From Saprospiraceae bacterium (GTDB lineage Bacteria; Bacteroidota; Bacteroidia; Chitinophagales; Saprospiraceae), in the NCBI GenBank assembly GCA_020627705.1, contig JAHDGJ010000006.1:1-64000 (forward strand): 64,000 nucleotides of DNA, given 5' to 3'. Numbering within the stretch: position 1 is the first letter of the stretch; the number at the start of each line of letters is the position of its first letter. The translations under genes were made by a program, and so were the position numbers. The notes under the pieces were generated by a model. That model saw nothing but the letters and a program-made list of their open reading frames with translations, had not been told where the DNA came from and did not search any database. Positions 1 through 64,000 of the stretch are shown in pieces.

Positions 1-1
1 A

Positions 2-2870
2 ACTTGTGGAGAAGACAATGGAAGTGTGAGTGTGAGTGCGACAGGCGGAAGCGGATCATATACCTATGCATGGAGCAATGGCTCATCAGATGCAACACAA
101 GATAATTTGTCAGCAGACGATTATACAGTTACCGTAACGGATGCTGCGGGCTGTACAGATGTCTCAACGGTAACCGTAGGTTCTAGCGAAAGCCCAGTGG
201 CTAGTGCTAGTTCAACAGATACCAGTTGTGGAGAAGACAATGGAAGTGTGAGTGCAAGTGCGACAGGTGGAAGCGGAAGTTATACCTATGCATGGAGCAA
301 TGGTTCATCAGATGCAACACAAGATAATTTGTCAGCAGGCGATTATACAGTTACCATAACGGATGCTACGGGCTGTACAGATGTATCTACAGTTACTGTT
401 GGTTCTAGTGAAAGTCCAACAGCAAGTACGAGTTCAACAGATACAAGTTGCGGGGAAGAATCAGGAAGTGTCAGTGCGAGTGCCACAGGTGGAAGCGGAA
501 GTTATACCTATGCCTGGAGCAATGGTTCATCAGATGCAACACAAGATAATTTGTCAGCTGGTGATTACACTGTTACGATTACAGATTCAGCAGGCTGTAC
601 CGATGTTTCTACAGTATCTGTAGGATCGAGTGATAGCCCAGTGGCCAGTGGTAGTGCCACGGATACCAGTTGTGGAGAAGACAATGGAAGTGTCAGCGTT
701 AGTGCAACAGGCGGAAGCGGAGGATATACCTATGCATGGAGCAATGGCTCATCAGATGCAACACAAGATAATTTGTCAGCAGACGATTATACAGTTACCG
801 TAACGGATGCTGCGGGCTGTACAGATGTCTCAACGGTAACCGTAGGTTCTAGCGAAAGCCCAGTGGCTAGTGCTAGTTCAACAGATACCAGTTGTGGAGA
901 AGACAATGGAAGTGTGAGTGTGAATGCGACAGGCGGAAGCGGATCATATACCTATGCATGGAGCAATGGCTCATCAGATGCAACACAAGATAATTTGTCA
1001 GCAGGCGATTATACAGTTACCGTTACGGATGCTGCGGGCTGTACAGATGTATCCACAGTTACTGTTGGTTCTAGTGAGAGCCCATCAGCAAGCGGTAGTG
1101 CCACCGATACAAGTTGCGGGGAAGAATCAGGAAGTGTCAGTGCGAGTGCCACAGGTGGAAGCGGAAGTTATACCTATGCCTGGAGCAATGGTTCATCAGA
1201 TGCAACACAAGATAATTTGTCAGCTGGTGATTACACTGTTACGATTACAGATTCAGCAGGCTGTACCGATGTTTCTACAGTATCTGTAGGATCGAGTGAT
1301 AGCCCAGTGGCCAGTGGTAGTGCCACGGATACCAGTTGTGGAGAAGACAATGGAAGTGTCAGCGTTAGTGCAACAGGCGGAAGCGGAGGATATACCTACG
1401 CATGGAGCAATGGTTCATCAGATGCAACACAAGATAATTTGGCTTGTGGAAATTATACGGTAACTGTTACCGATGAAACAGGTTGTACAGATGTTGTAAC
1501 GGTAATAGTCGAATGTAGTGAAAGCCCAACGGCAAGTACGACATCAACCGATACGACTTGTGGAGAAGATAATGGAAGTGTAAGTGTTAGTGCAACAGGT
1601 GGAACAGGAGGGTATACCTATGTTTGGAGTAATGGTTCTACTAGTGCAGATCAGAGCAATCTGCCTGCTGGTGATTATACAGTGACTGTAACAGATGCAG
1701 CAGGCTGTACTGATGTTTCTACAGTATCTGTTGGTGATTCGGCAGATGGACCAGAAATTTTGGTTTTGGTTGTACATACAACATGTAATTATGAAAATGG
1801 TTTCGCAGACGTTGTAGTGACCGGTGGTACTCCTGGATATACATTTGAGTGGTCAAATGGAGATACTGATACTTGGGTTGGAAGTTTGGCTCCTGGTGAT
1901 TATTCAGTGACAGTAACTGATGCAGCAGGTTGTTCAACCGTAGCGAATTTCGAAATTGAAGGTTCAGAGGTAGGACCAGAACTTACAGTAGTAGGTTTGG
2001 ATGGTACTTGTGGAAAAGACAATGGATCGATCAGTGTATCAGCTACTGGCGGAGAAGGTCCATATGAGTTTACTTGGACCGGAGGATTGACAGGAACTTC
2101 CCTTGAAAATCTTGGAACTGGATTATATGGAGTGACAGTAACAGATGTAAATGGTTGTATTGATTACGGTGGATATTATGTTAATGTTGGTGAAAGCCCT
2201 GAATTTGCCAATACAGATATTACAGATGCAAGTTGTAGCGAAAATAATGGTGCAATTGATATTGAAGTAGTACAGGGTATAGCACCATATAGCTATGCAT
2301 GGAGTAATGGAGCAACTACGCAGGACTTAGAAAATATTTCTGCTGGCGAGTATACAGTTACCGTCACGGATTCTGAAGGGTGTATAATTGAACAAACGGT
2401 GACCGTAGAAAATATAACAGATATGTCTATCAGTATTGATGGGACAAACACGTGTTGTGGTTTGGATAATGGTGAAGCTACACTAAGCGTACAGTGCGCT
2501 ATGGATCCTACTTCAATTCAATGGAGTAATGGAGAAACCAGTGCAACTATTTCAGATTTAGCGCCAGACTTATATACTGTGACAGTAACGGATGCCAGCG
2601 GACAAAGTGAGGTTGCTTCTGTCTTAATTGAAGGATCAAATGGGCCTGACGCCACTGCAGTTTCTACGGATACCGAATGCGGAAGTGCTAATGGTTCGGC
2701 TACTGTAACAGCAACGTCAGGTACAGGTGATTATACATATGAATGGAGTAATGGATCATCAGAGCCAACAATAGATAATTTGCCAGGCGGTACTTATACT
2801 GTAACTGTAACAGATGAGAAAGGATGTACAGATGTAGTATCTGTTGAGGTAGGTGGAAGTATCACACCAG
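2..2870 (+). repeat. Tandem SprB-type coding repeats, 222-225 bp period
   Basis: The Cys codon block that opens each unit recurs at 2, 224, 446, 668, 890, 1112, 1334 and 1556, an exact 222-bp period. It then continues at 1781, 2006, 2231, about 2450 and 2675 in more diverged form. Units 1-3 resemble units 4-6 more closely than their direct neighbours, giving a 666-bp higher-order period. The stretches 441-730 and 1107-1396 look identical by eye. Confidence 0.95.
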
Positions 2871-4378
2871 ATGCAGGTAATTTGACTGGTGGACCTTTCC
2901 ATTTCTGTGTAGACGGTGAGGCAGACTTTGTAGGTGGTATTTCTGTTTCTGGAGATGCTGGAGACTTTTCAACCTTTGTGATCACTGATTCGGATGGAGA
3001 AATATTGGGGCTTCCAGGATCTTTAGATGATCTGGAATCTGTAGATTTCGATGGTGCTGGATCTGGCGTATGTATTATTTGGTATTTAACGCATAGTGGT
3101 GATATTCAAAATCTTGCCGTTGGGCAAAATGCTTCTGATCTTTCTGGATGTTTTGACATCTCGGGACCTATCGAAGTAGTCCGTGAAGGTTTAGAACCAG
3201 TTGCCTCGTGTGTAACGTTTGATTTAAACGCATGTCAAGCAGATACTAATTATTCTGAATTTACTCCATCTATAGACAATGCAGCCGGATGTACTACTTT
3301 TAGTGTACCTGCAGGAAACATTTCAACAGATGTTACTCATTCTTGTACACCTGGTGTAAATGGAACGGGTATGTGCTTCGCAGCGAATACTTCTTGTGAC
3401 TATGATCCAAATACACCTGCGAAATTGACCATTCCTGTGCGCGTTAGTCCTGGAGACTTAGGAGATGGATTTATTTCGGGAATTTCGTTTTATGAGCAAG
3501 CACCTGATATGTTTGTTTGGACGGATGGGACTTCTGGAGTAAACAATTATCCAACGCTTTATGCTATTAGAGTGCTAAAAGCTGGAACCTTAATCTATGA
3601 AGAGACTGGTATTTCGACAGAATTGGATTGGAACTTGGAAGAATTTGATTTTAGTAGCGATTCCAATTTCTCTGTTTCGTCTCCAACAGACTTTACAATA
3701 GAGCTTATACCTTATTGCACAGCTGATAATGGAGCAACGAGTATAGGAGTTTGGGATATTGACGAAATCAAGATTTTCTCAAATTGCACCAATAATGTAG
3801 AAGGCGGAACATTGAATGGATCAGGACCTTATGACATTTGCTTGGATCAGTTATCTGATTTTATTACTGACATTAGCCTTACTGATAATGAAGGATACAA
3901 TGATATTTTAATAACAGATGCTGATGGTGGTATTATCGCAGTACTTGATGACCTAAACGCGTTGTCTACTTTTGATTTCAATAATGGCGAGGTAGGCTCA
4001 TGTTTTATTTGGAACTTAAGCTATTCATTAGGATTTGGCGGTATTTCGGCTGGTCAAAATGTTTCAGAATTAGCGGGATGTTATCATTTATCGAATTCGA
4101 TAGAGGTAATAAAAACCGAATGTGGAACACGGATTTCGATCGCACCAAACCCGGTAATAACTGAGTTGACCTTATCTGTCAATACCCCTGAATATGATCA
4201 AGTAAATTATCTGATCCTAGATAATTTAGGGCGAGTAGTTTTAAGAAAGAACATTCAAGATAATGCAAGTAGAAAAGTATTGATCAAAGTTGATGATTTA
4301 GATGCTGGGCAATATCACATACGAGTTGTTACCGGAAAACATTATTCTTATACGACAAGTTTTATAGTAGTCAAATAA
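2..4378 (+). CDS. SprB-repeat surface adhesin, T9SS secreted (5' end outside window)
   Basis: The frame is open from the first bases, so the N-terminus lies upstream of the window. At least 13 consecutive units of 74-75 residues (to about position 2870) match the SprB repeat pattern: CGEDNGS, then ATGGSGxYTYAWSNG, then YTVTVTDxxGC. The first eight are nearly identical and 222 bp apart; the last five are diverged. Two copies of another Cys-containing module (about 2878-3187 and 3802-4120) flank a beta-rich stretch. The last 80 residues look like a type A T9SS sorting domain (APNPV at its start, then LDAGQYHIRV). SprB-like proteins are carried across the outer membrane and serve gliding or adhesion; that role here is inferred from the family. 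A strong terminator follows the stop. Confidence 0.93.
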   Translation, partial: TCGEDNGSVSVSATGGSGSYTYAWSNGSSDATQDNLSADDYTVTVTDAAGCTDVSTVTVGSSESPVASASSTDTSCGEDNGSVSASATGGSGSYTYAWSNGSSDATQDNLSAGDYTVTITDATGCTDVSTVTVGSSESPTASTSSTDTSCGEESGSVSASATGGSGSYTYAWSNGSSDATQDNLSAGDYTVTITDSAGCTDVSTVSVGSSDSPVASGSATDTSCGEDNGSVSVSATGGSGGYTYAWSNGSSDATQDNLSADDYTVTVTDAAGCTDVSTVTVGSSESPVASASSTDTSCGEDNGSVSVNATGGSGSYTYAWSNGSSDATQDNLSAGDYTVTVTDAAGCTDVSTVTVGSSESPSASGSATDTSCGEESGSVSASATGGSGSYTYAWSNGSSDATQDNLSAGDYTVTITDSAGCTDVSTVSVGSSDSPVASGSATDTSCGEDNGSVSVSATGGSGGYTYAWSNGSSDATQDNLACGNYTVTVTDETGCTDVVTVIVECSESPTASTTSTDTTCGEDNGSVSVSATGGTGGYTYVWSNGSTSADQSNLPAGDYTVTVTDAAGCTDVSTVSVGDSADGPEILVLVVHTTCNYENGFADVVVTGGTPGYTFEWSNGDTDTWVGSLAPGDYSVTVTDAAGCSTVANFEIEGSEVGPELTVVGLDGTCGKDNGSISVSATGGEGPYEFTWTGGLTGTSLENLGTGLYGVTVTDVNGCIDYGGYYVNVGESPEFANTDITDASCSENNGAIDIEVVQGIAPYSYAWSNGATTQDLENISAGEYTVTVTDSEGCIIEQTVTVENITDMSISIDGTNTCCGLDNGEATLSVQCAMDPTSIQWSNGETSATISDLAPDLYTVTVTDASGQSEVASVLIEGSNGPDATAVSTDTECGSANGSATVTATSGTGDYTYEWSNGSSEPTIDNLPGGTYTVTVTDEKGCTDVVSVEVGGSITPDAGNLTGGPFHFCVDGEADFVGGISVSGDAGDFSTFVITDSDGEILGLPGSLDDLESVDFDGAGSGVCIIWYLTHSGDIQNLAVGQNASDLSGCFDISGPIEVVREGLEPVASCVTFDLNACQADTNYSEFTPSIDNAAGCTTFSVPAGNISTDVTHSCTPGVNGTGMCFAANTSCDYDPNTPAKLTIPVRVSPGDLGDGFISGISFYEQAPDMFVWTDGTSGVNNYPTLYAIRVLKAGTLIYEETGISTELDWNLEEFDFSSDSNFSVSSPTDFTIELIPYCTADNGATSIGVWDIDEIKIFSNCTNNVEGGTLNGSGPYDICLDQLSDFITDISLTDNEGYNDILITDADGGIIAVLDDLNALSTFDFNNGEVGSCFIWNLSYSLGFGGISAGQNVSELAGCYHLSNSIEVIKTECGTRISIAPNPVITELTLSVNTPEYDQVNYLILDNLGRVVLRKNIQDNASRKVLIKVDDLDAGQYHIRVVTGKHYSYTTSFIVVK

Positions 4379-4395
4379 GTCTACTTTGATATTAT

Positions 4396-4437
4396 AAAAA
4401 AGAGGGAAAGTGAAGTTAACTTTCCCTCTTTTTTTTT
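4396..4437 (+). terminator. Rho-independent terminator after the adhesin
   Basis: The arms GAGGGAAAGT and ACTTTCCCTC enclose a 7-nt loop, with A-tracts before and nine T after. It lies 20 bp past the adhesin stop and just before the converging zinc-ribbon gene, so it may work in both directions. Confidence 0.9.
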
Positions 4438-4441
4438 GCCT

Positions 4442-4813
4442 TTAGATCAAAGCCTCCGCTTTTGTTTTTCGATGAAGTCCAAACAAATTGTTGTCAAGCT
4501 TATGAATCGCTTGATCATAACAGAAGTATAATTTTATCCCTTCTGGTGAGCGTTTAAATTGTGTAAAAAACCCAAACCTAAAGCCGTATTCCACTAAATC
4601 GTCTTTGGAAATTGTACGGATTCCTTTTTGGTATAAGTGTGAAAGTATTGTTCGATTTTTTTTAAGGATAGAGTTGGTTCTTCTAAACAAAGTACTGTCC
4701 GCTCTATTTTTCTTGTTGTTGAAATTACTCCTACAATGATCCGAACAAAATTTTTTATCCTTTCTCCCTACTAGGACAGTATTACAGTCCAAACACGATT
4801 TGTGTTGTTGCAT
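4442..4813 (-). CDS. Small zinc-ribbon protein of unknown function
   Basis: The protein has 123 residues. Residues 8-30 hold two cysteine pairs, CLDC and FCSDHCR, typical of a small treble-clef or zinc-ribbon fold also seen in DUF2116-like proteins. The rest is basic and probably helical (KKNRAD, FRRTN), with an aromatic stretch GFRFGFFTQF near residue 80. It starts with ATG and has no signal peptide. A nucleic-acid-binding role is possible from the metal-binding knuckle and basic charge, but I do not recognise a defined function. It stands alone, converging on the adhesin and 57 bp downstream of the TonB-type receptor gene on the same strand. Confidence 0.72.
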   Translation of the reverse strand: MQQHKSCLDCNTVLVGRKDKKFCSDHCRSNFNNKKNRADSTLFRRTNSILKKNRTILSHLYQKGIRTISKDDLVEYGFRFGFFTQFKRSPEGIKLYFCYDQAIHKLDNNLFGLHRKTKAEALI

Positions 4814-4870
4814 ATCGATATAGTCTAGTTAGACGTATATACTATATGGACTAATATTGTAATCTATAAT

Positions 4871-7444
4871 TTAGAATTCACCGCCTTCAAATCCATCAGA
4901 AGATCTCTGTCCTCCACCTCTTCTTCCTCTTCTAGACTGCTTTTGATTGATTCGATAACTTGCTGTTAATCTCGCTGTTCTGGCTCTCCATTGGAATTCG
5001 CTATACTGATAAAAATTATCAAACTCTGTAGTACCGCGTCTTTTTCTGGAGTTAAATAAATCACGAACGCTCAATGTCAAGCTAAGCTTACGTTTTAAGA
5101 AATCTTTACTCCAACCTATATCCAAACTACCAACCGGATCCCATTGTCCTTGAGCAGATGCACGAGGGCCCCTATAATTTCCTCTCAATTGTAGGTCACT
5201 GCCCCAAAATGTAAAGCGAGCTGTAAGGCGACCATTGTAACTTAAAATTGTTGAGTTTTCAAAAGAATAACTAAACTGTTGGTTAAACTGTGTTAGGTCT
5301 CCCTCGTAGTTTCTAACGATTCTATAAAAATCGTATAGTTTATCTTCCAGTTGAGCGGGATTGACGGTTATTGAGTTTCTGAAAATGCTAAAGTTTCCAT
5401 CTAATCGTAACCACTTTAGTCCTCTATATGATGCATTGAGATCCAAGCCTAAATCGTTGATTTCACCAATGTTAATAGGAAGTCTCAGCGTTGTCCCTTG
5501 GTCCGCGTCCACGATTTGGACTCTTTGTATGGATTCTTCTGTATGGCGATAGAAAATACTTCCTGTGAAGTTAAAAGCTTCCCATAATCTTATATTGGAG
5601 AGCTCATAGCTATCTGTAAACTGAGGATTAACGAGAGGATTACCGCTGAAAAAGTTTCTCGGATCAGAGAATGTAAAAAACGGGTTTAAGTCCCAAAATC
5701 TCGGTCTACGTACTCTACGTGTATAGCTAATTTGCCAAGAATTGGTATCACTTAATTTATAGTTGAAATGACCACTAGGAAATAGACTTAAAAATTCATT
5801 TAGATTGACTCCTTCTTCTCCAGCTGAGGGAAGTTCTGTTTGAATTTGAGAGTATTCAGCTCTCAAACCTACTTGATAACTCATTTTTTCAAATCCATTT
5901 CCATAGATGCCATAAACTGCATGGATGTCTTCATTATACAGAAAATCATTGACAAACCCCGGTATCCCCAAGGTATCTCCATTAATTACTTCACCTACAA
6001 AAAAGTCATTTTTTACATCTCTTAAGGTACTTCTCGCCCCAATTTCCCATTTGTGAAGTTTGCTGAAAGGATGCACATAATCAACCTGAAACAAAAGGGT
6101 AGAATACCCTTCATCGTTATCGGAAATCTGAAAACTTTCGAACTCCGGTTCGGCTCCAGGTAATTGAAGGGTTTGAATAAGATCTGACCCTTCAGTTTCG
6201 GCGCGTTCGTTAAATTGTACCGTTGCGCTTAGTTTATGGTCCTTAGAACTAAATTCTTTGTTGTAAGACAAACTATATTCTTGATTTAGTTCGTCCTCAA
6301 ATTCATCGTCTGATCGAACCGTTGTTGATATGAGGTCAGAGGGATTTGTAGAATTAAGATAATCCAAATAGGTAAGTGTAGATAAATTGTCTTCGTCCCC
6401 AGTTCTTCGAATTATAGCCGCGGTGATTTGTTCTTTGTCAGATAAGAAATAATCCAGACCAAAGCGTACACTGTTATTAAAACTAGTACGATTCATATCT
6501 CGGTCTTGATCTAAGATTTCAAGTTGGTTGCCATTCTGAATTTCTTGATACGTGTACCCAGATCCCGGGCTTTCACGGTAATTGATGCCATAGTTGACAA
6601 ACCAGTTTAAATTATTTTTGCGGTAATTTAAATTAGCGCTTATTCCATAGTTTGTTGGGAACCCTCCTGATACATCAACAGTCCCATTAAATCCTTGAGC
6701 GCGATCCTTTTTAAGGACGATATTAATAATCCCTGCCATACCCTCAGCTTCGTATCGAGCAGAAGGGTTGGTAATTACTTCAACGCGATCAATCATATTG
6801 GCAGGTATACTGCGAAGACCATTCGAATTGCCGATTCCAGCCAATGACGAGGGTTTGCCATCCACCAATATCCTGACCCCTTCGCTTCCTCTTAAACTCA
6901 CGGTGCCCTCGATGTCAACAGTTACGGAGGGTACGTTATCAAGGATGTCTTCCGCTGAGCCCCCTCTGTTTGCCAAATCTTTTCCAACATTAAACACTCT
7001 TTTGTCTAAAGCAAATTGAGTTTCACTTTTTTCTGCACGAATTTCGACCCCATCGATTTTGACTCCTTGTGGAAACATTTCGATTTTTCCAAGATACATT
7101 GATTCCTTTGACCGATCTATGTCTAAAAAGTCTGTTTCGTAAGATTCGTACGAGATGTATTCAAAAACAAATTTTACTTTCTTACCGCGTATTGCGATGT
7201 CGAAGTTTCCATTTTCGTCTGTAATGCCTCCTCCAACTAGTTGTTCATTACGCATCGAAATCGCTGATACGGTTGCAAATTCTAAAGGAGTTTTGGATTC
7301 TCCATCTAATAATTTTCCAACTACTTTGATTGGAGGAAACTTGTCTCCTTTTCCTCCTGGACCTCCTCCAGGTCTTTGCCCTCGTTGGCTAAAACCAGAA
7401 AAGAGGACACAAATGCAGAGGAGAGTACTAAAATATGCTTTCAT
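4871..7444 (-). CDS. TonB-dependent-receptor-like outer membrane protein (OMP_b-brl_3 family)
   Basis: The order is signal peptide (MKAYFSTLLCICVLF), a Gly/Arg/Pro-rich stretch, a carboxypeptidase-regulatory-like beta sandwich (GKLLDG..TPLEFATVSA), a plug domain (around residues 140-250, with VSLRGSEGVRILVDGKPSSL and NPSARYEAEGMAGIINIVLKK), and a barrel of about 550 residues. The C-terminus is again Gly/Arg-rich (RRGRRGGG) and ends in GGEF. Family members sit in the outer membrane; the substrate cannot be told and no SusD partner is adjacent. The open frame extends three codons further to a TTG, but the ATG at 7444 directly precedes the signal peptide and is preferred. Only 47 bp separate it from the divergent phosphatase gene. 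Confidence 0.9.
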   Translation of the reverse strand: MKAYFSTLLCICVLFSGFSQRGQRPGGGPGGKGDKFPPIKVVGKLLDGESKTPLEFATVSAISMRNEQLVGGGITDENGNFDIAIRGKKVKFVFEYISYESYETDFLDIDRSKESMYLGKIEMFPQGVKIDGVEIRAEKSETQFALDKRVFNVGKDLANRGGSAEDILDNVPSVTVDIEGTVSLRGSEGVRILVDGKPSSLAGIGNSNGLRSIPANMIDRVEVITNPSARYEAEGMAGIINIVLKKDRAQGFNGTVDVSGGFPTNYGISANLNYRKNNLNWFVNYGINYRESPGSGYTYQEIQNGNQLEILDQDRDMNRTSFNNSVRFGLDYFLSDKEQITAAIIRRTGDEDNLSTLTYLDYLNSTNPSDLISTTVRSDDEFEDELNQEYSLSYNKEFSSKDHKLSATVQFNERAETEGSDLIQTLQLPGAEPEFESFQISDNDEGYSTLLFQVDYVHPFSKLHKWEIGARSTLRDVKNDFFVGEVINGDTLGIPGFVNDFLYNEDIHAVYGIYGNGFEKMSYQVGLRAEYSQIQTELPSAGEEGVNLNEFLSLFPSGHFNYKLSDTNSWQISYTRRVRRPRFWDLNPFFTFSDPRNFFSGNPLVNPQFTDSYELSNIRLWEAFNFTGSIFYRHTEESIQRVQIVDADQGTTLRLPINIGEINDLGLDLNASYRGLKWLRLDGNFSIFRNSITVNPAQLEDKLYDFYRIVRNYEGDLTQFNQQFSYSFENSTILSYNGRLTARFTFWGSDLQLRGNYRGPRASAQGQWDPVGSLDIGWSKDFLKRKLSLTLSVRDLFNSRKRRGTTEFDNFYQYSEFQWRARTARLTASYRINQKQSRRGRRGGGQRSSDGFEGGEF

Positions 7445-7491
7445 TGGAATCAAATTTAGTGTTTTAGACGTTAGCTATAAAGAATGGTTTA

Positions 7492-7947
7492 ATGTCGTTT
7501 ATGAAAGTTTTGATGGTTTGTCTTGGTAATATTTGTAGGTCTCCGTTGGCACATGGCATTTTGGAAAGTATGATCGAAAAACGTGGACTGCATTGGAGCG
7601 TGGATTCTTGTGGTACTAGTGGGTTTCATGATGGCGAGCTTCCTGACGTTCGGTCCATAGAAGTAGCCAAATTAAATGGATTGGACATTACCAATCAACG
7701 GTCTAGGAAACTAACAAGAGAAGACACTCAAAAGTTTGATTTGCTCATCGCCATGGATCAATCCAATTATAACGACATTAAAAGAGTTGCATCAAAAGAC
7801 AATCATTCGAAAATAAAGATGCTTTTAAATTATTCTTATCCTGGGGAAAATAGAAAAGTCCCTGATCCTTATTATGAAGGCGGCTTTGATCGAGTTTATG
7901 AATTGATTGATCGAGCTTGTAAAGCACTTGTTATGCAGCATGCATAA
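7492..7947 (+). CDS. Low-molecular-weight protein tyrosine phosphatase
   Basis: The protein has 151 residues, the usual family length. The P-loop CLGNICRSP gives the C(X5)R signature, with Cys10 as nucleophile and Arg16. The general-acid Asp125 lies in VPDPYYEGG. It hydrolyses phosphotyrosine or small aryl phosphates in the cytoplasm. In polysaccharide loci such enzymes pair with tyrosine kinases, but none is seen nearby, so the partner is unknown. A second ATG three codons in (7501) is an equally good start. Confidence 0.95.
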   Translation: MSFMKVLMVCLGNICRSPLAHGILESMIEKRGLHWSVDSCGTSGFHDGELPDVRSIEVAKLNGLDITNQRSRKLTREDTQKFDLLIAMDQSNYNDIKRVASKDNHSKIKMLLNYSYPGENRKVPDPYYEGGFDRVYELIDRACKALVMQHA

Positions 7948-7977
7948 TTTTGTTTCAGAAAAAATCGTTTGTAGAAT

Positions 7978-8433
7978 ATGTCAATGAGTTCTTTGGTGTT
8001 CGTCTTTCTGTCCTTTATTCAACCTGATCTGGATCAACAGGAATATATGCTTCAGGCTGTAAACAATGTGAGGGCACGTGGATGCAAATGTGGAGACACC
8101 ATCATGCGTCCTGCAGAACCGGTTGTCTGGAATGAAACTTTGTACTCTTCTGCTAAAAGCCATGCTAAATATTTACGCTCCAAAAGACGACTAACTCATT
8201 ATGGACGTAATGGTGAAGATATAGGCACCAGAATTACCAAAACAGGATACAAATGGAAAGTGGTTGGTGAAAATCTAGGAGAGGGCCAAAAGACGTTTAA
8301 AGAAGTACTTTGGGATTGGTTAGAAAGTCCATCACATTGTAAAATGCTCATGAATCCCAAGGTAGAAGAAATGGCAGTTGCTCGGATCGGGAATTATTGG
8401 GTGCAACATTTTGGTAAAAAAGCAAAACGATAA
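7978..8433 (+). CDS. Secreted CAP-domain (SCP/PR1-like) protein
   Basis: A short hydrophobic N-terminus (MSMSSLVFVFLSFIQP) is followed by a CAP fold of about 130 residues. The CAP signatures are visible: LYSSAKSHAKYL with the first active-site His, GENLGEG, and WLESPSHCKMLMNP with the second His region. Bacterial CAP proteins are secreted or periplasmic and their biochemical role is poorly defined. Cysteines in GCKCGD near residue 38 may form a disulfide. It lies 30 bp after the phosphatase gene in the same direction and could share its transcript. Confidence 0.88.
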   Translation: MSMSSLVFVFLSFIQPDLDQQEYMLQAVNNVRARGCKCGDTIMRPAEPVVWNETLYSSAKSHAKYLRSKRRLTHYGRNGEDIGTRITKTGYKWKVVGENLGEGQKTFKEVLWDWLESPSHCKMLMNPKVEEMAVARIGNYWVQHFGKKAKR

Positions 8434-8473
8434 AATCTACGTGATTTAGTCGTGTGTTAAAAATTTGAAAGTT

Positions 8474-8502
8474 TTGCAACCTTTGGTATAATTTTCGTCG
8501 TA
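8474..8502 (+). promoter_or_regulatory. Candidate ECF-sigma promoter upstream of the sigma gene
   Basis: TTGCAACC (8474-8481) is followed after exactly 17 bp by CGTA (8499-8502) and then TTAGTT. The same two blocks with the same 17-bp spacing occur at 10305-10333 before the DUF4382 lipoprotein. The layout resembles the -35 (AAC core) and -10 (CGT core) elements of ECF sigma factors, so autoregulation by the adjacent sigma factor is inferred. Confidence 0.6.
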
Positions 8503-8518
8503 TTAGTTGAGAGAACTA

Positions 8519-9079
8519 ATGAATCCCGAAATAAATATTGAAGGGCTTCTTCTAAATGATAGAAGCACTCAAAAAGTGTTTTTCAAACACTTTTATGGCT
8601 ATGTAATGTCCATTGCATTACGTTATTCCAAATCTAAAGAGGATGCGGATGAAATTTGCAGTGATGCTTTTTTGAAAATTTTCAATCGTATTCATCAGTA
8701 TAATCAGCAGTTTCCCTTGAAACCATGGATTAGTAGAATTGTGGTTAACACTGCTATTGACAAATACCGTAAGGATTTAAGTAAGATTAAACTTGAACCC
8801 TTAGAATTGGCTGCCGATATTTCAGCCGAGCCCCAAAATTGGACGAGTAAATTAGACGAAGGGAGACAAATCATAACTGCTATTCACACATTACCTGAGC
8901 GCTATCGCTTGGTTTTTAATCTCTATGTTTTCGAGGGCTATGGGCATAATGAAATTGCACAAAAACTTGAAATTGCAGTTGGGACTTCAAAATCTTGCTT
9001 AGCAAGAGCTCGAAGTATAATCAGAAAAGAACTTAATAACTCCAAACTTAAAATTCATGTCAATGCAACAGGAATTTAG
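8519..9079 (+). CDS. RNA polymerase sigma-70 factor, ECF subfamily
   Basis: Sigma region 2 spans about residues 20-90 (DADEICSDAFLKIF and PWISRIVVNTAIDKYRK). Region 4 spans about residues 125-180 (LPERYRLVFNLYVFEGYGHNEIAQKL plus the GTSKSCLARAR recognition helix). The long alignable linker is typical of Bacteroidota ECF factors. ATG 8519 is chosen over the in-frame TTG at 8507, because 8507 lies on the promoter-like motif. Its 3' end overlaps the next gene by 23 bp, which implies translational coupling with that membrane protein, the likely anti-sigma partner. Confidence 0.93.
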   Translation: MNPEINIEGLLLNDRSTQKVFFKHFYGYVMSIALRYSKSKEDADEICSDAFLKIFNRIHQYNQQFPLKPWISRIVVNTAIDKYRKDLSKIKLEPLELAADISAEPQNWTSKLDEGRQIITAIHTLPERYRLVFNLYVFEGYGHNEIAQKLEIAVGTSKSCLARARSIIRKELNNSKLKIHVNATGI

Positions 9080-10304
9080 AGAATTTAAAAAAAGATATTT
9101 TCAAGAATTGGAAATAGACAATGCTGAATTGGCATGGCAAAAATTTCAAGGCAAATTTGATTTAATGGAAGGGGATTCCACCCAAGATAAAAGAGCTTGG
9201 CCTATTTATATTTTATGCTGTAGTATTTTTATTGGTGCCTTGGGATTGTTGTTTGTTTTTCTTTTTGCTCCTCTAGAAGAGTCTTTCAATCAATCTAGAT
9301 ATAATCATGTTGCCAATATGTTAAAATTGGATTCAGATGCTCCAGTTCAAGAGATTGCAAGTATAAAATATTCTGATTCAAATCAGCTACACCATATAGA
9401 ATCCAACAATTATTCGGCTGAATTATCTCAGTCTGGGTTTGAATCCGAAGCATTGGAAAGAAAAATAGAAGAAAAGGAACATTTCCCTTTATTAGAAAGT
9501 ATTCCAATTGGAGCTAATAATATTTTTAATACCTCTCAATGGCAAGATTCTAATTCTAGCAATAGAATGGACAAGAAAGTGCCAAACTATAAGGTTGAGG
9601 CTAAGAACAAATCAATTTCAATCAATGCATTGCCCATTAAATATTTGTTTTTCGAAAGACCAGAAATTAAATCGAAAAAAATTCAGTTAATCAACAAATC
9701 TTATGTTGTTGATCCAGCGAATGAAACATTTGTAGTTGCACAGGCCGGTGTAGCAAACTTGGTTCATAGATCAACACATCAAAGTTTCGAACAAAGTTTT
9801 AAACTCTCTTTAATGCACAAGACTAAATCTGGCATTTTCATCAATACAGGATTTGGAATTAGTAAATGGAACATCAAATCAAGAGTTAATAGTTTGGATT
9901 TGAGAATTGATGGTTTGCAACTGTCTCAGGTTAAAGGAGCTATTTCGGACATTCATAATTCGATTTCTTTAGGAGAGGTAAATATTAGTTTGGGATATTT
10001 AATACCACTGCACAAGCGTCTGTCAGGTTTTGTAGCACTAGGAGCATCCCAAAGGTGGAGTTTTAAGAAAAGAACAAAGTATTTGATGGTTGATGAATTC
10101 AATAATGATGCATCCATAGATCTTAGTCAGGGCGATAACTATAAATATCCTCTATATTCTGGATTTTCGTTTGGAATAAATTATTTCATGAATTCTAAGA
10201 TGGAATTGTCTTTGGCTCCTTTTTATTCTAGGGTTATCCAAAAATCAGATTTAATACATCCCAAGTTGCTAGGTATGAATTTGGGAATAAAAATTAGAAC
10301 CTAA
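9057..10304 (+). CDS. Membrane protein coupled to the ECF sigma factor; barrel-like C-terminus
   Basis: The protein has 415 residues. The N-terminal 46 are charged and probably cytoplasmic (FKKRYFQELEIDNAELAWQKFQGKF). One strong transmembrane helix covers about residues 47-71 (IYILCCSIFIGALGLLFVFLF). A low-complexity periplasmic linker of about 170 residues follows. From about residue 245, alternating beta strands (GIFINTGFGISKW, VNISLGYLIPL, GFVALGASQRWSF, PLYSGFSFGINYF, ending NLGIKIRT) resemble small outer-membrane barrels. The 23-bp overlap with the sigma gene and the topology suggest an anti-sigma factor that may reach across the periplasm. No known anti-sigma domain is recognisable, so that role is inference. 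Confidence 0.72.
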   Translation: MSMQQEFREFKKRYFQELEIDNAELAWQKFQGKFDLMEGDSTQDKRAWPIYILCCSIFIGALGLLFVFLFAPLEESFNQSRYNHVANMLKLDSDAPVQEIASIKYSDSNQLHHIESNNYSAELSQSGFESEALERKIEEKEHFPLLESIPIGANNIFNTSQWQDSNSSNRMDKKVPNYKVEAKNKSISINALPIKYLFFERPEIKSKKIQLINKSYVVDPANETFVVAQAGVANLVHRSTHQSFEQSFKLSLMHKTKSGIFINTGFGISKWNIKSRVNSLDLRIDGLQLSQVKGAISDIHNSISLGEVNISLGYLIPLHKRLSGFVALGASQRWSFKKRTKYLMVDEFNNDASIDLSQGDNYKYPLYSGFSFGINYFMNSKMELSLAPFYSRVIQKSDLIHPKLLGMNLGIKIRT

Positions 10305-10333
10305 TTGCAACCTATTCCTTATAATCTTACGTA
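10305..10333 (+). promoter_or_regulatory. Candidate ECF-sigma promoter upstream of the DUF4382 lipoprotein
   Basis: TTGCAACC (10305-10312), then 17 bp, then CGTA (10330-10333) and ATAGTT. It begins immediately after the stop codon of the membrane protein and 14 bp before the lipoprotein ATG. It matches the element at 8474-8502 in both blocks and in spacing. Both copies also carry TATAAT within the spacer, shifted by 2 bp. Confidence 0.6.
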
Positions 10334-10346
10334 ATAGTTATTATAA

Positions 10347-11927
10347 ATGAGAACTAAAATGAACATGAAAAGATTTTTTTACTTGATTTTATCGTTTTGC
10401 ATTTTTCTGATTGCGTCATGTAGTGACGATGAAGGTAATAGCCCAGAAGAAGTCAAAGCGGTCAATATTTATTTAACTGATTGCCCTTTTGAGGCAGATG
10501 AAGTAAATGTTGAGATTTTAGGAGTTACCATAGAGGATATGGATGGCTTTGAAATCGAATTAAACACAAATGTTGGAATATATAATTTGCTAAATTTTCA
10601 AGATGGGGTGGATACCTTATTGGCCTCAGGTAATGTAGACGTTGAGGATATCGATAACATATATTTTGAAATTGGAGATCAAAATAGCATCGTGGTAGAT
10701 GGCGTTACATTTCCACTCGAATTGCAAGGGGACAATATTGTTAAAGTGAAAATTGACTTAAGCAATGTGTCCAGTATAGAAGACTTGTTAGTAGACTTTT
10801 TCGCTTGTACTTCAATAATTCAAAAACAAGGAGGGTATTTTTTAAAACCAGTAATAAAGTATAAGGGTAAGAAGGGTGAAGATTATGATGATCTAATTGA
10901 GGATTTATTGGAAGATTTTGAAGAATGCTATGATTTGGTTTATCCCTTGGGTTTAATAGATACTACGGGTGCAATAGTTCAAGTTGAGACTGATGATGCA
11001 TTGGTAGAGGCTCTTGTATCTGGAGCGATAGTTAATATTGCTTATCCCTTTGATTTGATAGATGAGAATGGTGTTGTATCTACTATAGGATCAGAAGATG
11101 ATTTGGAGGATTTAGAAGATTGTGACGAGGACAATGAAAATGACAATGACGAGGAGGAAGAAGATATACTAGAATTTCTTGAAGAATTAGAGGATTGCTA
11201 TTCTTTGGTTTACCCTGTTGGTTTGGTTTCAATTTCAGGGGATATTTTCACTGCGAATGATGAAAATGAGTTATCGAGTATAATTGATGTTGAGGAGATT
11301 AGTTCTTTGGTATTCCCTATTTCAGTTGCGAATACTAACGGAGAATTATTTGTTTTAAATGAATTAAAGGACGAAGATGATTTGGATGATTGTGATGACG
11401 ATGATGACGATGAAATAGAAGATTTTGAGGAATTCGCTATAGAGGTGATTGAATGTTATGAATTCATTTTCCCAATCTCTTTTGTAGATATTGATGGCAA
11501 TCAAATAGAAGTTCTTGATTCTAATGAGTATTTACTTGCATTGGAAAACAACGAAATAGCAGATTATATTTATCCATTTGATGTAATAAAGCAAAATGGA
11601 ACTCAATTTACTTTGAATCAGACGAATCAACTCAATGCGCTTAACGATTGTGAAGAAGACGATGATGATGACGACGACGACGATAATGATGATTTAGAGG
11701 ATTTATTAGAAGAATTAGAGGATTGCTATGACTTGATTTATCCTATTGTGTTTTCTGGGGAAAATGGAATAAGCTATACCGCGAATAATGAAGATGAGCT
11801 TGAAGACTTATTAGATGATGAAGATTTAACCGATATAATTTATCCAATTTCTGTTTTAGATTCTGATGGTAATACTCTTAATGCAGAGAATGAGGAAGAA
11901 GCATTAGCACTACTGGATAACTGTTAA
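10347..11927 (+). CDS. DUF4382 lipoprotein with acidic Cys-bounded repeats
   Basis: A lipoprotein signal ends in LIASC (Cys25), with acidic SDDEG after it. Residues 38-170 match DUF4382 (VNIYLTDCPFEADEVNVEI, then a hydrophobic beta domain). Four repeats of 80-95 residues start near residues 178, 272, 354 and 448. Each contains two half-units with a YP(I/F/L) core (CYDLVYPLGLID, then YPFDLID..NG) and is bounded by two Cys (ECY and DC). Asp/Glu-rich linkers, one with nine Asp in a row, separate them. Such acidic linkers suggest calcium binding or flexibility; function is unknown. Three ATG codons (10347, 10359, 10365) are possible starts. Confidence 0.85.
   Translation: MRTKMNMKRFFYLILSFCIFLIASCSDDEGNSPEEVKAVNIYLTDCPFEADEVNVEILGVTIEDMDGFEIELNTNVGIYNLLNFQDGVDTLLASGNVDVEDIDNIYFEIGDQNSIVVDGVTFPLELQGDNIVKVKIDLSNVSSIEDLLVDFFACTSIIQKQGGYFLKPVIKYKGKKGEDYDDLIEDLLEDFEECYDLVYPLGLIDTTGAIVQVETDDALVEALVSGAIVNIAYPFDLIDENGVVSTIGSEDDLEDLEDCDEDNENDNDEEEEDILEFLEELEDCYSLVYPVGLVSISGDIFTANDENELSSIIDVEEISSLVFPISVANTNGELFVLNELKDEDDLDDCDDDDDDEIEDFEEFAIEVIECYEFIFPISFVDIDGNQIEVLDSNEYLLALENNEIADYIYPFDVIKQNGTQFTLNQTNQLNALNDCEEDDDDDDDDDNDDLEDLLEELEDCYDLIYPIVFSGENGISYTANNEDELEDLLDDEDLTDIIYPISVLDSDGNTLNAENEEEALALLDNC
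11652..11693 (+). repeat. GAN triplet microsatellite coding for poly-Asp
   Basis: Fourteen consecutive triplets (GAA, GAC, GAT, one AAT) encode the Asp-rich linker between the third and fourth lipoprotein repeats. Shorter GAY runs sit in the other linkers (about 11120-11160 and 11379-11412). Slippage here would change length in frame. Confidence 0.85.
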
Positions 11928-11958
11928 TCATATTAAATAAAGTAGTTTTTTCATATAA

Positions 11959-12006
11959 TAAGGAAAGTGCGTTTATTGCCGACGCGCTTTCCTTTATTTT
12001 TTTTTA
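11959..12006 (+). terminator. Rho-independent terminator after the DUF4382 lipoprotein
   Basis: The arms AAGGAAAGTGCG and CGCGCTTTCCTT pair with one G-T wobble and a loop of about 11 nt. A T-rich run with ten T follows. It ends 50 bp before the converging VTC gene. Confidence 0.88.
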
Positions 12007-12055
12007 GAAGACACGCTTCTAGCTTCTATTCCTTCGAATCAAGAATGTTACTTGA

Positions 12056-12667
12056 TTACAAGGCAATTAAACTTATTCCCGTAGCATATTTTGAATATTT
12101 TGTTTGCCTAAAGGGCAAAAACTTATTGAGTTCATCAAAATATATAAAGTCTTCCTTTGCAAATTTTATTTCTAAAATGAGACGATCTTCTTGCTGCATG
12201 ATGTTTTGATTTTGAGGATGCCGAAAGGAAAGTTGTGAATCCAAGGTGATTCTAAATTTTTTATCTGTACTAATCCAATATCTCCTTCTGTATTGATTGA
12301 TTAAAGTTGGTGTAAGATCAAAATTAAAAATTCTTTGAGTTGAAATATAGTCTTCAAGTTTTTGATAGGAGTCAAATGACTGGGCGATATATTTTTTACT
12401 TCCCAATTGATTGGATTTTGATTTAATCTCGAATTGGCCCTTAGACATATCTTCTATATCATTATACCAGCGATACCTAAGCTTCGTCCTATGTGGATCT
12501 CCATTTATATTTTGATAAAACCAGAGTAAATCACTAGTATCGAAATAAACATTATTAACAACTCTATCTGGAAAAGCAGGATAGAATGAAAATGGATGAT
12601 TGATGATTGCTTGTTTTACAATTTCTAGATCAACAATGGAAAGCGCATATTTGATTTCGTATCTCAT
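12056..12667 (-). CDS. VTC-domain protein (polyphosphate polymerase family)
   Basis: The protein has 203 residues and starts with MRYEIKYAL, the usual opening of VTC domains (RxExKY). It then shows YFDTSDLLWFY, TKLRYRWY, FEIKSKSNQ and RYWISTDKKFRITLD, the conserved basic and acidic residues of the triphosphate-tunnel fold. Eukaryotic VTC4 makes polyphosphate; what bacterial single-domain members make is not settled. The longer open frame to 12739 is rejected, because this ATG follows the upstream CotH stop by only 7 bp. It is the last gene of the DUF4956-CotH-VTC operon. Confidence 0.88.
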   Translation of the reverse strand: MRYEIKYALSIVDLEIVKQAIINHPFSFYPAFPDRVVNNVYFDTSDLLWFYQNINGDPHRTKLRYRWYNDIEDMSKGQFEIKSKSNQLGSKKYIAQSFDSYQKLEDYISTQRIFNFDLTPTLINQYRRRYWISTDKKFRITLDSQLSFRHPQNQNIMQQEDRLILEIKFAKEDFIYFDELNKFLPFRQTKYSKYATGISLIAL

Positions 12668-12674
12668 TTTGCGC

Positions 12675-15581
12675 CTATGGAAAGATGATTTCAGAATTGT
12701 CTTCTTTGAGCTCCAGGTATTTGTTTCCAGTTTCCTCAAATTTCAGAATATTGATTTTCCCTGGTCCATACTCTGGTTTTTTTTGATAAGCAGCAAATGC
12801 TTTGTTGCAGTTTGAAACGCTAGCATATTTAACCGTTACCTTACTCAGGTCTTTGGAAGCAATACCAATATCCGCAACATCAATGTAGGCTTTATCAACG
12901 GTAATCGTTGCCTGTTCTCCTGCGCTTATTGCTTTATCCGAAATATTTTCGAAGGTACAATTTTCAACGGTAATGGTGCTTCCAGAAAAATCAAAGGCAT
13001 CATTACCAGTACGCTGAGATAAGGAATTTTTTATAGTCCCAGTACAGAAGTCAGCATCAAAACCGTCGGAATACGTATCTGCAAGAAAAATATAATCAAT
13101 ATCAAAATTTGAGCGTATAATATTGAGCGCATCTTCGCAATAGTTTGAAGAAAATTGAGATTGCTTTATAGAGACATCTGATTCATAAAAACTTACGGCT
13201 CCTGTCATAAAGTAATTTCCTAAATCTAAATTATCTAACTCCGAAAATTTACAATGGTTTAGACTTGATTTGCCCTGAGCGTTTAGGACAAGAAGGCCTT
13301 GTCCACTTTTGTCACTGGAGTAAATGTGTATTGGATTTTCTTTTGTTCCTTTAAAGTGTATTCTCGATTCGCTAAGAATGTAGGCCTTGTTAGTTAAGTC
13401 TAAAGAAGTCCCAGGCTCGATTATAAAATTCATCTCTCTAGGGATTTTGATGGGTTGAGTTACCACATACTTACCACTCAGTAATATTATTTGATCTTTG
13501 GTGATCTTTACATCTTGACTTTCAAACGGTACTTGAAGTGAACTAACGGCTTTTTTTGTAAAATCGACCTTATGGGCAGATGGCCAATTTTTTATTTGTG
13601 TAAAGTGAATTTGATCCAAACCTAAAACTTTAAAGTAGAGTACATTGTCACCTGTAGGAACGGAAATGCTTTTGTATTCTGGCGCTTTATTGGGATGGTT
13701 GCTCCAAAGGTTTTGTTCCAAAGGATTTAAAGATGTTGGGTTAGCCGAAACTTCATTGCCAGAGCCAATAATTTCGATTGGTAAATGATGATAGTTCGAA
13801 ACGTTTAGAATTTTTTCATTGGCAGTGGTTTGCATGACAAACGCCTTCAAACTAATGTTATTCATCGCAGGGAGAGAGGCCTGGATCGTTTTGCATTTTG
13901 TATAAATTTCCTTTTTGTTTAAGTTATACTCTGGGTAGTATTGATTTATAAGATGAACTCTGGAGTCCAAATCCTCTTTTATCTCGTTTAAGTAGTTTTC
14001 TATAAATTCGGGAGAAGAATATTTGTTAAGGTAAGCGGCAAATTTGCTTGCAAAAGTTTTATTGCGATAAAGAATGCTGTAGTATTTTGCCCAATCATCA
14101 ACGTATTTGTTGGATTTATAAAAACCGAAACAATTATCTTTTGCTACAATATCATACGTTCCGTTTTCGATGAATCCATCATAACCTACGGGCTCTAATT
14201 TTCTGGACACCGGGTTGTAATAAAATCGATGGTTATGCCAAACCATACTGTGATAAGCTCGCAGTATTTCTACAATGGCATAGTATCGAGCCATTTTGTC
14301 TAGATCAAAAATGTTTTCAGCTGGTTGCAAGTTATGTTTATATGCATACATCAGTTCTTGCGCTTCATTGAATTGTTTGAGCAAACTGCTGTCCTTCACA
14401 ATTCTACTTGCCCGAAACGGTTCTATATCCGAAATATATTTTGGATTAATAAGCGGGGCATCATGATGTCCAACGGCCTTTTTTGATCTTATTCTTTGTT
14501 CCCAAGCAGCGTCTTCCGTAAACTTTAGTAGAACGCCTTCTCTTCTTGAATTGGATTCCGGTAGGTGTTTATCGAAGTGTTCTTCGTAGGCATACAATTC
14601 TGATACTCTATCATTTAGTTTGAGCTTTACGAAATCATATTTAGTAGTAAGAATGTCTTCAGATTGTAGAAAATTATGAAACAACCACTCGTGTGCAAAA
14701 AATCTTCTTTCTGGACTTTGTAAAGAAAAAGTTTGCATTCTGTTCCATGCATTGTCGCTGGCAGTTTTGATTCGATAGGACCAATTGGTCCCTAAGAGGT
14801 GATCCGTCCAGTCGCCTTTCAGTCGTATTTTGACTTTTTGCGTTTGATTTTCGTCTTTGAGCTTAGCATTTGCATAAGTTCCGTCGTTTACTAGGATACC
14901 ATATTTAAATGCTTCCGTCCTTGCGTCCTCTAATTTTTTATAATTTTTAGGATCTATATAGAGACTAAGATTTGGCGTTTGATAGGCAAGAGTGTTAGAC
15001 TTTAAGCTGTCTTTCGAAATATATTTAATCTCGAAGTCATCAAAATAACTGTGCGCTGTTTTGTTTAAGCTGTAAGGAAAGACTTTGATAGAACTTAAAC
15101 TGTTGTTATTGGGAATGGTAACGCAGAGATTTAATTTGTCCCAACCATTTTGATCCGTTTCGTCTGCAACATTTGTTTGCATCATAAAATCGGAGCCCTG
15201 ATTTCCTTGAAATGCCAAGTAGCCGTTTCCAGCAACTGGTGAACTACGCCATATACTTGCACAAAGTTGGTCTCCTTCGTTTACAGTAGTTAAATCATAT
15301 CTTGGCCCATATTGACGTTGAGCATCCAATTTGCTGCTGTATTTTCCGGTACGTGGATATTCATTGCTACGGGTATGGCCATTCTGAAAGATGTATTGTC
15401 CATTTACAAATGTGTTGTCCTTCACTTTTTCCATACTGGTGGAAACAGTAGCAGAATGGCCTTTGGACTTACTTTTTTTTGCAAGCCAATAAAACGTCAA
15501 TGCCAAAACCAAAAGCAAAGGAATGCTCCTTTTTAACAGTACATTGGTTTTTGATGGTCGCTGATCATTCTTTATGATCAT
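12675..15581 (-). CDS. CotH-like kinase fused to a right-handed beta-helix, membrane anchored
   Basis: The protein has 968 residues. A signal anchor lies near residues 14-32 (SIPLLLVLALTFYWL). A beta-sandwich carbohydrate-binding-like region covers about 60-190. The CotH region covers about 200-560 (VKIRLKGDWTDH, QSPERRFFAHEWLFHNFLQ, LYAYEEHFDKHLPESN, REGVLLKF, GYDGFIENG). From about 690 a right-handed parallel beta-helix appears (NCKFSELDNLDL, CTFENISDKAIS). CotH proteins are atypical secreted kinases in spore-former coats; here it probably acts in the periplasm. Its ATG overlaps the DUF4956 stop by 4 bp (ATGA), so the two are translationally coupled. Confidence 0.85.
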   Translation of the reverse strand: MIIKNDQRPSKTNVLLKRSIPLLLVLALTFYWLAKKSKSKGHSATVSTSMEKVKDNTFVNGQYIFQNGHTRSNEYPRTGKYSSKLDAQRQYGPRYDLTTVNEGDQLCASIWRSSPVAGNGYLAFQGNQGSDFMMQTNVADETDQNGWDKLNLCVTIPNNNSLSSIKVFPYSLNKTAHSYFDDFEIKYISKDSLKSNTLAYQTPNLSLYIDPKNYKKLEDARTEAFKYGILVNDGTYANAKLKDENQTQKVKIRLKGDWTDHLLGTNWSYRIKTASDNAWNRMQTFSLQSPERRFFAHEWLFHNFLQSEDILTTKYDFVKLKLNDRVSELYAYEEHFDKHLPESNSRREGVLLKFTEDAAWEQRIRSKKAVGHHDAPLINPKYISDIEPFRASRIVKDSSLLKQFNEAQELMYAYKHNLQPAENIFDLDKMARYYAIVEILRAYHSMVWHNHRFYYNPVSRKLEPVGYDGFIENGTYDIVAKDNCFGFYKSNKYVDDWAKYYSILYRNKTFASKFAAYLNKYSSPEFIENYLNEIKEDLDSRVHLINQYYPEYNLNKKEIYTKCKTIQASLPAMNNISLKAFVMQTTANEKILNVSNYHHLPIEIIGSGNEVSANPTSLNPLEQNLWSNHPNKAPEYKSISVPTGDNVLYFKVLGLDQIHFTQIKNWPSAHKVDFTKKAVSSLQVPFESQDVKITKDQIILLSGKYVVTQPIKIPREMNFIIEPGTSLDLTNKAYILSESRIHFKGTKENPIHIYSSDKSGQGLLVLNAQGKSSLNHCKFSELDNLDLGNYFMTGAVSFYESDVSIKQSQFSSNYCEDALNIIRSNFDIDYIFLADTYSDGFDADFCTGTIKNSLSQRTGNDAFDFSGSTITVENCTFENISDKAISAGEQATITVDKAYIDVADIGIASKDLSKVTVKYASVSNCNKAFAAYQKKPEYGPGKINILKFEETGNKYLELKEDNSEIIFP

Positions 15582-16252
15582 AAAATAATCTCAGGTTGAT
15601 CAACAATAGAAATTTGGGCAGAAGGGTCTAAATTAAGAATCGCATTTTTGGTTGATTCAACACTATTTATGTCTTCTATTTTAGAAACCAAGCTGTAAAA
15701 ATATTCTCCATTTTTAACATCCATTCGTTTAAGTTCTAAGTACTTTAAATCTCTTGAAATGGCTTCAATAAGCTCGGTTGAATTGGCAATTTTGGTATTG
15801 ATGTTAATATGGGTTTTGCCCCTAAGTGTTTTGGACTTATTGGAATATCTCGCATTAAGATAGAGTATAGGCAAAATAACGGCAAAACTCAAAACAGCTA
15901 GAATCGGTTTGTTTGCTCCACCGACAATTCCAAGTCCTATAATTAGAAATAAATAGGTAAGTTCCTCAGGATCTTTGATTGCTGCCCTAAAACGTACAAT
16001 CGATAATGCTCCAACCAATCCTAGAGAAAGCGCAATGGAAGATTTGATTACCGTAATAATCAATAAGGTAGCTAGCGCTAACGGAAGAAATATTTTGGCA
16101 AATTTTCTACGATCAGACAGTGCATGTGCAAAGCGGATATAAAATTGTTGCACACCCAAGGCTAACAAAGTGACTACTAGAAAATTGACAAAAAAATCTT
16201 GAAGATTTATTGTTGCGTTAAAGTCTGATAGATATTTTTCAAATTCCAGCAT
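15578..16252 (-). CDS. DUF4956 membrane protein
   Basis: The protein has 224 residues. Four transmembrane helices lie in the first 130 residues (FFVNFLVVTLLALGVQQF, IFLPLALATLLIITVI, LTYLFLIIGLGIVGG, PILAVLSFAVILPILYL). The DUF4956 hallmark LGLVGALSIVRFRAAIKDPEE sits between helices 2 and 3. The C-terminal 80 residues form a small soluble ferredoxin-like domain. DUF4956 is repeatedly found beside VTC and CotH genes in bacteria, and this is the first gene of that operon here. Molecular function is unknown. Confidence 0.9.
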   Translation of the reverse strand: MLEFEKYLSDFNATINLQDFFVNFLVVTLLALGVQQFYIRFAHALSDRRKFAKIFLPLALATLLIITVIKSSIALSLGLVGALSIVRFRAAIKDPEELTYLFLIIGLGIVGGANKPILAVLSFAVILPILYLNARYSNKSKTLRGKTHININTKIANSTELIEAISRDLKYLELKRMDVKNGEYFYSLVSKIEDINSVESTKNAILNLDPSAQISIVDQPEIIL

Positions 16253-16497
16253 ACCGTTCTGTTATCTCACGCAATATTATGCATAAAATAGGCCAAATAG
16301 TGTCATATTTTTTCAATATTGACGGAGGAATAAAGCTTGGATATATGTTTTTTGGACATAAACTAGAACTATCTTACATAGACTTAATAATATGTTAAAG
16401 ACTATGTTTGAGGACATTCCATGGTCAAAAATTAACATATCAATGTTTAACAATCACTTACTTTTAAATATAAATTAAAACCTTAATTACACTGAAA
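16253..16497. other. AT-rich divergent intergenic region
   Basis: These 245 bp separate the DUF4956 operon from the T9SS protein gene and must hold both promoters. The sequence is strongly AT-rich. I see no convincing TAnnTTTG box, hairpin or repeat in it. Confidence 0.5.
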
Positions 16498-17559
16498 ATG
16501 ATATCAACTAGTATTAATAATGTAATTCATGAAGGGGAAGTGCATTCAATTCATGAAACGAGAACTTCCAATCTAAATATTATTGATAGAGTCTATTTAA
16601 GATTTACTACAATATTGGGTCTAAAAAGATCATCCTTCTATTTGACTCTTGTGTTGCTGTTTTTTTTCTCTTTAGTTAGCAGTATAAGTGTACAATCTCA
16701 ATCCTATGGGGGCACCACCATTTTTGGAGATATGGACCAGTATGCTTTTAACTGGACTATTGTTTGTGCGCCGGATGGCACTTCAGCTGTTGTTACTGCT
16801 GATTTTACTGCCCCTCCACCTGCTTTATCCCCTCAAATTCATCTTGGTGGGGGCGTGTTTGTAAACATGGTGGGACCAAATCCTTTTACCTATACCATCA
16901 CCGGTCTTACAGACTGTGAGTTTAATTTCCAATTTTGGATGGCTTATGAAGCTGCTCTTTATTCTTCGCCTTTTTATACTCCTGCTACATTGCCTGTGGT
17001 GCTATCAAACTTTACCGCAAAAAAGGGAGAAGATCAAACCGTTGTGCTAACATGGGATACATCGACCGAGATCAACAGTGATTATTTTATTGTAGAGCGG
17101 AGTAATGATGGAAATAATTGGCAAAGACTTGATAAAGTTGATGCAGCTGGCGATAGCAACGAACTTCTGTCATATGCATATAGAGATTCGAAACTTCCTT
17201 TAGTTAATTTCGATAACAACACAGTATACTATAGACTAAAAGTTGTTGATTTGGATGGCTCTTTTGAATATTCGGATTTTGTAAGTGTTAGATTTACTGA
17301 AAATCAAAATGACCTAATTGAAGTTTACCCTAATCCTACCTTGGATAATATATTTGTAAATCTTGATAAAGTAGATGTAAAAGTGGGAAGTGTTGAGATA
17401 AGCCTATTTAATAACTTAGGCCAAAGGGTTTTGTACAACCTAACAAAAACAAATCAAATATTGGGATTGGATGTTTCTGATCTTCCTTCTTCAACGTATG
17501 TACTGATGCTGAAGCAAAATGGTCAATTGATTCAACAGCAAAGAGTGGTTAAAAAATAA
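16498..17559 (+). CDS. T9SS-secreted protein with FnIII-like domain
   Basis: The protein has 353 residues. An unusually long polar leader (residues 1-45) precedes the hydrophobic signal segment FYLTLVLLFFFSLVSS. A small unknown beta domain follows (about 68-165). A fibronectin-III-like module (VVLSNFTAKKGEDQTVVLTW, NSDYFIVERSNDGNNW, VYYRLKVVDLDG) is common just before T9SS tails. The C-terminus is a type A sorting domain (IEVYPNPTLDNIFVNL, LGQRVLY, LPSSTYVLMLKQNGQ). An in-frame TTG at 16615 would give a conventional signal peptide and is the alternative start. Substrate or role is unknown. Confidence 0.82.
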   Translation: MISTSINNVIHEGEVHSIHETRTSNLNIIDRVYLRFTTILGLKRSSFYLTLVLLFFFSLVSSISVQSQSYGGTTIFGDMDQYAFNWTIVCAPDGTSAVVTADFTAPPPALSPQIHLGGGVFVNMVGPNPFTYTITGLTDCEFNFQFWMAYEAALYSSPFYTPATLPVVLSNFTAKKGEDQTVVLTWDTSTEINSDYFIVERSNDGNNWQRLDKVDAAGDSNELLSYAYRDSKLPLVNFDNNTVYYRLKVVDLDGSFEYSDFVSVRFTENQNDLIEVYPNPTLDNIFVNLDKVDVKVGSVEISLFNNLGQRVLYNLTKTNQILGLDVSDLPSSTYVLMLKQNGQLIQQQRVVKK

Positions 17560-17581
17560 GATTAAAATTTTAGGAGCAATC

Positions 17582-17619
17582 AAAAAAAAGCAAATCAGAT
17601 TTTCTGATTTGCTTTTTTT
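17582..17619. terminator. Bidirectional terminator between converging genes
   Basis: The perfect inverted repeat GCAAATCAGA/TCTGATTTGC with a 3-nt loop is flanked by eight A and seven T. It therefore works in either direction for the T9SS gene and the VPS10 gene. Confidence 0.9.
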
Positions 17620-17642
17620 ATTCAACCTCTACAATTAAATGT

Positions 17643-20600
17643 TTATCGAATTATCGGAGCTCCTATCATAAGAAGTTTCTTTTTTAGCTCAGGTATAATT
17701 TTAACCACTTCTTTTAATTGATCACCGATGTCTTTAAGTTGTGTTTCTGCTCTTGTGAGCGCCCCTTTGTGATTGCCGGTCGGACCATAGGTACTATTCA
17801 TAACCGTCCAGCCGATCAAACTTCCAGCAGAAGGGGTGGGATTATTTTTTTCTCCAATTTCCCTCTTACTTCTGTTGCCATACATTAAGGTCTCTATATT
17901 AATGAGGCTTTTTCTTAAATTTTTAAGTTCGGTATATAAGTTCTCATCCGTTTTGTCTGCATTGTTATAGGCTTTAACCATGGCGTCTGCGTTTTTGAAC
18001 CCTTCATTTAAGTCGGCTCGCGCAAGCGTCAAGGCACTTTGGAAAGTCTCATAGCGTTTGCGGAATGCAACCATTTCGCTAGGTTTGGCACCCGTCAATG
18101 TTGGCTCAAGAAGTGGGGTAAGGTCAAAATAAACTGGTCCATCTAAGACACGCTCTTTTCCATTTTTATATTCGATAAGTTTTGCAGAATATTTCCCAGG
18201 AGCTGCTAAATACCCTCGACCTGTGTCCCACCAGGAGGCTTGTTTTTGGCCAGCATTGATATTAATCATATTTTTTGAAGCCACGTCCAATTGCCAATTT
18301 GTGCGGTTTAGGCCCTTCTTGGCAGGTGCCTTAAGTTTATTGACTACTTCGCCTTGTTCATCGAAAATCACGAGCTTTAATTCTGTTTTGTCTGTTAGCC
18401 TTTCTTCATCGAGTTTGTCCCATCCAGGAAAGGGAACATCTCTATTGGATTTGTTCAAATCCTTTTCTGATTTGAGCCTGTCCTTCTTGGCGTCACTATA
18501 ACCATCTTTTAAAAAATAGGTAATGCTAGCACCAAAGGGTGGATTTTTTGCTAAGTATTCGGCATCTCCTTGTCCATAAATTTCGTCCGTTTGATTGTAC
18601 CAAGGAGTATTTTTTATTGGATATAATTTGGCTTCCGACTTGGCCACATCGGCTGTAGATTGCCGAAGTACAGATATATCATCAAGGATATAAAATCCTC
18701 TTCCAAAACTAGCTGCTACTAAATCTTCTTCCTGGCGCTGAATCGTAATGTCCCTAAAAGAGATGGTTGGCAATCCGCCCTTGAGTTGGGTCCAGTGACT
18801 ACCTCCATTCGAACTAAAGTATATGCCAAACTCAGTAGCAATAAATAGAAGATTTGGATCTATATGATCTTGTACTATTCTCCATACAGGCAATCGATCA
18901 GGAAGATTAGAACTGATGTTCTTCCAAGATTGTCCTTTATTGGTACTTACATAAATGTAGGGTTTGAAATCTCCATATTTGTGGTTGTCAAAGACAGCAT
19001 ATACTGTATTGCCGTCATGAAGATCTCCTCTCAAGTCATTTACAAAAGCAGTGGAAGGCAATCCGGATAATCTTCTTGCTTCAACTTTGGTCCAAGTTTT
19101 TCCGCCATTATCACTAATCTGAATTATGCCATCATCGGTCCCAGCATAGATCAAGTTTTCGTCTTTTGAAGACTCCGCCAAGGAAGTTATCGTATTATAA
19201 TTGGACATGGCATCCACATCCCATGCATTGTCCCAACTTTGCTTTCGACCCATAATAGGCAGTTCGATACGGTTTTGGTTTCGAGTCAGGTCTTCACTTA
19301 TGGCCGTCCAATCATCTCCTCTGTTATCAGATCGCCAAACTCGCTGCGAAGCGAAATATAATCTTTTAGGATCATGTTGACTGACAAGTATTGGCGCATC
19401 CCAATTGAATCTTTCATAAGGTTCGTCTAGTCCTGGTTCTGGACGTATATATACTGCTTCTTTGGTTTTATGATCGATTCTCCATAAAAAACCTTCTTGG
19501 AATTCTCCATAAGAAATATTCGGATTCCCCGGCTCTGTCGCGCTTTGATGGCCATCCGCTCCGAGTACAACCTCCCAATCTCTATTCATGATGCCCGAAG
19601 ACCGTAAGGTCTGAGAAGGTCCTTTGTGAGAGCCATTGTCTTGGGTACCACCATATACATTGTAAAAAGGTTTTGCATTATCCACCGCCAATTTGTAATA
19701 CTGCGTTAAGGGTAAATTGCGTACATGTTTCCAAGTCTTTGTGCGGTCAAAGGTTTCGTACAGCCCACCGTCAGTACCCATAATGATGTAATTGGGATCT
19801 CCTTTTCTCCAAGCAATGGCATGTGTATCTACATGTTTGTTTTTTTCGTTCATGGTGTCATAGGTCTTCCCATGATCATCAGAGATCAGCACATAGTTAT
19901 TCATTAAGTACAATCTTCCTTCTTTGTGAGGATCTGCATATAATTCTTGGTAATAATGTGGGCCAGTCCCTCCAGATACCATATCGCTTTGTTTGGTCCA
20001 AGAGCTTCCTCTATCAGTAGACATAAATAAGCCTCCTTTTTTTCTATCCAATTCGATTGCCGCATAAATTTGATCGGGATTAAAGGGATTTAGGCATAGG
20101 CCAATTTTACCCAAATTGCTTTTTGGGATGCCACTCGTAAGTTTTTCCCATGTTTCTCCTCCATCATTGGATCTATATATGGCGGTCCCGGGTCCTCCTC
20201 CCATATAAGCCGCTACGGTTCTGTGTCTATCCCAAGTTGCGCAGTACAACACCTCAGGGTTTCTTGGATCGATAATTATATCAGTAGCTCCTGTCCATTC
20301 GTTGTTGCCTAATTTTCTATTCCATGTATTTCCGCCGTCCGTCGATTTATACAATCCTCTTTCTCCTCCTTTGCTCCACAAAGGCCCTTGGGCAGCCACC
20401 CATATTGTGTTGGGGTCTGTAGGGTGAACTATAATCTTACCGATGTGCTCTGACTTTTTGAGGCCCATGTGTTTCCATGATTTGCCTCCATCCGGACTCA
20501 TGTATATCCCATCGCCAAAACCAACATGTCGACCACCAACATTTTCTCCAGTCCCCAACCACAGGGTATGTGGATTGTTTGGATCAAGTGTAATGCAGCC

Positions 20601-20876
20601 TATAGAATAACTTGGTTTGTTTTCAAAAATTGGTGTCCAGGTGGTTCCTGCATTTGTGGTTTTCCATACATTCCCAGAACCCACAGCCACATACATGGTG
20701 TTTTGGTTGTCAGGGTGGATAACAATATCTGCAATTCTTCCGGAGGTAAGTGCTGGCCCAATATTTCTAAATTCTAAGGCATTAAAAGCAGAAGACTTTA
20801 GAAAAGTAGAATCAACTTGGGCATTACAAAAAAATACCAAGCCAGAAAGGATGAAAAGAAGGGAAATATTTTTCAT
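17643..20876 (-). CDS. Secreted VPS10/sortilin-like BNR beta-propeller protein
   Basis: The protein has 1077 residues with a signal peptide (MKNISLLFILSGLVFFCNAQ). Many Asp-box/BNR blades follow (VWKTTNAGTTW, SPDGGKSW, KSTDGGNTW, SNDGGETW, STDRGSSW, ISDNGGKTW, STNKGQSW, SSNGGSHW) over residues 30-720, a ten-bladed VPS10-type or sialidase-like propeller. A beta-sandwich segment (KLIEYKNGKERVL) and a helical tail complete it. It is often annotated as glycosyl hydrolase, but no catalytic residues can be assigned here. Probably periplasmic or exported by the Sec route; no T9SS tail is seen. It appears to be transcribed alone. Confidence 0.88.
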   Translation of the reverse strand: MKNISLLFILSGLVFFCNAQVDSTFLKSSAFNALEFRNIGPALTSGRIADIVIHPDNQNTMYVAVGSGNVWKTTNAGTTWTPIFENKPSYSIGCITLDPNNPHTLWLGTGENVGGRHVGFGDGIYMSPDGGKSWKHMGLKKSEHIGKIIVHPTDPNTIWVAAQGPLWSKGGERGLYKSTDGGNTWNRKLGNNEWTGATDIIIDPRNPEVLYCATWDRHRTVAAYMGGGPGTAIYRSNDGGETWEKLTSGIPKSNLGKIGLCLNPFNPDQIYAAIELDRKKGGLFMSTDRGSSWTKQSDMVSGGTGPHYYQELYADPHKEGRLYLMNNYVLISDDHGKTYDTMNEKNKHVDTHAIAWRKGDPNYIIMGTDGGLYETFDRTKTWKHVRNLPLTQYYKLAVDNAKPFYNVYGGTQDNGSHKGPSQTLRSSGIMNRDWEVVLGADGHQSATEPGNPNISYGEFQEGFLWRIDHKTKEAVYIRPEPGLDEPYERFNWDAPILVSQHDPKRLYFASQRVWRSDNRGDDWTAISEDLTRNQNRIELPIMGRKQSWDNAWDVDAMSNYNTITSLAESSKDENLIYAGTDDGIIQISDNGGKTWTKVEARRLSGLPSTAFVNDLRGDLHDGNTVYAVFDNHKYGDFKPYIYVSTNKGQSWKNISSNLPDRLPVWRIVQDHIDPNLLFIATEFGIYFSSNGGSHWTQLKGGLPTISFRDITIQRQEEDLVAASFGRGFYILDDISVLRQSTADVAKSEAKLYPIKNTPWYNQTDEIYGQGDAEYLAKNPPFGASITYFLKDGYSDAKKDRLKSEKDLNKSNRDVPFPGWDKLDEERLTDKTELKLVIFDEQGEVVNKLKAPAKKGLNRTNWQLDVASKNMININAGQKQASWWDTGRGYLAAPGKYSAKLIEYKNGKERVLDGPVYFDLTPLLEPTLTGAKPSEMVAFRKRYETFQSALTLARADLNEGFKNADAMVKAYNNADKTDENLYTELKNLRKSLINIETLMYGNRSKREIGEKNNPTPSAGSLIGWTVMNSTYGPTGNHKGALTRAETQLKDIGDQLKEVVKIIPELKKKLLMIGAPIIR

Positions 20877-20936
20877 GAAAATAGGTTCTATTTTATCAAT
20901 AAGAATTGGGAAGATAAGAAGAATAAGAATTCTTGA

Positions 20937-22064
20937 TTATAAGAAAACGAAAGAGATGGCTAAAACTAAAAGCATGCAAAGACTGATTACGAAAACGTAA
21001 CTGATTGAAACTATACCAAATTTGATTAAAGTTTTAAAGAAGGATTGCTTGTAATATTTTTTCATCCCTAAAAACAAATAAATCCAAGCTGCGAAAAAAA
21101 GAAATAGTTGAATAATTCCACCAAGTGAAATAAGTCGTGATAGTAGTATAACGATTAAAGTAATTAACAATATTCGTGTATGTCCATAGGTATGAAAAAT
21201 AAAATGCTCAACGTAAAAATAGTTGTGACGAACATAGAGTAATTTGAAAAGCAAGGCCATCAATAGGATCGTAACAATGATCATCCAAGTTCCATTGCCG
21301 ATGAAAAAACTTACGGATGAACTTATGTCATTCATAAATTTTTGGGACTGAACGAGCAGTTTTTCTTTCCACCATTTGCCATCCCCATGTTTTTTTAGAA
21401 GTTCCTCCTTTGACAATCGATAAAAATCTTTTCCTTCAATATTCCCAAACCGCATCGAATTATTATCTGTGCTGATAACACTTCCATTGCCGTCCGAATT
21501 CCAATCCTTCTCTTGTAGATCGAGAATGGAAGTATCTAACTGAGTTAAATTTGAGTCTTGAAGAATTTCATTTAGGATGGAATCTTGTAGATTGAAATCT
21601 ACGAGGGAGTCTTTTGTGTTTAGATTCAAGAGCTTTGCGCGAAAGGGCAGGAGAGAATCGAATTCCACTTTCTGCGCTTTCACCAGACTGTCAAAAGCCA
21701 AGGTCATATCATCATTCCAGATGTTTTTTTGTTCTCTTTCTTTTAGTTCATCAATTTGGGAGATCCCTTCTCTTGTTTCCATTACTACTACTGTAAAGAA
21801 GGCAAAGAGAACAACTAGGAAAAAGCGCAAAGGATGGTAGTATTTTTTCCTTCTTCCTTCAACAAATGCCGTAGCTAACTTTCCAGGAATCCAAATTGCT
21901 TTAAAAGTATTCCAGATCTTGCTTTCAATATTGAACAAGTTTTTGAAGAAGTCTTTGAGAATGGTAAAAAAGCGAAGTTCGGATAGCTTAGTCTTTTGCC
22001 CACACTGTTGACAGAACTTATGTTCTTTCTTGAATTCGTTTTGACAGTTTAAACAAATAGGCAT
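20937..22064 (-). CDS. DUF3667 zinc-ribbon membrane protein
   Basis: The protein has 375 residues and starts with a four-Cys ribbon (CLNC at residue 4, CQQCG at residue 18). DUF3667 follows (FFTILKDFFKNLFNIESKIWNTFKAIWIPGKLATAFVEGRRKKYYHPLRF in outline, residues 30-85). A first transmembrane helix is near 80-95, a long acidic periplasmic loop covers about 100-240, and four further helices lie in 250-375. Function is unknown; the family is common in Bacteroidota. The gene is flanked by the VPS10 and dGTPase genes on the same strand, with gaps of about 50-60 bp. Confidence 0.88.
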   Translation of the reverse strand: MPICLNCQNEFKKEHKFCQQCGQKTKLSELRFFTILKDFFKNLFNIESKIWNTFKAIWIPGKLATAFVEGRRKKYYHPLRFFLVVLFAFFTVVVMETREGISQIDELKEREQKNIWNDDMTLAFDSLVKAQKVEFDSLLPFRAKLLNLNTKDSLVDFNLQDSILNEILQDSNLTQLDTSILDLQEKDWNSDGNGSVISTDNNSMRFGNIEGKDFYRLSKEELLKKHGDGKWWKEKLLVQSQKFMNDISSSVSFFIGNGTWMIIVTILLMALLFKLLYVRHNYFYVEHFIFHTYGHTRILLITLIVILLSRLISLGGIIQLFLFFAAWIYLFLGMKKYYKQSFFKTLIKFGIVSISYVFVISLCMLLVLAISFVFL

Positions 22065-22114
22065 GAAAAAAGCTTATCTCCAATCAATAATAAGAAATTT
22101 TTGTCCAGTTATTA

Positions 22115-23482
22115 TTAGATGTGCATACCTACCTCAATACCTTTTATTCTTTTGTACAATTCGGTAGCATAGTTGTCCGTCATCCCAGAAATATAATCCA
22201 GTATGCCCAGTGTTTTTTCGTAGGGACTTTGTCCTTTATAACGAAATTGCTGAGGGATTAATCGAATTGCTTTTTTGTCGGATTTGCGCAGGGTACTTTC
22301 ATCTTTTAGAATAGGAGGGATAAAATGTTGTAGCAATTCGTAGATGACATGGTATCCTGCATTTTCTATTTCTACGACGTTTCTGTTGTTGTAAATGTTT
22401 TCGACACTAAACGAAATAATGGTTTGTAATGCTTCGGATTCTTTTACAATTTCATCAAACAGGCATTTGGTGTGAGAACCATTTAGAATGTTTGAAAAAT
22501 TAGTTTCGTAAAGCTCCTTCGCACGCATCGTAAATGCACCTATAATCTTTGATCTCAAATAGGAGATTCTGTTGTTTTTGTCTTCTATTTTTTGCAGCTG
22601 ATCATCCATTCTTTGACGATCTCCAATTTGCAAATCAAGCGCAAGGGTGTACATGAGATCTTGACAGTCTTTATGTGAAATGATGCCAAGTCTGTGCGCA
22701 TCTTCCATATCCATAATATTATAGCAAATATCATCAGCTGCTTCGACCAACCAAACAAAGGGATGTCTTTTAAACACCGTTGGATCAGTAGATTCTTGAA
22801 GCATGTTTGTGGCATTTGCTATATCCAAAAACACTTCTTTTTGAGACTGAAAGAAACCAAATTTTTTACGGTGAACGAATTTTTTATCTCGAGCGATAGC
22901 TTCGCATGGGTATTTTGCAATACTACTTAATGTAGAATAAGTCAACAAAAGGCCTCCGGCTGATTTGCCATTTTGCTGATGTGTCAGCAGGCGTATGGCG
23001 TTGGCATTTCCTTCAAAGCAAACCAGGTCTGACCATTCTTTTTCTGAAAAAAGAGGCTTGAGCTGATTTTCATTTTTTTCGAAAAAAGCGACGACAGCAT
23101 CTTCCCCGGAGTGCCCAAAGGCAGGATTGCCTATATCGTGTGCAAGACAGGCAGAGGCGATGACATTATTTAGATCATAGGCGTAAAACTGTTTGGCAGC
23201 TGCCGATAAATCACCTTCATAATTTTCGACTATAAAATTGCCGAGCAGGGTTCCAAGAGATCTGCCAACTGACGAAACTTCCAAAGAATGTGTAAGTCTG
23301 TTGTGCACAAACACGCTTCCTGGTAAAGGGAATACTTGTGTTTTATTTTGAAGTCTTCTAAAGGCCGTAGAAAATATGATGCGGTCAAAATCTCTTTGAA
23401 ATTCTGACCTAGGGTCACTAGATGTTTTCTTGCTTTGAATCCCCGTACGTTGGGAGGAGTATAATTCGTTTAAATTGCTCAT
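22115..23482 (-). CDS. dgt: Deoxyguanosinetriphosphate triphosphohydrolase (dGTPase)
   Basis: The protein has 455 residues. The HD-domain metal ligands are visible: His65 in RLTHSLEVS, and His115-Asp116 in LAHDIGNPAFGHSGE. FSTAFRRLQNKTQVF and WLVEAADDICYNIMDMED are also family signatures, the last giving the distal Asp. The enzyme cleaves dGTP, and often other dNTPs, to deoxynucleoside and tripolyphosphate, controlling dNTP pools. It is cytoplasmic. The EF-hand gene lies 44 bp upstream on the same strand. Confidence 0.95.
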   Translation of the reverse strand: MSNLNELYSSQRTGIQSKKTSSDPRSEFQRDFDRIIFSTAFRRLQNKTQVFPLPGSVFVHNRLTHSLEVSSVGRSLGTLLGNFIVENYEGDLSAAAKQFYAYDLNNVIASACLAHDIGNPAFGHSGEDAVVAFFEKNENQLKPLFSEKEWSDLVCFEGNANAIRLLTHQQNGKSAGGLLLTYSTLSSIAKYPCEAIARDKKFVHRKKFGFFQSQKEVFLDIANATNMLQESTDPTVFKRHPFVWLVEAADDICYNIMDMEDAHRLGIISHKDCQDLMYTLALDLQIGDRQRMDDQLQKIEDKNNRISYLRSKIIGAFTMRAKELYETNFSNILNGSHTKCLFDEIVKESEALQTIISFSVENIYNNRNVVEIENAGYHVIYELLQHFIPPILKDESTLRKSDKKAIRLIPQQFRYKGQSPYEKTLGILDYISGMTDNYATELYKRIKGIEVGMHI

Positions 23483-23526
23483 GTCCGTTTCGCTGCATAA
23501 AGCTACTTAATAGAATTAGATCGCTG

Positions 23527-23802
23527 TTAATCCTCTTCCAATAGTTTGGCTACAGAGGATTTAAATTCTTTCCAATTGAATTTTTTGTTTTTGTCTTCAT
23601 CCAGTGCTTCAATCATTTTGGCTGCCACGGTGCCAGAAATAAATCGATTGACGTCGGCTTCTTTAACCAAAGCTTTGAGTTCTTTTTTGGTCAGGAAACC
23701 GTCTTTGTCTTTATCGAAAAATTTAAAAGCTTCTTCGGGTGAATCGAATTTTTGAGTAATCAGAATTCTGATTTTCTTGAGTATTTCTTTTTTGGATGCC
23801 AT
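23527..23802 (-). CDS. Small two-EF-hand protein
   Basis: The protein has 91 residues with no signal peptide. The first EF-hand loop, DKDKDGFLTKKE, carries ligands at positions 1, 3, 5, 7, 9 and 12 and should bind calcium. The second, DEDKNKKFNWKE, has Lys at position 6 where Gly is usual and is degenerate. It resembles calmodulin-like or parvalbumin-like pairs and is probably a cytoplasmic calcium sensor or buffer; partners are unknown. The -7 box lies only 4 nt before the ATG, so its mRNA may be leaderless. Confidence 0.85.
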   Translation of the reverse strand: MASKKEILKKIRILITQKFDSPEEAFKFFDKDKDGFLTKKELKALVKEADVNRFISGTVAAKMIEALDEDKNKKFNWKEFKSSVAKLLEED

Positions 23803-23806
23803 GGAG

Positions 23807-23835
23807 CAAAGTTAGAATTTAAAATCCAATTCCAA
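23807..23835 (-). promoter_or_regulatory. Bacteroidota-type promoter for the EF-hand gene
   Basis: On the minus strand a TTG (23835-23833), 18 bp of spacer and TAACTTTG (23814-23807) fit the TTTG / TAnnTTTG consensus. The start codon at 23802 lies where transcription would be expected to begin. Confidence 0.55.
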
Positions 23836-23954
23836 TTTTGATAATAGTTTTGCAACTATTCTCCTTTTACATCCTAAAAAGTCCCATTCGTCGGAAATCT
23901 CTTGAATTGGGCGACAAGTCTTTCTTTCTTGCAATCCAATTAAATTGGATAAAA

Positions 23955-25505
23955 ATGGAACGCTGGAAAATTTACGCTGCATTGCTTTTAGTTTTTTGTT
24001 TGTCTTTCATTATCTATTCGAGTTTTACTGATCGGAATCAAGAATTCGAATTGAAACGTGGAATGAAGATTGTCCATGGGACAAAGCAGGACCTTATTTC
24101 TAACATGAAAGATGGAAGTACTTTCATGGCTAGACGCTCTGCTTCTACTCCGTGCTATGTGTATAAAATTGACAGCTACGCAGGAGATTCTAAGTACAGG
24201 ATTTTACAACACCAAATTGCTGATGATTCGGGCTGTATGGATCCTATGTATTTGTTTTTAGCGCTAGGAGATAAAATCAAATTTAAAGATACCTTGGTCT
24301 TGGATCGGGTGGAGTTGTTTCCAATCATTGGTGGTGCAGAAACTTTTGACTATGCTTCCAAGCTAGAATACCAAAAATCAGATGGATTTTTTGATTTCAT
24401 AGATAATTCCATTTACGTTGTTTTGTTTCTTTCGTATTTGTTTATGGTTGTTTTGCTCTTGGTAGAGTTGATGCATCGATTGCTGAGGTATTTTGGAGTA
24501 CCTAATTCTGAAATTGTAAGCAAATGCCTATGGGTTTTGGGAGGAATTGCTTTTCATATGGCATTGATTGTTCCGCCTTCATTACCTCGTATAATGGCAG
24601 AACAATTTTATCGACCCTTACTTTTAATCGTTCCTGTTTTTTTGCTGTATCAGTTCTTATTGAGCAAAAAGTTTGCTTCGATGAATCGTGCCGATGCTGA
24701 AGCCGGCAAATTTGTTCTAATTTTTGGGGGCGTAGGATTGATGATATTGGTTTCTAATTTTTTAACAAAAATCTTATCCTCTTCTCCAGAAATCTATAAA
24801 ATAGTACCAGATAAATTGTCTTTGGGTTTTGCTTTTGCATTTGCTTTAGGAAATCTATTTTTTAATTTGCTTCGTGGATATATGGCCAACAGAAGGGCAA
24901 AGAAATCTCTTAACAAAGCAAGAAAGGACGTCGAGCATTCTCAATCCCAGTTGGCCAGTTTACAGTCAAGCGTTAATCCGCATTTTTTATATAATGCGTT
25001 AAATTCTATTGCCATATTGGCAAAATCTGACCCTGACAAAACTGTGAAAATGACCAGGGCTCTGTCTAATTTTTACCGTTATCAAACAAACCGCTCCGAA
25101 GATCCAATGAGTACGATTGGACAAGAAATTGAAATGATTACATCGTATCTGGAAATCGAAAAAATAAGATTTGAGGAGCGCCTGAGTTTTGAATTAGAGG
25201 TTCCAAAAGCGTTAGAATCAAGAAAAATCCCTCACTTTATTATTCAACCTTTAATTGAAAATGCTATCAAATATGGTTTTAATGAAGAGCGTAATCTCAT
25301 GCAGATAAGACTTGAATTGAATGCCTTGCAAAACGGTATCGAGATTAAAGTTTTTGATAGCGGTAGGAAATTTGGAAATGATATGAGCATGGGGTACGGT
25401 TTGAAAAGTGTAAGCAAGAAATTAAAGTTGATGTTTACAGATATGCATGAGCTCTCCTTTGTAAATTCACCAGAGAAACATGTCTACATAAAGATATTTT
25501 CATGA
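23955..25505 (+). CDS. LytS-family membrane sensor histidine kinase
   Basis: The protein has 516 residues from ATG 23955; the longer frame begins at a TTG (23838) and adds no domain. A first helix (YAALLLVFCLSFIIY) is followed by a periplasmic segment of about 125 residues, then five more helices. The His_kinase domain carries the phospho-acceptor His343 in NPHFLYNALNSIAIL, and the ATPase has HFIIQPLIENAIKYGF and GYGLKSV. It signals to the LytTR regulator encoded next, whose ATG overlaps its stop by 4 bp (ATGA). The stimulus is unknown. Confidence 0.92.
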   Translation: MERWKIYAALLLVFCLSFIIYSSFTDRNQEFELKRGMKIVHGTKQDLISNMKDGSTFMARRSASTPCYVYKIDSYAGDSKYRILQHQIADDSGCMDPMYLFLALGDKIKFKDTLVLDRVELFPIIGGAETFDYASKLEYQKSDGFFDFIDNSIYVVLFLSYLFMVVLLLVELMHRLLRYFGVPNSEIVSKCLWVLGGIAFHMALIVPPSLPRIMAEQFYRPLLLIVPVFLLYQFLLSKKFASMNRADAEAGKFVLIFGGVGLMILVSNFLTKILSSSPEIYKIVPDKLSLGFAFAFALGNLFFNLLRGYMANRRAKKSLNKARKDVEHSQSQLASLQSSVNPHFLYNALNSIAILAKSDPDKTVKMTRALSNFYRYQTNRSEDPMSTIGQEIEMITSYLEIEKIRFEERLSFELEVPKALESRKIPHFIIQPLIENAIKYGFNEERNLMQIRLELNALQNGIEIKVFDSGRKFGNDMSMGYGLKSVSKKLKLMFTDMHELSFVNSPEKHVYIKIFS

Positions 25506-26257
25506 TTAATGCAGTAATTATAGATGATGAAAGATTGGCAAGAGAGGGGATTCAAAATTTGCTTTTGCCACATGCAGAGAAAGTAACTGTTCTTGGTGAG
25601 GCAGATAACGGAAAGAATGCGATTCAACTCATTGAGGAGAAAAAGCCCGATTTGCTTTTTTTGGATATTCAAATGCCAGATATGACTGGCTTGGAAATGC
25701 TAGATCGTTTGTCTTATAATCCCAAAATAATATTTACGACTGCCTATGATAAATATGCCATTGAAGCCTTTGCCTCTTTGTCTATAGATTATTTATTGAA
25801 GCCGATTGCACAACAAAGATTTGACCTGGCGATCGAGAAATACATACAATTGACTGGTTTGTCCACCGAGTATCCATTGAGGCAATTAACTCAATTGCTC
25901 AAGAATACACCTCAAAAGAAAACCATATCCTCTTTGCCTATTAAAAGGGAGGATAAGATTTTATTGATTGATTTGGAAGATGTTTCTTTTTTTAAAGCTG
26001 AGGATAAGTATGTTAGTGTTGGCATGGACGATGGCAAATTTTATTTGTGCGATAAGTCATTAAACGAATTAATGGAAAAATTGCCGGATGAATTTGTGAG
26101 AGTACATCGTTCGTACATTGTTAATTTGAGCAAAGTGATAGAAGTAGAAAAGTACTTTAAAGGCACTGTTATTTTAAATCTCTGCGATGCGAAAAAATCT
26201 TCCATAAAGACAAGTGAAAAATATTCGAAAGAGGTAAAGGAAAAATTGGGTTTGTAA
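25502..26257 (+). CDS. LytTR-type response regulator
   Basis: The protein has 251 residues. The receiver domain has the acidic pair DD at 8-9, phospho-acceptor Asp55 in FLDIQMPDMTG, Thr in FTTAYDKYAIEAF and Lys in LLKPI. The C-terminal LytTR DNA-binding domain (about 145-250) has VSFFKAEDKYVSV, FVRVHRSYIVNLSKV and a basic end. It forms a pair with the preceding kinase by a 4-bp overlap. Target genes are unknown. Confidence 0.94.
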   Translation: MINAVIIDDERLAREGIQNLLLPHAEKVTVLGEADNGKNAIQLIEEKKPDLLFLDIQMPDMTGLEMLDRLSYNPKIIFTTAYDKYAIEAFASLSIDYLLKPIAQQRFDLAIEKYIQLTGLSTEYPLRQLTQLLKNTPQKKTISSLPIKREDKILLIDLEDVSFFKAEDKYVSVGMDDGKFYLCDKSLNELMEKLPDEFVRVHRSYIVNLSKVIEVEKYFKGTVILNLCDAKKSSIKTSEKYSKEVKEKLGL

Positions 26258-26470
26258 GGTGACTGAGGAAAAGACGAGGGACTAAATGTCGCTCGGCCCG
26301 AAGGAACCGAAGGCTCCCGCCTGAGGCATGTCATAGGTTACAATGCAAAAGGTACAAGGTACAAGGTGCAAGGTGCAAGGTGCAAGGTAACTGAGGAAAA
26401 GTCCAGAGACTAAATGTCGCCTGGCCCGAAAGAACCCAAGAATACGGTCTCAGGATAGTTGCAAGATGCT
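26256..26470. repeat. Diverged direct repeat with heptanucleotide tandem at its centre
   Basis: A unit of at least 57 bp at 26256-26312 (AAGGTGACTGAGGAAAAG..., then ACTAAATGTCGCTCGGCCCG) recurs at 26384-26440 with about ten changes. Weaker similarity continues for another 20-30 bp. Between them, 26354-26388 holds five 7-bp copies, ACAAGGT twice then GCAAGGT three times. The locus starts inside the stop codon of the response regulator gene and fills the gap to the converging alkD-like gene. I see no open frame in it. Confidence 0.85.
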
Positions 26471-27137
26471 ATGAAATTATTCTTAACGCTTCTCTCTTAC
26501 TCAAATTGTTTAAAGGATAACGTTCTACAAAATCCACTACCCATGCTGGATTTGCCCTGCTGTAGTTTCGGAGCATCCAACCAATGGCTTTGTTGATAAA
26601 GAACTCTTTGCTGCCAAGATTAGGAGTAATTATTTCTTCTAGTAATTCGGGATTAATTTTGTCTTTATAATGCAATTGAAAAATAATGGCACAACGCCGA
26701 AGCCAAATGTTTTTACCTCTATTCCACTTTTGTGTATAGGGCTTAATCTGTCCTGGAAATTTTTTGAAGTAGCTCGCCATTAACTTAGGTGAAATGTAAT
26801 CGATAGTGTCCCACCACGAATGGTGTGTCGCCATGTGTTCAAACAACTGTATTTCATTTTTGTCAAAGTTGCGGGCATACTTAAATGCTAATTCTTGTGC
26901 GAGATAATGAAATTCTCGTTGTGGTTGATTCCACATATCTCGGACTAGAAGGTGAAGTTCACTTTTTGGGGGTAAAAATTCTTTTCTAAGAATTTCTTTT
27001 TGGGCCTCTCTTCGAACCGGAGAAGTCATACCAAAAAAATCAAACTGATTTCTTAAATAGGCTGATTGGGCTTTCGCTCTCTTTGGATCACCAATGGCAC
27101 TAAACACCTCATAAATCTCTTTAGTATAGGGAAGCAT
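26469..27137 (-). CDS. DNA alkylation repair protein (AlkD-like HEAT repeats)
   Basis: The protein has 222 residues and is all helical. It carries AlkD family signatures: RNQFDFFGMTSPVRRE, WNQPQREFHYLAQELA, WWDTIDYISPKL, WLRRCAIIFQLHYK and FINKAIGWMLRNYSRANPAWV. The family excises cationic alkylated bases using HEAT repeats in place of base flipping. It is cytoplasmic. It lies 17 bp downstream of the homogentisate dioxygenase gene and may be co-transcribed with it, though no functional link is obvious. Confidence 0.93.
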   Translation of the reverse strand: MLPYTKEIYEVFSAIGDPKRAKAQSAYLRNQFDFFGMTSPVRREAQKEILRKEFLPPKSELHLLVRDMWNQPQREFHYLAQELAFKYARNFDKNEIQLFEHMATHHSWWDTIDYISPKLMASYFKKFPGQIKPYTQKWNRGKNIWLRRCAIIFQLHYKDKINPELLEEIITPNLGSKEFFINKAIGWMLRNYSRANPAWVVDFVERYPLNNLSKREALRIIS

Positions 27138-27154
27138 GATGGCTGAATTTTGAT

Positions 27155-28345
27155 TTAATGAACATTGGCAAAACCTTGTCCTTTTCCATGATCGCCTAAC
27201 CAGCTCAAGTAGTAATCGGAATCTTCAATGTCCACGGCATGCTCAGTTAAAAGCAATGGTCGAAAGGTATCCACCATTACTGCTAATTCACCAGTTTCTT
27301 TTTTCCCAATGCTTTTCTCAACGGTCCCAGGATGTGGGCCATGTGGTATGCCTCCAGGGTGTAAAGTAATCATTCCTTTTTCTACAGAGGCTCGGCTCAT
27401 AAAATCACCATCAACATAATACAAGACTTCGTCACTGTCTATGTTGCTGTGGTTATATGGTGCTGGAATGGATTGCGGATGATAGTCATACATACGAGGA
27501 CAAAATGAACAAATGACAAAACCCTTGGTCGCAAAAGTTTGATGAACAGGTGGTGGTTGATGTACTCTTCCAGTAATGGGTTCAAAGTTGTGTATGGAGA
27601 AGGCATAAGGGTACACGTATCCGTCCCAACCCACCACATCAAAAGGATGGGATAAATAGAAATAGGGATATACCTGATCCTGTTTTTTAATCTTTAAAAG
27701 GAATTCGCCTTTTTCATCATGTGTTTCTAAAGTAGAGGGTTTGCGAATGTCCCTTTCACAAAAAGGGGAGTGTTCCATCAACTGACCAAAGCCATTTCGA
27801 TATCTTTTGGGCGTGGTTATTGGACTAGTCGATTCGACAATCAAGAGCCTATTGTCTTCCGAGTCGAAATGCATTTGAAAAATGGTTCCTCTTGGGATAA
27901 CTAGATAATCGCCATATTCAAAAGGTATATTTCCATACATAGTTTTAAGCGTTCCAGATCCAACATGTACAAAAATACATTCGTCGGCATCTGCATTTTT
28001 GTAGAAGTAATCTGTCATGCTATTTTTTGGCGCAGCCAATGTTATTTTGCAATCCGCATTCATCAGCACAGTCTTTCTGCTGTCGAGAAAATCATCTTGC
28101 GGAGCGATTTTAAAACCCTTAAGACTGCGGTGCTTGAGTTGTTTGTCATGTATCGTTTTTGGCGCTACATCGATGGGATCTCCGACTTGTACAATTTGGG
28201 TGGGCGGATTAGCGTGATAAAGAAGAGAATAGAGATCACTAAACCCTTCGGTAGAAAAAAGTTGCTCATTGTAAAGCTCCCCGTTTTCTTTTCTAAATTG
28301 GGTATGTCTTTTTGCCGGAATTTTTCCTAAGGAATGATAATGCAT
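27155..28345 (-). CDS. hmgA: Homogentisate 1,2-dioxygenase
   Basis: The protein has 396 residues, the length of the short bacterial form. It is a double cupin; the C-terminal one carries the iron-site stretch FVICSFCPRMYDYHPQ, NIDSDEVLYYVDGDFMSR and LHPGGIPHGPHPGTVE. The enzyme opens the ring of homogentisate to maleylacetoacetate in tyrosine and phenylalanine degradation. No other gene of that pathway is in the window. A MarR-type gene ends 2 bp upstream, so the two form an operon and the MarR protein is a likely regulator. Confidence 0.93.
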   Translation of the reverse strand: MHYHSLGKIPAKRHTQFRKENGELYNEQLFSTEGFSDLYSLLYHANPPTQIVQVGDPIDVAPKTIHDKQLKHRSLKGFKIAPQDDFLDSRKTVLMNADCKITLAAPKNSMTDYFYKNADADECIFVHVGSGTLKTMYGNIPFEYGDYLVIPRGTIFQMHFDSEDNRLLIVESTSPITTPKRYRNGFGQLMEHSPFCERDIRKPSTLETHDEKGEFLLKIKKQDQVYPYFYLSHPFDVVGWDGYVYPYAFSIHNFEPITGRVHQPPPVHQTFATKGFVICSFCPRMYDYHPQSIPAPYNHSNIDSDEVLYYVDGDFMSRASVEKGMITLHPGGIPHGPHPGTVEKSIGKKETGELAVMVDTFRPLLLTEHAVDIEDSDYYLSWLGDHGKGQGFANVH

Positions 28346-28347
28346 TA

Positions 28348-28785
28348 TTAAAACTTTTCGAGATTAGTGTTGATGGTTTGAAGTGTTTCTTTAAATGATT
28401 TAAGCGTTTTGGCATTTAGCCCCTCATAGCATGAGCTTCTGAACGCGGTATTAAGTGGTCTTATTTTGTTAGTCACTTTCTCTCCCTTTGGTGAAAGTGA
28501 AATCAAAAATTTTCTTCGGTCCGATGGATCTGGATTTCGTTCGGCCAATTCTTTTTTCACCAACAAATCAATGATCCTAGTTATTGTCGGGGCATCTTTT
28601 GAGGTTTTTGTGCTAATCTCTAATTGTGAAAGTATGCCATTAAGAGATAATTGATCAAGTACTATCCATTGATCTACGGTCACATCGACCTTAAGACTTG
28701 TTAGTTTTTTAGCAAAAGCTTTTTTCATGCTTTTTGCAGTTTCTTCTAACAAATACCCTTCAAGGATTGGTTTGGTTACTGGCAA
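28348..28785 (-). CDS. MarR-family transcriptional regulator
   Basis: The protein has 145 residues. A winged helix is seen at DQWIVLDQLSLNGILSQLEISTKTSKDAPTITRIIDLLVKK in outline, with the conserved wing DRRKFLISLSPKG. The start is a TTG at 28785 that overlaps a TAnnTTTG-like box (28790-28783); the alternative ATG at 28728 would cut into helix 1. Family members bind phenolic ligands, which fits its position 2 bp upstream of hmgA. The regulatory link is inferred from context. Confidence 0.88.
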   Translation of the reverse strand: MPVTKPILEGYLLEETAKSMKKAFAKKLTSLKVDVTVDQWIVLDQLSLNGILSQLEISTKTSKDAPTITRIIDLLVKKELAERNPDPSDRRKFLISLSPKGEKVTNKIRPLNTAFRSSCYEGLNAKTLKSFKETLQTINTNLEKF

Positions 28786-28864
28786 AATTATTTAGTTGTT
28801 GTACGAAACATTAGTAAGATAAGTAAATTTTTCATTTTTTATCCTTTATCTCGTCCTAACTCCT

Positions 28865-29869
28865 CTATTTACCGTAAAGCATGGTCTTTAATTTTGACCC
28901 TTTTAGTTCACTTAGCTTGTAGGCATTTTTAAACTTACTTGCCACGGACTCTATATCTGACTTCAAGGCTTGATACTCTTTTGGTAAATTTTCAGTGCAC
29001 AAAGATTGGGCTTCGTACCGCAAAATGATGTCTCGGAATTTTTGATATTGACTTTCGGACTCAATGATAAACTCTTCATAGCGCTCTAAGAAATAGGTAA
29101 TGCGATTGATCGAAAAATCAATGTCTACATCGTCTTTCAAAGATTCTTTGCCGTAAGACGCATGAGGATTTATTGTATTGATTCTGGCTTCAAAATATTC
29201 GTCCAGTTTGTATTGCAATTCTTCCCACCCATCATTTTTTCGGCACTCCTTTATATCTTGGTCAAAGTCCACAGTGGATACTATTTGCGAAAAGAGTTTC
29301 TCGCATTCCAACAGTAATGCACTACACGAATTCTTCATGACTTCAGTTTCGTGGTATATCAATTTGAGGTCTGAATGCAATTGAATGGTCATATCCAATA
29401 TGCAGCTAACCCTTGATATGGTTTCTGTTCTTTCCTTGGTTGAAGAATTTCCAAAAAGCGACGAAATCAAAGTGTAGCCTAAGGAGATGAATGGGTTGTG
29501 TTCTAGTGATTGAGGGAGATCAACAGATTTTTTGGATTTTATACTGTTTTTTATGTTTTCTAAGTTTGCGTTAAATTCTGCATAAGAGAGTGGATTTGAT
29601 ATGGTTTCAATTTCTTGAGTCATTGATTGGGAAGCATAGTGGTGGTCCAGATCCAAAAGTTTTTCGTAAAGGGTCTTTACTATATCGATGCCGTCCTGAT
29701 ATCTTCCTCTTCTAATTTCGATAAGATCCTGTTGGTCTTTAAGATAGTTTTGAAAGAAATTTTCAATTCTTTCGGATGTGATTTTATCTATCTGACCTTC
29801 CTCAGAAGTGCTGCCAAAGGCTAGGATAACTAGAATTGAAATTCCGAAGAAAAATGAGTTTTTGTTCAT
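28865..29869 (-). CDS. Secreted helical protein of unknown function
   Basis: The protein has 334 residues. The signal-peptide-like start (FFFGISILVILAFGSTS) is followed by an almost entirely charged helical chain with coiled-coil character. Cysteines are scattered (CILDM, CSALLLECEK, CRKND, CTENL). No family is recognised. It is flanked by gaps of about 80 and 130 bp and appears to be transcribed alone. A periplasmic location is likely from the leader. Confidence 0.7.
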   Translation of the reverse strand: MNKNSFFFGISILVILAFGSTSEEGQIDKITSERIENFFQNYLKDQQDLIEIRRGRYQDGIDIVKTLYEKLLDLDHHYASQSMTQEIETISNPLSYAEFNANLENIKNSIKSKKSVDLPQSLEHNPFISLGYTLISSLFGNSSTKERTETISRVSCILDMTIQLHSDLKLIYHETEVMKNSCSALLLECEKLFSQIVSTVDFDQDIKECRKNDGWEELQYKLDEYFEARINTINPHASYGKESLKDDVDIDFSINRITYFLERYEEFIIESESQYQKFRDIILRYEAQSLCTENLPKEYQALKSDIESVASKFKNAYKLSELKGSKLKTMLYGK

Positions 29870-30000
29870 AGCTATGATCTATGTATTTGAATATCGATGC
29901 AGTACAATCATATATACAAGAAGGAGCAAAAATGTAATACTAGAGTCTTTTGGATTGCCTTGTTAATTCAACTGCCTATTAGTGTCTAGATGCCCTTTGA

Positions 30001-30564
30001 TTAGACATGTATAATGCCTTCATGTGGATCGCCAATTTGACGTGCTTTATTTTGATCTACGCGCTGGGCAGTGATACACGCCAATAAGGCATCAACTTGA
30101 TGCCAATTCGATATTTTTTCGCTTTGAATTGATACCGCTAGTTGCGAAAGGAATCCGGGAATGGCCGATGAATCCTTTTTGAGATAGTATTCTTGGATCC
30201 CTAGATGATGTACCAGTGCTTTAGGGTAGCCTTCAAGTACAAGTATTTCTCTTTGATGGAGCTGATCTTTTAATTTCATTGCTCGTGCGGTTAAGCCTCC
30301 TAAAAACATTGGGGACATGGCAGAAAGCATTCGATCACAGGCACGATAAAAGTAGTCCGTAGATTTGTCAAAATACGCTCTGGGAAGAGAGAGGGGGGCG
30401 TCGATAACAATGATTTTGGGCTTTAGAGTTTCTAAGGTTTTTAAGATAAAAAGATCTGCATCCTCTTTTTTTACAGATTGATACACTTTGTATTGCCCTT
30501 TAGACAATGTGCATATGGCTGTAGTTCCTGCCATCTTGGAGCCATAATCAATCCCTACTAACAC
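30001..30564 (-). CDS. DUF429 (RNase H-fold) protein
   Basis: The protein has 187 residues. It opens with LVGIDYGSKMAGTTAIC, an RNase H-like first strand with the acidic Asp5, and later has IVIDAPLSLP and WHQVDALLACITAQR, matching DUF429 proteins. Nuclease activity is suggested by the fold but unproven. The start is GTG; the TAG stop of the upstream cupin gene shares one base with it (TAGTG), so translation is coupled. It is the third gene of a tight S9 peptidase-cupin-DUF429 operon. Confidence 0.82.
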   Translation of the reverse strand: MLVGIDYGSKMAGTTAICTLSKGQYKVYQSVKKEDADLFILKTLETLKPKIIVIDAPLSLPRAYFDKSTDYFYRACDRMLSAMSPMFLGGLTARAMKLKDQLHQREILVLEGYPKALVHHLGIQEYYLKKDSSAIPGFLSQLAVSIQSEKISNWHQVDALLACITAQRVDQNKARQIGDPHEGIIHV

Positions 30565-30926
30565 TAAATTTTTGGAAGACTTTGCTTAGTTAGATCATTT
30601 ATAATATTCCCAGTGTTTAATGTTGAGGAAGGTTCGAAAAGTAAAATTTCGGTTTCTTCTATTGCACGGGGACGATGAGATACGCCTTTGGGAACAATTA
30701 AAAATTCGCCCGGTAGGATTTCTTTGGTCTCACTATTTTCAAAATCCATGAACAACTTTCCGGAAATCACCAAAAACAATTCATCCTCATTTTCGTGATG
30801 ATGAAAAATAAAATCACCTTTGACTTTCGCAAGCTTGACCAATTGTCCATTTAGCGCTCCTGCAATTTGAGGGCTCCAATGCTCCCCTATGGATTTAAAT
30901 TTTTCTTTAATATTAATTACTTCCAT
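30564..30926 (-). CDS. Single-domain cupin protein
   Basis: The protein has 120 residues. The metal-binding cupin motif 1 is FIFHHHENEDELFLVISG, with three His and a Glu, and motif 2 is LIVPKGVSHRPRA. Small cupins of this kind bind metal and act as isomerases, dioxygenases or sensors; the substrate is unknown. Its ATG lies inside the 3' end of the S9 peptidase gene (14-bp overlap). Its stop shares a base with the DUF429 start. Confidence 0.9.
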   Translation of the reverse strand: MEVINIKEKFKSIGEHWSPQIAGALNGQLVKLAKVKGDFIFHHHENEDELFLVISGKLFMDFENSETKEILPGEFLIVPKGVSHRPRAIEETEILLFEPSSTLNTGNIINDLTKQSLPKI

Positions 30927-33732
30927 CTTCTTCTATCAGTTCTAGACCTTGGTTAATTCCTTTGTCCATGGCACTTACACCTTCGTCCATCCACTTAGGC
31001 ATAGGCTTATCCATTAGATAATGGTCGAAAAATTGGGCCATTCTCGTTTGGAAGTCCACTCTGTTTTGCCGTTTAACGGGCCAATGTGGTTCGTCATTGT
31101 AATTGAGTAACCAAGCCGGTTTGCCCAATCGACGAAGCGCAACAAAATATTCGATGCCCTGATACCAAGGAACTGCCCCATCTTTATCGTTGTGAAGGAT
31201 CAGTACTGGTGTGTTTACCTTGTCTGTGTTAAAAATTGGACTATTTTCTACATATACTTCGGGATTTTCCCAAAGGGTGGCTCCTAATCGGCTTTGTGTT
31301 TTTTCGTATTGAAACATTCTACTCATTCCCGATCTCCATCTAATGCCACCATATGCCGAAATCATATTGACCACTGGTGCCCCTGATTCGGCACATTTAA
31401 AAATATCTGTTTTTGTGAGTAAATGGGCTACCTGATAACCTCCCCAACTATGGCCTTGTACCCCAATTTTGTCCTTATCAATAAATCCTTCTTTTAATAA
31501 AGCTTCAATTCCCGAGATGACTGCATCATAACAGCTATTTCCTGGGTAACCATTGGTGTATAATACATCTGGATTGAATATGACATATCCTTTGTTTGCA
31601 TAAAATGAATAACTGATTGTTGATCTTCCTGCAAACGGAGGCCGATGTGCGTGTAATCGATCCGAGCTTTTTTCATAGAAGTTTACAATTAATGGGTATT
31701 TTTTGGAAGGATCAAAGTTGTCCGGTTTGACCACCATACCTTGGAGTTGATTGCCTTCAAACGAAGTCCAATCAAATAATTCTATGTTGCCCCAATTGTA
31801 TTCTTTTTGCTGGGGATTGGCCTCAGTAATTTTTTCATTTGATCTAAAAGAATCAGTAGTTATGTGAAGGTCAGGATAATCAATAAAACTTTCTTTAGTA
31901 AATAATACATTGTTTGATCTTCTTCCTTTTTGTGGTCTGAATCCATAACGTAATGGGCCATGCGTCCAGGATTCTAATCTTTCTTCAGTTAGGTTTAAAA
32001 AAGAATAGCCACTGGATTTATCCTTCTCATTGAAAGCATACAAAAACAAGGGCTTTTTGGAGTAAACAAATTTTTCGTCTCCATCCAATTTTAAGTATCT
32101 ATAACGGCTGTTATTTTCTCTTCCTTTCGTAAGTCTTTTTCCCTTTTTTTCTTTTTTGGGGTTAAAACTCCAAATGTCATAACCATCATATAGCAAGACC
32201 CTGTCGTCGTTTTCGGTCCAACCTAGAAGTCCATCTGCTCTCGGCAACATCGGTCTGTCGTTTGTCTCATCAAAAAAGTTACCTAGTTTGCGATCTGTCA
32301 GAATTCGAAGTTTTTCTTTTTTTACATCGTAGGCTACCCAACAAGTATCTCTTCTGGTATACCAATAGACATATTTTCCTTTCGGAGAAAGTCTTGGATT
32401 GCCATCAATGTTGGAAGCAATCAATTTGCTTTCTCCTTTTTTAGTATCTATTAGATATACGTCGTTGTTGGCATAGCCCAACCAAGATATGTTTTGAAGA
32501 TATTTTGAATTGTCAAGGCCCACAACCTGTTCTGCTGCTTCATAGGCATCCCATCTTATGTTTGGAATTTCTGGAGAAGCTAGAGGTACAAATTTATTTT
32601 GATCGATATGCCAGATAACATCGAAGCCTTCTTTCTTCATGTCATTGAGCATAACCTCTTGTTGGGTATGCAGTCTGCCGTCTTTATAGTTCCAAACTTC
32701 TACTTGTACAATTTCTTCTTCTATCAAGGAAGTATCTTGTACTACGGCTGGAGCTTTGATGTCAAAGATGAGTTTGTCTCCTTTTTCTGTAAAGCGCGGT
32801 GTTTTATCATTAGAAAGACTCCAGGATTGTGGTAAAAATGAGGCATTGGCATCCGCAATTTTTTTGCACTTTCTTCCATTTTTCCAATAAAACATTTCAT
32901 ATGGCCTCACCTGAGCTTCGGTAGTGTCTTTGTCAGCAATAAACACCAATTGATCACCTCTGTCTGCGAATGCGAGTTGGCTGTATTTGCCTCGATGTGC
33001 ATAAATGTCTTTCCATTTTTTTTGATTAAAGTCATAAACCGAAACGGCGTCCTCATTTTTTTTCGCTCCGGTTGAAATGGCAGCGATGCCAGGGCCTCTT
33101 TTGGCCAATGTATAGGTCGTGACGAAAGCTAGGGTATCTTCACTATTGGTATTTAAATCACGGATTACTAATCTTGAACCATTTTTTTTGGATTCTTTTT
33201 TCTCTAGTTTTTTCTTCTTTTTTTCGGTTTGTGTTGAATCTTGTTTTGTTTCGGAAGGTTTTACTTTTTTCTTATCAGCTAAATGATACGCCAAGTGAGA
33301 GTCCCAATATTCGCCAATTTTAAATGACTTAATGTTTGGTATTTTTTGAATAGTTTTCGTTTTGAAATCATAAATGGCCAAAGTGTCTTTTGGAAAATCT
33401 TTCTTTTTTACTTTTTTTCTCTTCAGGGCCCGTATTGAATCTTTCTGAGGTTTGATTTGAAAGACTAACATTGAGTTGGAAGCCGCAAATCGAGCAGAAG
33501 TACCTCTTGGAAAAGTATATGTTTTTTTGTCTTTGACACTGTAAAGGTTTAAGTCTTGATCTTCATTTTCAGGACCCAGTTGGTAGCTAACCCATTGGCC
33601 ATCTTGGGAAATTTGCGAGCGAGATATTCTATTCCAAGTATCGTACACCGATTCGTCCATTGTTTTGCCTTGCGCAAAACTATTAGACACTAAAAAGAAC
33701 AGAAACAAAGTGCTTATAATTCTTGTTTTCAT
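30913..33732 (-). CDS. Secreted prolyl-oligopeptidase-family (S9) peptidase
   Basis: The protein has 939 residues from the ATG at 33732, which starts a clear signal peptide (MKTRIISTLFLFFLVSNSFAQ); an ATG six codons upstream is less suitable. An N-terminal beta-propeller contains a Lys-rich insertion (about 180-200). The C-terminal alpha/beta hydrolase has the nucleophile Ser762 in GHSWGGYQ, the Asp in LHNDKDGAVPW and the His in NDEPHWPVK. It is probably periplasmic and cleaves peptides. Its 3' end overlaps the cupin gene by 14 bp. Confidence 0.93.
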   Translation of the reverse strand: MKTRIISTLFLFFLVSNSFAQGKTMDESVYDTWNRISRSQISQDGQWVSYQLGPENEDQDLNLYSVKDKKTYTFPRGTSARFAASNSMLVFQIKPQKDSIRALKRKKVKKKDFPKDTLAIYDFKTKTIQKIPNIKSFKIGEYWDSHLAYHLADKKKVKPSETKQDSTQTEKKKKKLEKKESKKNGSRLVIRDLNTNSEDTLAFVTTYTLAKRGPGIAAISTGAKKNEDAVSVYDFNQKKWKDIYAHRGKYSQLAFADRGDQLVFIADKDTTEAQVRPYEMFYWKNGRKCKKIADANASFLPQSWSLSNDKTPRFTEKGDKLIFDIKAPAVVQDTSLIEEEIVQVEVWNYKDGRLHTQQEVMLNDMKKEGFDVIWHIDQNKFVPLASPEIPNIRWDAYEAAEQVVGLDNSKYLQNISWLGYANNDVYLIDTKKGESKLIASNIDGNPRLSPKGKYVYWYTRRDTCWVAYDVKKEKLRILTDRKLGNFFDETNDRPMLPRADGLLGWTENDDRVLLYDGYDIWSFNPKKEKKGKRLTKGRENNSRYRYLKLDGDEKFVYSKKPLFLYAFNEKDKSSGYSFLNLTEERLESWTHGPLRYGFRPQKGRRSNNVLFTKESFIDYPDLHITTDSFRSNEKITEANPQQKEYNWGNIELFDWTSFEGNQLQGMVVKPDNFDPSKKYPLIVNFYEKSSDRLHAHRPPFAGRSTISYSFYANKGYVIFNPDVLYTNGYPGNSCYDAVISGIEALLKEGFIDKDKIGVQGHSWGGYQVAHLLTKTDIFKCAESGAPVVNMISAYGGIRWRSGMSRMFQYEKTQSRLGATLWENPEVYVENSPIFNTDKVNTPVLILHNDKDGAVPWYQGIEYFVALRRLGKPAWLLNYNDEPHWPVKRQNRVDFQTRMAQFFDHYLMDKPMPKWMDEGVSAMDKGINQGLELIEEDGSN

Positions 33733-33810
33733 ATTGGGAAGGGTTGGCATTTACTGTTATTCGTAACAATTATATAACTCTTAGCGGAATAAGTTGTTTT
33801 TTGGGAAGCA

Positions 33811-33838
33811 TTGATTTTGTGCAACAACATTACTTTTG
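33811..33838 (+). promoter_or_regulatory. Bacteroidota-type promoter for mgsA/uvrC
   Basis: TTG at 33811, 17 bp of spacer, then TACTTTTG (33831-33838), matching TAnnTTTG. It ends 22 bp before the mgsA ATG, giving a leader of about 15 nt. Confidence 0.55.
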
Positions 33839-33860
33839 AAGAATAAAGACCTAAATATTT

Positions 33861-34247
33861 ATGATAAATATTGCATTGATAGCGCATGATGGAAAGAAGT
33901 CAGATATGGTTTCGTTTATATTGAACCATAAGGATTTGCTTAGTGGAATGAAAATTTATGCTACAGGCACCACTGGATCAAAAATAGAGACGGAAGGGTT
34001 TGAGGTGGAGAAATTACTTAGTGGTCCATTAGGAGGTGATGCGCAAATTGCCGCAATGCTTGCTGTTCAAAAATTGGATTTGGTGATTTTCTTTCGGGAT
34101 CCGATGGACAAACATCCACATGAGCCTGATGTCCAAATGTTGATGAGGCTATGCGATGTACATAATGTGCCCTTAGCAACGAATCCAAAGGCCGCCTATT
34201 ATCTTTTGAAAGGCGTCAAGGCGCATATTCAAAATCATGAAAAATAG
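33861..34247 (+). CDS. mgsA: Methylglyoxal synthase
   Basis: The protein has 128 residues. The signatures are IALIAHDGKKSDM, ATGTTG, SGPLGGDAQIAAM and FFRDPMDKHPHEPDV; the Asp in GGDAQ is the catalytic base of the family. It converts dihydroxyacetone phosphate to methylglyoxal and phosphate, a bypass that relieves phosphosugar stress. It is cytoplasmic. uvrC starts 7 bp downstream, so the two are probably one transcript; pairing with a repair gene may be incidental or relate to DNA damage by methylglyoxal. Confidence 0.95.
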   Translation: MINIALIAHDGKKSDMVSFILNHKDLLSGMKIYATGTTGSKIETEGFEVEKLLSGPLGGDAQIAAMLAVQKLDLVIFFRDPMDKHPHEPDVQMLMRLCDVHNVPLATNPKAAYYLLKGVKAHIQNHEK

Positions 34248-34254
34248 TTCTTAA

Positions 34255-36069
34255 TTGACGACGGAAGATTACAAAAAATTATTGCCTTCACTTCCTAGTG
34301 ACCCTGGGGTTTATCAATATGTCGATGACAAAGGAACTGTGATCTATGTCGGAAAGGCAAAGAATCTAAAGAAAAGAATTGCTTCTTACTTTGGCGAAAA
34401 GAAGCACATGGCGCACAAGACCAAGGTAATGATTAAGAATGCACAAAGCCTCACCTATACTTTGGTCGAAACAGAACAGGATGCATTGCTACTAGAAAAC
34501 ACCTTGATTAAAAAACTTCAACCGCGGTACAATGTCTTACTCAAAGACGGGAAGTCATATACTTATCTAGTAATTACCAATGAACGTTTTCCTAGAGTGT
34601 TTTTTACCCGTAAGGTTTTTAAAAACGGATCCACGTATTTTGGGCCGTACACTTCTAAATTTAGGATTAACATTCTTTACGATCTTATAAAAAAGTTGTT
34701 TAAAATAAGAACGTGTAAATATGTTTTGAGCGAACGAAATATAGAAAAAGGTAAGTTTAAATTATGTCTAGAGTACCATATAGGAAATTGTAAAGGGCCT
34801 TGTGTTGGGTTGGAGAACGAAGAAGAATACAATCAAAAAATATCTCAGATCAAGAATATTCTTCGAGGGAACTTTAAAATGGTCAAGGATTTTTTATTTG
34901 CTCAAATTCAACATCATGCCGAGCTGTTGGAATACGAACAAGCCGAAATATTGAAACAAAAGCTTGTAGCTTTTGAGGATTATCAAGCCAAGTCAACAGT
35001 GGTCAGCGCAAGTGTAAAAGATGTCGATGTGTTTTGTATCAAGGTGGAAGAAAACAAAGCCTATGTAAATTATCTAAAGGTTATTAACGGTGCGCTAATG
35101 AATACAGCAGAGGTGGAATTGGAAAAAAACTTAAATACTGATGAGGCTTCTCTTCTGGGTTTTGCAGTGCAGAATTTTAGGGAGAGATATAATTCTATTG
35201 CTCCAGAAATAGTGGTGCCTTTCAATATTGAGTTTGCAGATGAGAATGTAACCCAAACAATTCCTCAACGTGGAGACAAAAAGAAACTCTTGGACTTGGC
35301 AGAAAAGAATCTGACCTATGCCGTGCTGCAAATTAAGAAACAAGCGATCAACAGGAAGAACAAGCAAAGCCCTGCGGAGAGAATCTTAAAAACGATGCAG
35401 AGCGATTTGAATATGGATGAAATTCCATTCCATATCGAGTGCTTTGACAACTCTAACATCCAGGGCACAAATCCAACAGCGAGTTGTGTTGTTTTTAGAA
35501 ATGCCAAACCTTACAAAAAAGATTATCGACATTTTAAGATAAAAACGGTCATTGGCCCTAATGATTTTGCTTCAATGGAAGAGGTGGTGTTTAGAAGATA
35601 TAGAAGATTGTTGGATGAAAACATACCCTTACCACAGTTGGTCGTCATAGATGGTGGCAAAGGGCAATTGTCCTCGGCAATGAAAAGCATCACTAAGCTT
35701 GGTTTAGAAAATAAAATTACAGTGATCGGTATTGCTAAAAAATTGGAAGAGATCTACTTTGCCAATGATCCTGTACCACTATACATCAACAAGAAATCAG
35801 AGTCATTAAAAGTAATTCAGCAAATTCGTAATGAGGCGCACAGGTTTGCATTGACATTGCACCGAAATTTAAGGTCTAAGAATTTTATTAAAACAGAATT
35901 AACTGAGATCCCAGGTATCGGGGAAGCTACCGCTCAAAAGTTATTGACGCACTTTGGTTCTGTCAAAATGTTAAAAGAAGCAAATCGAGTACTGGTAGTG
36001 CAATTAATTGGCAAGGCCAATGCGGCCAAAGTTTTTGACTACTTTCAACTAAATCAAGAAGAGGAATAA
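34255..36069 (+). CDS. uvrC: Excinuclease ABC subunit C
   Basis: The protein has 604 residues. The order is GIY-YIG nuclease (PGVYQYVDDKGTVIYVGKAKNLKKR, residues 15-40), a Cys-containing linker (CLEYHIGNCKGPC), the UvrB-binding UVR segment (LLEYEQAEILKQKLVAFEDY), the RNase H-like second nuclease (ECFDNSNIQGTNPTAS, VVIDGGKGQLSSA) and the C-terminal HhH (EIPGIGEATAQKLLTHFGS). It makes both incisions in nucleotide excision repair. The start must be the TTG at 34255, since the codon just before it is an in-frame TAA and the next ATG falls inside the nuclease. Confidence 0.95.
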   Translation: MTTEDYKKLLPSLPSDPGVYQYVDDKGTVIYVGKAKNLKKRIASYFGEKKHMAHKTKVMIKNAQSLTYTLVETEQDALLLENTLIKKLQPRYNVLLKDGKSYTYLVITNERFPRVFFTRKVFKNGSTYFGPYTSKFRINILYDLIKKLFKIRTCKYVLSERNIEKGKFKLCLEYHIGNCKGPCVGLENEEEYNQKISQIKNILRGNFKMVKDFLFAQIQHHAELLEYEQAEILKQKLVAFEDYQAKSTVVSASVKDVDVFCIKVEENKAYVNYLKVINGALMNTAEVELEKNLNTDEASLLGFAVQNFRERYNSIAPEIVVPFNIEFADENVTQTIPQRGDKKKLLDLAEKNLTYAVLQIKKQAINRKNKQSPAERILKTMQSDLNMDEIPFHIECFDNSNIQGTNPTASCVVFRNAKPYKKDYRHFKIKTVIGPNDFASMEEVVFRRYRRLLDENIPLPQLVVIDGGKGQLSSAMKSITKLGLENKITVIGIAKKLEEIYFANDPVPLYINKKSESLKVIQQIRNEAHRFALTLHRNLRSKNFIKTELTEIPGIGEATAQKLLTHFGSVKMLKEANRVLVVQLIGKANAAKVFDYFQLNQEEE

Positions 36070-36101
36070 AAAAAGGAGCTGAATGAATCAGCCCCTTTTA
36101 A
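36068..36101. terminator. Hairpin between uvrC and the SulP gene
   Basis: The arms AAAAGGAGCTGA and TCAGCCCCTTTT enclose a 4-6 nt loop, with one A-C mismatch. It lies between two converging genes and may serve both. Confidence 0.65.
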
Positions 36102-36109
36102 CTTCTAGA

Positions 36110-37963
36110 TTATGCTTTAGGTGTTGGATGAATGTCTTCGACATTATCTTTTATCCAATTAAGACAACTGCTGTAATCGTCAAAGATCATTTCTCGAGGT
36201 ATGACATCTGGAATAATGTCAATACGCTCCATCATATACTTTGGTTGTTCTTGAAGCCCAACCAAACATACTTTAATATCGTTCTTTTCTAAATCAGCCA
36301 ATATGTCTTCCATGGTATACAATCCGGATTGATCCATATAATCCATCTTGTCGCATCGAATCATAACGGTACTGGCGGTACTGGGTATTTGCTGAGCCAA
36401 AGCTTGGAAATCGCTGGTCGATCCAAAAAAGAGAGGCCCATTGATGTGCTTAATAAATACCTCCTCTTTTAGATTTCCTGGGAAATTAAATTCGTCAGCC
36501 CAGGGTTGCTCTTTCAAGGTGGCCACACTAGATTTTTCTACCGTTTTATCACCGATCTTTTTCATAAACATGAGGGAGGCGATAACCAAACCGATTCCCA
36601 CTGCATAGACCAAATTCCAAACGGAGGAAAGTACAAGAACAATAAGCATGATGGCCACCTCAGGTTTTGGCATATGAGGTATCGCCTTTAAGCCTTTGTA
36701 GTCCATGACTCCAATACCAACAGTGATTAAGATTCCCGCAAGCACGGCCTGTGGGATTTTAGAAGCTGCAGGCCCTAGTACCAAGAGGATAAGTAAGAGT
36801 AATAAACCGGCAAACATACCTGATAGCTTGGTTTTACCACCAGCGTTAATATTTACTACTGTTCTGATGGTTGCTCCAGCACCAGGGATACCACCAAAAA
36901 CAGCTGCAATACTGTTTCCTATACCTTGTCCAACCAATTCTTGATTTGGCTTATGTCTTGTCTTGGTCATGTTGTCAGCCACGATGGATGTCAACAAAGA
37001 ATCTATTGCACCCAATAGAGATAAGGTCAAAGCCATAAAAAAGAATGGCGAAATTTTGGAAAAACTAAATCCGGTAAACATTTCTAGATTTGGAATAGGC
37101 AGACCCTCTGGAATTGTTGGAATCGGAATGTAATTGAATCCTCCAAAATAGGCGACTCCAGAAACCACCAACAAAGCCACCAATGTACTTGGTACTGCTT
37201 TGGTAATTCTTTTGAAACCGTAAATTATAAATATAGTTGCAAGGGCAAGCAAAAGCTCCAACCATTTGATGTTGGCAAGGGCTCTTGGCAATATTTTAAA
37301 AGTACCAATAACTCCCGAAGAATTATTTCCGGCTAGGGTCTGGGATTCTTCAAGAATGGTGGCTTCATTTATTTCGCTTGATCGCTTGATGGTTTCTTGA
37401 AAATCTTCTAATACTAAGATGCCTTCCCCAGCTTCTTCCTTCAAAATATTTTCTAGAATCACTTCTTCTGCCATCGGTTTAAATTGATTGACATACTCCA
37501 TGTCTTGTTTTGGATAATAACCTATGGCTGGTAAAATTTGAGTAACCAAAATAATCACCCCAATGGCTGTCATAAATCCAGAGACCACAGGGTAGGGTAT
37601 ATATTTGATGTATTTGCCAATCCCCACAATGCCCAATACAACTTGAAGGACACCAGCAAGTAAGAATACCATCAATATGTAAGGCGTTGCCGCTTCCAAT
37701 GATCCATTTTGAGCTATGATATCCGAAACGATAATCATACTCAGAGCTGTCATCGGTGCCGTAGGTCCAGAAATCTGTGTATTGGTTCCACCAAAAAGTG
37801 CAGCAAAAAAACTAATAAATATAGCGCCGTAAAGACCGGCATCAGGTCCCATACCAGAACTAACACCAAAGGCTAGTGCAAGTGGCAAAGCCACAATTCC
37901 GGCAGTTATACCTCCAAAGAAATCACCACGAAAGTGTTTAAAATCAAATCCGAATTTGTTCAT
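36110..37963 (-). CDS. SulP-family anion transporter with STAS domain
   Basis: The protein has 617 residues. It begins with the SulP motif FFGGITAGIVALPLALAFG and carries 10-12 hydrophobic helices to about residue 470 (NTQISGPTAPMTAL, IGNSIAAVFGGIPGAGATIRT). A cytosolic STAS domain follows (PLFFGSTSDF, MDQSGLYTMEDI; about 495-600). An insertion of about 75 acidic residues lies after helix 5 (near 155-230), which is unusual in length. The family takes up sulfate or bicarbonate; no carbonic anhydrase or sulfur gene is adjacent, so the substrate is open. Confidence 0.93.
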   Translation of the reverse strand: MNKFGFDFKHFRGDFFGGITAGIVALPLALAFGVSSGMGPDAGLYGAIFISFFAALFGGTNTQISGPTAPMTALSMIIVSDIIAQNGSLEAATPYILMVFLLAGVLQVVLGIVGIGKYIKYIPYPVVSGFMTAIGVIILVTQILPAIGYYPKQDMEYVNQFKPMAEEVILENILKEEAGEGILVLEDFQETIKRSSEINEATILEESQTLAGNNSSGVIGTFKILPRALANIKWLELLLALATIFIIYGFKRITKAVPSTLVALLVVSGVAYFGGFNYIPIPTIPEGLPIPNLEMFTGFSFSKISPFFFMALTLSLLGAIDSLLTSIVADNMTKTRHKPNQELVGQGIGNSIAAVFGGIPGAGATIRTVVNINAGGKTKLSGMFAGLLLLLILLVLGPAASKIPQAVLAGILITVGIGVMDYKGLKAIPHMPKPEVAIMLIVLVLSSVWNLVYAVGIGLVIASLMFMKKIGDKTVEKSSVATLKEQPWADEFNFPGNLKEEVFIKHINGPLFFGSTSDFQALAQQIPSTASTVMIRCDKMDYMDQSGLYTMEDILADLEKNDIKVCLVGLQEQPKYMMERIDIIPDVIPREMIFDDYSSCLNWIKDNVEDIHPTPKA

Positions 37964-38012
37964 TTGTTAAAAGTTAAAATGAATAAAATAAAATGAGAAT
38001 AAAGAGAAATTT

Positions 38013-38294
38013 TTACTTCTCTGGAGGAGGACTGTTGATGTCAACATACAGTCCATTAAATTGGAATCTATCCTTAAAATAATTAAGGAGTAAGTCATCA
38101 TGGCCAAACTTTTTCACCTTGATGTTGTTAAGGATTTCGTTTTCTTTCTCCTTCTCATCTTCCAGCTCTTTATTTTCTTTGCTGTCCTCTCCAACTATTT
38201 CAATTTTTTCATGCACATCAAATATGCTATCCAGCAGAGGTGCGAAGGCCGCAACACATTGAAAGAAAAGGATGATGTACAAAAGATTTCGCAT
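38013..38294 (-). CDS. Small secreted or anchored charged protein
   Basis: The protein has 93 residues. A hydrophobic start (MRNLLYIILFFQCVAAFAPLL) precedes a Glu/Lys-rich segment (NKELEDEKEKENE) and a short tail ending in SPPPEK. No family is recognised. It lies 49 bp upstream of the SulP gene on the same strand and 43 bp downstream of the lipoprotein gene, so it may be co-transcribed with them. The consistent signal-like start supports a real gene, though it is short. Confidence 0.6.
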   Translation of the reverse strand: MRNLLYIILFFQCVAAFAPLLDSIFDVHEKIEIVGEDSKENKELEDEKEKENEILNNIKVKKFGHDDLLLNYFKDRFQFNGLYVDINSPPPEK

Positions 38295-38337
38295 AATCGT
38301 TACTCGAAGAAACAGAAAGTTAGTGAATAAGCTTTAA

Positions 38338-38781
38338 TTATTCGTCCATTTTGAATTGAGAATAGTAAATCAAATGCCAGGAACCATTAAGTGGGCTAAA
38401 TCTTCTTTCCATGTTAAACTTGCCACTTCGGTCTGAGATTTTTTCAATTATGATATCATCAAAATTGACGAATTCTCTTTGAAAGGTTCCCCCATGATCA
38501 TCAAATGTATGATGCAAAGTCCAAGAATCTTTTTCCCATTTGATCGCCATTCTTTGCTGCGTTTCTTCATCGACGACATGGCCATCTAAGGGAAAAATGA
38601 TCTGTTGCATCTGGAATTCAGGATTGGAATGAAATTTTTGATAAAAATCTAAAAAACTTGAGGGAACCTCAGAAGTCAGAACCTCTTTAGTAGTTGGAGT
38701 TGTTGATTCTTTTTGATTACAAGCTTGAAAAGCCAAAACCAAAAGTAGGAGTGTCCACTTGAGCTTATTCTTTTTCCCCAT
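38338..38781 (-). CDS. Lipoprotein, DUF4348-like
   Basis: The protein has 147 residues from the ATG at 38781. The signal WTLLLLVLAFQAC places the lipid-bearing Cys at about residue 21. It then shows SSFLDFYQKFHSNPEFQMQQI, FPLDGHV and WHLIYYSQFK, resembling DUF4348 lipoproteins of Bacteroidota. Function is unknown. The longer frame to 38862 would place 27 non-hydrophobic residues before the signal and is rejected. Its first 17 bases overlap the 3' end of the PPTase gene, so translation is coupled. Confidence 0.8.
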   Translation of the reverse strand: MGKKNKLKWTLLLLVLAFQACNQKESTTPTTKEVLTSEVPSSFLDFYQKFHSNPEFQMQQIIFPLDGHVVDEETQQRMAIKWEKDSWTLHHTFDDHGGTFQREFVNFDDIIIEKISDRSGKFNMERRFSPLNGSWHLIYYSQFKMDE

Positions 38782-39397
38782 ATACCAAATAGAATTGATT
38801 AAGTCTTTTGTGTTCAAAGTTAAACGTAAGAGCAGAGGATTTCTTTCGGAAAAGGCCGACAAACTTCATGTCTTTACGATATAAAAACGGTTCAACGGTC
38901 AAATGCTTTTTGAAGTCTACTTCTTTTCTACCATATGCCTTAAACAAGCATTCTTTCGCTCCCCAGATCAAATGAAGGTTGGAGAGGTGAAATCTATTGC
39001 TAACGAATACTTCTTCTGTACTGTTGATAAATTTTGAAGCGATGCGACCAATTTTTGAAACTCTTCTTTGGATATCTATTCCAACAGCTTGCTTAGAAAC
39101 AATAGCTGCGACAAGTGCATTAGAATGGCTAATGGAAATTTCGAAAAGCTTGGGACGAAGCTGCGGTTTACCAAATGAATCTTTTTGAAGTTTTAATTTT
39201 TTAGAAGGATCCAACAAAAGAGATAGAACATATCGGGAAGCCAACCATTCTAATCTTCTTGCGCCTTTTAAAGCATCTAATTCTTTTTGGTCTAGTTTGA
39301 GATGAGTGTTTTGAATAAAAAAGTCTTCTTGTTCTGTTATTTTCCATACAGCAACTTCGGCGTGACGTAAAACCTTTTCTCTAAAAATTAGCGGCAT
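38765..39397 (-). CDS. 4'-phosphopantetheinyl transferase superfamily protein
   Basis: The protein has 210 residues. It carries AVGIDIQRRVSKIGRIASKFI and IWGAKECLFKAYGR, the two Sfp/AcpS signatures with the Mg-binding Asp and the WxxKE(A/C) motif. EISISHSNALVAA lies between. It transfers phosphopantetheine from CoA to carrier proteins. No carrier-protein or synthase gene is in the window, so its target is unknown; it may serve fatty-acid ACP. The dcd gene starts 46 bp away on the other strand. Confidence 0.9.
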   Translation of the reverse strand: MPLIFREKVLRHAEVAVWKITEQEDFFIQNTHLKLDQKELDALKGARRLEWLASRYVLSLLLDPSKKLKLQKDSFGKPQLRPKLFEISISHSNALVAAIVSKQAVGIDIQRRVSKIGRIASKFINSTEEVFVSNRFHLSNLHLIWGAKECLFKAYGRKEVDFKKHLTVEPFLYRKDMKFVGLFRKKSSALTFNFEHKRLNQFYLVYGEKE

Positions 39398-39443
39398 CTA
39401 ATCTCAAATATCACGAATTTATATTTCTTTGTGTCACCATACT

Positions 39444-39980
39444 ATGATCCTATCTGATAAAAGAATACTAGAATCGATTGAGAGTGGTCAAATTGTAATT
39501 GAACCTTTCGATCCATCATGCCTCGGAACCAATTCCTATGACGTGCATTTGAGCAAGAATTTAGCAGTGTACGAATCGGAAGAGCTGGATGCCAAAAAGC
39601 ACAATACGGTAAGGCATTTTGAAATTCCTGAAGAGGGATATGTTATCAAGCCTGGCACCTTGTATTTAGGAGTTACGGAAGAATATACAGAGACCCATAA
39701 TTCTGTTCCATTCTTGGAAGGGAAATCAAGTGTAGGGAGATTGGGCATCGATATTCATGCAACCGCCGGGAAGGGTGATGTAGGATTTTGTAATACTTGG
39801 ACCCTGGAAATTTCTTGCGTTCATCCTGTAAGAGTATACGCAGGAATGCCTATCGGACAATTGATCTATTTTATGGTTGATGGCGAGATCATTAATTACT
39901 ATAACAAAAAGAAAAACGCTAAGTATACTGAACGCACAACCCATCCGGTAGAATCGATGATGTGGAAAAATAAATTCTAG
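39444..39980 (+). CDS. dcd: dCTP deaminase
   Basis: The protein has 178 residues from ATG 39444, matching the family length; the open frame extends five codons to a TTG. The signatures are LGTNSYDVHL, EGKSSVGRLGIDIHATAG and TWTLEISC, which holds the catalytic Glu. VYAGMPIGQLIYF is also a family motif. It converts dCTP to dUTP and ammonia for dTTP synthesis. It is a cytoplasmic trimer. It is followed by a strong terminator. Confidence 0.94.
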   Translation: MILSDKRILESIESGQIVIEPFDPSCLGTNSYDVHLSKNLAVYESEELDAKKHNTVRHFEIPEEGYVIKPGTLYLGVTEEYTETHNSVPFLEGKSSVGRLGIDIHATAGKGDVGFCNTWTLEISCVHPVRVYAGMPIGQLIYFMVDGEIINYYNKKKNAKYTERTTHPVESMMWKNKF

Positions 39981-39999
39981 AAGCTATAAAAGAGCGGTA

Positions 40000-40039
40000 A
40001 AAAAAAAGCCTCGCTGACAAGATCAACGAGGCTTTTTTT
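40000..40039. terminator. Bidirectional terminator between dcd and the MscS-like gene
   Basis: AAAAAAAGCCTCG and CGAGGCTTTTTTT form a perfect 13-bp inverted repeat with a 12-nt loop. It lies between two converging genes and is symmetric enough to serve both. Confidence 0.92.
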
Positions 40040-40055
40040 ATGCTAAGAGGATATT

Positions 40056-40757
40056 TTACATATCCTTAAAAGTTCTGTTTATAACTTTTGAAGCCCATTC
40101 TCTTCCTCCTAATCCGAAAGCCAAGGCTAGTGCCAATCCAGCACCACTCATTATAACTGTAACTACAGTATTTATAATATTTCCACCAATACCTAATTGC
40201 TCTAAAACAATAGCTATTGCGAAAAACATAACAGCACCGTAAGAAAGTCTTCCGATGAATTCAGGATTTTCGTATCCTCCTCCTTTAAGTGCTCCTACAA
40301 CAAGGCCACTTACGAATTCTGCCAAGTACATTCCAACAACAAGTAACAAACATCCTACGATGATGTTAGGGATATATTTGATTACATCTTTTAATAAGTC
40401 AGAAACTACATCTAGACCCAATGTGTTAAAGAATGTTACCAAAGTGGTGAACATTACAATCCAATATCCTAAGGTTGCCACTAGACTAGAAGCTCTGTGC
40501 TTCATTCCTCCTTTAGCAAGAAAACCATTTACGCCAACTCTGTCAGCTAGGTCATTGAATTTAACTGCGTTTAGAATTCTCGTAAGAATCCCTTTTACGA
40601 TTTTAGCGATGATCCATCCTATAAGTAATAAGAGGATTGCGCTGATAAGTGTAGGTAAAAATTCACCTACTGAATTGAACGTACCTACTAATGAGTCCTG
40701 GATAACGCCAAGGAAACTCCATGTACTATCTTTTACTTGTGATAACTGTTCTTCCAT
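40056..40757 (-). CDS. Small mechanosensitive-channel-like protein (MscS/TM-helix family)
   Basis: The protein has 233 residues. It contains repeats of a conserved TM-helix motif: FLPTLISAILLLLIGWIIAKIVKGILTRIL in outline, ending in a cytoplasmic amphipathic segment, then YIPNIIVGCLLLVVGMYLAEF. The last helix has SGAGLALALAFGLGGREW, like the pore helix TM3 of MscS. The beta and C-terminal domains of MscS are absent, so the protein is pore-only. Likely an inner-membrane channel or porter; gating is unproven. Confidence 0.88.
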   Translation of the reverse strand: MEEQLSQVKDSTWSFLGVIQDSLVGTFNSVGEFLPTLISAILLLLIGWIIAKIVKGILTRILNAVKFNDLADRVGVNGFLAKGGMKHRASSLVATLGYWIVMFTTLVTFFNTLGLDVVSDLLKDVIKYIPNIIVGCLLLVVGMYLAEFVSGLVVGALKGGGYENPEFIGRLSYGAVMFFAIAIVLEQLGIGGNIINTVVTVIMSGAGLALALAFGLGGREWASKVINRTFKDM

Positions 40758-40916
40758 TTTTATTTAGTTAGTTTTTAAAATTTGAAATTGAACTACCTTA
40801 TGTTAGACCGAGAAAATGGACTAAGTCACATTATCTTTTTAGATTTTCTTAACAGAAGAGGAAATTTTGATATCACTTACGTGAAAAAAGCGATCACTTA
40901 TTCGACAAAACGTGTT

Positions 40917-41228
40917 TTACTGCGGACTTTCCATTTCTATCCAAGCCAAGACTCCGCCAAGAAGGTTTTTTACATTTTTGAACCCCGCTTGTTGTAAAAT
41001 ATGCTTTGCGGTAGCAGATCTAGCTCCTGATCTGCAATGCACAATCACTTCTTGATCCTGAAAATCTTCAATTTCATCCATACGACTCATCAAACTTCCT
41101 AGAGGAATAAGCATCCCATTGAGATTAAACGTATCAAATTCCATTTGTTCTCTTACATCAAGAAGAAGAAATTTCTCTTGATTGTCCATTTTGGTTTTAA
41201 GTTCTGCGACAGTTATATCTGGACTCAT
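40917..41228 (-). CDS. Rhodanese-domain protein
   Basis: The protein has 103 residues in a single domain. The active-site loop HCRSGARSA places the catalytic Cys at 65, with FLLLDVREQMEFD and NLLGGVLAW as further signatures. It carries sulfane sulfur or acts as a small persulfide transferase in the cytoplasm. Its ATG shares one base with the TAA of the PASTA gene (TAATG), so it is the third gene of the ddl-PASTA-rhodanese operon. About 150 bp separate it from the MscS-like gene. Confidence 0.93.
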   Translation of the reverse strand: MSPDITVAELKTKMDNQEKFLLLDVREQMEFDTFNLNGMLIPLGSLMSRMDEIEDFQDQEVIVHCRSGARSATAKHILQQAGFKNVKNLLGGVLAWIEMESPQ

Positions 41229-42013
41229 TAATTACAATTTATTCCATTTTGTGTCACCGTGATGTGTACGGCATCACCAGAAGTAATTTTTACGCCTTTT
41301 TGAGCTGAAGGGTATTGATAAACCACTCGAGCCGATTGAAGGTTTTCTATGTCACCGTCCGTTTTGACATCTCCTAACTCTAGTTCGTTCACATCCAAAA
41401 TGGTTTTGGCTTCTGCCACAGTTCTGCACATGAGGTTAGGTACCTCGATTTCGGCATCATTTCTACTACTGAGCGTAAACTCCAAAGTATCTCCAATTTC
41501 TATGCTCACATTGGAGCGCTTTCCTTTTATATCTGCTACTAATTTTCCTTTGTACCAGACTTTTAGGATATGATCCGGTTCGCCTAAATCATGTTCGTAG
41601 TTCCTAATTTTAGTATAAATTTTCATGGACGAAAGTTCTTTTTTCTTTCGAGCATAATTTCGACCGTACAATTGTGGAAGGCTTTTAAGAGACTTCTCGT
41701 CTGGAATTTCTTTAGTAACCGTTACATAAATTTTTCGATTCTCCTTAACCTTTGCTCCTCCTTTAGGATTTTGTTCGATGATTTCACCACCTTTTTTTCC
41801 TACAATGTGGACTGAATCATTAACAACCAACCGAAAGGATTTTTCTTTGGCATCTTTTTGAGAACCCTCAAATTGTTGACCGATATAATCAGGTAAAGTC
41901 AATTGCTGGTTGTGATTCGTGTAAGATCTCAACCACCACATGATGCCCATAAAGACCAAAAGAATAAAGGCAAGCAAGATGCACAGATGAATTAAAAAGC
42001 GTTTAAAGGTCAA
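41228..42013 (-). CDS. Membrane-anchored PASTA-domain protein
   Basis: The protein has 261 residues. One transmembrane helix lies at about 9-28 (LCILLAFILLVFMGIMWW). Three PASTA units follow: LPDYIGQQFEGSQKDA to about 108, SLPQLYGRNYARKKKEL to about 185, and VPNLMCRTVAEAKTIL to the end. There is no kinase domain. PASTA domains bind peptidoglycan fragments or penicillin-binding proteins in other bacteria. The start is TTG at 42013, because the first ATG falls inside the helix. It is 37 bp after ddl, which suggests a cell-wall role. Confidence 0.9.
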   Translation of the reverse strand: MTFKRFLIHLCILLAFILLVFMGIMWWLRSYTNHNQQLTLPDYIGQQFEGSQKDAKEKSFRLVVNDSVHIVGKKGGEIIEQNPKGGAKVKENRKIYVTVTKEIPDEKSLKSLPQLYGRNYARKKKELSSMKIYTKIRNYEHDLGEPDHILKVWYKGKLVADIKGKRSNVSIEIGDTLEFTLSSRNDAEIEVPNLMCRTVAEAKTILDVNELELGDVKTDGDIENLQSARVVYQYPSAQKGVKITSGDAVHITVTQNGINCN

Positions 42014-42050
42014 AAGCCAAATATTTATTTTAACAAAAATATAGATTCAA

Positions 42051-43145
42051 TTAGGCAATTTGCCTCAATTTCAATTCTTTTTGGTTCCTCTCTATTGCTA
42101 ACCTAATGAGAGTTGTAATTAGTTCCACTTGGGCAATGCCGCTATGTTTCCAAAGTTGTGGATACATGCTAATATTTGTAAAGCCGGGCATGGTATTCAA
42201 TTCATTGACGATTAAGTCTCCATTTTCTAAGCAAAACATATCCACTCGAGTCAATCCTTTGCATTCCATGGCTTGATATGTCCTAATAGCTAAGTGTCTT
42301 GCTCTTTCGATGGTTTCGTTTGGTAAGTCAACCGGAATGGTAAGATGTGCACCATCGGCATTTACATATTTGTTTTCGAAAGTATAGAAGTTAGTATTTG
42401 CTTTGATTTCTCCGATGGTACTTGCTTGGACCTCATCGTTTCCTAAGACAGCGCACTCTATTTCTTGGCCAATAACCTCCGACTCAATAAGCACCTTTTC
42501 ATCAAATTGCAAGGCATTTTGTAAACCTGCATTAAACTCATCTTTATTGGTAGCTCTACTTACTCCAATCGAAGAACCCAAACAAGCTGGTTTAATGTAA
42601 ACTCTTGATCCAAGACTTTCTTTTACTTGCTCATAATTGAGTTCTTTTTTAGAACGAACCGTTATTGATTTTGCCACAGCTATTGATTCGTGAGTCAAGA
42701 TTTTTTTCATCAAGTCTTTATCGATCGAAAGCACAGATCCTTTTAAGCCGCATCCTACAATTGGAATTCCAGCTAGTTTGCTAAATCCTTGGACACTGCC
42801 ATCTTCTCCAAAATTTCCATGAAGCACCGGAAAAATAACATCAAACGATTCGCTGGTTAAGCCTTCGTCACTTGGCATATAAAATTTGTGATCTCCATAA
42901 TTTTGAGAGAGTATAATTTCTTTCCCTGATTCTTTGAGACGTACTTTTTGCGGGTCTTGGTGGTTTTCTAAATCTAATCCATTAGGATAATACTGCCAGA
43001 CGCCTTTTTTTGAAATACCGACGGGTAGGATTTTAAACTCCTTTTGATCAATTGATGCAATGACATTTTGGGCCGACAAAAGCGAAATAGCATGCTCTGG
43101 TGATCGTCCTCCACAAAGGACCATAACTTTGATCTTCTTGCTCAT
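42051..43145 (-). CDS. ddl: D-alanine--D-alanine ligase
   Basis: The protein has 364 residues, an ATP-grasp enzyme. The N-terminal domain has VLCGGRSPEHAISLLSA and LHGNFGEDGSVQG. The central part has RVYIKPACLGSSIGVSRA and the C-terminal part has TRVDMFCLENGDLIVNELNTMPGFT with the Mg ligands. It makes the D-Ala-D-Ala dipeptide for peptidoglycan precursors in the cytoplasm. A TAATTTTG box on the minus strand (43169-43162), 16 bp before the ATG, fits a promoter for the three-gene operon. Confidence 0.95.
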   Translation of the reverse strand: MSKKIKVMVLCGGRSPEHAISLLSAQNVIASIDQKEFKILPVGISKKGVWQYYPNGLDLENHQDPQKVRLKESGKEIILSQNYGDHKFYMPSDEGLTSESFDVIFPVLHGNFGEDGSVQGFSKLAGIPIVGCGLKGSVLSIDKDLMKKILTHESIAVAKSITVRSKKELNYEQVKESLGSRVYIKPACLGSSIGVSRATNKDEFNAGLQNALQFDEKVLIESEVIGQEIECAVLGNDEVQASTIGEIKANTNFYTFENKYVNADGAHLTIPVDLPNETIERARHLAIRTYQAMECKGLTRVDMFCLENGDLIVNELNTMPGFTNISMYPQLWKHSGIAQVELITTLIRLAIERNQKELKLRQIA

Positions 43146-43272
43146 GTTGAAATTATTAATACAAAATTAAAAAAACGTATTAGTTGAATTTCTAATACGA
43201 AGACTGCAGATGAAATGGGATCGGCTTTAAAACGATAAAAATGTGTGTTCATTATATAATCGATCCCTATTG

Positions 43273-43305
43273 TTGTAGCTAACATTATGTAAAATCCTAC
43301 CTTTG
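43273..43305 (+). promoter_or_regulatory. Bacteroidota-type promoter for prs
   Basis: TTG (43273-43275), 22 bp, then TACCTTTG (43298-43305), a precise TAnnTTTG match. The prs ATG follows after 22 bp. Confidence 0.65.
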
Positions 43306-43327
43306 CGGCACTAAACCAAAACGAAGA

Positions 43328-44257
43328 ATGGCTCTTGTAAAACTGTTTTCGGGTACTGAATCTATAGCCCTTGCAGAGAAAATTTCAGATTTTTATGGTC
43401 AAAAGCTGGGAGATCTAACCATCAACAAATTTAAGGATGGGGAGATGCAAACGGTTATCAACGAATCGGTAAGAGGTGCGCATGTTTTTTTCATTCAATC
43501 CACCTTTGCTCCAGCGGATAATCTATTAGAATTATTGCTTCTCATTGATAGTGCCAAACGAGCGAGCGCAGGCTATATTACTGCAGTAATTCCTTACTAT
43601 GGATATGCGAGGCAAGATAGAAAAGATAAACCGAGAGTACCGATTTCGGCCAAGCTAGTGGCTGGATTACTCGAAAGTGCTGGGGCCAATCGGATCATGA
43701 CGATGGATTTTCATGCGGATCAAATTCAGGGATTCTTTGATATACCAGTGGATCATTTGAAGAGTGAGGCTATTTATGTACCATATTTGAAGAAACAGGA
43801 CTTGTCTAATACGATTTTTGCTTCACCTGATGTTGGAGGAGTAAAGAGGGCAAGAACATATGCCAAATATTTTGAAAAAGATCTGGTGATCTGTGATAAA
43901 GAAAGACGAAAGGCAAATGAGGTAAAGAAAATTACGGTGATTGGAGAGGTTGAAGGACGAGATGTTATTTTGATAGATGACATTGTTGACACGGCAGGTA
44001 CTTTGTGTGCTGCTGCAAACGCCTTGATAGAAAAGGGTGCAAAGTCAGTGAAAGCCTTGTGTACGCATCCGGTTTTATCCGGAAATGCTTATGAAAACAT
44101 TAAAAATTCAAAACTCACGGAGTTAATCGTAACAGATACCATTCCTTTGGCCAATAAAAGCCCTAAAATAACTGTTCTTTCTTGTGATCGATTGTTTGCT
44201 AAAGCTATCAGAAATACACACGAATACAGATCAATTGCGGCATTATTTGTGGACTAA
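43328..44257 (+). CDS. prs: Ribose-phosphate pyrophosphokinase
   Basis: The protein has 309 residues. The signatures are KFKDGEMQTVINESVRGAHVF, YYGYARQDRKDKPRVPI, MTMDFHADQIQGFFDIPVDHL and the PRPP-binding loop VILIDDIVDTAGTL. It makes PRPP from ribose 5-phosphate and ATP for nucleotide, His and Trp synthesis. It is a cytoplasmic hexamer. It is followed by rplY, an order often seen in Bacteroidota and in many Gram-negative genomes. Confidence 0.96.
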   Translation: MALVKLFSGTESIALAEKISDFYGQKLGDLTINKFKDGEMQTVINESVRGAHVFFIQSTFAPADNLLELLLLIDSAKRASAGYITAVIPYYGYARQDRKDKPRVPISAKLVAGLLESAGANRIMTMDFHADQIQGFFDIPVDHLKSEAIYVPYLKKQDLSNTIFASPDVGGVKRARTYAKYFEKDLVICDKERRKANEVKKITVIGEVEGRDVILIDDIVDTAGTLCAAANALIEKGAKSVKALCTHPVLSGNAYENIKNSKLTELIVTDTIPLANKSPKITVLSCDRLFAKAIRNTHEYRSIAALFVD

Positions 44258-44293
44258 ATAAGCTATTCTTTATGAATGCTTCACTTTTTAAGG

Positions 44294-44319
44294 AAAAGGA
44301 CTATCTTTGCAGTCCTTTT
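44294..44319 (+). promoter_or_regulatory. Hairpin overlapping a -7 box upstream of rplY
   Basis: AAAAGGACT and AGTCCTTTT pair perfectly across an 8-nt loop, followed by one more T. The element TATCTTTG (44302-44309), a TAnnTTTG match, lies within the loop and arm edge. It can therefore be a prs terminator, an rplY promoter, or both; the rplY ATG is 22 bp further on. Confidence 0.6.
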
Positions 44320-44341
44320 TGACAAAGTAAAATGTAATACC

Positions 44342-44959
44342 ATGCAGATTGTTAATATTCCTACAATAGAAAGGACCGAATTTGGAAAAGCACAAACAAA
44401 AGCATTCAGATCTTCTGGAAGCATTCCTGTCGTTATCTATGGAGGGGAAAACAATGTTCATTGCGGAGTTAAGAAAAATGATGTAAAAGCATTGATCTAT
44501 ACGCCTGAATTTAAGTTGGCCGAACTAGAAGTAGGTGGATCTAAAATCAAGTGTATGTTAAAAGATATTCAGTTTCATCCTGTTTCAGATGAGATCTTAC
44601 ATATAGATTTTCAGCAATTGACAGATGGCGTGAAGTTAAAAGCCAATCTTCCTGTAGTATGTGAAGGGACTTCTGCTGGACAAAGAGAGGGTGGTAAATT
44701 AATGCAGACCATGCGAACAGTTGCGGTAAAAACAACTCCTGAAAACTTAGTAGATAAGTTAATCGTTGATATTAGTGCATTGAATTTGGGAGAATCTGCA
44801 AGAGTAAGAGATTTACAGGTTAGTGAAGGCATTGAAGTGATGAGTCCAGGTGCTGCACCGGTAGCAATCATTGAAATTCCAAGAGCACTTAAAAGTGCTG
44901 GAGCTGCTGCTGAGAAAGCCGAAGCCGCTGAAGCATCAGCTGAGGCACCTGCTGAGTAG
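44342..44959 (+). CDS. rplY: 50S ribosomal protein L25/general stress protein Ctc
   Basis: The protein has 205 residues. The ATG at 44342 is preferred over 44276, because the extra 22 residues run through the promoter and hairpin. The N-terminal L25 domain has RTEFGKAQTKAFRSSGSIPVVIYGG. The C-terminal TL5/Ctc domain has LHIDFQQLTDGVKLKANLPV and LIVDISALNLGESARVRDL. An Ala/Glu-rich tail (SAGAAAEKAEAAEAS) is typical of Bacteroidota members. It binds 5S rRNA on the large ribosomal subunit. Confidence 0.95.
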   Translation: MQIVNIPTIERTEFGKAQTKAFRSSGSIPVVIYGGENNVHCGVKKNDVKALIYTPEFKLAELEVGGSKIKCMLKDIQFHPVSDEILHIDFQQLTDGVKLKANLPVVCEGTSAGQREGGKLMQTMRTVAVKTTPENLVDKLIVDISALNLGESARVRDLQVSEGIEVMSPGAAPVAIIEIPRALKSAGAAAEKAEAAEASAEAPAE

Positions 44960-44978
44960 CAGAAATCTAAAATATATG

Positions 44979-45014
44979 AAAAAGGGGTTGAACGTGTGTT
45001 CAACCCCTTTTTTT
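44979..45014 (+). terminator. Rho-independent terminator after rplY
   Basis: AAAAGGGGTTGAAC and GTTCAACCCCTTTT form a long perfect stem with a 4-nt loop, followed by T residues. Confidence 0.93.
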
Positions 45015-45083
45015 ATGCCATGGCACAAAATTTGATATTATAATTTATAATAATATGTATATGGCTGATTTAAAATAAAAAAG

Positions 45084-45110
45084 GCCTCAATATATGAAAT
45101 ATATCGAGGC
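45084..45110 (+). terminator. Second hairpin in the rplY-NlpC gap
   Basis: GCCTCAATATAT and ATATATCGAGGC pair with one A-C mismatch around a GAA loop, preceded by six A and followed by ACTTTT. It lies 70 bp past the first terminator and 102 bp before the NlpC gene. It may be a backup terminator or a leader structure. Confidence 0.6.
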
Positions 45111-45212
45111 ACTTTTGCAATTAATTTTAGCTTATAAACTAACTAATGTGAAGAGATATTAGACTGCTAAAGATTACTAATACAAGCTCTCTCATAGACA
45201 TAGATGACCTAA

Positions 45213-45836
45213 ATGAAGAAAACGCTGCTCTTTTTATCAATTTTTTTTATCGGCTGTCAAAACGTTGAGTTTAGGAGACTAAGTTTTAAGCCAGATGCTT
45301 CAAAAAATATAAAAAAGGAGCGTCATGTGGCAGAAAATAAACCAAAAAGAAAGCCTGGTAGTAACACATACAAAGCTGCCAGCAAGAAAAGAGTTTTAGG
45401 TGCAAAGTCCTCCCAAGAATATGATCTACGAAATACTATAGTTCAACAGACAAAGTCCTTCGTAGGAGTACCATATCAATATGGAGGAAAAACCCCAAAT
45501 GATGGATTTGATTGTTCGGGATTAGTGAGTTATGTGTTTGGTCTGAGCGGAATGGACCTTACTGGTTCTTCTGCTTCTCAAGCACTTAAGGGAAAACAAA
45601 TTGCTTTGAAAGACGTAAAGATTGGTGATCTCGTTTTTTTTGGGAACAATGTAAGGGTGACGCACGTTGCTATTGTAGAAAGTGTCAAGGCCGACAAGCT
45701 CTATGTTTTGCATAGTACGAGCTCAAGGGGTGTTATCCGCAGCGAGATCAGAAATTCTAAATATTGGATGGATAGGTATTTGCATTGTCAAGATTTTGTA
45801 AGCACGCACATATATGAGGATATTGCACTGGATTAG
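45213..45836 (+). CDS. NlpC/P60-family lipoprotein peptidase
   Basis: The protein has 207 residues. The lipoprotein signal ends in FFIGC (Cys15), followed by a basic linker to about residue 70. The NlpC/P60 domain has the catalytic Cys101 in FDCSGLVSYVFG, His151 in THVAIVES and His167 in YVLHSTS. Such enzymes cut the gamma-D-Glu-diaminopimelate bond in peptidoglycan stems. It probably acts in the periplasm. adk begins 22 bp downstream, so co-transcription is likely. Confidence 0.93.
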   Translation: MKKTLLFLSIFFIGCQNVEFRRLSFKPDASKNIKKERHVAENKPKRKPGSNTYKAASKKRVLGAKSSQEYDLRNTIVQQTKSFVGVPYQYGGKTPNDGFDCSGLVSYVFGLSGMDLTGSSASQALKGKQIALKDVKIGDLVFFGNNVRVTHVAIVESVKADKLYVLHSTSSRGVIRSEIRNSKYWMDRYLHCQDFVSTHIYEDIALD

Positions 45837-45858
45837 AGGAATATTTAATAAGAAGAGA

Positions 45859-46440
45859 ATGAAAAAAACCAACTTAATTTTATTTGGTCCTCCGGGATCT
45901 GGAAAAGGAACACAGGCGAAGTATTTGGTGGACAAATATGAACTTCTTCATATTTCAACAGGAGACCTTTTTAGATACGAAATAGGTAATGCTACACCTT
46001 TGGGGTTAAAAGCCAAAGAGTACATGGATAAGGGACAATTAGTTCCCGATGAGGTAACTATAGGTATGCTCAAAAACAAAGTTGACGCCAACCCAGATGT
46101 TAAGGGTTATATCTTCGATGGGTTTCCTCGAACCATTCCACAGGCAGAAGCGCTCGATAAATTTTTAGATTCTCAAGAGCAATCCGTGACTGGTTTAGTG
46201 GCTCTAGATGTTGATGATGACGAAATCGTTAAAAGACTTTTGAAGCGAGGAGAAACTTCAAACAGACCTGACGACAGTAATGAAGAAGTGATCAGAAAAA
46301 GAATTGAAGTTTACGGAAACGAGACCGCTGTTGTTTATGATTACTATGACAGACAAAATGCTTCACATAAAATAGAAGGTGTTGGAAGCATCGAGGATAT
46401 TTTTGCTCGCTTGTGCCAGCTAATTGATGGCTTGATCTAA
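45859..46440 (+). CDS. adk: Adenylate kinase
   Basis: The protein has 193 residues from ATG 45859; the longer frame to 45814 overlaps the previous gene and adds nothing conserved. The P-loop is [10 protein letters not shown], the AMP-binding part [12 protein letters not shown], and [14 protein letters not shown] the central signature. The lid is short, as in the short-form enzyme. It interconverts ATP and AMP with 2 ADP. The stop shares a base with the obg start (TAATG). Confidence 0.96.
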
Positions 46441-47438
46441 TGGCTAGTCAAAATTTTGTTGATTATGTAAAAATTTGTTGTCGGTCGGGTGCTGGAGGTG
46501 CTGGCTCCGTTCATTTTATGCGGGACCGCATAAATCCAAAAGGTGGACCTGATGGGGGCAATGGTGGTCGAGGAGGTCACATTATCCTACGAGGGAATAA
46601 GCAACTTTGGACCTTACTACCACTCAAGTATAGAAAGCATATTATAGCTGGTAACGGGGAAGTAGGTCGAAGCAACATCAGTTCAGGAAAATTTGGTGAA
46701 GACATTATACTCGAAGTACCCTTGGGGACGGTTGCCAAAAATGCCGAAACATTCGAAAAAGAATTTGAAATTACCGAGCACGGCGAAGAAGTCATTTTTG
46801 TTGCTGGTGGTAAAGGTGGATTGGGTAATGTAAATTTTAAATCTGCCACCAATCAATCTCCAAAGTATGCCCAACCAGGAGAACCTGGAAAAGAGGAATG
46901 GAAAATATTAGAGCTGAAAGTTTTAGCTGATGTTGGTTTGGTGGGATTCCCCAATGCTGGCAAATCGACCTTACTTGCTGCAGTATCTGCTGCTAAGCCC
47001 AAAATTGCCAATTACGAGTTTACAACGCTCATTCCAAATCTAGGAATTGTTAAGTATCGAGATGGTCAGTCCTTCATTATGGCGGACATTCCAGGTATTA
47101 TAGAAAAAGCCCACGAAGGCAAAGGTTTGGGACTTCGTTTCCTTCGGCATATCGAACGCAATTCGGTCCTTCTCTTTTTGGTTGCCGCAGATAGTGATAA
47201 CATTAATAAGCGGTATCGAATATTGCTCAATGAATTAGAGAAGTTTAATCCAGAATTATTGGATAAGCCAAGATTCCTAGCCATAAGTAAAGCCGATCTC
47301 ATTGACGAAGAATTAAAATCATTAATTGAAAGTGATCTAGACATTGACATTCCTTATGTGTTCATAAGTTCGGTATCCCAAGAGGGAATTCAAGAATTAA
47401 AGGACAAGCTTTGGGCTAAGATGCAGGAGGATTATTGA
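46440..47438 (+). CDS. obgE: Obg-family GTPase
   Basis: The protein has 332 residues. A glycine-rich Obg fold occupies residues 1-160 ([40 protein letters not shown]). The G domain carries [10 protein letters not shown], a [16 protein letters not shown] switch and ISKADL. The C-terminal extension of some Obg proteins is absent. It acts in 50S ribosome assembly and stress signalling in the cytoplasm. It is translationally coupled to adk by a one-base overlap. Confidence 0.96.
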
Positions 47439-47444
47439 TTCGAA

Positions 47445-47873
47445 TTATTGATTCTTTTGCTCCTCGTGATATTTGTCAAAAACCTCATCAATAGGTTCCC
47501 ATAACTCGATTTTATTGCCCTCACAATCTAAGATGTGTACGAATTTACCGTAGTCGAATTCTTGAATTTCATCCACGATAGTTACTCCCTGCGCCTTTAA
47601 ATTTTTGACCAAGGCATCCATATTCTGGACACGATAGTTGACCATAAATTCCTTTTGCGAAGGATTAAAGTAATCAGTATCTGCCTTAAAAGGGCTCCAT
47701 TGTAAATAACCATTTTTGGTTGGGTCTTCTTTTTTCTTAAAAGTAAATGAGGCGCCGTATTGATCAACTGGAAAGGCCAAATGTTTGGCGTACCATTGTT
47801 TCACTTTGTCAGGATCATTGCATTTGAAGAAGATGCCTCCAACACCAGTAACTTTTGGATCGTTATTATTCAT
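47445..47873 (-). CDS. VOC (glyoxalase/bleomycin resistance) superfamily protein
   Basis: The protein has 142 residues from ATG 47873. Two beta-alpha-beta-beta-beta modules of the VOC fold are seen (GVGGIFFKCNDPDKVKQWYAKHLAFPV and FMVNYRVQNMDALVKNLKAQGVTIVDE). The metal-site Glu lies in NKIELWEP near the end. Substrate is unknown; members include glyoxalase I and antibiotic-binding proteins. The ATG overlaps the 3' end of the upstream gene by 8 bp. Its 3' end is 6 bp from obg, which converges on it. Confidence 0.9.
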   Translation of the reverse strand: MNNNDPKVTGVGGIFFKCNDPDKVKQWYAKHLAFPVDQYGASFTFKKKEDPTKNGYLQWSPFKADTDYFNPSQKEFMVNYRVQNMDALVKNLKAQGVTIVDEIQEFDYGKFVHILDCEGNKIELWEPIDEVFDKYHEEQKNQ

Positions 47874-48402
47874 CAACTAAAATTTGTATAAATCTACTAA
47901 AGGCCAAAGAACCTGTAAAATGCTGATCTTTATAATAACTGCAACTCACTCTAAAAAAGCGAAGGACATCGTCATAGGATATGATTTCGATACTTATGTT
48001 TCCAAATCCTTGTACGGCCTTGCCGTCGACAACATTTTTTCTAGACATTTTTAAAAAGGCCGTAATTTTTTGTTCGATGATATTCTTGACGCTTTTTGAT
48101 TTTATTTCAGAAAGATTTAGGATATAGCCTCTTTTCTTTAGTGTTTGAATGATTGAGGTAGCGAAGAAAATTTGATCTTTTCTGGTCAATGCCAATTGTG
48201 AAGGGAGAAGATTCAAACCACTAAGCTGACTGTTTTCAACAAATTGAATAGATGAAGACGGTTTTTCATTCATACTAAACTTGAGATACTCCGAGTATAT
48301 GGTCTTTTTTATGCTTAAGTGTTTCTCAGAATTTTTCCAGAGAATGTATGCTTCGTCATTTTCGTCAAAAGTAAACGCCTCATGTATAAATGGGATGCTC
48401 AA
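47866..48402 (-). CDS. Hypothetical cytoplasmic protein
   Basis: The protein has 178 residues with no signal or membrane segment. It is a mix of helix and strand (FIQILVDE at the end, SIEIISYDDVLRFFRVSCSYY before it). I do not recognise a family. The start is a TTG at 48402; the next ATG is residue 45. It overlaps the VOC gene by 8 bp, so the two are coupled and may act together. The gap to the TfoX gene is 120 bp. Confidence 0.65.
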   Translation of the reverse strand: MSIPFIHEAFTFDENDEAYILWKNSEKHLSIKKTIYSEYLKFSMNEKPSSSIQFVENSQLSGLNLLPSQLALTRKDQIFFATSIIQTLKKRGYILNLSEIKSKSVKNIIEQKITAFLKMSRKNVVDGKAVQGFGNISIEIISYDDVLRFFRVSCSYYKDQHFTGSLAFSRFIQILVDE

Positions 48403-48500
48403 AGTATTTTCAATTTAATTCTTAATCAGTGATAACATTTTGACTTCTCGAGGTACATATAAGTACACGCATTTTTAAACGTTGACAAGCAATTAATGAT

Positions 48501-48538
48501 AAAGACCTCTCGTATCAAAGGATTATTTAGAGGTCTTT
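48501..48538. terminator. Hairpin at the 3' end of the TfoX gene
   Basis: AAAGACCTCT and AGAGGTCTTT pair perfectly across an 18-nt loop. The right arm lies inside the last codons of the TfoX gene. T-richness is strongest on the plus strand, so its direction of action is uncertain. Confidence 0.55.
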
Positions 48539-48867
48539 TTTAACTTTTTTTTCTTAGCAAGTTCAAACGACTTCGTAGCCCATTGTACTAGAATTTTAGA
48601 ATCTTCCATAACTTCTATAGGTACTTCGTAGTAAGACATTTTCATTTTTTTCCCCGGGACTTGCCATGGCCCCATGCCTCTTGATTCATAATCTTCTTTA
48701 TTCGAATCATCAACTTTTAAACGAAATGTATTTTCCATGATTCCTCCAAAGCAAATGCCTTCTTTAAAGATTCCTATGCTCCCAAACATCTTTTTAAGTT
48801 CGAATTCACCAAAGGGTTTTAAGAGTTGTTCGATGTATGCAATGTATTCTTCGGTATTTTTTGACAT
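48523..48867 (-). CDS. TfoX/Sxy N-terminal domain protein
   Basis: The protein has 114 residues. It shows LKPFGEFELKKMFGSIGIFKEGICFGGIMENTFRLKVDD in outline, the TfoX N-terminal signature, and ends in a Lys-rich tail (KKKKLKKTSK). TfoX/Sxy full-length proteins co-activate competence genes with CRP; single N-domain proteins like this one are common and uncharacterised. It lies 3 bp downstream of the sialidase-like gene and is probably on its transcript. Confidence 0.9.
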   Translation of the reverse strand: MSKNTEEYIAYIEQLLKPFGEFELKKMFGSIGIFKEGICFGGIMENTFRLKVDDSNKEDYESRGMGPWQVPGKKMKMSYYEVPIEVMEDSKILVQWATKSFELAKKKKLKKTSK

Positions 48868-48870
48868 GTT

Positions 48871-50217
48871 TTATTTCAACATTTTTTGATCAATCAAAGC
48901 GGTCCAAACACTTAAAATCATTTTATCCTGCTGCGTCCAAATCGGACGAATAACTCCATCAACAGCAGAGATGTCATTATAATCTCCAAAGAAAACTACT
49001 GGAAGAGGAGTAAAGGATTCCTCATTTATTTTTAGGTTGGTAAAAGTCTCTCCGCCATCTTTGGAATAGGCTAGATAAACATCTGTTAGATTTTTATTTT
49101 CAGTATCGTTTCTACGATCATAAAAAACAACGTAGATATATCCGGTCGAGGGGTCAACATCCATCCATGTGAAAAACTGATGTTTGCCTGGAGGATCATC
49201 ATTTACTCTTTTTGGTGAAGACCAAGTCAATCCTTTGTCCACAGATTTACTAATCCATATGTCAGTATCGTTTGTACCATTTCTTTGGTCAGACCAATTT
49301 ACATATATCGCTCCCGCATGAGGTCCATCGCTTTGATCCACTTCTGTTATGGTCATCCCATTGCAACGCATGATGCCAGGGATGGAATAATCCCATCCTC
49401 CTGGTTGATCCGAAACAATATAGTCTTCCTCCATCCATGTTTTGCCTTGGTCGAAGGAACGATCGAAGTATATTTTTTCATCGAAGCACCAAGCCACAAA
49501 AAGTTCCCCTTCTTTTGAAACGGCAGGTACGGCGCCCTCCGTCGTTTGGTCTCCGTCCAAACAATTGCCCTCTTTCTGACTAATCGCGATTGGTTCGGTC
49601 CAAGTTGTGCCTTGATCTGACGAAGAGGAAAATTTGATTCTGGTTTTGTCCTCTGGTCGAGGGGAGTCATAAAGATCAAATTCTGTCCAAGTCATATAGA
49701 GCTTGTTGTTGTTGGGATCAATAGCTAGCCATTGTTTGTCTTGGTCTTTGGGGTTGTCAGGCCTTGTGAAACTGCCATCATTCCAGGTTTTGCCACCATC
49801 AGTAGATTTTTGTATCACGATTCGATCCAAAAATTCAACATCTTGCCAAGCTTTGCCGGTTGGATTTGATAAATGTGAGTAGTAAAAGTTGCCCTCAAAA
49901 TCTGCTCGTATTACAGGATCACCATATACACCAGAGCTAGATTTTAAAACTTCCTTTGTCCAAGTTTTTCCAGCATCGTTGGAGGAATACACCCAATCCA
50001 ATACACTCCCTGCAACCATGTTATTGGGGTTGATAGGATTTATACAAATTGATGGCTCACAAGGGCCAACAAAAGTGGTGCTGCTGTCAATCTTTATGTT
50101 GACAAATGAGGGGTTTTGTTCTGGATTTTCGGGAAGCTCTTGTGCGATTTGAGGCGAACAAGCTGAAATAAAAAAGCAGAAATAAAAGGAAGCCTTAAAA
50201 ATTGACGTTAAATTCAT
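48871..50217 (-). CDS. Sialidase-like BNR lipoprotein
   Basis: The protein has 448 residues. The signal ASFYFCFFISAC gives a lipid-bearing Cys20. Six Asp-box motifs follow at regular intervals (SSNDAGKTW, STDGGKTW, SSDQGTTW, SFDQGKTW, SVDKGLTW, SKDGGETF), indicating a six-bladed propeller as in sialidases. The Arg triad of true sialidases cannot be assigned. Probably outer-membrane or periplasmic facing. A TACTTTTG box (50232-50225, minus strand) sits 7 nt before the ATG, implying a very short leader. Confidence 0.88.
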   Translation of the reverse strand: MNLTSIFKASFYFCFFISACSPQIAQELPENPEQNPSFVNIKIDSSTTFVGPCEPSICINPINPNNMVAGSVLDWVYSSNDAGKTWTKEVLKSSSGVYGDPVIRADFEGNFYYSHLSNPTGKAWQDVEFLDRIVIQKSTDGGKTWNDGSFTRPDNPKDQDKQWLAIDPNNNKLYMTWTEFDLYDSPRPEDKTRIKFSSSSDQGTTWTEPIAISQKEGNCLDGDQTTEGAVPAVSKEGELFVAWCFDEKIYFDRSFDQGKTWMEEDYIVSDQPGGWDYSIPGIMRCNGMTITEVDQSDGPHAGAIYVNWSDQRNGTNDTDIWISKSVDKGLTWSSPKRVNDDPPGKHQFFTWMDVDPSTGYIYVVFYDRRNDTENKNLTDVYLAYSKDGGETFTNLKINEESFTPLPVVFFGDYNDISAVDGVIRPIWTQQDKMILSVWTALIDQKMLK

Positions 50218-50251
50218 AGCACATCAAAAGTATAATTTATTTGAGCTCTTT

Positions 50252-51910
50252 ATGAGATTTCTTTTTCACATCCTAAGTCTTCTATTTTTCACCCAGGCAT
50301 TGAGTCAACAAGACCAATTACAAGCTGTTTGGACCCAAACAGGAGTGACCAAGTTAAGTGCGCAAAATTCGGGTATCCTGCATTTTTTTTCTGAGGATTT
50401 TGATGCCTTTGAATACAATGGCTATCAAAGCAAAAAATGTGCACACGAATTTGAAGACCAAAAGGCTGGCTTTCATATAGATGCCAATACCGTGAGCTAC
50501 CAAGGAAAAAGATGTATCCTTCCTCAAGCTGTTTCTAGCGCACAAGTGTATAAAAACGAAATGATCATCGTTTCAAATCGTACTTTATACAAAAGCCCAA
50601 TTCCCTTAAACATTGTGGCGGATACGCTAAAATTGGAGGGATTAGAGGAGGTTGAAGGCTTTGATAAGATCTTAGTCTTTTCCAATTATTTATTACTGCA
50701 GGATTCAACTGATTTACATGTTTGGAATTATCGAAACAAGCGCATCACGTCATTTGAAAACAGAGCAGGAGAAATCAATGCGGCAGTACTAGACGATTTC
50801 GGCATGCTCTTTATCGCCAGTGCCAAAGGCTTGTTTAAACTAAATTTTTTGCCTGAGCAAAATGTAAAAGAGCCCTTATTAAAGGTGTCAGAGGATAACA
50901 CCCATGACTTTCGTCGTGAATTAAAATTGGACAGTGGAGAAATAATCATTTACAACGTAGAGGCTTTTCATCCCGTATTGCAAGAAGAGGTATTGGTCTA
51001 CAGCCAATTAAAATTTGAGGACGAGATCAAAGAAGAGTTAATAGAAGACGGGACTTTTGTATTAAAAGATTTGGCGCCAGGTAAATATAGCCTCCGATTT
51101 TACACCAAATTAGAAGGCGAAGTACATTCCAGATTTAGTAAAAAAATTGCTATTGAAGTTAAAGGCGTTGAGAGTTTTGCCGTTTGGATGTATTTGTTTG
51201 GATTGCTAGGCTTGTTGTTGCTTTTGAGTATTTATAGTAATGTAAGAAGCAATACCTACAAGGCAAGTCTTGAGACGCAAAGGGATAAATTGATTTTGGA
51301 AAACAAAGCCTTAAAATTTGAACAACAGGCCCTTCAGCTTCAAATGAATCCACATTTCATTTTTAATGTGTTAAACTCGATAAGTGGAATGGTGGCTGTA
51401 AAAGACAACGAAGGTGCTCGAAAATACATCAACGAATTTTCTCAATTAATGAGATCTGTACTACATCAATCTAGATCAGAATTTATAAGCTTAGAACACG
51501 AAATTGATTATTTGAAAAAATATTTAAGTCTTGAGCGAATTACAAGAAACAGCAGTTTTGAATTTGAAGTTAATGTTCCTCAGGAATGCAATATGCAATT
51601 GACAACATTGCCAATGATTGTTCAGCCCTTTGTAGAAAATGCCATTGTTCATGGCTTTAAGGGCAAAAAAACATCCAATAAAATTTGGGTAACTTTCATC
51701 CCTTTAGAAAATAAACTAGAAGTCCATGTTCGGGACAATGGAGTCGGTAGGAACTCAAAACAGGATAAAAACTCAGGACATAAATCAGTTGGATTGCAAG
51801 TGGTAAAGGAACGATTAGGAAAAAAGTATAACTTTAAAATGATTGATCTTAAAGACGAACAAGGTCAACCACAAGGGACAGAAGTCATCATCAAAATGCC
51901 ATTAAAATGA
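50252..51910 (+). CDS. LytS-type sensor histidine kinase with periplasmic propeller/Y_Y_Y-like region
   Basis: The protein has 552 residues. A signal peptide (LFHILSLLFFTQALSQ) is followed by beta-strand repeats (about 25-215) and an Ig-like Y_Y_Y-type segment (about 225-305). A transmembrane helix covers about 310-330 (WMYLFGLLGLLLLLSIYS). The His_kinase domain has His368 in NPHFIFNVLNSI and the ATPase has PFVENAIVHGFKG and GVGR. It probably senses an extracytoplasmic signal. Its stop overlaps the regulator ATG by 4 bp. Confidence 0.9.
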   Translation: MRFLFHILSLLFFTQALSQQDQLQAVWTQTGVTKLSAQNSGILHFFSEDFDAFEYNGYQSKKCAHEFEDQKAGFHIDANTVSYQGKRCILPQAVSSAQVYKNEMIIVSNRTLYKSPIPLNIVADTLKLEGLEEVEGFDKILVFSNYLLLQDSTDLHVWNYRNKRITSFENRAGEINAAVLDDFGMLFIASAKGLFKLNFLPEQNVKEPLLKVSEDNTHDFRRELKLDSGEIIIYNVEAFHPVLQEEVLVYSQLKFEDEIKEELIEDGTFVLKDLAPGKYSLRFYTKLEGEVHSRFSKKIAIEVKGVESFAVWMYLFGLLGLLLLLSIYSNVRSNTYKASLETQRDKLILENKALKFEQQALQLQMNPHFIFNVLNSISGMVAVKDNEGARKYINEFSQLMRSVLHQSRSEFISLEHEIDYLKKYLSLERITRNSSFEFEVNVPQECNMQLTTLPMIVQPFVENAIVHGFKGKKTSNKIWVTFIPLENKLEVHVRDNGVGRNSKQDKNSGHKSVGLQVVKERLGKKYNFKMIDLKDEQGQPQGTEVIIKMPLK

Positions 51911-52632
51911 GAGCAATAATAGTGGACGATATGGAACTTGCTCGAGAGAGTCTACGAGCAGATGTACAGCAATATTGCCCTGAAATACAATTGGTAGGCG
52001 AGGCTAAAGGGGTCGTTAGTGCCGCCAAATTATTGCGAGAGGTTGCGGTCGATCTGATCTTTTTGGATATAAATATGGACGATGGCGAAGGCTTTGATCT
52101 GCTAGATATATTACCGGATTATAAAACCAAAGTGATCTTTGTAACTGCCTCTGATGAACATGCTTTAAAGGCATTTCAATATGCGGCAATAGATTATTTA
52201 CTCAAACCCGTAGATCCAGAGCGATTAAAACAAGCGATTGCAAAAATTAAAAACAGTCATTTCTTTTCGAAAGACAATCAAAGTGTTTTAAAAGAAGGAG
52301 AAAGGAATAATTTGGTTTTAAGTACATCTGAAGAATTGAGAGTTGTAGAAATTGAAAACATTGTTAGATGTCAATCCATGGGTAATTATACCCAGTTCTT
52401 TTTTACTGACGGAAGTAAAATTTTAATTACCAAAACACTTAAAGATTATGATTCTCTTTTGGGAGAAAAGGGTTTTGTAAGAGTGCATCAATCACATTTG
52501 GTAAACCAGAATCAAATAAAGGCTTATGTCAAAACTGAAGGTGGTTATTTGGTTTTAAAAGATGGTTCTAATGTTCCGGTAAGTGTTCGGAAAAAACCAG
52601 AGGTCATGAAAATTGTAAGTCAGTTAAAATAA
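51907..52632 (+). CDS. LytTR-type response regulator (second pair)
   Basis: The protein has 241 residues. The receiver has DD at 7-8, phospho-acceptor Asp54 in IFLDINMDDGEG, FVTASDEHALKAFQ and LLKPVDPERL. The LytTR domain (about 140-241) shows VRCQSMGNYTQFFF and FVRVHQSHLVNQNQI. It pairs with the preceding kinase. Sequence differs clearly from the regulator at 25502, so this is a separate pathway. Confidence 0.94.
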   Translation: MRAIIVDDMELARESLRADVQQYCPEIQLVGEAKGVVSAAKLLREVAVDLIFLDINMDDGEGFDLLDILPDYKTKVIFVTASDEHALKAFQYAAIDYLLKPVDPERLKQAIAKIKNSHFFSKDNQSVLKEGERNNLVLSTSEELRVVEIENIVRCQSMGNYTQFFFTDGSKILITKTLKDYDSLLGEKGFVRVHQSHLVNQNQIKAYVKTEGGYLVLKDGSNVPVSVRKKPEVMKIVSQLK

Positions 52633-52635
52633 AAT

Positions 52636-52658
52636 CCTCCCGACCTTAGATCGGGAGG
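52636..52658. terminator. Hairpin after the second LytTR gene
   Basis: CCTCCCGA and TCGGGAGG pair perfectly with a 7-nt loop. There is no T-run, so it is a weak terminator or a transcript-end structure between converging genes. Confidence 0.55.
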
Positions 52659-52678
52659 CACCAAAGATCATCTTGCAA

Positions 52679-53404
52679 TTAAATACATCCTCTTTCGGAT
52701 GTAAGGATTCTTACTCTTAGTTTTCCATCAGTCAGCTTTCTAATCGTAATAAGCTCATCAGATGCAATTTTTATATTATCGATTTCACCATCATTATTTT
52801 TGATAAAAATGGTTTTGTTTTCAAAAATTGCTTTTTTGGCGGGGTCTTCATACATGGCAAGAAGAATGTGATACACGTCCATGATTCTTCCGTGGTTAAG
52901 TATTAATTCTGCCTTAAACACATTCTTTTTGTTCTGCTTACTCCAGCTGCCTTGGTCAAAGTCTATGCTAACCTTTGCATATCCATTATTGCTTGTAAGC
53001 GTATCCATTTCGCTAGGATTTAAAACAAAGTGATACAAAATCCATGATTCCAGAGGGTATAACAGACCCATGTCAATTTGATTTAGTTCGAAATCATGCA
53101 TTGGGATCGGTAGGCTAGTAAGAAAACCATCAAAGACAAATCCCTCAAGCCCATCGTATTCTACTTCTATCCAATTCCCTTTGACCCAGTCTATTTCATG
53201 TCCTTTGGGTTCCCCTTCCTTATGAGAAATGAATGTTACCTCAGATCCAAATGGGATAACTTCTATGGTTTTGCCTACGATTGGAGCACTTCTCAATTTT
53301 AATCCAGAATGGGCGGTTACGAATAATGCTTGGCCTTCAATAAAGTCTGCTTTAGAAGTATTGAAAAAAAGAAGTATGATAAAAATTACTAATATATTTC
53401 TCAT
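52679..53404 (-). CDS. Secreted SH3-domain protein
   Basis: The protein has 241 residues from the ATG at 53404, which starts a signal peptide (RNILVIFIILLFFNTSKA); the longer frame to 53545 has no conserved residues before it. A bacterial SH3 domain follows (ALFVTAHSGLKLRSAPIVGKTIEVIPFGSEVTF in outline, to about residue 95). The remaining 140 residues are of unknown fold. SH3b domains often bind cell-wall peptides, so a periplasmic role is likely. It is divergent from the OmpA gene. Confidence 0.82.
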   Translation of the reverse strand: MRNILVIFIILLFFNTSKADFIEGQALFVTAHSGLKLRSAPIVGKTIEVIPFGSEVTFISHKEGEPKGHEIDWVKGNWIEVEYDGLEGFVFDGFLTSLPIPMHDFELNQIDMGLLYPLESWILYHFVLNPSEMDTLTSNNGYAKVSIDFDQGSWSKQNKKNVFKAELILNHGRIMDVYHILLAMYEDPAKKAIFENKTIFIKNNDGEIDNIKIASDELITIRKLTDGKLRVRILTSERGCI

Positions 53405-53433
53405 AATAGTCTTAGTTTTGTGAACAATATCAA

Positions 53434-53458
53434 TTACAAGCTCAAGTTGAGATTGTAA
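53434..53458. promoter_or_regulatory. Inverted repeat, candidate operator
   Basis: TTACAAGCTCAA and TTGAGATTGTAA are 12-bp arms with one mismatch and a single base between, centred at 53446. The site lies 30 bp upstream of the SH3 gene start, in the 219-bp divergent gap to the OmpA gene. The near-zero loop favours a protein-binding dyad over a hairpin. Confidence 0.5.
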
Positions 53459-53623
53459 TCCGGCCTGCGAAGTGGTTAAATAGAATTCGTATTCATTTAT
53501 TGAATATTCGTTAAATCCCAAATCCGAATAGTGGGGAGACCACATATAATGGTCCTATTTAATATCATTCTAGTTTCTTCCCAACCATAATTTTATATAC
53601 GAAAGACATTAACTCATTAATTA

Positions 53624-55717
53624 ATGAAAAAGATCATATTACTCAATTTAATGCTTTTGGCATGTGGCTTTGCCTTTGCCCAAGAAGAAGAAAATTTAGA
53701 AGTCGTGGTGCATTATACCGACGCTGGGGAATCGAACCCCATTGAGGTTAAAAAACCAGACCAATCAATTAAACAAAATAAACTTAGCATAGGCGCCCAT
53801 CTTGGCCTTTCGCAAAGTGGCACAGATACACACAGCTGGGGAAGACATGGGGAAGGCTTACTTTCTCATGCGCATGTGGCATATGGGATAAATGCTAAAT
53901 ATGCTTTTTCTCCAAATTTTGCCATTAGGGGAGATTATTTTGGTTCCAAGCTATCAGGCAATGATCAAGATAATACTGGTCCTTGTACCAATCCAGATGA
54001 CTTTGGGGTAGACATCTCTTGTCACCGAGATAGGGGCTGGTCATTTAGTTCTCCTTTGCATGAATTTTCTGCTAGCATGGAATTGGATTTACTCGGACAC
54101 AAGAGATACCCAAAAAGAAAATATTTTGATGCAGATGGAAATAGAGTGAACTCAAACTTCATCAATACTAAAAGGAAAACCTATTATAATGAAGATGGAG
54201 AGATAATTCAGCCACAAGAAATCCATACTTTTCAAAGAAGACTAAGCCCTTATTTTGCAATTGGGGTGGCTATGACTTACGTAGATCCTGACAAATCATT
54301 TGATCCAAACGGGAATGGATTCCCTGATGCATCATTGGTAGCGCTTGATGATGCCGAGCAAGAGAATTGGTATATGCACATTCCGATAACAGTTGGTTTG
54401 AGATATGACCTTTCTGAAAAATTATTTATCGATGGAGAATTGAGAGGAGTGGTGCCTACTACAGATCTGTTGGATGGTATGAAGTATATTGCAAACACGC
54501 AAGAATTATTTGATGACAACTATCAATTTGCTACACTTCGTATTGGGTACCGTATTGGTAAAAAATCCGATAGAGACGGAGATGGAGTTTTAGACAGCAG
54601 GGATAATTGTCCAGATGTTTATGGTTCACCAATGCTAAAGGGATGTCCAGACTCGGACAACGATGGCATCGCTGATGAGATGGATGCATGTCCAAATACG
54701 AAAGGAATTAAGAAATTTGCAGGCTGTCCAGATACAGATAATGATGGCGTGCAGGATTTGTTAGACGCTTGCCCAAATGAAGCGGGTTCTATCGAAACGA
54801 AAGGCTGCCCAGATACAGATAAGGATGGTGTTGTAGATGCAGATGATCAATGCCCAAATAAATTTGGAAAGGCAGACTTAGATGGCTGTCCGGATAGAGA
54901 TAATGATGGGATCGCAGATCATCGTGATGCTTGTCCTGATACTCCAGGTGACGAAGCATTTCATGGTTGTAAAGAAGGGTATCCTTCATTAAAAGAAAAA
55001 GTGGACGAAGAAAAGCAAAGTCAATCCAACTCCGTTCAACATTCGAATAGTGACGAAACCAAGAGGGTTCAGAAAAAAAGGGTACAGAATACAACGGAGA
55101 AAATCGTTGAGGAAAAAGAAAGGGTAAGAGTGGTTGAGGAGAAGAAAGAAACCATTATTAAAACGGAGCCGAAAGAAGAATTAGAAGTTATTGTAGAAGA
55201 TAAGGTAGTCAATAGAGATCCCCCGCAAACTGCCACCGAAACGGAGCAAAGAACCAAAACATTAAACGAACAAACCAATACCAAAAGAGATGCTGTGGTC
55301 GAATTGGCAACAAAAGAAGCTGGAAGAACGGTATATAATCTTTTGACTTATGATGAAGAAAAAGAAGTAGAAAGAGTATTTGATCAAGCGCTAGAAGGCA
55401 TTCGGTTTAATTCTTCAAGATGGACCTTTAAGCCTGAATCATATACCCCCATGGATAAAGTTGTTCGCGTAATGAAAGAGTATCCAAAATTAAGAGTGGC
55501 CATAAACGGACACACCGATTCTACAGGAGATGCTGAAGATAATTTGGTACTGTCTCAAAATCGAGCAAATGCGGTACGTGAGTATTTAATATCCAACGAC
55601 ATTGCGCCGTATCGTTTGACTGCTATGGGATTTGGTGAAGAACAACCCATTGCAGACAACAATACATCTCAGGGAAGATATCAAAACAGAAGAGTCGAAT
55701 TTAAGATTATTAAATAA
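53624..55717 (+). CDS. OmpA-family protein with thrombospondin type 3 repeats
   Basis: The protein has 697 residues. A signal peptide (LLNLMLLACGFAFA) precedes an outer-membrane barrel-like region (about 50-310). Five TSP3 calcium-binding repeats (DRDGDGVLDSRDNCPD and alike, about 315-450) follow, then a highly charged linker (KKRVQNTTEKIVEEKERVRVVEE; about 465-560). The OmpA C-terminal peptidoglycan-binding domain ends it (INGHTDSTGDAEDNLVLSQNRANAVREYL, QGRYQNRRVEF). It links the outer membrane to the wall. It appears to be transcribed alone and is followed by a terminator. Confidence 0.94.
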   Translation: MKKIILLNLMLLACGFAFAQEEENLEVVVHYTDAGESNPIEVKKPDQSIKQNKLSIGAHLGLSQSGTDTHSWGRHGEGLLSHAHVAYGINAKYAFSPNFAIRGDYFGSKLSGNDQDNTGPCTNPDDFGVDISCHRDRGWSFSSPLHEFSASMELDLLGHKRYPKRKYFDADGNRVNSNFINTKRKTYYNEDGEIIQPQEIHTFQRRLSPYFAIGVAMTYVDPDKSFDPNGNGFPDASLVALDDAEQENWYMHIPITVGLRYDLSEKLFIDGELRGVVPTTDLLDGMKYIANTQELFDDNYQFATLRIGYRIGKKSDRDGDGVLDSRDNCPDVYGSPMLKGCPDSDNDGIADEMDACPNTKGIKKFAGCPDTDNDGVQDLLDACPNEAGSIETKGCPDTDKDGVVDADDQCPNKFGKADLDGCPDRDNDGIADHRDACPDTPGDEAFHGCKEGYPSLKEKVDEEKQSQSNSVQHSNSDETKRVQKKRVQNTTEKIVEEKERVRVVEEKKETIIKTEPKEELEVIVEDKVVNRDPPQTATETEQRTKTLNEQTNTKRDAVVELATKEAGRTVYNLLTYDEEKEVERVFDQALEGIRFNSSRWTFKPESYTPMDKVVRVMKEYPKLRVAINGHTDSTGDAEDNLVLSQNRANAVREYLISNDIAPYRLTAMGFGEEQPIADNNTSQGRYQNRRVEFKIIK

Positions 55718-55738
55718 TCTTTATACTCTTCCGATGAA

Positions 55739-55774
55739 TTAAAGCGGCTTTCAAACTAGGGAAGCCGCTTTTTT
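55739..55774. terminator. Terminator between the OmpA and PqiA-like genes
   Basis: AAAGCGGCTT and AAGCCGCTTT pair across an 11-nt loop, followed by more T. It lies between converging genes and can serve both. Confidence 0.88.
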
Positions 55775-57046
55775 ATTTGTTCGGCTTATGATAATGCTAG
55801 TAATAATCGAGAGTATACAATAGCTCGTAAAAAACAAGGCGCCTGGAGAAAGCTTCGAATAATTTATGGTTTCTACTTCATACCTCGTGCTTGAAGAAAT
55901 TTCGCCCAGTTGTGAGGCAATGATGCCATAAAACCCAATGTACGCCATAAAAATGGCTACCACAAACACATCCGCCATACTCCATTTTCCCAAATAGAAA
56001 ATCACAGTTTGTGCCAATTTACTTTGCTTGACTTTTTCAACAAACAAATAAAGTGTTGACAGCAGTAACTTAAAAAATGGGAAAACAATACTAAAAAGAA
56101 ATACAAGTATGCCCACTACTTTGGTGTCGATCCCAGCACTATTAATCAAGGTCTGCGTTACATCCAATATTGACTTACTTTGAAAATACATCACCTGTTC
56201 TCCAAAATTGATTTCGTTCCCTACTAGATTTAGAGCAAAAGAATTAAGTCTCGCATCAATATCAATCATAGGTAATGAGATACCTAAGATGAGCATGATG
56301 ACAGAAATTATAGTGTAACTAAGGATTAAGATTTTTGATTTGATCCAACTGTATCCAAAAGCCGCAATCAAAATACACAAGATCAATAGACCATAAATCC
56401 ACTGTAGTTTTTCATTTATTTGCTCTTGAAGAGCATGGCTTTTTTCGGTGAGATTTTGGGACAATACATCAAAGTCCTCTTCTTCGTATTTTTTTAGCAA
56501 AGGGATTCTGGGATCTTGGTATGTCGATTTGGCGCCACTAAACAGCATGCTGTTTAATTCGTCTGTCATGTATTTTTTAATCACATGCTCGTTTGATTTT
56601 ATTTCCTTGGTTAATTCGTTGGCGACACCTGGGATTTTCGCTTTTAGATCAAAGCCGTCCAGCATGTCTTTGGCACTGCCTTTAATTAATTTTAAAAAGA
56701 GCTTGTTTACCGAGCCATTTTTTTGAGCTTCTTCCATGGCTTGATCGATGAGTTTTCCAGAACCGATGTACTCATCATAGACCTGATTAAGATATGTAAC
56801 CAGTTGTCTATTCACTTCCTTATACATTTTTGGATCGATTTCAAAATCTTTGATTTTCGCATCAAAAATGTTTAATGCCTTATCCTTCCAAAGTTCTACA
56901 TTGAATAAGCCGTGGTTTATTTTGTTGATTTCCGAAAAATCCTCTTTGATTAAGGTTTGCTTCTTTTGTAAAGCATAAAGCTCTTTGGCTTGAAAACAAC
57001 TAAATATGGTCAGTCCAGCAAGGATCAGTATTACGATATATCTCAT
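55751..57046 (-). CDS. Paraquat-inducible protein A (PqiA)-domain membrane protein
   Basis: The protein has 431 residues. An N-terminal signal-anchor (IVILILAGLTIFSCFQ) is followed by a soluble helical region of about 190 residues. A PqiA domain with four to five helices follows (YGLLILCILIAAFGY, ILILSYTIISVIMLILGISLP, VGILVFLFSIVFPFFKLLL, FYLGKWSMADVFVVAIFMAYIGFYG, FFTSYCILSIITSIII). The LGKWSMADVF and FPFFK motifs are PqiA signatures. PqiA works with MCE proteins in envelope lipid transport; no MCE gene is adjacent. The long helical insert is unusual. Confidence 0.85.
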   Translation of the reverse strand: MRYIVILILAGLTIFSCFQAKELYALQKKQTLIKEDFSEINKINHGLFNVELWKDKALNIFDAKIKDFEIDPKMYKEVNRQLVTYLNQVYDEYIGSGKLIDQAMEEAQKNGSVNKLFLKLIKGSAKDMLDGFDLKAKIPGVANELTKEIKSNEHVIKKYMTDELNSMLFSGAKSTYQDPRIPLLKKYEEEDFDVLSQNLTEKSHALQEQINEKLQWIYGLLILCILIAAFGYSWIKSKILILSYTIISVIMLILGISLPMIDIDARLNSFALNLVGNEINFGEQVMYFQSKSILDVTQTLINSAGIDTKVVGILVFLFSIVFPFFKLLLSTLYLFVEKVKQSKLAQTVIFYLGKWSMADVFVVAIFMAYIGFYGIIASQLGEISSSTRYEVETINYSKLSPGALFFTSYCILSIITSIIISRTNKKAASLV

Positions 57047-57180
57047 AGTATTTGATAGATATGTTTATAACACGTTGAAATTTACACTTTGTATTGTCAA
57101 TGAGAAAATAAGATTTGAAGATTGATAGTTTTTAATTAAAACTTTAACTTAGGAATTCTTTCCCAATTTAATTTTAGTCT

Positions 57181-57924
57181 ATGAAATCATTAGTAGTAAG
57201 CCTCTTACTTAGCTTCGTCTGTTATACGGCAAATAGCCAGTGCTTTACTGATCGACACAATACTTCATGGAACAGTGCATGGATAAGCTGTGACAGGACA
57301 GGCAGTCCGAATCCGATCCGAGGAAATTCTCATTGGCTTAGACTCAATTTAAATCAAATCTATTCGTTGGGTCAAATTACTTTTTGGAACTATAATGATC
57401 CAGAAAATCTTGATCGAGGGCTTCAAGAAATTGTCATTGACTATTCTTTGGATGGCGAGAATTGGGAAGAGTGGGGGACTGTTACTATTGATCAAGCAGA
57501 AGGATCTGGTTTTTATGAAGGAGTAGATGGACCCGATTTGGAAGGGCTTACTGCAAAAGATATTCTGATCACTGGGTTGAGTAATTATGGAGACAATTGT
57601 TTCGCCTTGAGCGAATTGAAGATCGAGGTCTTAGAGTTGGTTTCTGACCTCGCAGAACTTGAAGACTTTGAGTTAAGTATATCTCCAAATCCAACATCAT
57701 CAATTTTGAACCTTGAATTAAGCGCAGAAAATGTAGAGGGAGATCTCAAGTATACAATTGTAGATCTGTTGGGTAGAAACCTTCAAAATGGAATCATAAA
57801 TACTGGAAGTAATAAAATTGTCCAACAAATCGATGTCAGTTTTTTAAATCCAGGTCAGTATTTTTTAGAGCTTCATTCTGCGCGATCAAGCAGTTCTAAG
57901 GCATTCACAAAAATTAACCCTTAA
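57181..57924 (+). CDS. T9SS-secreted discoidin-like protein
   Basis: The protein has 247 residues. A signal peptide (LVVSLLLSFVCYTANS) precedes an F5/8 type C or discoidin-like beta sandwich (SHWLRLNLNQIYSLGQITFWNY, IDYSLDGENWEEWGTV; about 45-155), often carbohydrate binding. A type A T9SS sorting domain ends it (LSISPNPTSSILNLEL, LLGRNLQNGI, LNPGQYFLEL). It is 10 bp upstream of the DUF1800 gene and leads that three-gene cluster. Confidence 0.85.
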   Translation: MKSLVVSLLLSFVCYTANSQCFTDRHNTSWNSAWISCDRTGSPNPIRGNSHWLRLNLNQIYSLGQITFWNYNDPENLDRGLQEIVIDYSLDGENWEEWGTVTIDQAEGSGFYEGVDGPDLEGLTAKDILITGLSNYGDNCFALSELKIEVLELVSDLAELEDFELSISPNPTSSILNLELSAENVEGDLKYTIVDLLGRNLQNGIINTGSNKIVQQIDVSFLNPGQYFLELHSARSSSSKAFTKINP

Positions 57925-57934
57925 ATCGAAAGAA

Positions 57935-59716
57935 ATGAAAAAAGTAATCAATATATATGGGATGCTCCTTTTGTTTTTTTCTGTTAAAGGGCAAACTCAT
58001 TTGGACTATGTTGGTGCAGGCCATAGTGAAGGAATTACCATTACCAGCAGTTCCTACATACAAGGTGGCGAACCCTCTAATGTCATTGATGGCTCTGGGA
58101 TGGATGCCAAAGCCATGGAAGCAAGTCGATTTTTGGCTCAGGCAACATTGGGCTATGATATGGATATGATCAATGCACTCAAAGAGGATTTAAATTTTGA
58201 GGCCTGGCTTGACAATCAAATGCAGATAGCTCCTTCCAGTATGCTAGATAAAACGCTTTCGGTTTGGGAAGATGTTTTGGCATTGCATGTTGAGGCAGGT
58301 GAAGATCCAGAAGAAGTTTTTGGTCCATATACCTTACATTTTAATTATGCTTGGTGGGAATTAAACATGACCAATGAAGATATTTTGCGCCAAAGGATTG
58401 CCTTTGCCTTGAGTCAAATATTTGTGATTTCGATGAATTCTGACCTGAGTGGTCATATCGATGGTGTGGCAAGTTTTTATGACATTTTGGTCAACAATGC
58501 ATTTGGCAATTTTGAGGATATGTTGTTGCAAATCACCTTGCATCCAGCTATGGGATATTATTTAAGTCATTTGAATAACCCAAAAGAAGACGCCGAAAAC
58601 AACATTCATCCAGATGAAAATTATGCGAGAGAAATCATGCAACTCTTTTCGATTGGATTATATGAATTAAATCAAGACGGGAGCCGTAAGAAGGATCAAA
58701 ACGGAAACGATATTCCGACCTACGACAACAGCAACATCAAAGAATTTGCTCAAGTGTTTACGGGCTTAGGACCAGGGGATATAAACGACATGGTGGATTG
58801 GACCAATGAGCCTTATTTTGGTTTGAGTATTTATGGTGCAGAAATGACTACACCAATGAAGATGTATGATTTTTTCCATGAGACAGATGAAAAGGAACTG
58901 CTAAATAGTTTTGTAATACCAGCCAATAATCCTGGGATGTTGGATATCGAATTGGCGGTAAACCATTTATTTAATCACGAAAATGTAGGACCTTTTTTAG
59001 CCCTTAGATTGATTCAGCGATTGATTAAATCCAATCCAACGCCGCAATATATCTCTCGAGTGGCCAGCGTATTTAATGATAATGGTGAAGGTGTGCGTGG
59101 AGATATGATGGCCGTTGTAAAAGCCATCTTTTTAGATCCTGAAGCAAGAGATTGTGCCCCTCAAATTGAAGTCACTCATGGCAGGTTAAGAGAACCTGTG
59201 GTTAGATTAATGCAGTACTCTAAATCTTTGCCACTGGATTCTCCTTCTGGAAGATTTTGGCACAATGGGTATGAGACTTTGGAGAGGTTCAAGCAATTCC
59301 CAATGAATTCACCTACGGTATTCAATTTTTACAATTACGATCATGCGCCAGTTGGGGAATTATCAAATTCGGGTCTTTTGGCTCCAGAATTTAAAATTCA
59401 TGATACTGGGACAAGCATTAATTATATCAACAAATCTTACCAGTGGAACTATTGGGATGCCCTATGGTGGTCTTGGCATTATGACTACGGCGTAGAAAAT
59501 GTAGGGATTCTCACGGACGATTTAGAAGACATGGCTGAGCATAAAGAAACCATTATAAATCATATGGATATCATGTATACCCATGGACAACTTACTGATC
59601 GTACGAGACAGTATTTGAGAGATGGAGTTGATCTCAATACTTGGGATGAATGGGGCGTAACCCGGACACTGTTGTACCTCTTACAAATTTCTCCTGATTA
59701 TAATATTGTTAAGTAG
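57935..59716 (+). CDS. DUF1800 protein, secreted
   Basis: The protein has 593 residues. A signal peptide (VINIYGMLLLFFSVKGQ) precedes the DUF1800 domain (MEASRFLAQATLGY, LRQRIAFALSQIFVIS, ENYAREIMQLFSIGLYEL, FAQVFTGL, FKQFPMNSPTVFNFY). DUF1800 is nearly always found with DUF1501; the pair is common in Bacteroidota and Planctomycetes. Catalytic function is not known. The next gene is 14 bp downstream, so the trio forms an operon. Confidence 0.93.
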   Translation: MKKVINIYGMLLLFFSVKGQTHLDYVGAGHSEGITITSSSYIQGGEPSNVIDGSGMDAKAMEASRFLAQATLGYDMDMINALKEDLNFEAWLDNQMQIAPSSMLDKTLSVWEDVLALHVEAGEDPEEVFGPYTLHFNYAWWELNMTNEDILRQRIAFALSQIFVISMNSDLSGHIDGVASFYDILVNNAFGNFEDMLLQITLHPAMGYYLSHLNNPKEDAENNIHPDENYAREIMQLFSIGLYELNQDGSRKKDQNGNDIPTYDNSNIKEFAQVFTGLGPGDINDMVDWTNEPYFGLSIYGAEMTTPMKMYDFFHETDEKELLNSFVIPANNPGMLDIELAVNHLFNHENVGPFLALRLIQRLIKSNPTPQYISRVASVFNDNGEGVRGDMMAVVKAIFLDPEARDCAPQIEVTHGRLREPVVRLMQYSKSLPLDSPSGRFWHNGYETLERFKQFPMNSPTVFNFYNYDHAPVGELSNSGLLAPEFKIHDTGTSINYINKSYQWNYWDALWWSWHYDYGVENVGILTDDLEDMAEHKETIINHMDIMYTHGQLTDRTRQYLRDGVDLNTWDEWGVTRTLLYLLQISPDYNIVK

Positions 59717-59730
59717 AAAGCAGTAAGAAC

Positions 59731-61146
59731 ATGAAAAAAATACACACAAACATCAATGGCAGAAGAAGGTTCTTAAAGCAAATGAGCTGTGCCGCTTTGG
59801 GCAGTGCAACCATGCTTTCTACTCTAAACAGTTTAAAAGCTGCGAATGCTGCGGCTATTTCAAATTCTATGACATACATGGGCAACGACTACAAAGCGTT
59901 GGTTTGCGTCTTGCTGTCTGGAGGTAATGATTCTTTTAATATGCTTGTGCCAAGGGGAGATGCAGAGTATGCTCAATATGCTACGGTTCGTACCAATCAG
60001 GCCTTACCACAAAATGAATTACTGGCTATTAATCCCAACACAAGCGATGGCAAGCAATATGGACTTCATCCTTCGATGAGCAAGATGCAAACTATGTTTA
60101 ATGACGGGGATGCTGCTTTTATCAGCAACATTGGGACCTTAGTTGAGCCGATTAGCAAACTTCAATACGAACAAGGAACAGCACCTATGCCACTCGGACT
60201 TTATTCGCATTCTGATCAGCAACAACAGTGGCAAACAGCGGTCCCACAAGATCGATCGTCAATAGGCTGGGGAGGAAAAATTGCTGATTTAATGACAGAA
60301 GCCAATACCAATCAATCGATATCTATGAATATATCATTGGCGGGTAATAATTTTTTCCAAATAGGAAATTCTGTAACCGAGTACTCTATTGATGCCTATG
60401 AGGGCAGTACTGGAATGTTTGGCTATGAGGAACAATGGCAAGCTGCCCAATTACGATCTCAAGCAATCGACAATATGTTGGATGCGCACTATGATGATAT
60501 TTTTAAAAAGGCATATGTTGATGTAATCAAATCATCCAAGGACGGGCACGAACAGTTTTCTTCTGCGCTTGAGCAAATTTCACCTTTCAATACGCAGTTT
60601 ACAGATAATCGTTTGTCTCAAAGTTTTCATATGGTAGCCAAAACCATGGCAGCCAGAGATATCTTAGGGATGAAAAGACAAATCTTTTTTATCGAATATG
60701 GAGGTTGGGATCATCATGATGAAGTACTTGAGGCGCAAAACCTTATGCTTGGTGAGCTTGATACAGCATTAGGTGAATTTAAATCAGCCTTGGAAGAACT
60801 TAATCTATTTGATTGTGTCACCACTTTTGGCATATCAGAATTTGGCAGAACCTTAACTTCAAATGGCAATGGAACTGACCATGGTTGGGGAGGAAATGTT
60901 TTTGTACTCGGAGGTGCAGTCAACGGCAAAGAGATTTACGGATCTTTTCCAACCTTAGCGCTAGAATCCGAATTGGAAGTTGGAGGAGGCGTTTTTATAC
61001 CTACTACCTCGACGGATGCGTATTTTGCCGAGTTGGCACAATGGTATGGGGTATCCGCCTCTGATTTACCAATCATATTGCCAAATGTGGGTAATTTTTA
61101 TAGCCCTGGAAGCGGAAATTTACCAATAGGATTCATGAATATTTAA
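59731..61146 (+). CDS. DUF1501 protein with Tat-like signal
   Basis: The protein has 471 residues. The N-terminus NGRRRFLKQMSCAALGSATM has the twin-arginine pattern RRxFLK. The DUF1501 core has VCVLLSGGNDSFNMLVP, YGLHPSMSKM, GWGGKIADLM, FIEYGGWDHHDEV, ISEFGRTLTSNGNGTDHGWGGNVFVLG. The metal-site-like HGWGG and GGWDHH resemble alkaline-phosphatase-superfamily or sulfatase-like proteins. Activity is unproven. It forms a pair with DUF1800. Confidence 0.93.
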   Translation: MKKIHTNINGRRRFLKQMSCAALGSATMLSTLNSLKAANAAAISNSMTYMGNDYKALVCVLLSGGNDSFNMLVPRGDAEYAQYATVRTNQALPQNELLAINPNTSDGKQYGLHPSMSKMQTMFNDGDAAFISNIGTLVEPISKLQYEQGTAPMPLGLYSHSDQQQQWQTAVPQDRSSIGWGGKIADLMTEANTNQSISMNISLAGNNFFQIGNSVTEYSIDAYEGSTGMFGYEEQWQAAQLRSQAIDNMLDAHYDDIFKKAYVDVIKSSKDGHEQFSSALEQISPFNTQFTDNRLSQSFHMVAKTMAARDILGMKRQIFFIEYGGWDHHDEVLEAQNLMLGELDTALGEFKSALEELNLFDCVTTFGISEFGRTLTSNGNGTDHGWGGNVFVLGGAVNGKEIYGSFPTLALESELEVGGGVFIPTTSTDAYFAELAQWYGVSASDLPIILPNVGNFYSPGSGNLPIGFMNI

Positions 61147-61184
61147 AGAGAGATTGCAATATTTTTGTGTGCTCAAATGTTTAA

Positions 61185-62348
61185 ATGATCATGCAAAAAT
61201 CTTCTTTCATACTCCTTAGTGGTCTTTTTTTCTTGGGGGCCTATTCTTGTAATCTTCTAGTTACAGAACCCGAAAAGACCAACGACATGGAGCAAATTCA
61301 GAACGTTGAGGCCACATCAGCAATACTGGAAGAGAGTCCTACCATAGACCGTGGCAGGGAAATAAGTCCAGCCTTAATTGTTACCACACAAGAAAAAGCG
61401 ACTATTGAGCTTTTTGAAAACTCGGCACCATCGGTAGTGTTCATAACCACCAAAGGGATTCAAGAAGACCGATGGTCACGCCAACGATACGAAGTCTCTA
61501 CTGGATCAGGTTCTGGCTTTATATGGGACGATCAGGGTCATATCGTGACAAACTTTCATGTTATTAAGGATGGTCAAAAGTGGGAAATCACCCTTTCTGA
61601 TCAAACCATTTGGGATGCCGAACTTATAGGCGTAGAGCCTAGGAAGGATTTGGCGGTGTTAAAAATCAATGCCCCAAAGGATAAATTAAAGCCCATACCT
61701 GTTGGGACATCTCATGACTTAAGAGTCGGGCAATCGGTCTATGCCATCGGAAACCCTTTCGGACTAGATCAAAGTTTGACTACGGGCATTGTTAGTGCCT
61801 TGGGAAGAGAGATAGAATCCGTAGCTCGGATTCCTATCAGAGATGTCATTCAAACAGATGCAGCAATAAATCCTGGGAATTCAGGCGGGCCCTTGTTGGA
61901 TTCTTCAGGACGACTCATTGGGGTCAATACGGCTATTTATAGTCCCTCAGGTGCAAGTGCAGGGATTGGCTTTTCTGTTCCAGTGGACATTGTAAATTGG
62001 GCCATACCCGATTTAATTACCTATGGCGAAGTTCAAAGACCCGTGTTGGGTATCGAACTTGTTTCTGAGCAATACACGCAAAGATGGGGGTTGGAAGGTG
62101 CAGTTGTTTTGGATGTTGTACCGGGTAGTGGTGCAGAAAAAGCAGGGCTAAGGCCTACAAAGCAAAATCGAAGAGGCAACGTACGCTTAGGCGACGTAAT
62201 AAAAAGAATCGGTGATTTTCCCATTAAGAATAATTACGACCTTATGCTTGCCTTAGAAAAGCACCAACCCGGCCAAACCATAAAGATCGACCTCGTTAGA
62301 GACGAAGAAGAAATGGAGGTGGATGTAGTATTGGGTTCGTCCTTGTAG
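61185..62348 (+). CDS. HtrA/DegP-type trypsin-like protease, lipoprotein
   Basis: The protein has 387 residues. A lipoprotein-like signal (ILLSGLFFLGAYSC, Cys22) is followed by a linker. The S1C protease has His125 (TNFHVIKDG), Asp155 (RKDLAVLKI) and Ser233 (INPGNSGGPL). One C-terminal PDZ domain spans about 275-385. It does envelope protein quality control in the periplasm. ATG at 61185 or 61191; a TATTTTTG box (61160-61167) lies 17 bp before the first. Confidence 0.94.
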   Translation: MIMQKSSFILLSGLFFLGAYSCNLLVTEPEKTNDMEQIQNVEATSAILEESPTIDRGREISPALIVTTQEKATIELFENSAPSVVFITTKGIQEDRWSRQRYEVSTGSGSGFIWDDQGHIVTNFHVIKDGQKWEITLSDQTIWDAELIGVEPRKDLAVLKINAPKDKLKPIPVGTSHDLRVGQSVYAIGNPFGLDQSLTTGIVSALGREIESVARIPIRDVIQTDAAINPGNSGGPLLDSSGRLIGVNTAIYSPSGASAGIGFSVPVDIVNWAIPDLITYGEVQRPVLGIELVSEQYTQRWGLEGAVVLDVVPGSGAEKAGLRPTKQNRRGNVRLGDVIKRIGDFPIKNNYDLMLALEKHQPGQTIKIDLVRDEEEMEVDVVLGSSL

Positions 62349-62449
62349 GGTTATACACAGGCATATTTAATTTTTTTTCAAAAAAAATTACTCAGAATAG
62401 GGGGTGTTGGTTTTGGATACGTAATGGTACTGAAATCAACGATTAAGCC

Positions 62450-63139
62450 ATGAAAAACAATCTAAATCTCGAAACGATCCAGAATTTGGAAATTTTCAAT
62501 CCTTTGTCTTCTCTACAGAAAGAGGAAATCCTTAGAAAATCGAGTTTGATAAAAGTGGCAAGAAACCGCAAGGTTTATCTTGAAGACGTTGAATTTCGAA
62601 GTGTTTATATCGTAGTTGAGGGCGCGGTAAAACTTGGCCTAAACGCCAGCAACGGCAAGACCTTAATCAAACACATTGCATATGCGCAAGACTTGTTTGG
62701 CGAAAATATCTTTGCTCACCACCAGGTTAGAAACGAATTTGCGGAGGTTATGAAGGATGCTGTGCTCATAAGTGTTCCGATACATACTTTTAAACAAATT
62801 GTGGGATCAAATTTTCAATTTGCTCAGAGCATCACAAAGATTATAATTGAAAGACTGCACAACATTGAGCAACGCATGCAGAGCTTCGTGTTCTTAAAAG
62901 CAAAAAGAAGAATTGTCGAATTCATCAAGAAGACGGCGTCGTTTAAAGGAATTAACATAGGGATTGACGAAATTTTAATAAATCATGGGATGTCTCATAA
63001 AGAGATCGCCTTTCTTACAGATACCTCACGGCAAACGGTAGCCAGAGTATTGGGTGAATTGAAAAAAGAAAACATCATTCACTTTAGTGCACGCAAGCCG
63101 AGCAAAATATTGATAAGAGATATGATTGCTCTAGGATAA
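62450..63139 (+). CDS. Crp/Fnr-family transcription regulator
   Basis: The protein has 229 residues. A cyclic-nucleotide-binding-like beta roll occupies residues 15-120 (VYIVVEGAVKLGL, DLFGENIFAH). It lacks the N-terminal Cys cluster of Fnr. The C-terminal helix-turn-helix has GMSHKEIAFLTDTSRQTVARVLGELKKE. Effector and targets are unknown. It lies 101 bp downstream of the HtrA gene, probably on a separate transcript. Confidence 0.93.
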   Translation: MKNNLNLETIQNLEIFNPLSSLQKEEILRKSSLIKVARNRKVYLEDVEFRSVYIVVEGAVKLGLNASNGKTLIKHIAYAQDLFGENIFAHHQVRNEFAEVMKDAVLISVPIHTFKQIVGSNFQFAQSITKIIIERLHNIEQRMQSFVFLKAKRRIVEFIKKTASFKGINIGIDEILINHGMSHKEIAFLTDTSRQTVARVLGELKKENIIHFSARKPSKILIRDMIALG

Positions 63140-63181
63140 ATAGTTTTTTAAATTTTTAAAGGTTTTTTAATTGTTGGCTTT

Positions 63182-63214
63182 AGCCCTAGGTTATCTATAG
63201 TGATGCTTAGGGCT
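63182..63214 (+). terminator. Hairpin after the Crp/Fnr gene
   Basis: AGCCCTA and TAGGGCT pair across a 19-nt loop, with TTT before and after. The T-run is weak, so terminator function is a guess. Confidence 0.45.
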
Positions 63215-63261
63215 TTACCCGATTATTTGGTTAAGTTTTATTTTTGCATAAAATTTGTGCC

Positions 63262-63969
63262 ATGGGAAGAGCATTTGAATTTAGAAAAGCCCGAAAATTT
63301 AAGCGTTGGGATAAAATGGCTAAAACCTTTAGCCGGTTAGGAAAGGACATTGTGATTGCGGTAAAAGCTGGTGGCGCTGATCCTGAGGCGAATTCGGCCT
63401 TAAGAGCAGTGATACAAAACTGTCGGGCGGCCAATATGCCAAAAGCAAACTGGGAAAAGGCCATCAAAAACGCCTCGAGTAAGGATACCACGGATTACAA
63501 GCCTGTAGTTTTTGAAGGTTATGGTCCTCATGGTATAGCAGTAATTGTTGAAGCTGCAACAGATAACAACCAACGAACCGTAGCCAATGTAAGATCATAT
63601 TTCAATAAATGCAATGGAAGTCTAGGTACTAGTGGTTCAGTTGTTTTTATGTTTGACCATACCTGTCACTTCAAAATTAAAGGAGGAGGTCAGGATTTAG
63701 AAGAATTAGAATTAGAACTCATAGATTTTGGAGCTGAGGAAGTTTTTGCAGATGAAGAGGATATAATGATCTATGGAAGTTTTGAAAACTTTGGCTCTTT
63801 ACAATCTGCCTTGGAGGAACGAAGTTTTGAAATTATATCCAGTGGGTTCGAACGCATTCCGCAACAGACCAAAACATTGGGCGATGATCAAGTCGCAGAT
63901 GTAGAAAAACTTCTCGAAAAAATAGAAGACGATGATGATGTGCAAAACGTATATCACAACATGGGATAA
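63262..63969 (+). CDS. YebC/PmpR-family transcription/translation factor
   Basis: The protein has 235 residues from ATG 63262; the frame extends to a TTG at 63244 that lies on a TATTTTTG promoter box (63239-63246), so the short start is taken. The signatures are MGRAFEFRKARKFKRWDKMAKTFSRLGKDI, GGADPEANSALRAVIQNCRAANMPK and EGYGPHGIAVIVEAATDN. The family includes PmpR-like regulators and the TACO1-type proteins that help ribosomes at proline stretches. Cytoplasmic. It is the last gene in the window. Confidence 0.94.
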   Translation: MGRAFEFRKARKFKRWDKMAKTFSRLGKDIVIAVKAGGADPEANSALRAVIQNCRAANMPKANWEKAIKNASSKDTTDYKPVVFEGYGPHGIAVIVEAATDNNQRTVANVRSYFNKCNGSLGTSGSVVFMFDHTCHFKIKGGGQDLEELELELIDFGAEEVFADEEDIMIYGSFENFGSLQSALEERSFEIISSGFERIPQQTKTLGDDQVADVEKLLEKIEDDDDVQNVYHNMG

Positions 63970-64000
63970 GAAGAGAAAAATTCCTATGTGTAAATCGCAC

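Follow-up and report, generated by a model that had tools for sequence, protein, structure and literature searches.

A predicted Das/Dma-type sigma factor module with a repeated promoter element in a Saprospiraceae genome

Genes of the locus

The locus described here lies within a 64,000-nucleotide stretch of DNA from a Saprospiraceae bacterium (contig JAHDGJ010000006.1, positions 1 to 64,000), referred to below as the window, and comprises three consecutive plus-strand genes followed by a terminator-like hairpin. The first gene (8519..9079) starts with ATG and encodes a Das-like ECF sigma factor, in which Sigma70_r2 and Sigma70_r4_2 score above their Pfam cut-offs; its score against TIGR02985 is 91.4, under the cut-off of 126.4. 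The protein is 46% and 45% identical to its syntenic copies in the related genomes G002 and G114, respectively. A TTG codon at 8507, in frame with the sigma reading frame and 4 bp 3′ of the −10 block described below, is unlikely to be the start.

The second gene (9057..10304, plus strand), which the sigma gene overlaps by 23 bp, encodes a Dma-type protein of 415 residues for which a Pfam and NCBIfam scan returned no match. An AlphaFold model built from 25 sequences predicts N-terminal helices at residues 2–17 and 23–39 (Trp27 is invariant in all 25 aligned proteins), a membrane helix at residues 47–70, placed in the most hydrophobic stretch of the protein (hydropathy 2.74 across 17 residues starting at residue 52), a disordered tether (pLDDT below 50 for residues 88–220, with neither helix nor strand in 90–222), and an OmpA-like barrel at residues 218–415, with nine strand elements between residues 223 and 414. 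The full model served as query in the fold search, and the rows of the Foldseek listing concern the barrel; among these matches, residues 218–415 align with the OmpA, NspA and OprF barrels with Z values of 15.8–16.5 and rmsd values of 2.1–3.2 over 133–164 residues. The tether lowers the mean confidence of the model to 68.1; from residue 221 on, 12 of 20 ten-residue blocks exceed 90, the lowest standing at 50. The model contains the single membrane helix, long tether and C-terminal barrel by which the Dma family is recognized. Members of that family also bind sigma through their N-terminal domain, for which the helices within residues 2–39 are a candidate here, repress the cognate sigma, and are encoded beside a sigma factor of the ECF21 group, the neighbour in the window being an ECF sigma gene. 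The Das1-Dma1-NigD1 and Das2-Dma2 systems of Bacteroides thetaiotaomicron have a sigma gene adjoining the gene of an anti-sigma factor with an N-terminal domain, a membrane helix, a disordered tether and a C-terminal barrel (PMC13088901), and the domain order predicted for the window's middle protein is that published for Dma2. The product of the middle gene is predicted to span both membranes and to be laid out like a Dma-type anti-sigma factor, with an outer-membrane barrel.

The third gene (10347..11927, plus strand) is the target candidate, a lipoprotein with a lipobox-like IASC sequence and a DUF4382 domain at residues 39–168 (PF14321, E 6.7e-14; homologues aligned), for which ATG 10359 may be an alternative start. 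Its repeats consist of paired C-Y...YP half-repeats separated by long Asp/Glu-rich runs, and both its length and its repeat number differ among relatives. The acidic runs might bind cations. The NigD Pfam model gave no match to this protein, DUF4382 being the only domain found at E up to 0.1, and a structure model built from two sequences reached a mean pLDDT of 53.7, too low for a fold search. DUF4382 proteins are present in 28 of 100 family genomes and are matched in Thermotoga, Haloferax and Sulfolobus as well, so that the domain is not confined to Bacteroidota. Downstream of the lipoprotein gene, a hairpin with a 14-pair stem and a T tail (11960..11994, plus strand) is the probable end of the module, its weight as evidence being small when taken alone, since the region has two such sites and shuffling gives 1.9.

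A bipartite element repeated within the locus

Two 29-bp sites of the form TTGCAACC-N17-CGTA are found on the plus strand, one (8474..8502) as the predicted promoter of the sigma gene and the other (10305..10333), starting immediately 3′ of the stop codon of the Dma gene, as the predicted promoter of the lipoprotein gene, both assignments being based on the exact match and on the relatives considered below. The original prediction described these sites accurately: each matches with zero mismatches and has a 17-bp spacer, the −35 block GCAACC occupies 8476–8481 and 10307–10312, the −10 block CGTA occupies 8499–8502 and 10330–10333, and the latter is followed by TTAGTT at the first site and ATAGTT at the second. 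The distance from site to start codon, which had been given as 14–16 bp, is in fact 16 bp for the sigma gene (ATG 8519) and 13 bp for the lipoprotein gene (ATG 10347). A TATAAT hexamer does lie in both spacers as claimed, but it is out of register, offset from the −35 block by 5 bp in one site and 7 bp in the other, a 2-base shift, and none of five related sites, aligned with the two from the window, has it in the spacer. GCAAC and CGTA are identical in all seven aligned sites, an invariance due partly to selection, most of these sites having been located via the motif. That TATAAT is outside the element was missing from the earlier reading, as was the Dma-type domain order of the middle gene.

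The exact element is rare. A search of the 3.7 Mb genome for TTGCAACC-N17-CGTA returned exactly two perfect matches, both at this locus, in keeping with the proposed pairing, and the window contains the shorter GCAACC-N17-CGTA two times, where 100 shuffles gave a mean of 0.05 and never as many as two. Loosened patterns show no such excess, with 48 matches at up to three mismatches in the window, where 40.4 are expected, and 230 matches at up to two mismatches in the genome against 296 in the reversed control. With loosened patterns near or below their controls, the signal resides in the exact blocks.

A set of 21 near matches in the window's genome was inspected individually, comprising 15 one-mismatch matches to TTGCAACC-N17-CGTA and six further TGCAAC-N18-CGTA sites. 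Nineteen of them fall, on one strand or the other, inside open reading frames 150 aa or longer. Of the other two, C26:69919 is positioned 65 bp before a gene named by eye as ExbD-like, and the second is neither inside a reading frame nor before a gene. GCAACC-N16..18-CGTA occurs at nine sites in the genome and at ten in the reversed control; four of the nine are outside reading frames and before a gene, two of these being the window's own. A wide regulon, considered as an explanation, was set aside, as there is no sign of one at the stringency used, most near matches lying inside reading frames and the counts standing at chance level. Given the site before the ExbD-like gene and a similar one at C31:183011, the regulon is perhaps not entirely private, and the second of these sites would allow cross-talk. 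This second one, a GCAACC-N16-CGTA site, follows another Dma-like gene and precedes the next sigma reading frame by 197 bp.

On the same contig (G000:C31:180929-183769; L240, L241, L271), two Dma-type sigma loci are arranged in tandem with this GCAACC-N16-CGTA site between them, an arrangement suggesting that Dma systems may feed one another.

Conservation in Saprospiraceae

An initial search with the Dma protein in 40 genomes gave a single match besides the window's own, in G002 of the same genus, and a first contig scan with the single sigma as query gave none. G002 has the three genes in common with the window, with TGCAACC-N17-CGTA before the sigma gene and TGCAAC-N17-CGTA, its spacing one base shorter, before the lipoprotein gene. 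A survey of DUF4382 proteins located two further cases: G114, a member of another genus, has the same three genes and TGCAACC-N17-CGTA before both the sigma and the lipoprotein gene, and G065 has GCAACC-N17-CGTA before the lipoprotein gene on a contig that stops short of the sigma gene. The Dma proteins of these three other founding loci are 17–27% identical to that of the window.

A profile of the four founding Dma proteins matched in 38 of 398 family genomes, and loci from 24 of these (the four founders and 20 others, chosen by Dma similarity and not by motif) were read. GCAAC-N17..19-CGTA was found upstream of sigma in 18 of 22 loci, two of the 24 having no scorable sigma upstream; 18 of 24 carry it in the 250 bp that follow Dma, and 14 of 22 have both sites. 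As the 24 loci are related by descent, these counts are not independent events. The rest of those loci supplies a background of three matches in 296,948 strand-bases, or 0.0026 per 260 bp. Excluding the founders leaves the element before sigma in 15 of 19 loci and after Dma in 14 of 20. By eye, several of the strict misses (four of the 22 sigma upstreams and six of the 24 post-Dma stretches) are one-change or 16-bp-spacer variants. The element is kept as the gene behind Dma varies, being followed by repeat DUF4382 lipoproteins, a PepSY-like lipoprotein (L139) or a TonB-dependent receptor (L140); at another locus (L147) a PepSY-like lipoprotein gene is next, and the strict motif stands before sigma only.

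Lipoprotein homologues away from such a unit provide the complementary view. Two repeat-lipoprotein homologues, in G020 and G112, had no sigma or Dma match in the 8 kb read, and the element is absent from the 250 bp upstream of their genes. Among 19 DUF4382 loci read more widely, a Dma-like gene adjoins in G114 and G065 only, and the other 17 (G020 and G112 included) have no GCAAC...CGT directly upstream on the coding strand; for one of them, G088, the contig holds only about 575 bp upstream, and a sigma gene may be located farther away. The paired element thus tracks the sigma–anti-sigma unit within the family and is absent before two lipoprotein homologues with no sigma gene close by. The module is accessory, since the window's Dma protein finds no match in a genus mate, G001 (98% complete); a DUF4382 protein is absent there as well.

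Distribution across Bacteroidota

Beyond the family, a scan of named genomes was evaluated for the best 80 of 570 confirmed stretches, 79 of which have a clear sigma (in L224 no sigma reading frame exceeded the score limit). In these best 80 of 570, a partner of 283–578 aa, in some cases cut by the contig end, is found downstream of sigma in 79 of 79, and a hydrophobic stretch near the partner N-terminus in 78 of 79. Still within the best 80 of 570, GCAACC precedes sigma in 37 of 79 loci against about 5 expected (background 0.0585 per 260 bp), and follows the partner in 6 of 77 against about 4.5 expected, which is near background. For complete elements in the same best 80, ten of 79 loci have GCAAC-N17..19-CGTA before sigma and two of 77 have it behind the partner; GCAAC-N15..18-ATCT stands before sigma in 16 of 79 and behind the partner in 0 of 77, with about one expected in each place. 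One of the two double matches (L153) is the G114 locus again. Among the best sigma matches of 28 further genomes (L005–L032, one per genome), the strict element precedes sigma in six of 28 and follows the partner in none, the partner end being in view for about half.

Inspection by eye of the best 80 of 570 suggests a −10 block that varies with clade: Saprospiraceae and several Cytophagales have CGTA, many Flavobacteriaceae have ATCT, and ATCA- or TGTC-like blocks occur elsewhere. Counted mechanically in 101 loci, of which 78 are named ones out of the best 80 of 570 and the others come from the family set, the block is CGT[A/G] in 31, ATCT in 16, ATCA-like in 7, TGTC in 2 and none of these in 45. 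Judged from these patterns, self-activation via a GCAACC −35 block looks widespread in Bacteroidota. A paired code extending over the whole phylum was tried and discarded, GCAACC after the partner (6 of 77 in the best 80 of 570) being at about background. These near-background counts restrict the paired layout to the family, and a second promoter directly behind the anti-sigma gene looks like a trait of Saprospiraceae, mostly of the closer Dma relatives.

A more general proposal, which we advance tentatively and with the odds somewhat against it, is that over much of Bacteroidota Dma-type sigmas activate themselves by a single shared grammar (a GCAACC −35 with a clade-specific −10, which is CGTA in Saprospiraceae and several Cytophagales, ATCT in many Flavobacteriaceae and different again in other groups), and that in Saprospiraceae it forms a portable cassette, with a second promoter copy behind the anti-sigma gene serving an exchangeable gene for a DUF4382 lipoprotein, a PepSY-like lipoprotein or a TonB-dependent receptor. 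Were this cassette reading true, the barrel may sense the state of the surface protein made by the module.

A contig titled Beijerinckiaceae (L227), which is probably a mis-binned Bacteroidota contig, also has a GCAAC...CGTA element together with an ECF sigma gene and a membrane partner of 503 aa.

Proposed mechanism and alternative explanations

The locus is most readily understood as a self-contained Das/Dma-type signalling module, in which a presumably autoregulated sigma factor would have a local lipoprotein target, and we assign this reading a probability of about 0.86. The suggestion of an autoregulated ECF sigma factor acting on a lipoprotein gene two genes downstream is thus supported by comparison within the family. 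The sequences themselves show that the element is present twice, that relatives in the family keep it at both positions, that the middle protein is predicted to have a Dma-type domain order, and that the lipoprotein gene comes next. As would be expected of an autoregulated ECF system, the same bipartite element precedes the sigma gene and the target candidate.

From general ECF biology and from the Das/Dma work in Bacteroides (PMC13088901), we infer the holding of sigma by Dma, the nature of the signal and promoter activity; the role of the lipoprotein is likewise inferred. The N-terminal domain of the Dma-like protein would retain the sigma factor at the inner membrane, and the tether of this protein would run through the periplasm to a barrel in the outer membrane that belongs to the same chain. 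On sensing a signal, the barrel or the tether would release the sigma factor, and RNA polymerase carrying it would then read GCAACC-N17-CGTA at two places. The promoter before the sigma gene would raise sigma and anti-sigma together, providing positive feedback with a built-in brake, and the promoter directly behind the anti-sigma gene would switch on the lipoprotein.

Both sites could be promoters and still be read by other ECF sigmas of the genome, making the locus part of a network rather than a private module. In favour of this unlikely reading, sigma-like loci number 30 in the genome, and 16 of these are followed by a partner of at least 400 aa; the tandem C31 loci carry a site of their own, and weaker variants occur in two more sigma upstreams (L235, L246). 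Against such a network, the window locus is the only one of the 30 with GCAACC-N17-CGTA within 200 bp upstream of its sigma gene, and the exact 29-bp matches are confined to it.

Conservation of a motif does not by itself identify the binder, and an activator or repressor other than sigma might recognize the element. AAC/CGT-type blocks are typical of ECF promoters, however, and here they are located at promoter spacing just 5′ of genes; moreover, the element goes with the sigma–Dma pair across genera as the neighbouring genes change. Region 2 of sigma factors reads the −10 element, and when loci with CGTA are compared with those having ATCT or ATCA-like −10 blocks, 14 of the 15 most divergent sigma positions fall in residues 30–96 of 190, a comparison that phylogeny confounds. 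Another regulator in place of sigma is accordingly very improbable. Slightly less probable again is an ordinary promoter, in which the housekeeping sigma reads the spacer TATAAT and the two sites share their blocks by coincidence. TTGAAA-N16-TATAAT at 8465–8492 does score 11 of 12 in a sigma-70 scan, yet sigma-70-like sites in the region number 16 against 19.7 expected and so show no excess, the main sigma of Bacteroidota uses a −7 element of another kind, and the register shift of TATAAT and its absence from the five related spacers stand against GCAAC and CGTA blocks shared by all seven sites (partly by selection, as noted above).

Relation to known systems

In SigW-RsiW and RpoE-RseA, a sigma factor held by a membrane anti-sigma factor activates its own operon via a bipartite promoter. 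The window's sigma resembles them in having a bipartite promoter and a predicted membrane anti-sigma factor, and differs in that this anti-sigma factor is predicted to cross both membranes alone. In cell-surface signalling of the FecIR type, a signal from an outer-membrane barrel passes to a cytoplasmic ECF sigma factor. A similar path is proposed here, except that in the window's module barrel and anti-sigma factor would be one protein.

In the Das/Dma systems of B. thetaiotaomicron, loss of Dma2 raised expression of its own operon and of neighbouring genes (PMC13088901). The window's module differs from these systems in its likely target, which is a DUF4382 repeat lipoprotein rather than the NigD-like protein of Das1-Dma1-NigD1, in having no known link to vesicles, and in the repeated promoter element described here at both genes. 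A limited literature search met no promoter sequence for Das/Dma-type systems. A readable promoter code would allow direct targets to be predicted and a simple two-promoter reporter test to be set up, and it points to DUF4382 lipoproteins as signal-controlled surface proteins.

Other features of the window

Downstream of the module, the minus strand at 12056–16252 carries consecutively a VTC-domain gene, a 968-aa reading frame and a DUF4956 gene; the 968-aa reading frame has no Pfam match at E 0.001, and we take it to be CotH-like. At the start of the window (26–4378) is a 1450-aa SprB-repeat protein with near-alike repeats and a C-terminal sorting domain for type IX secretion.
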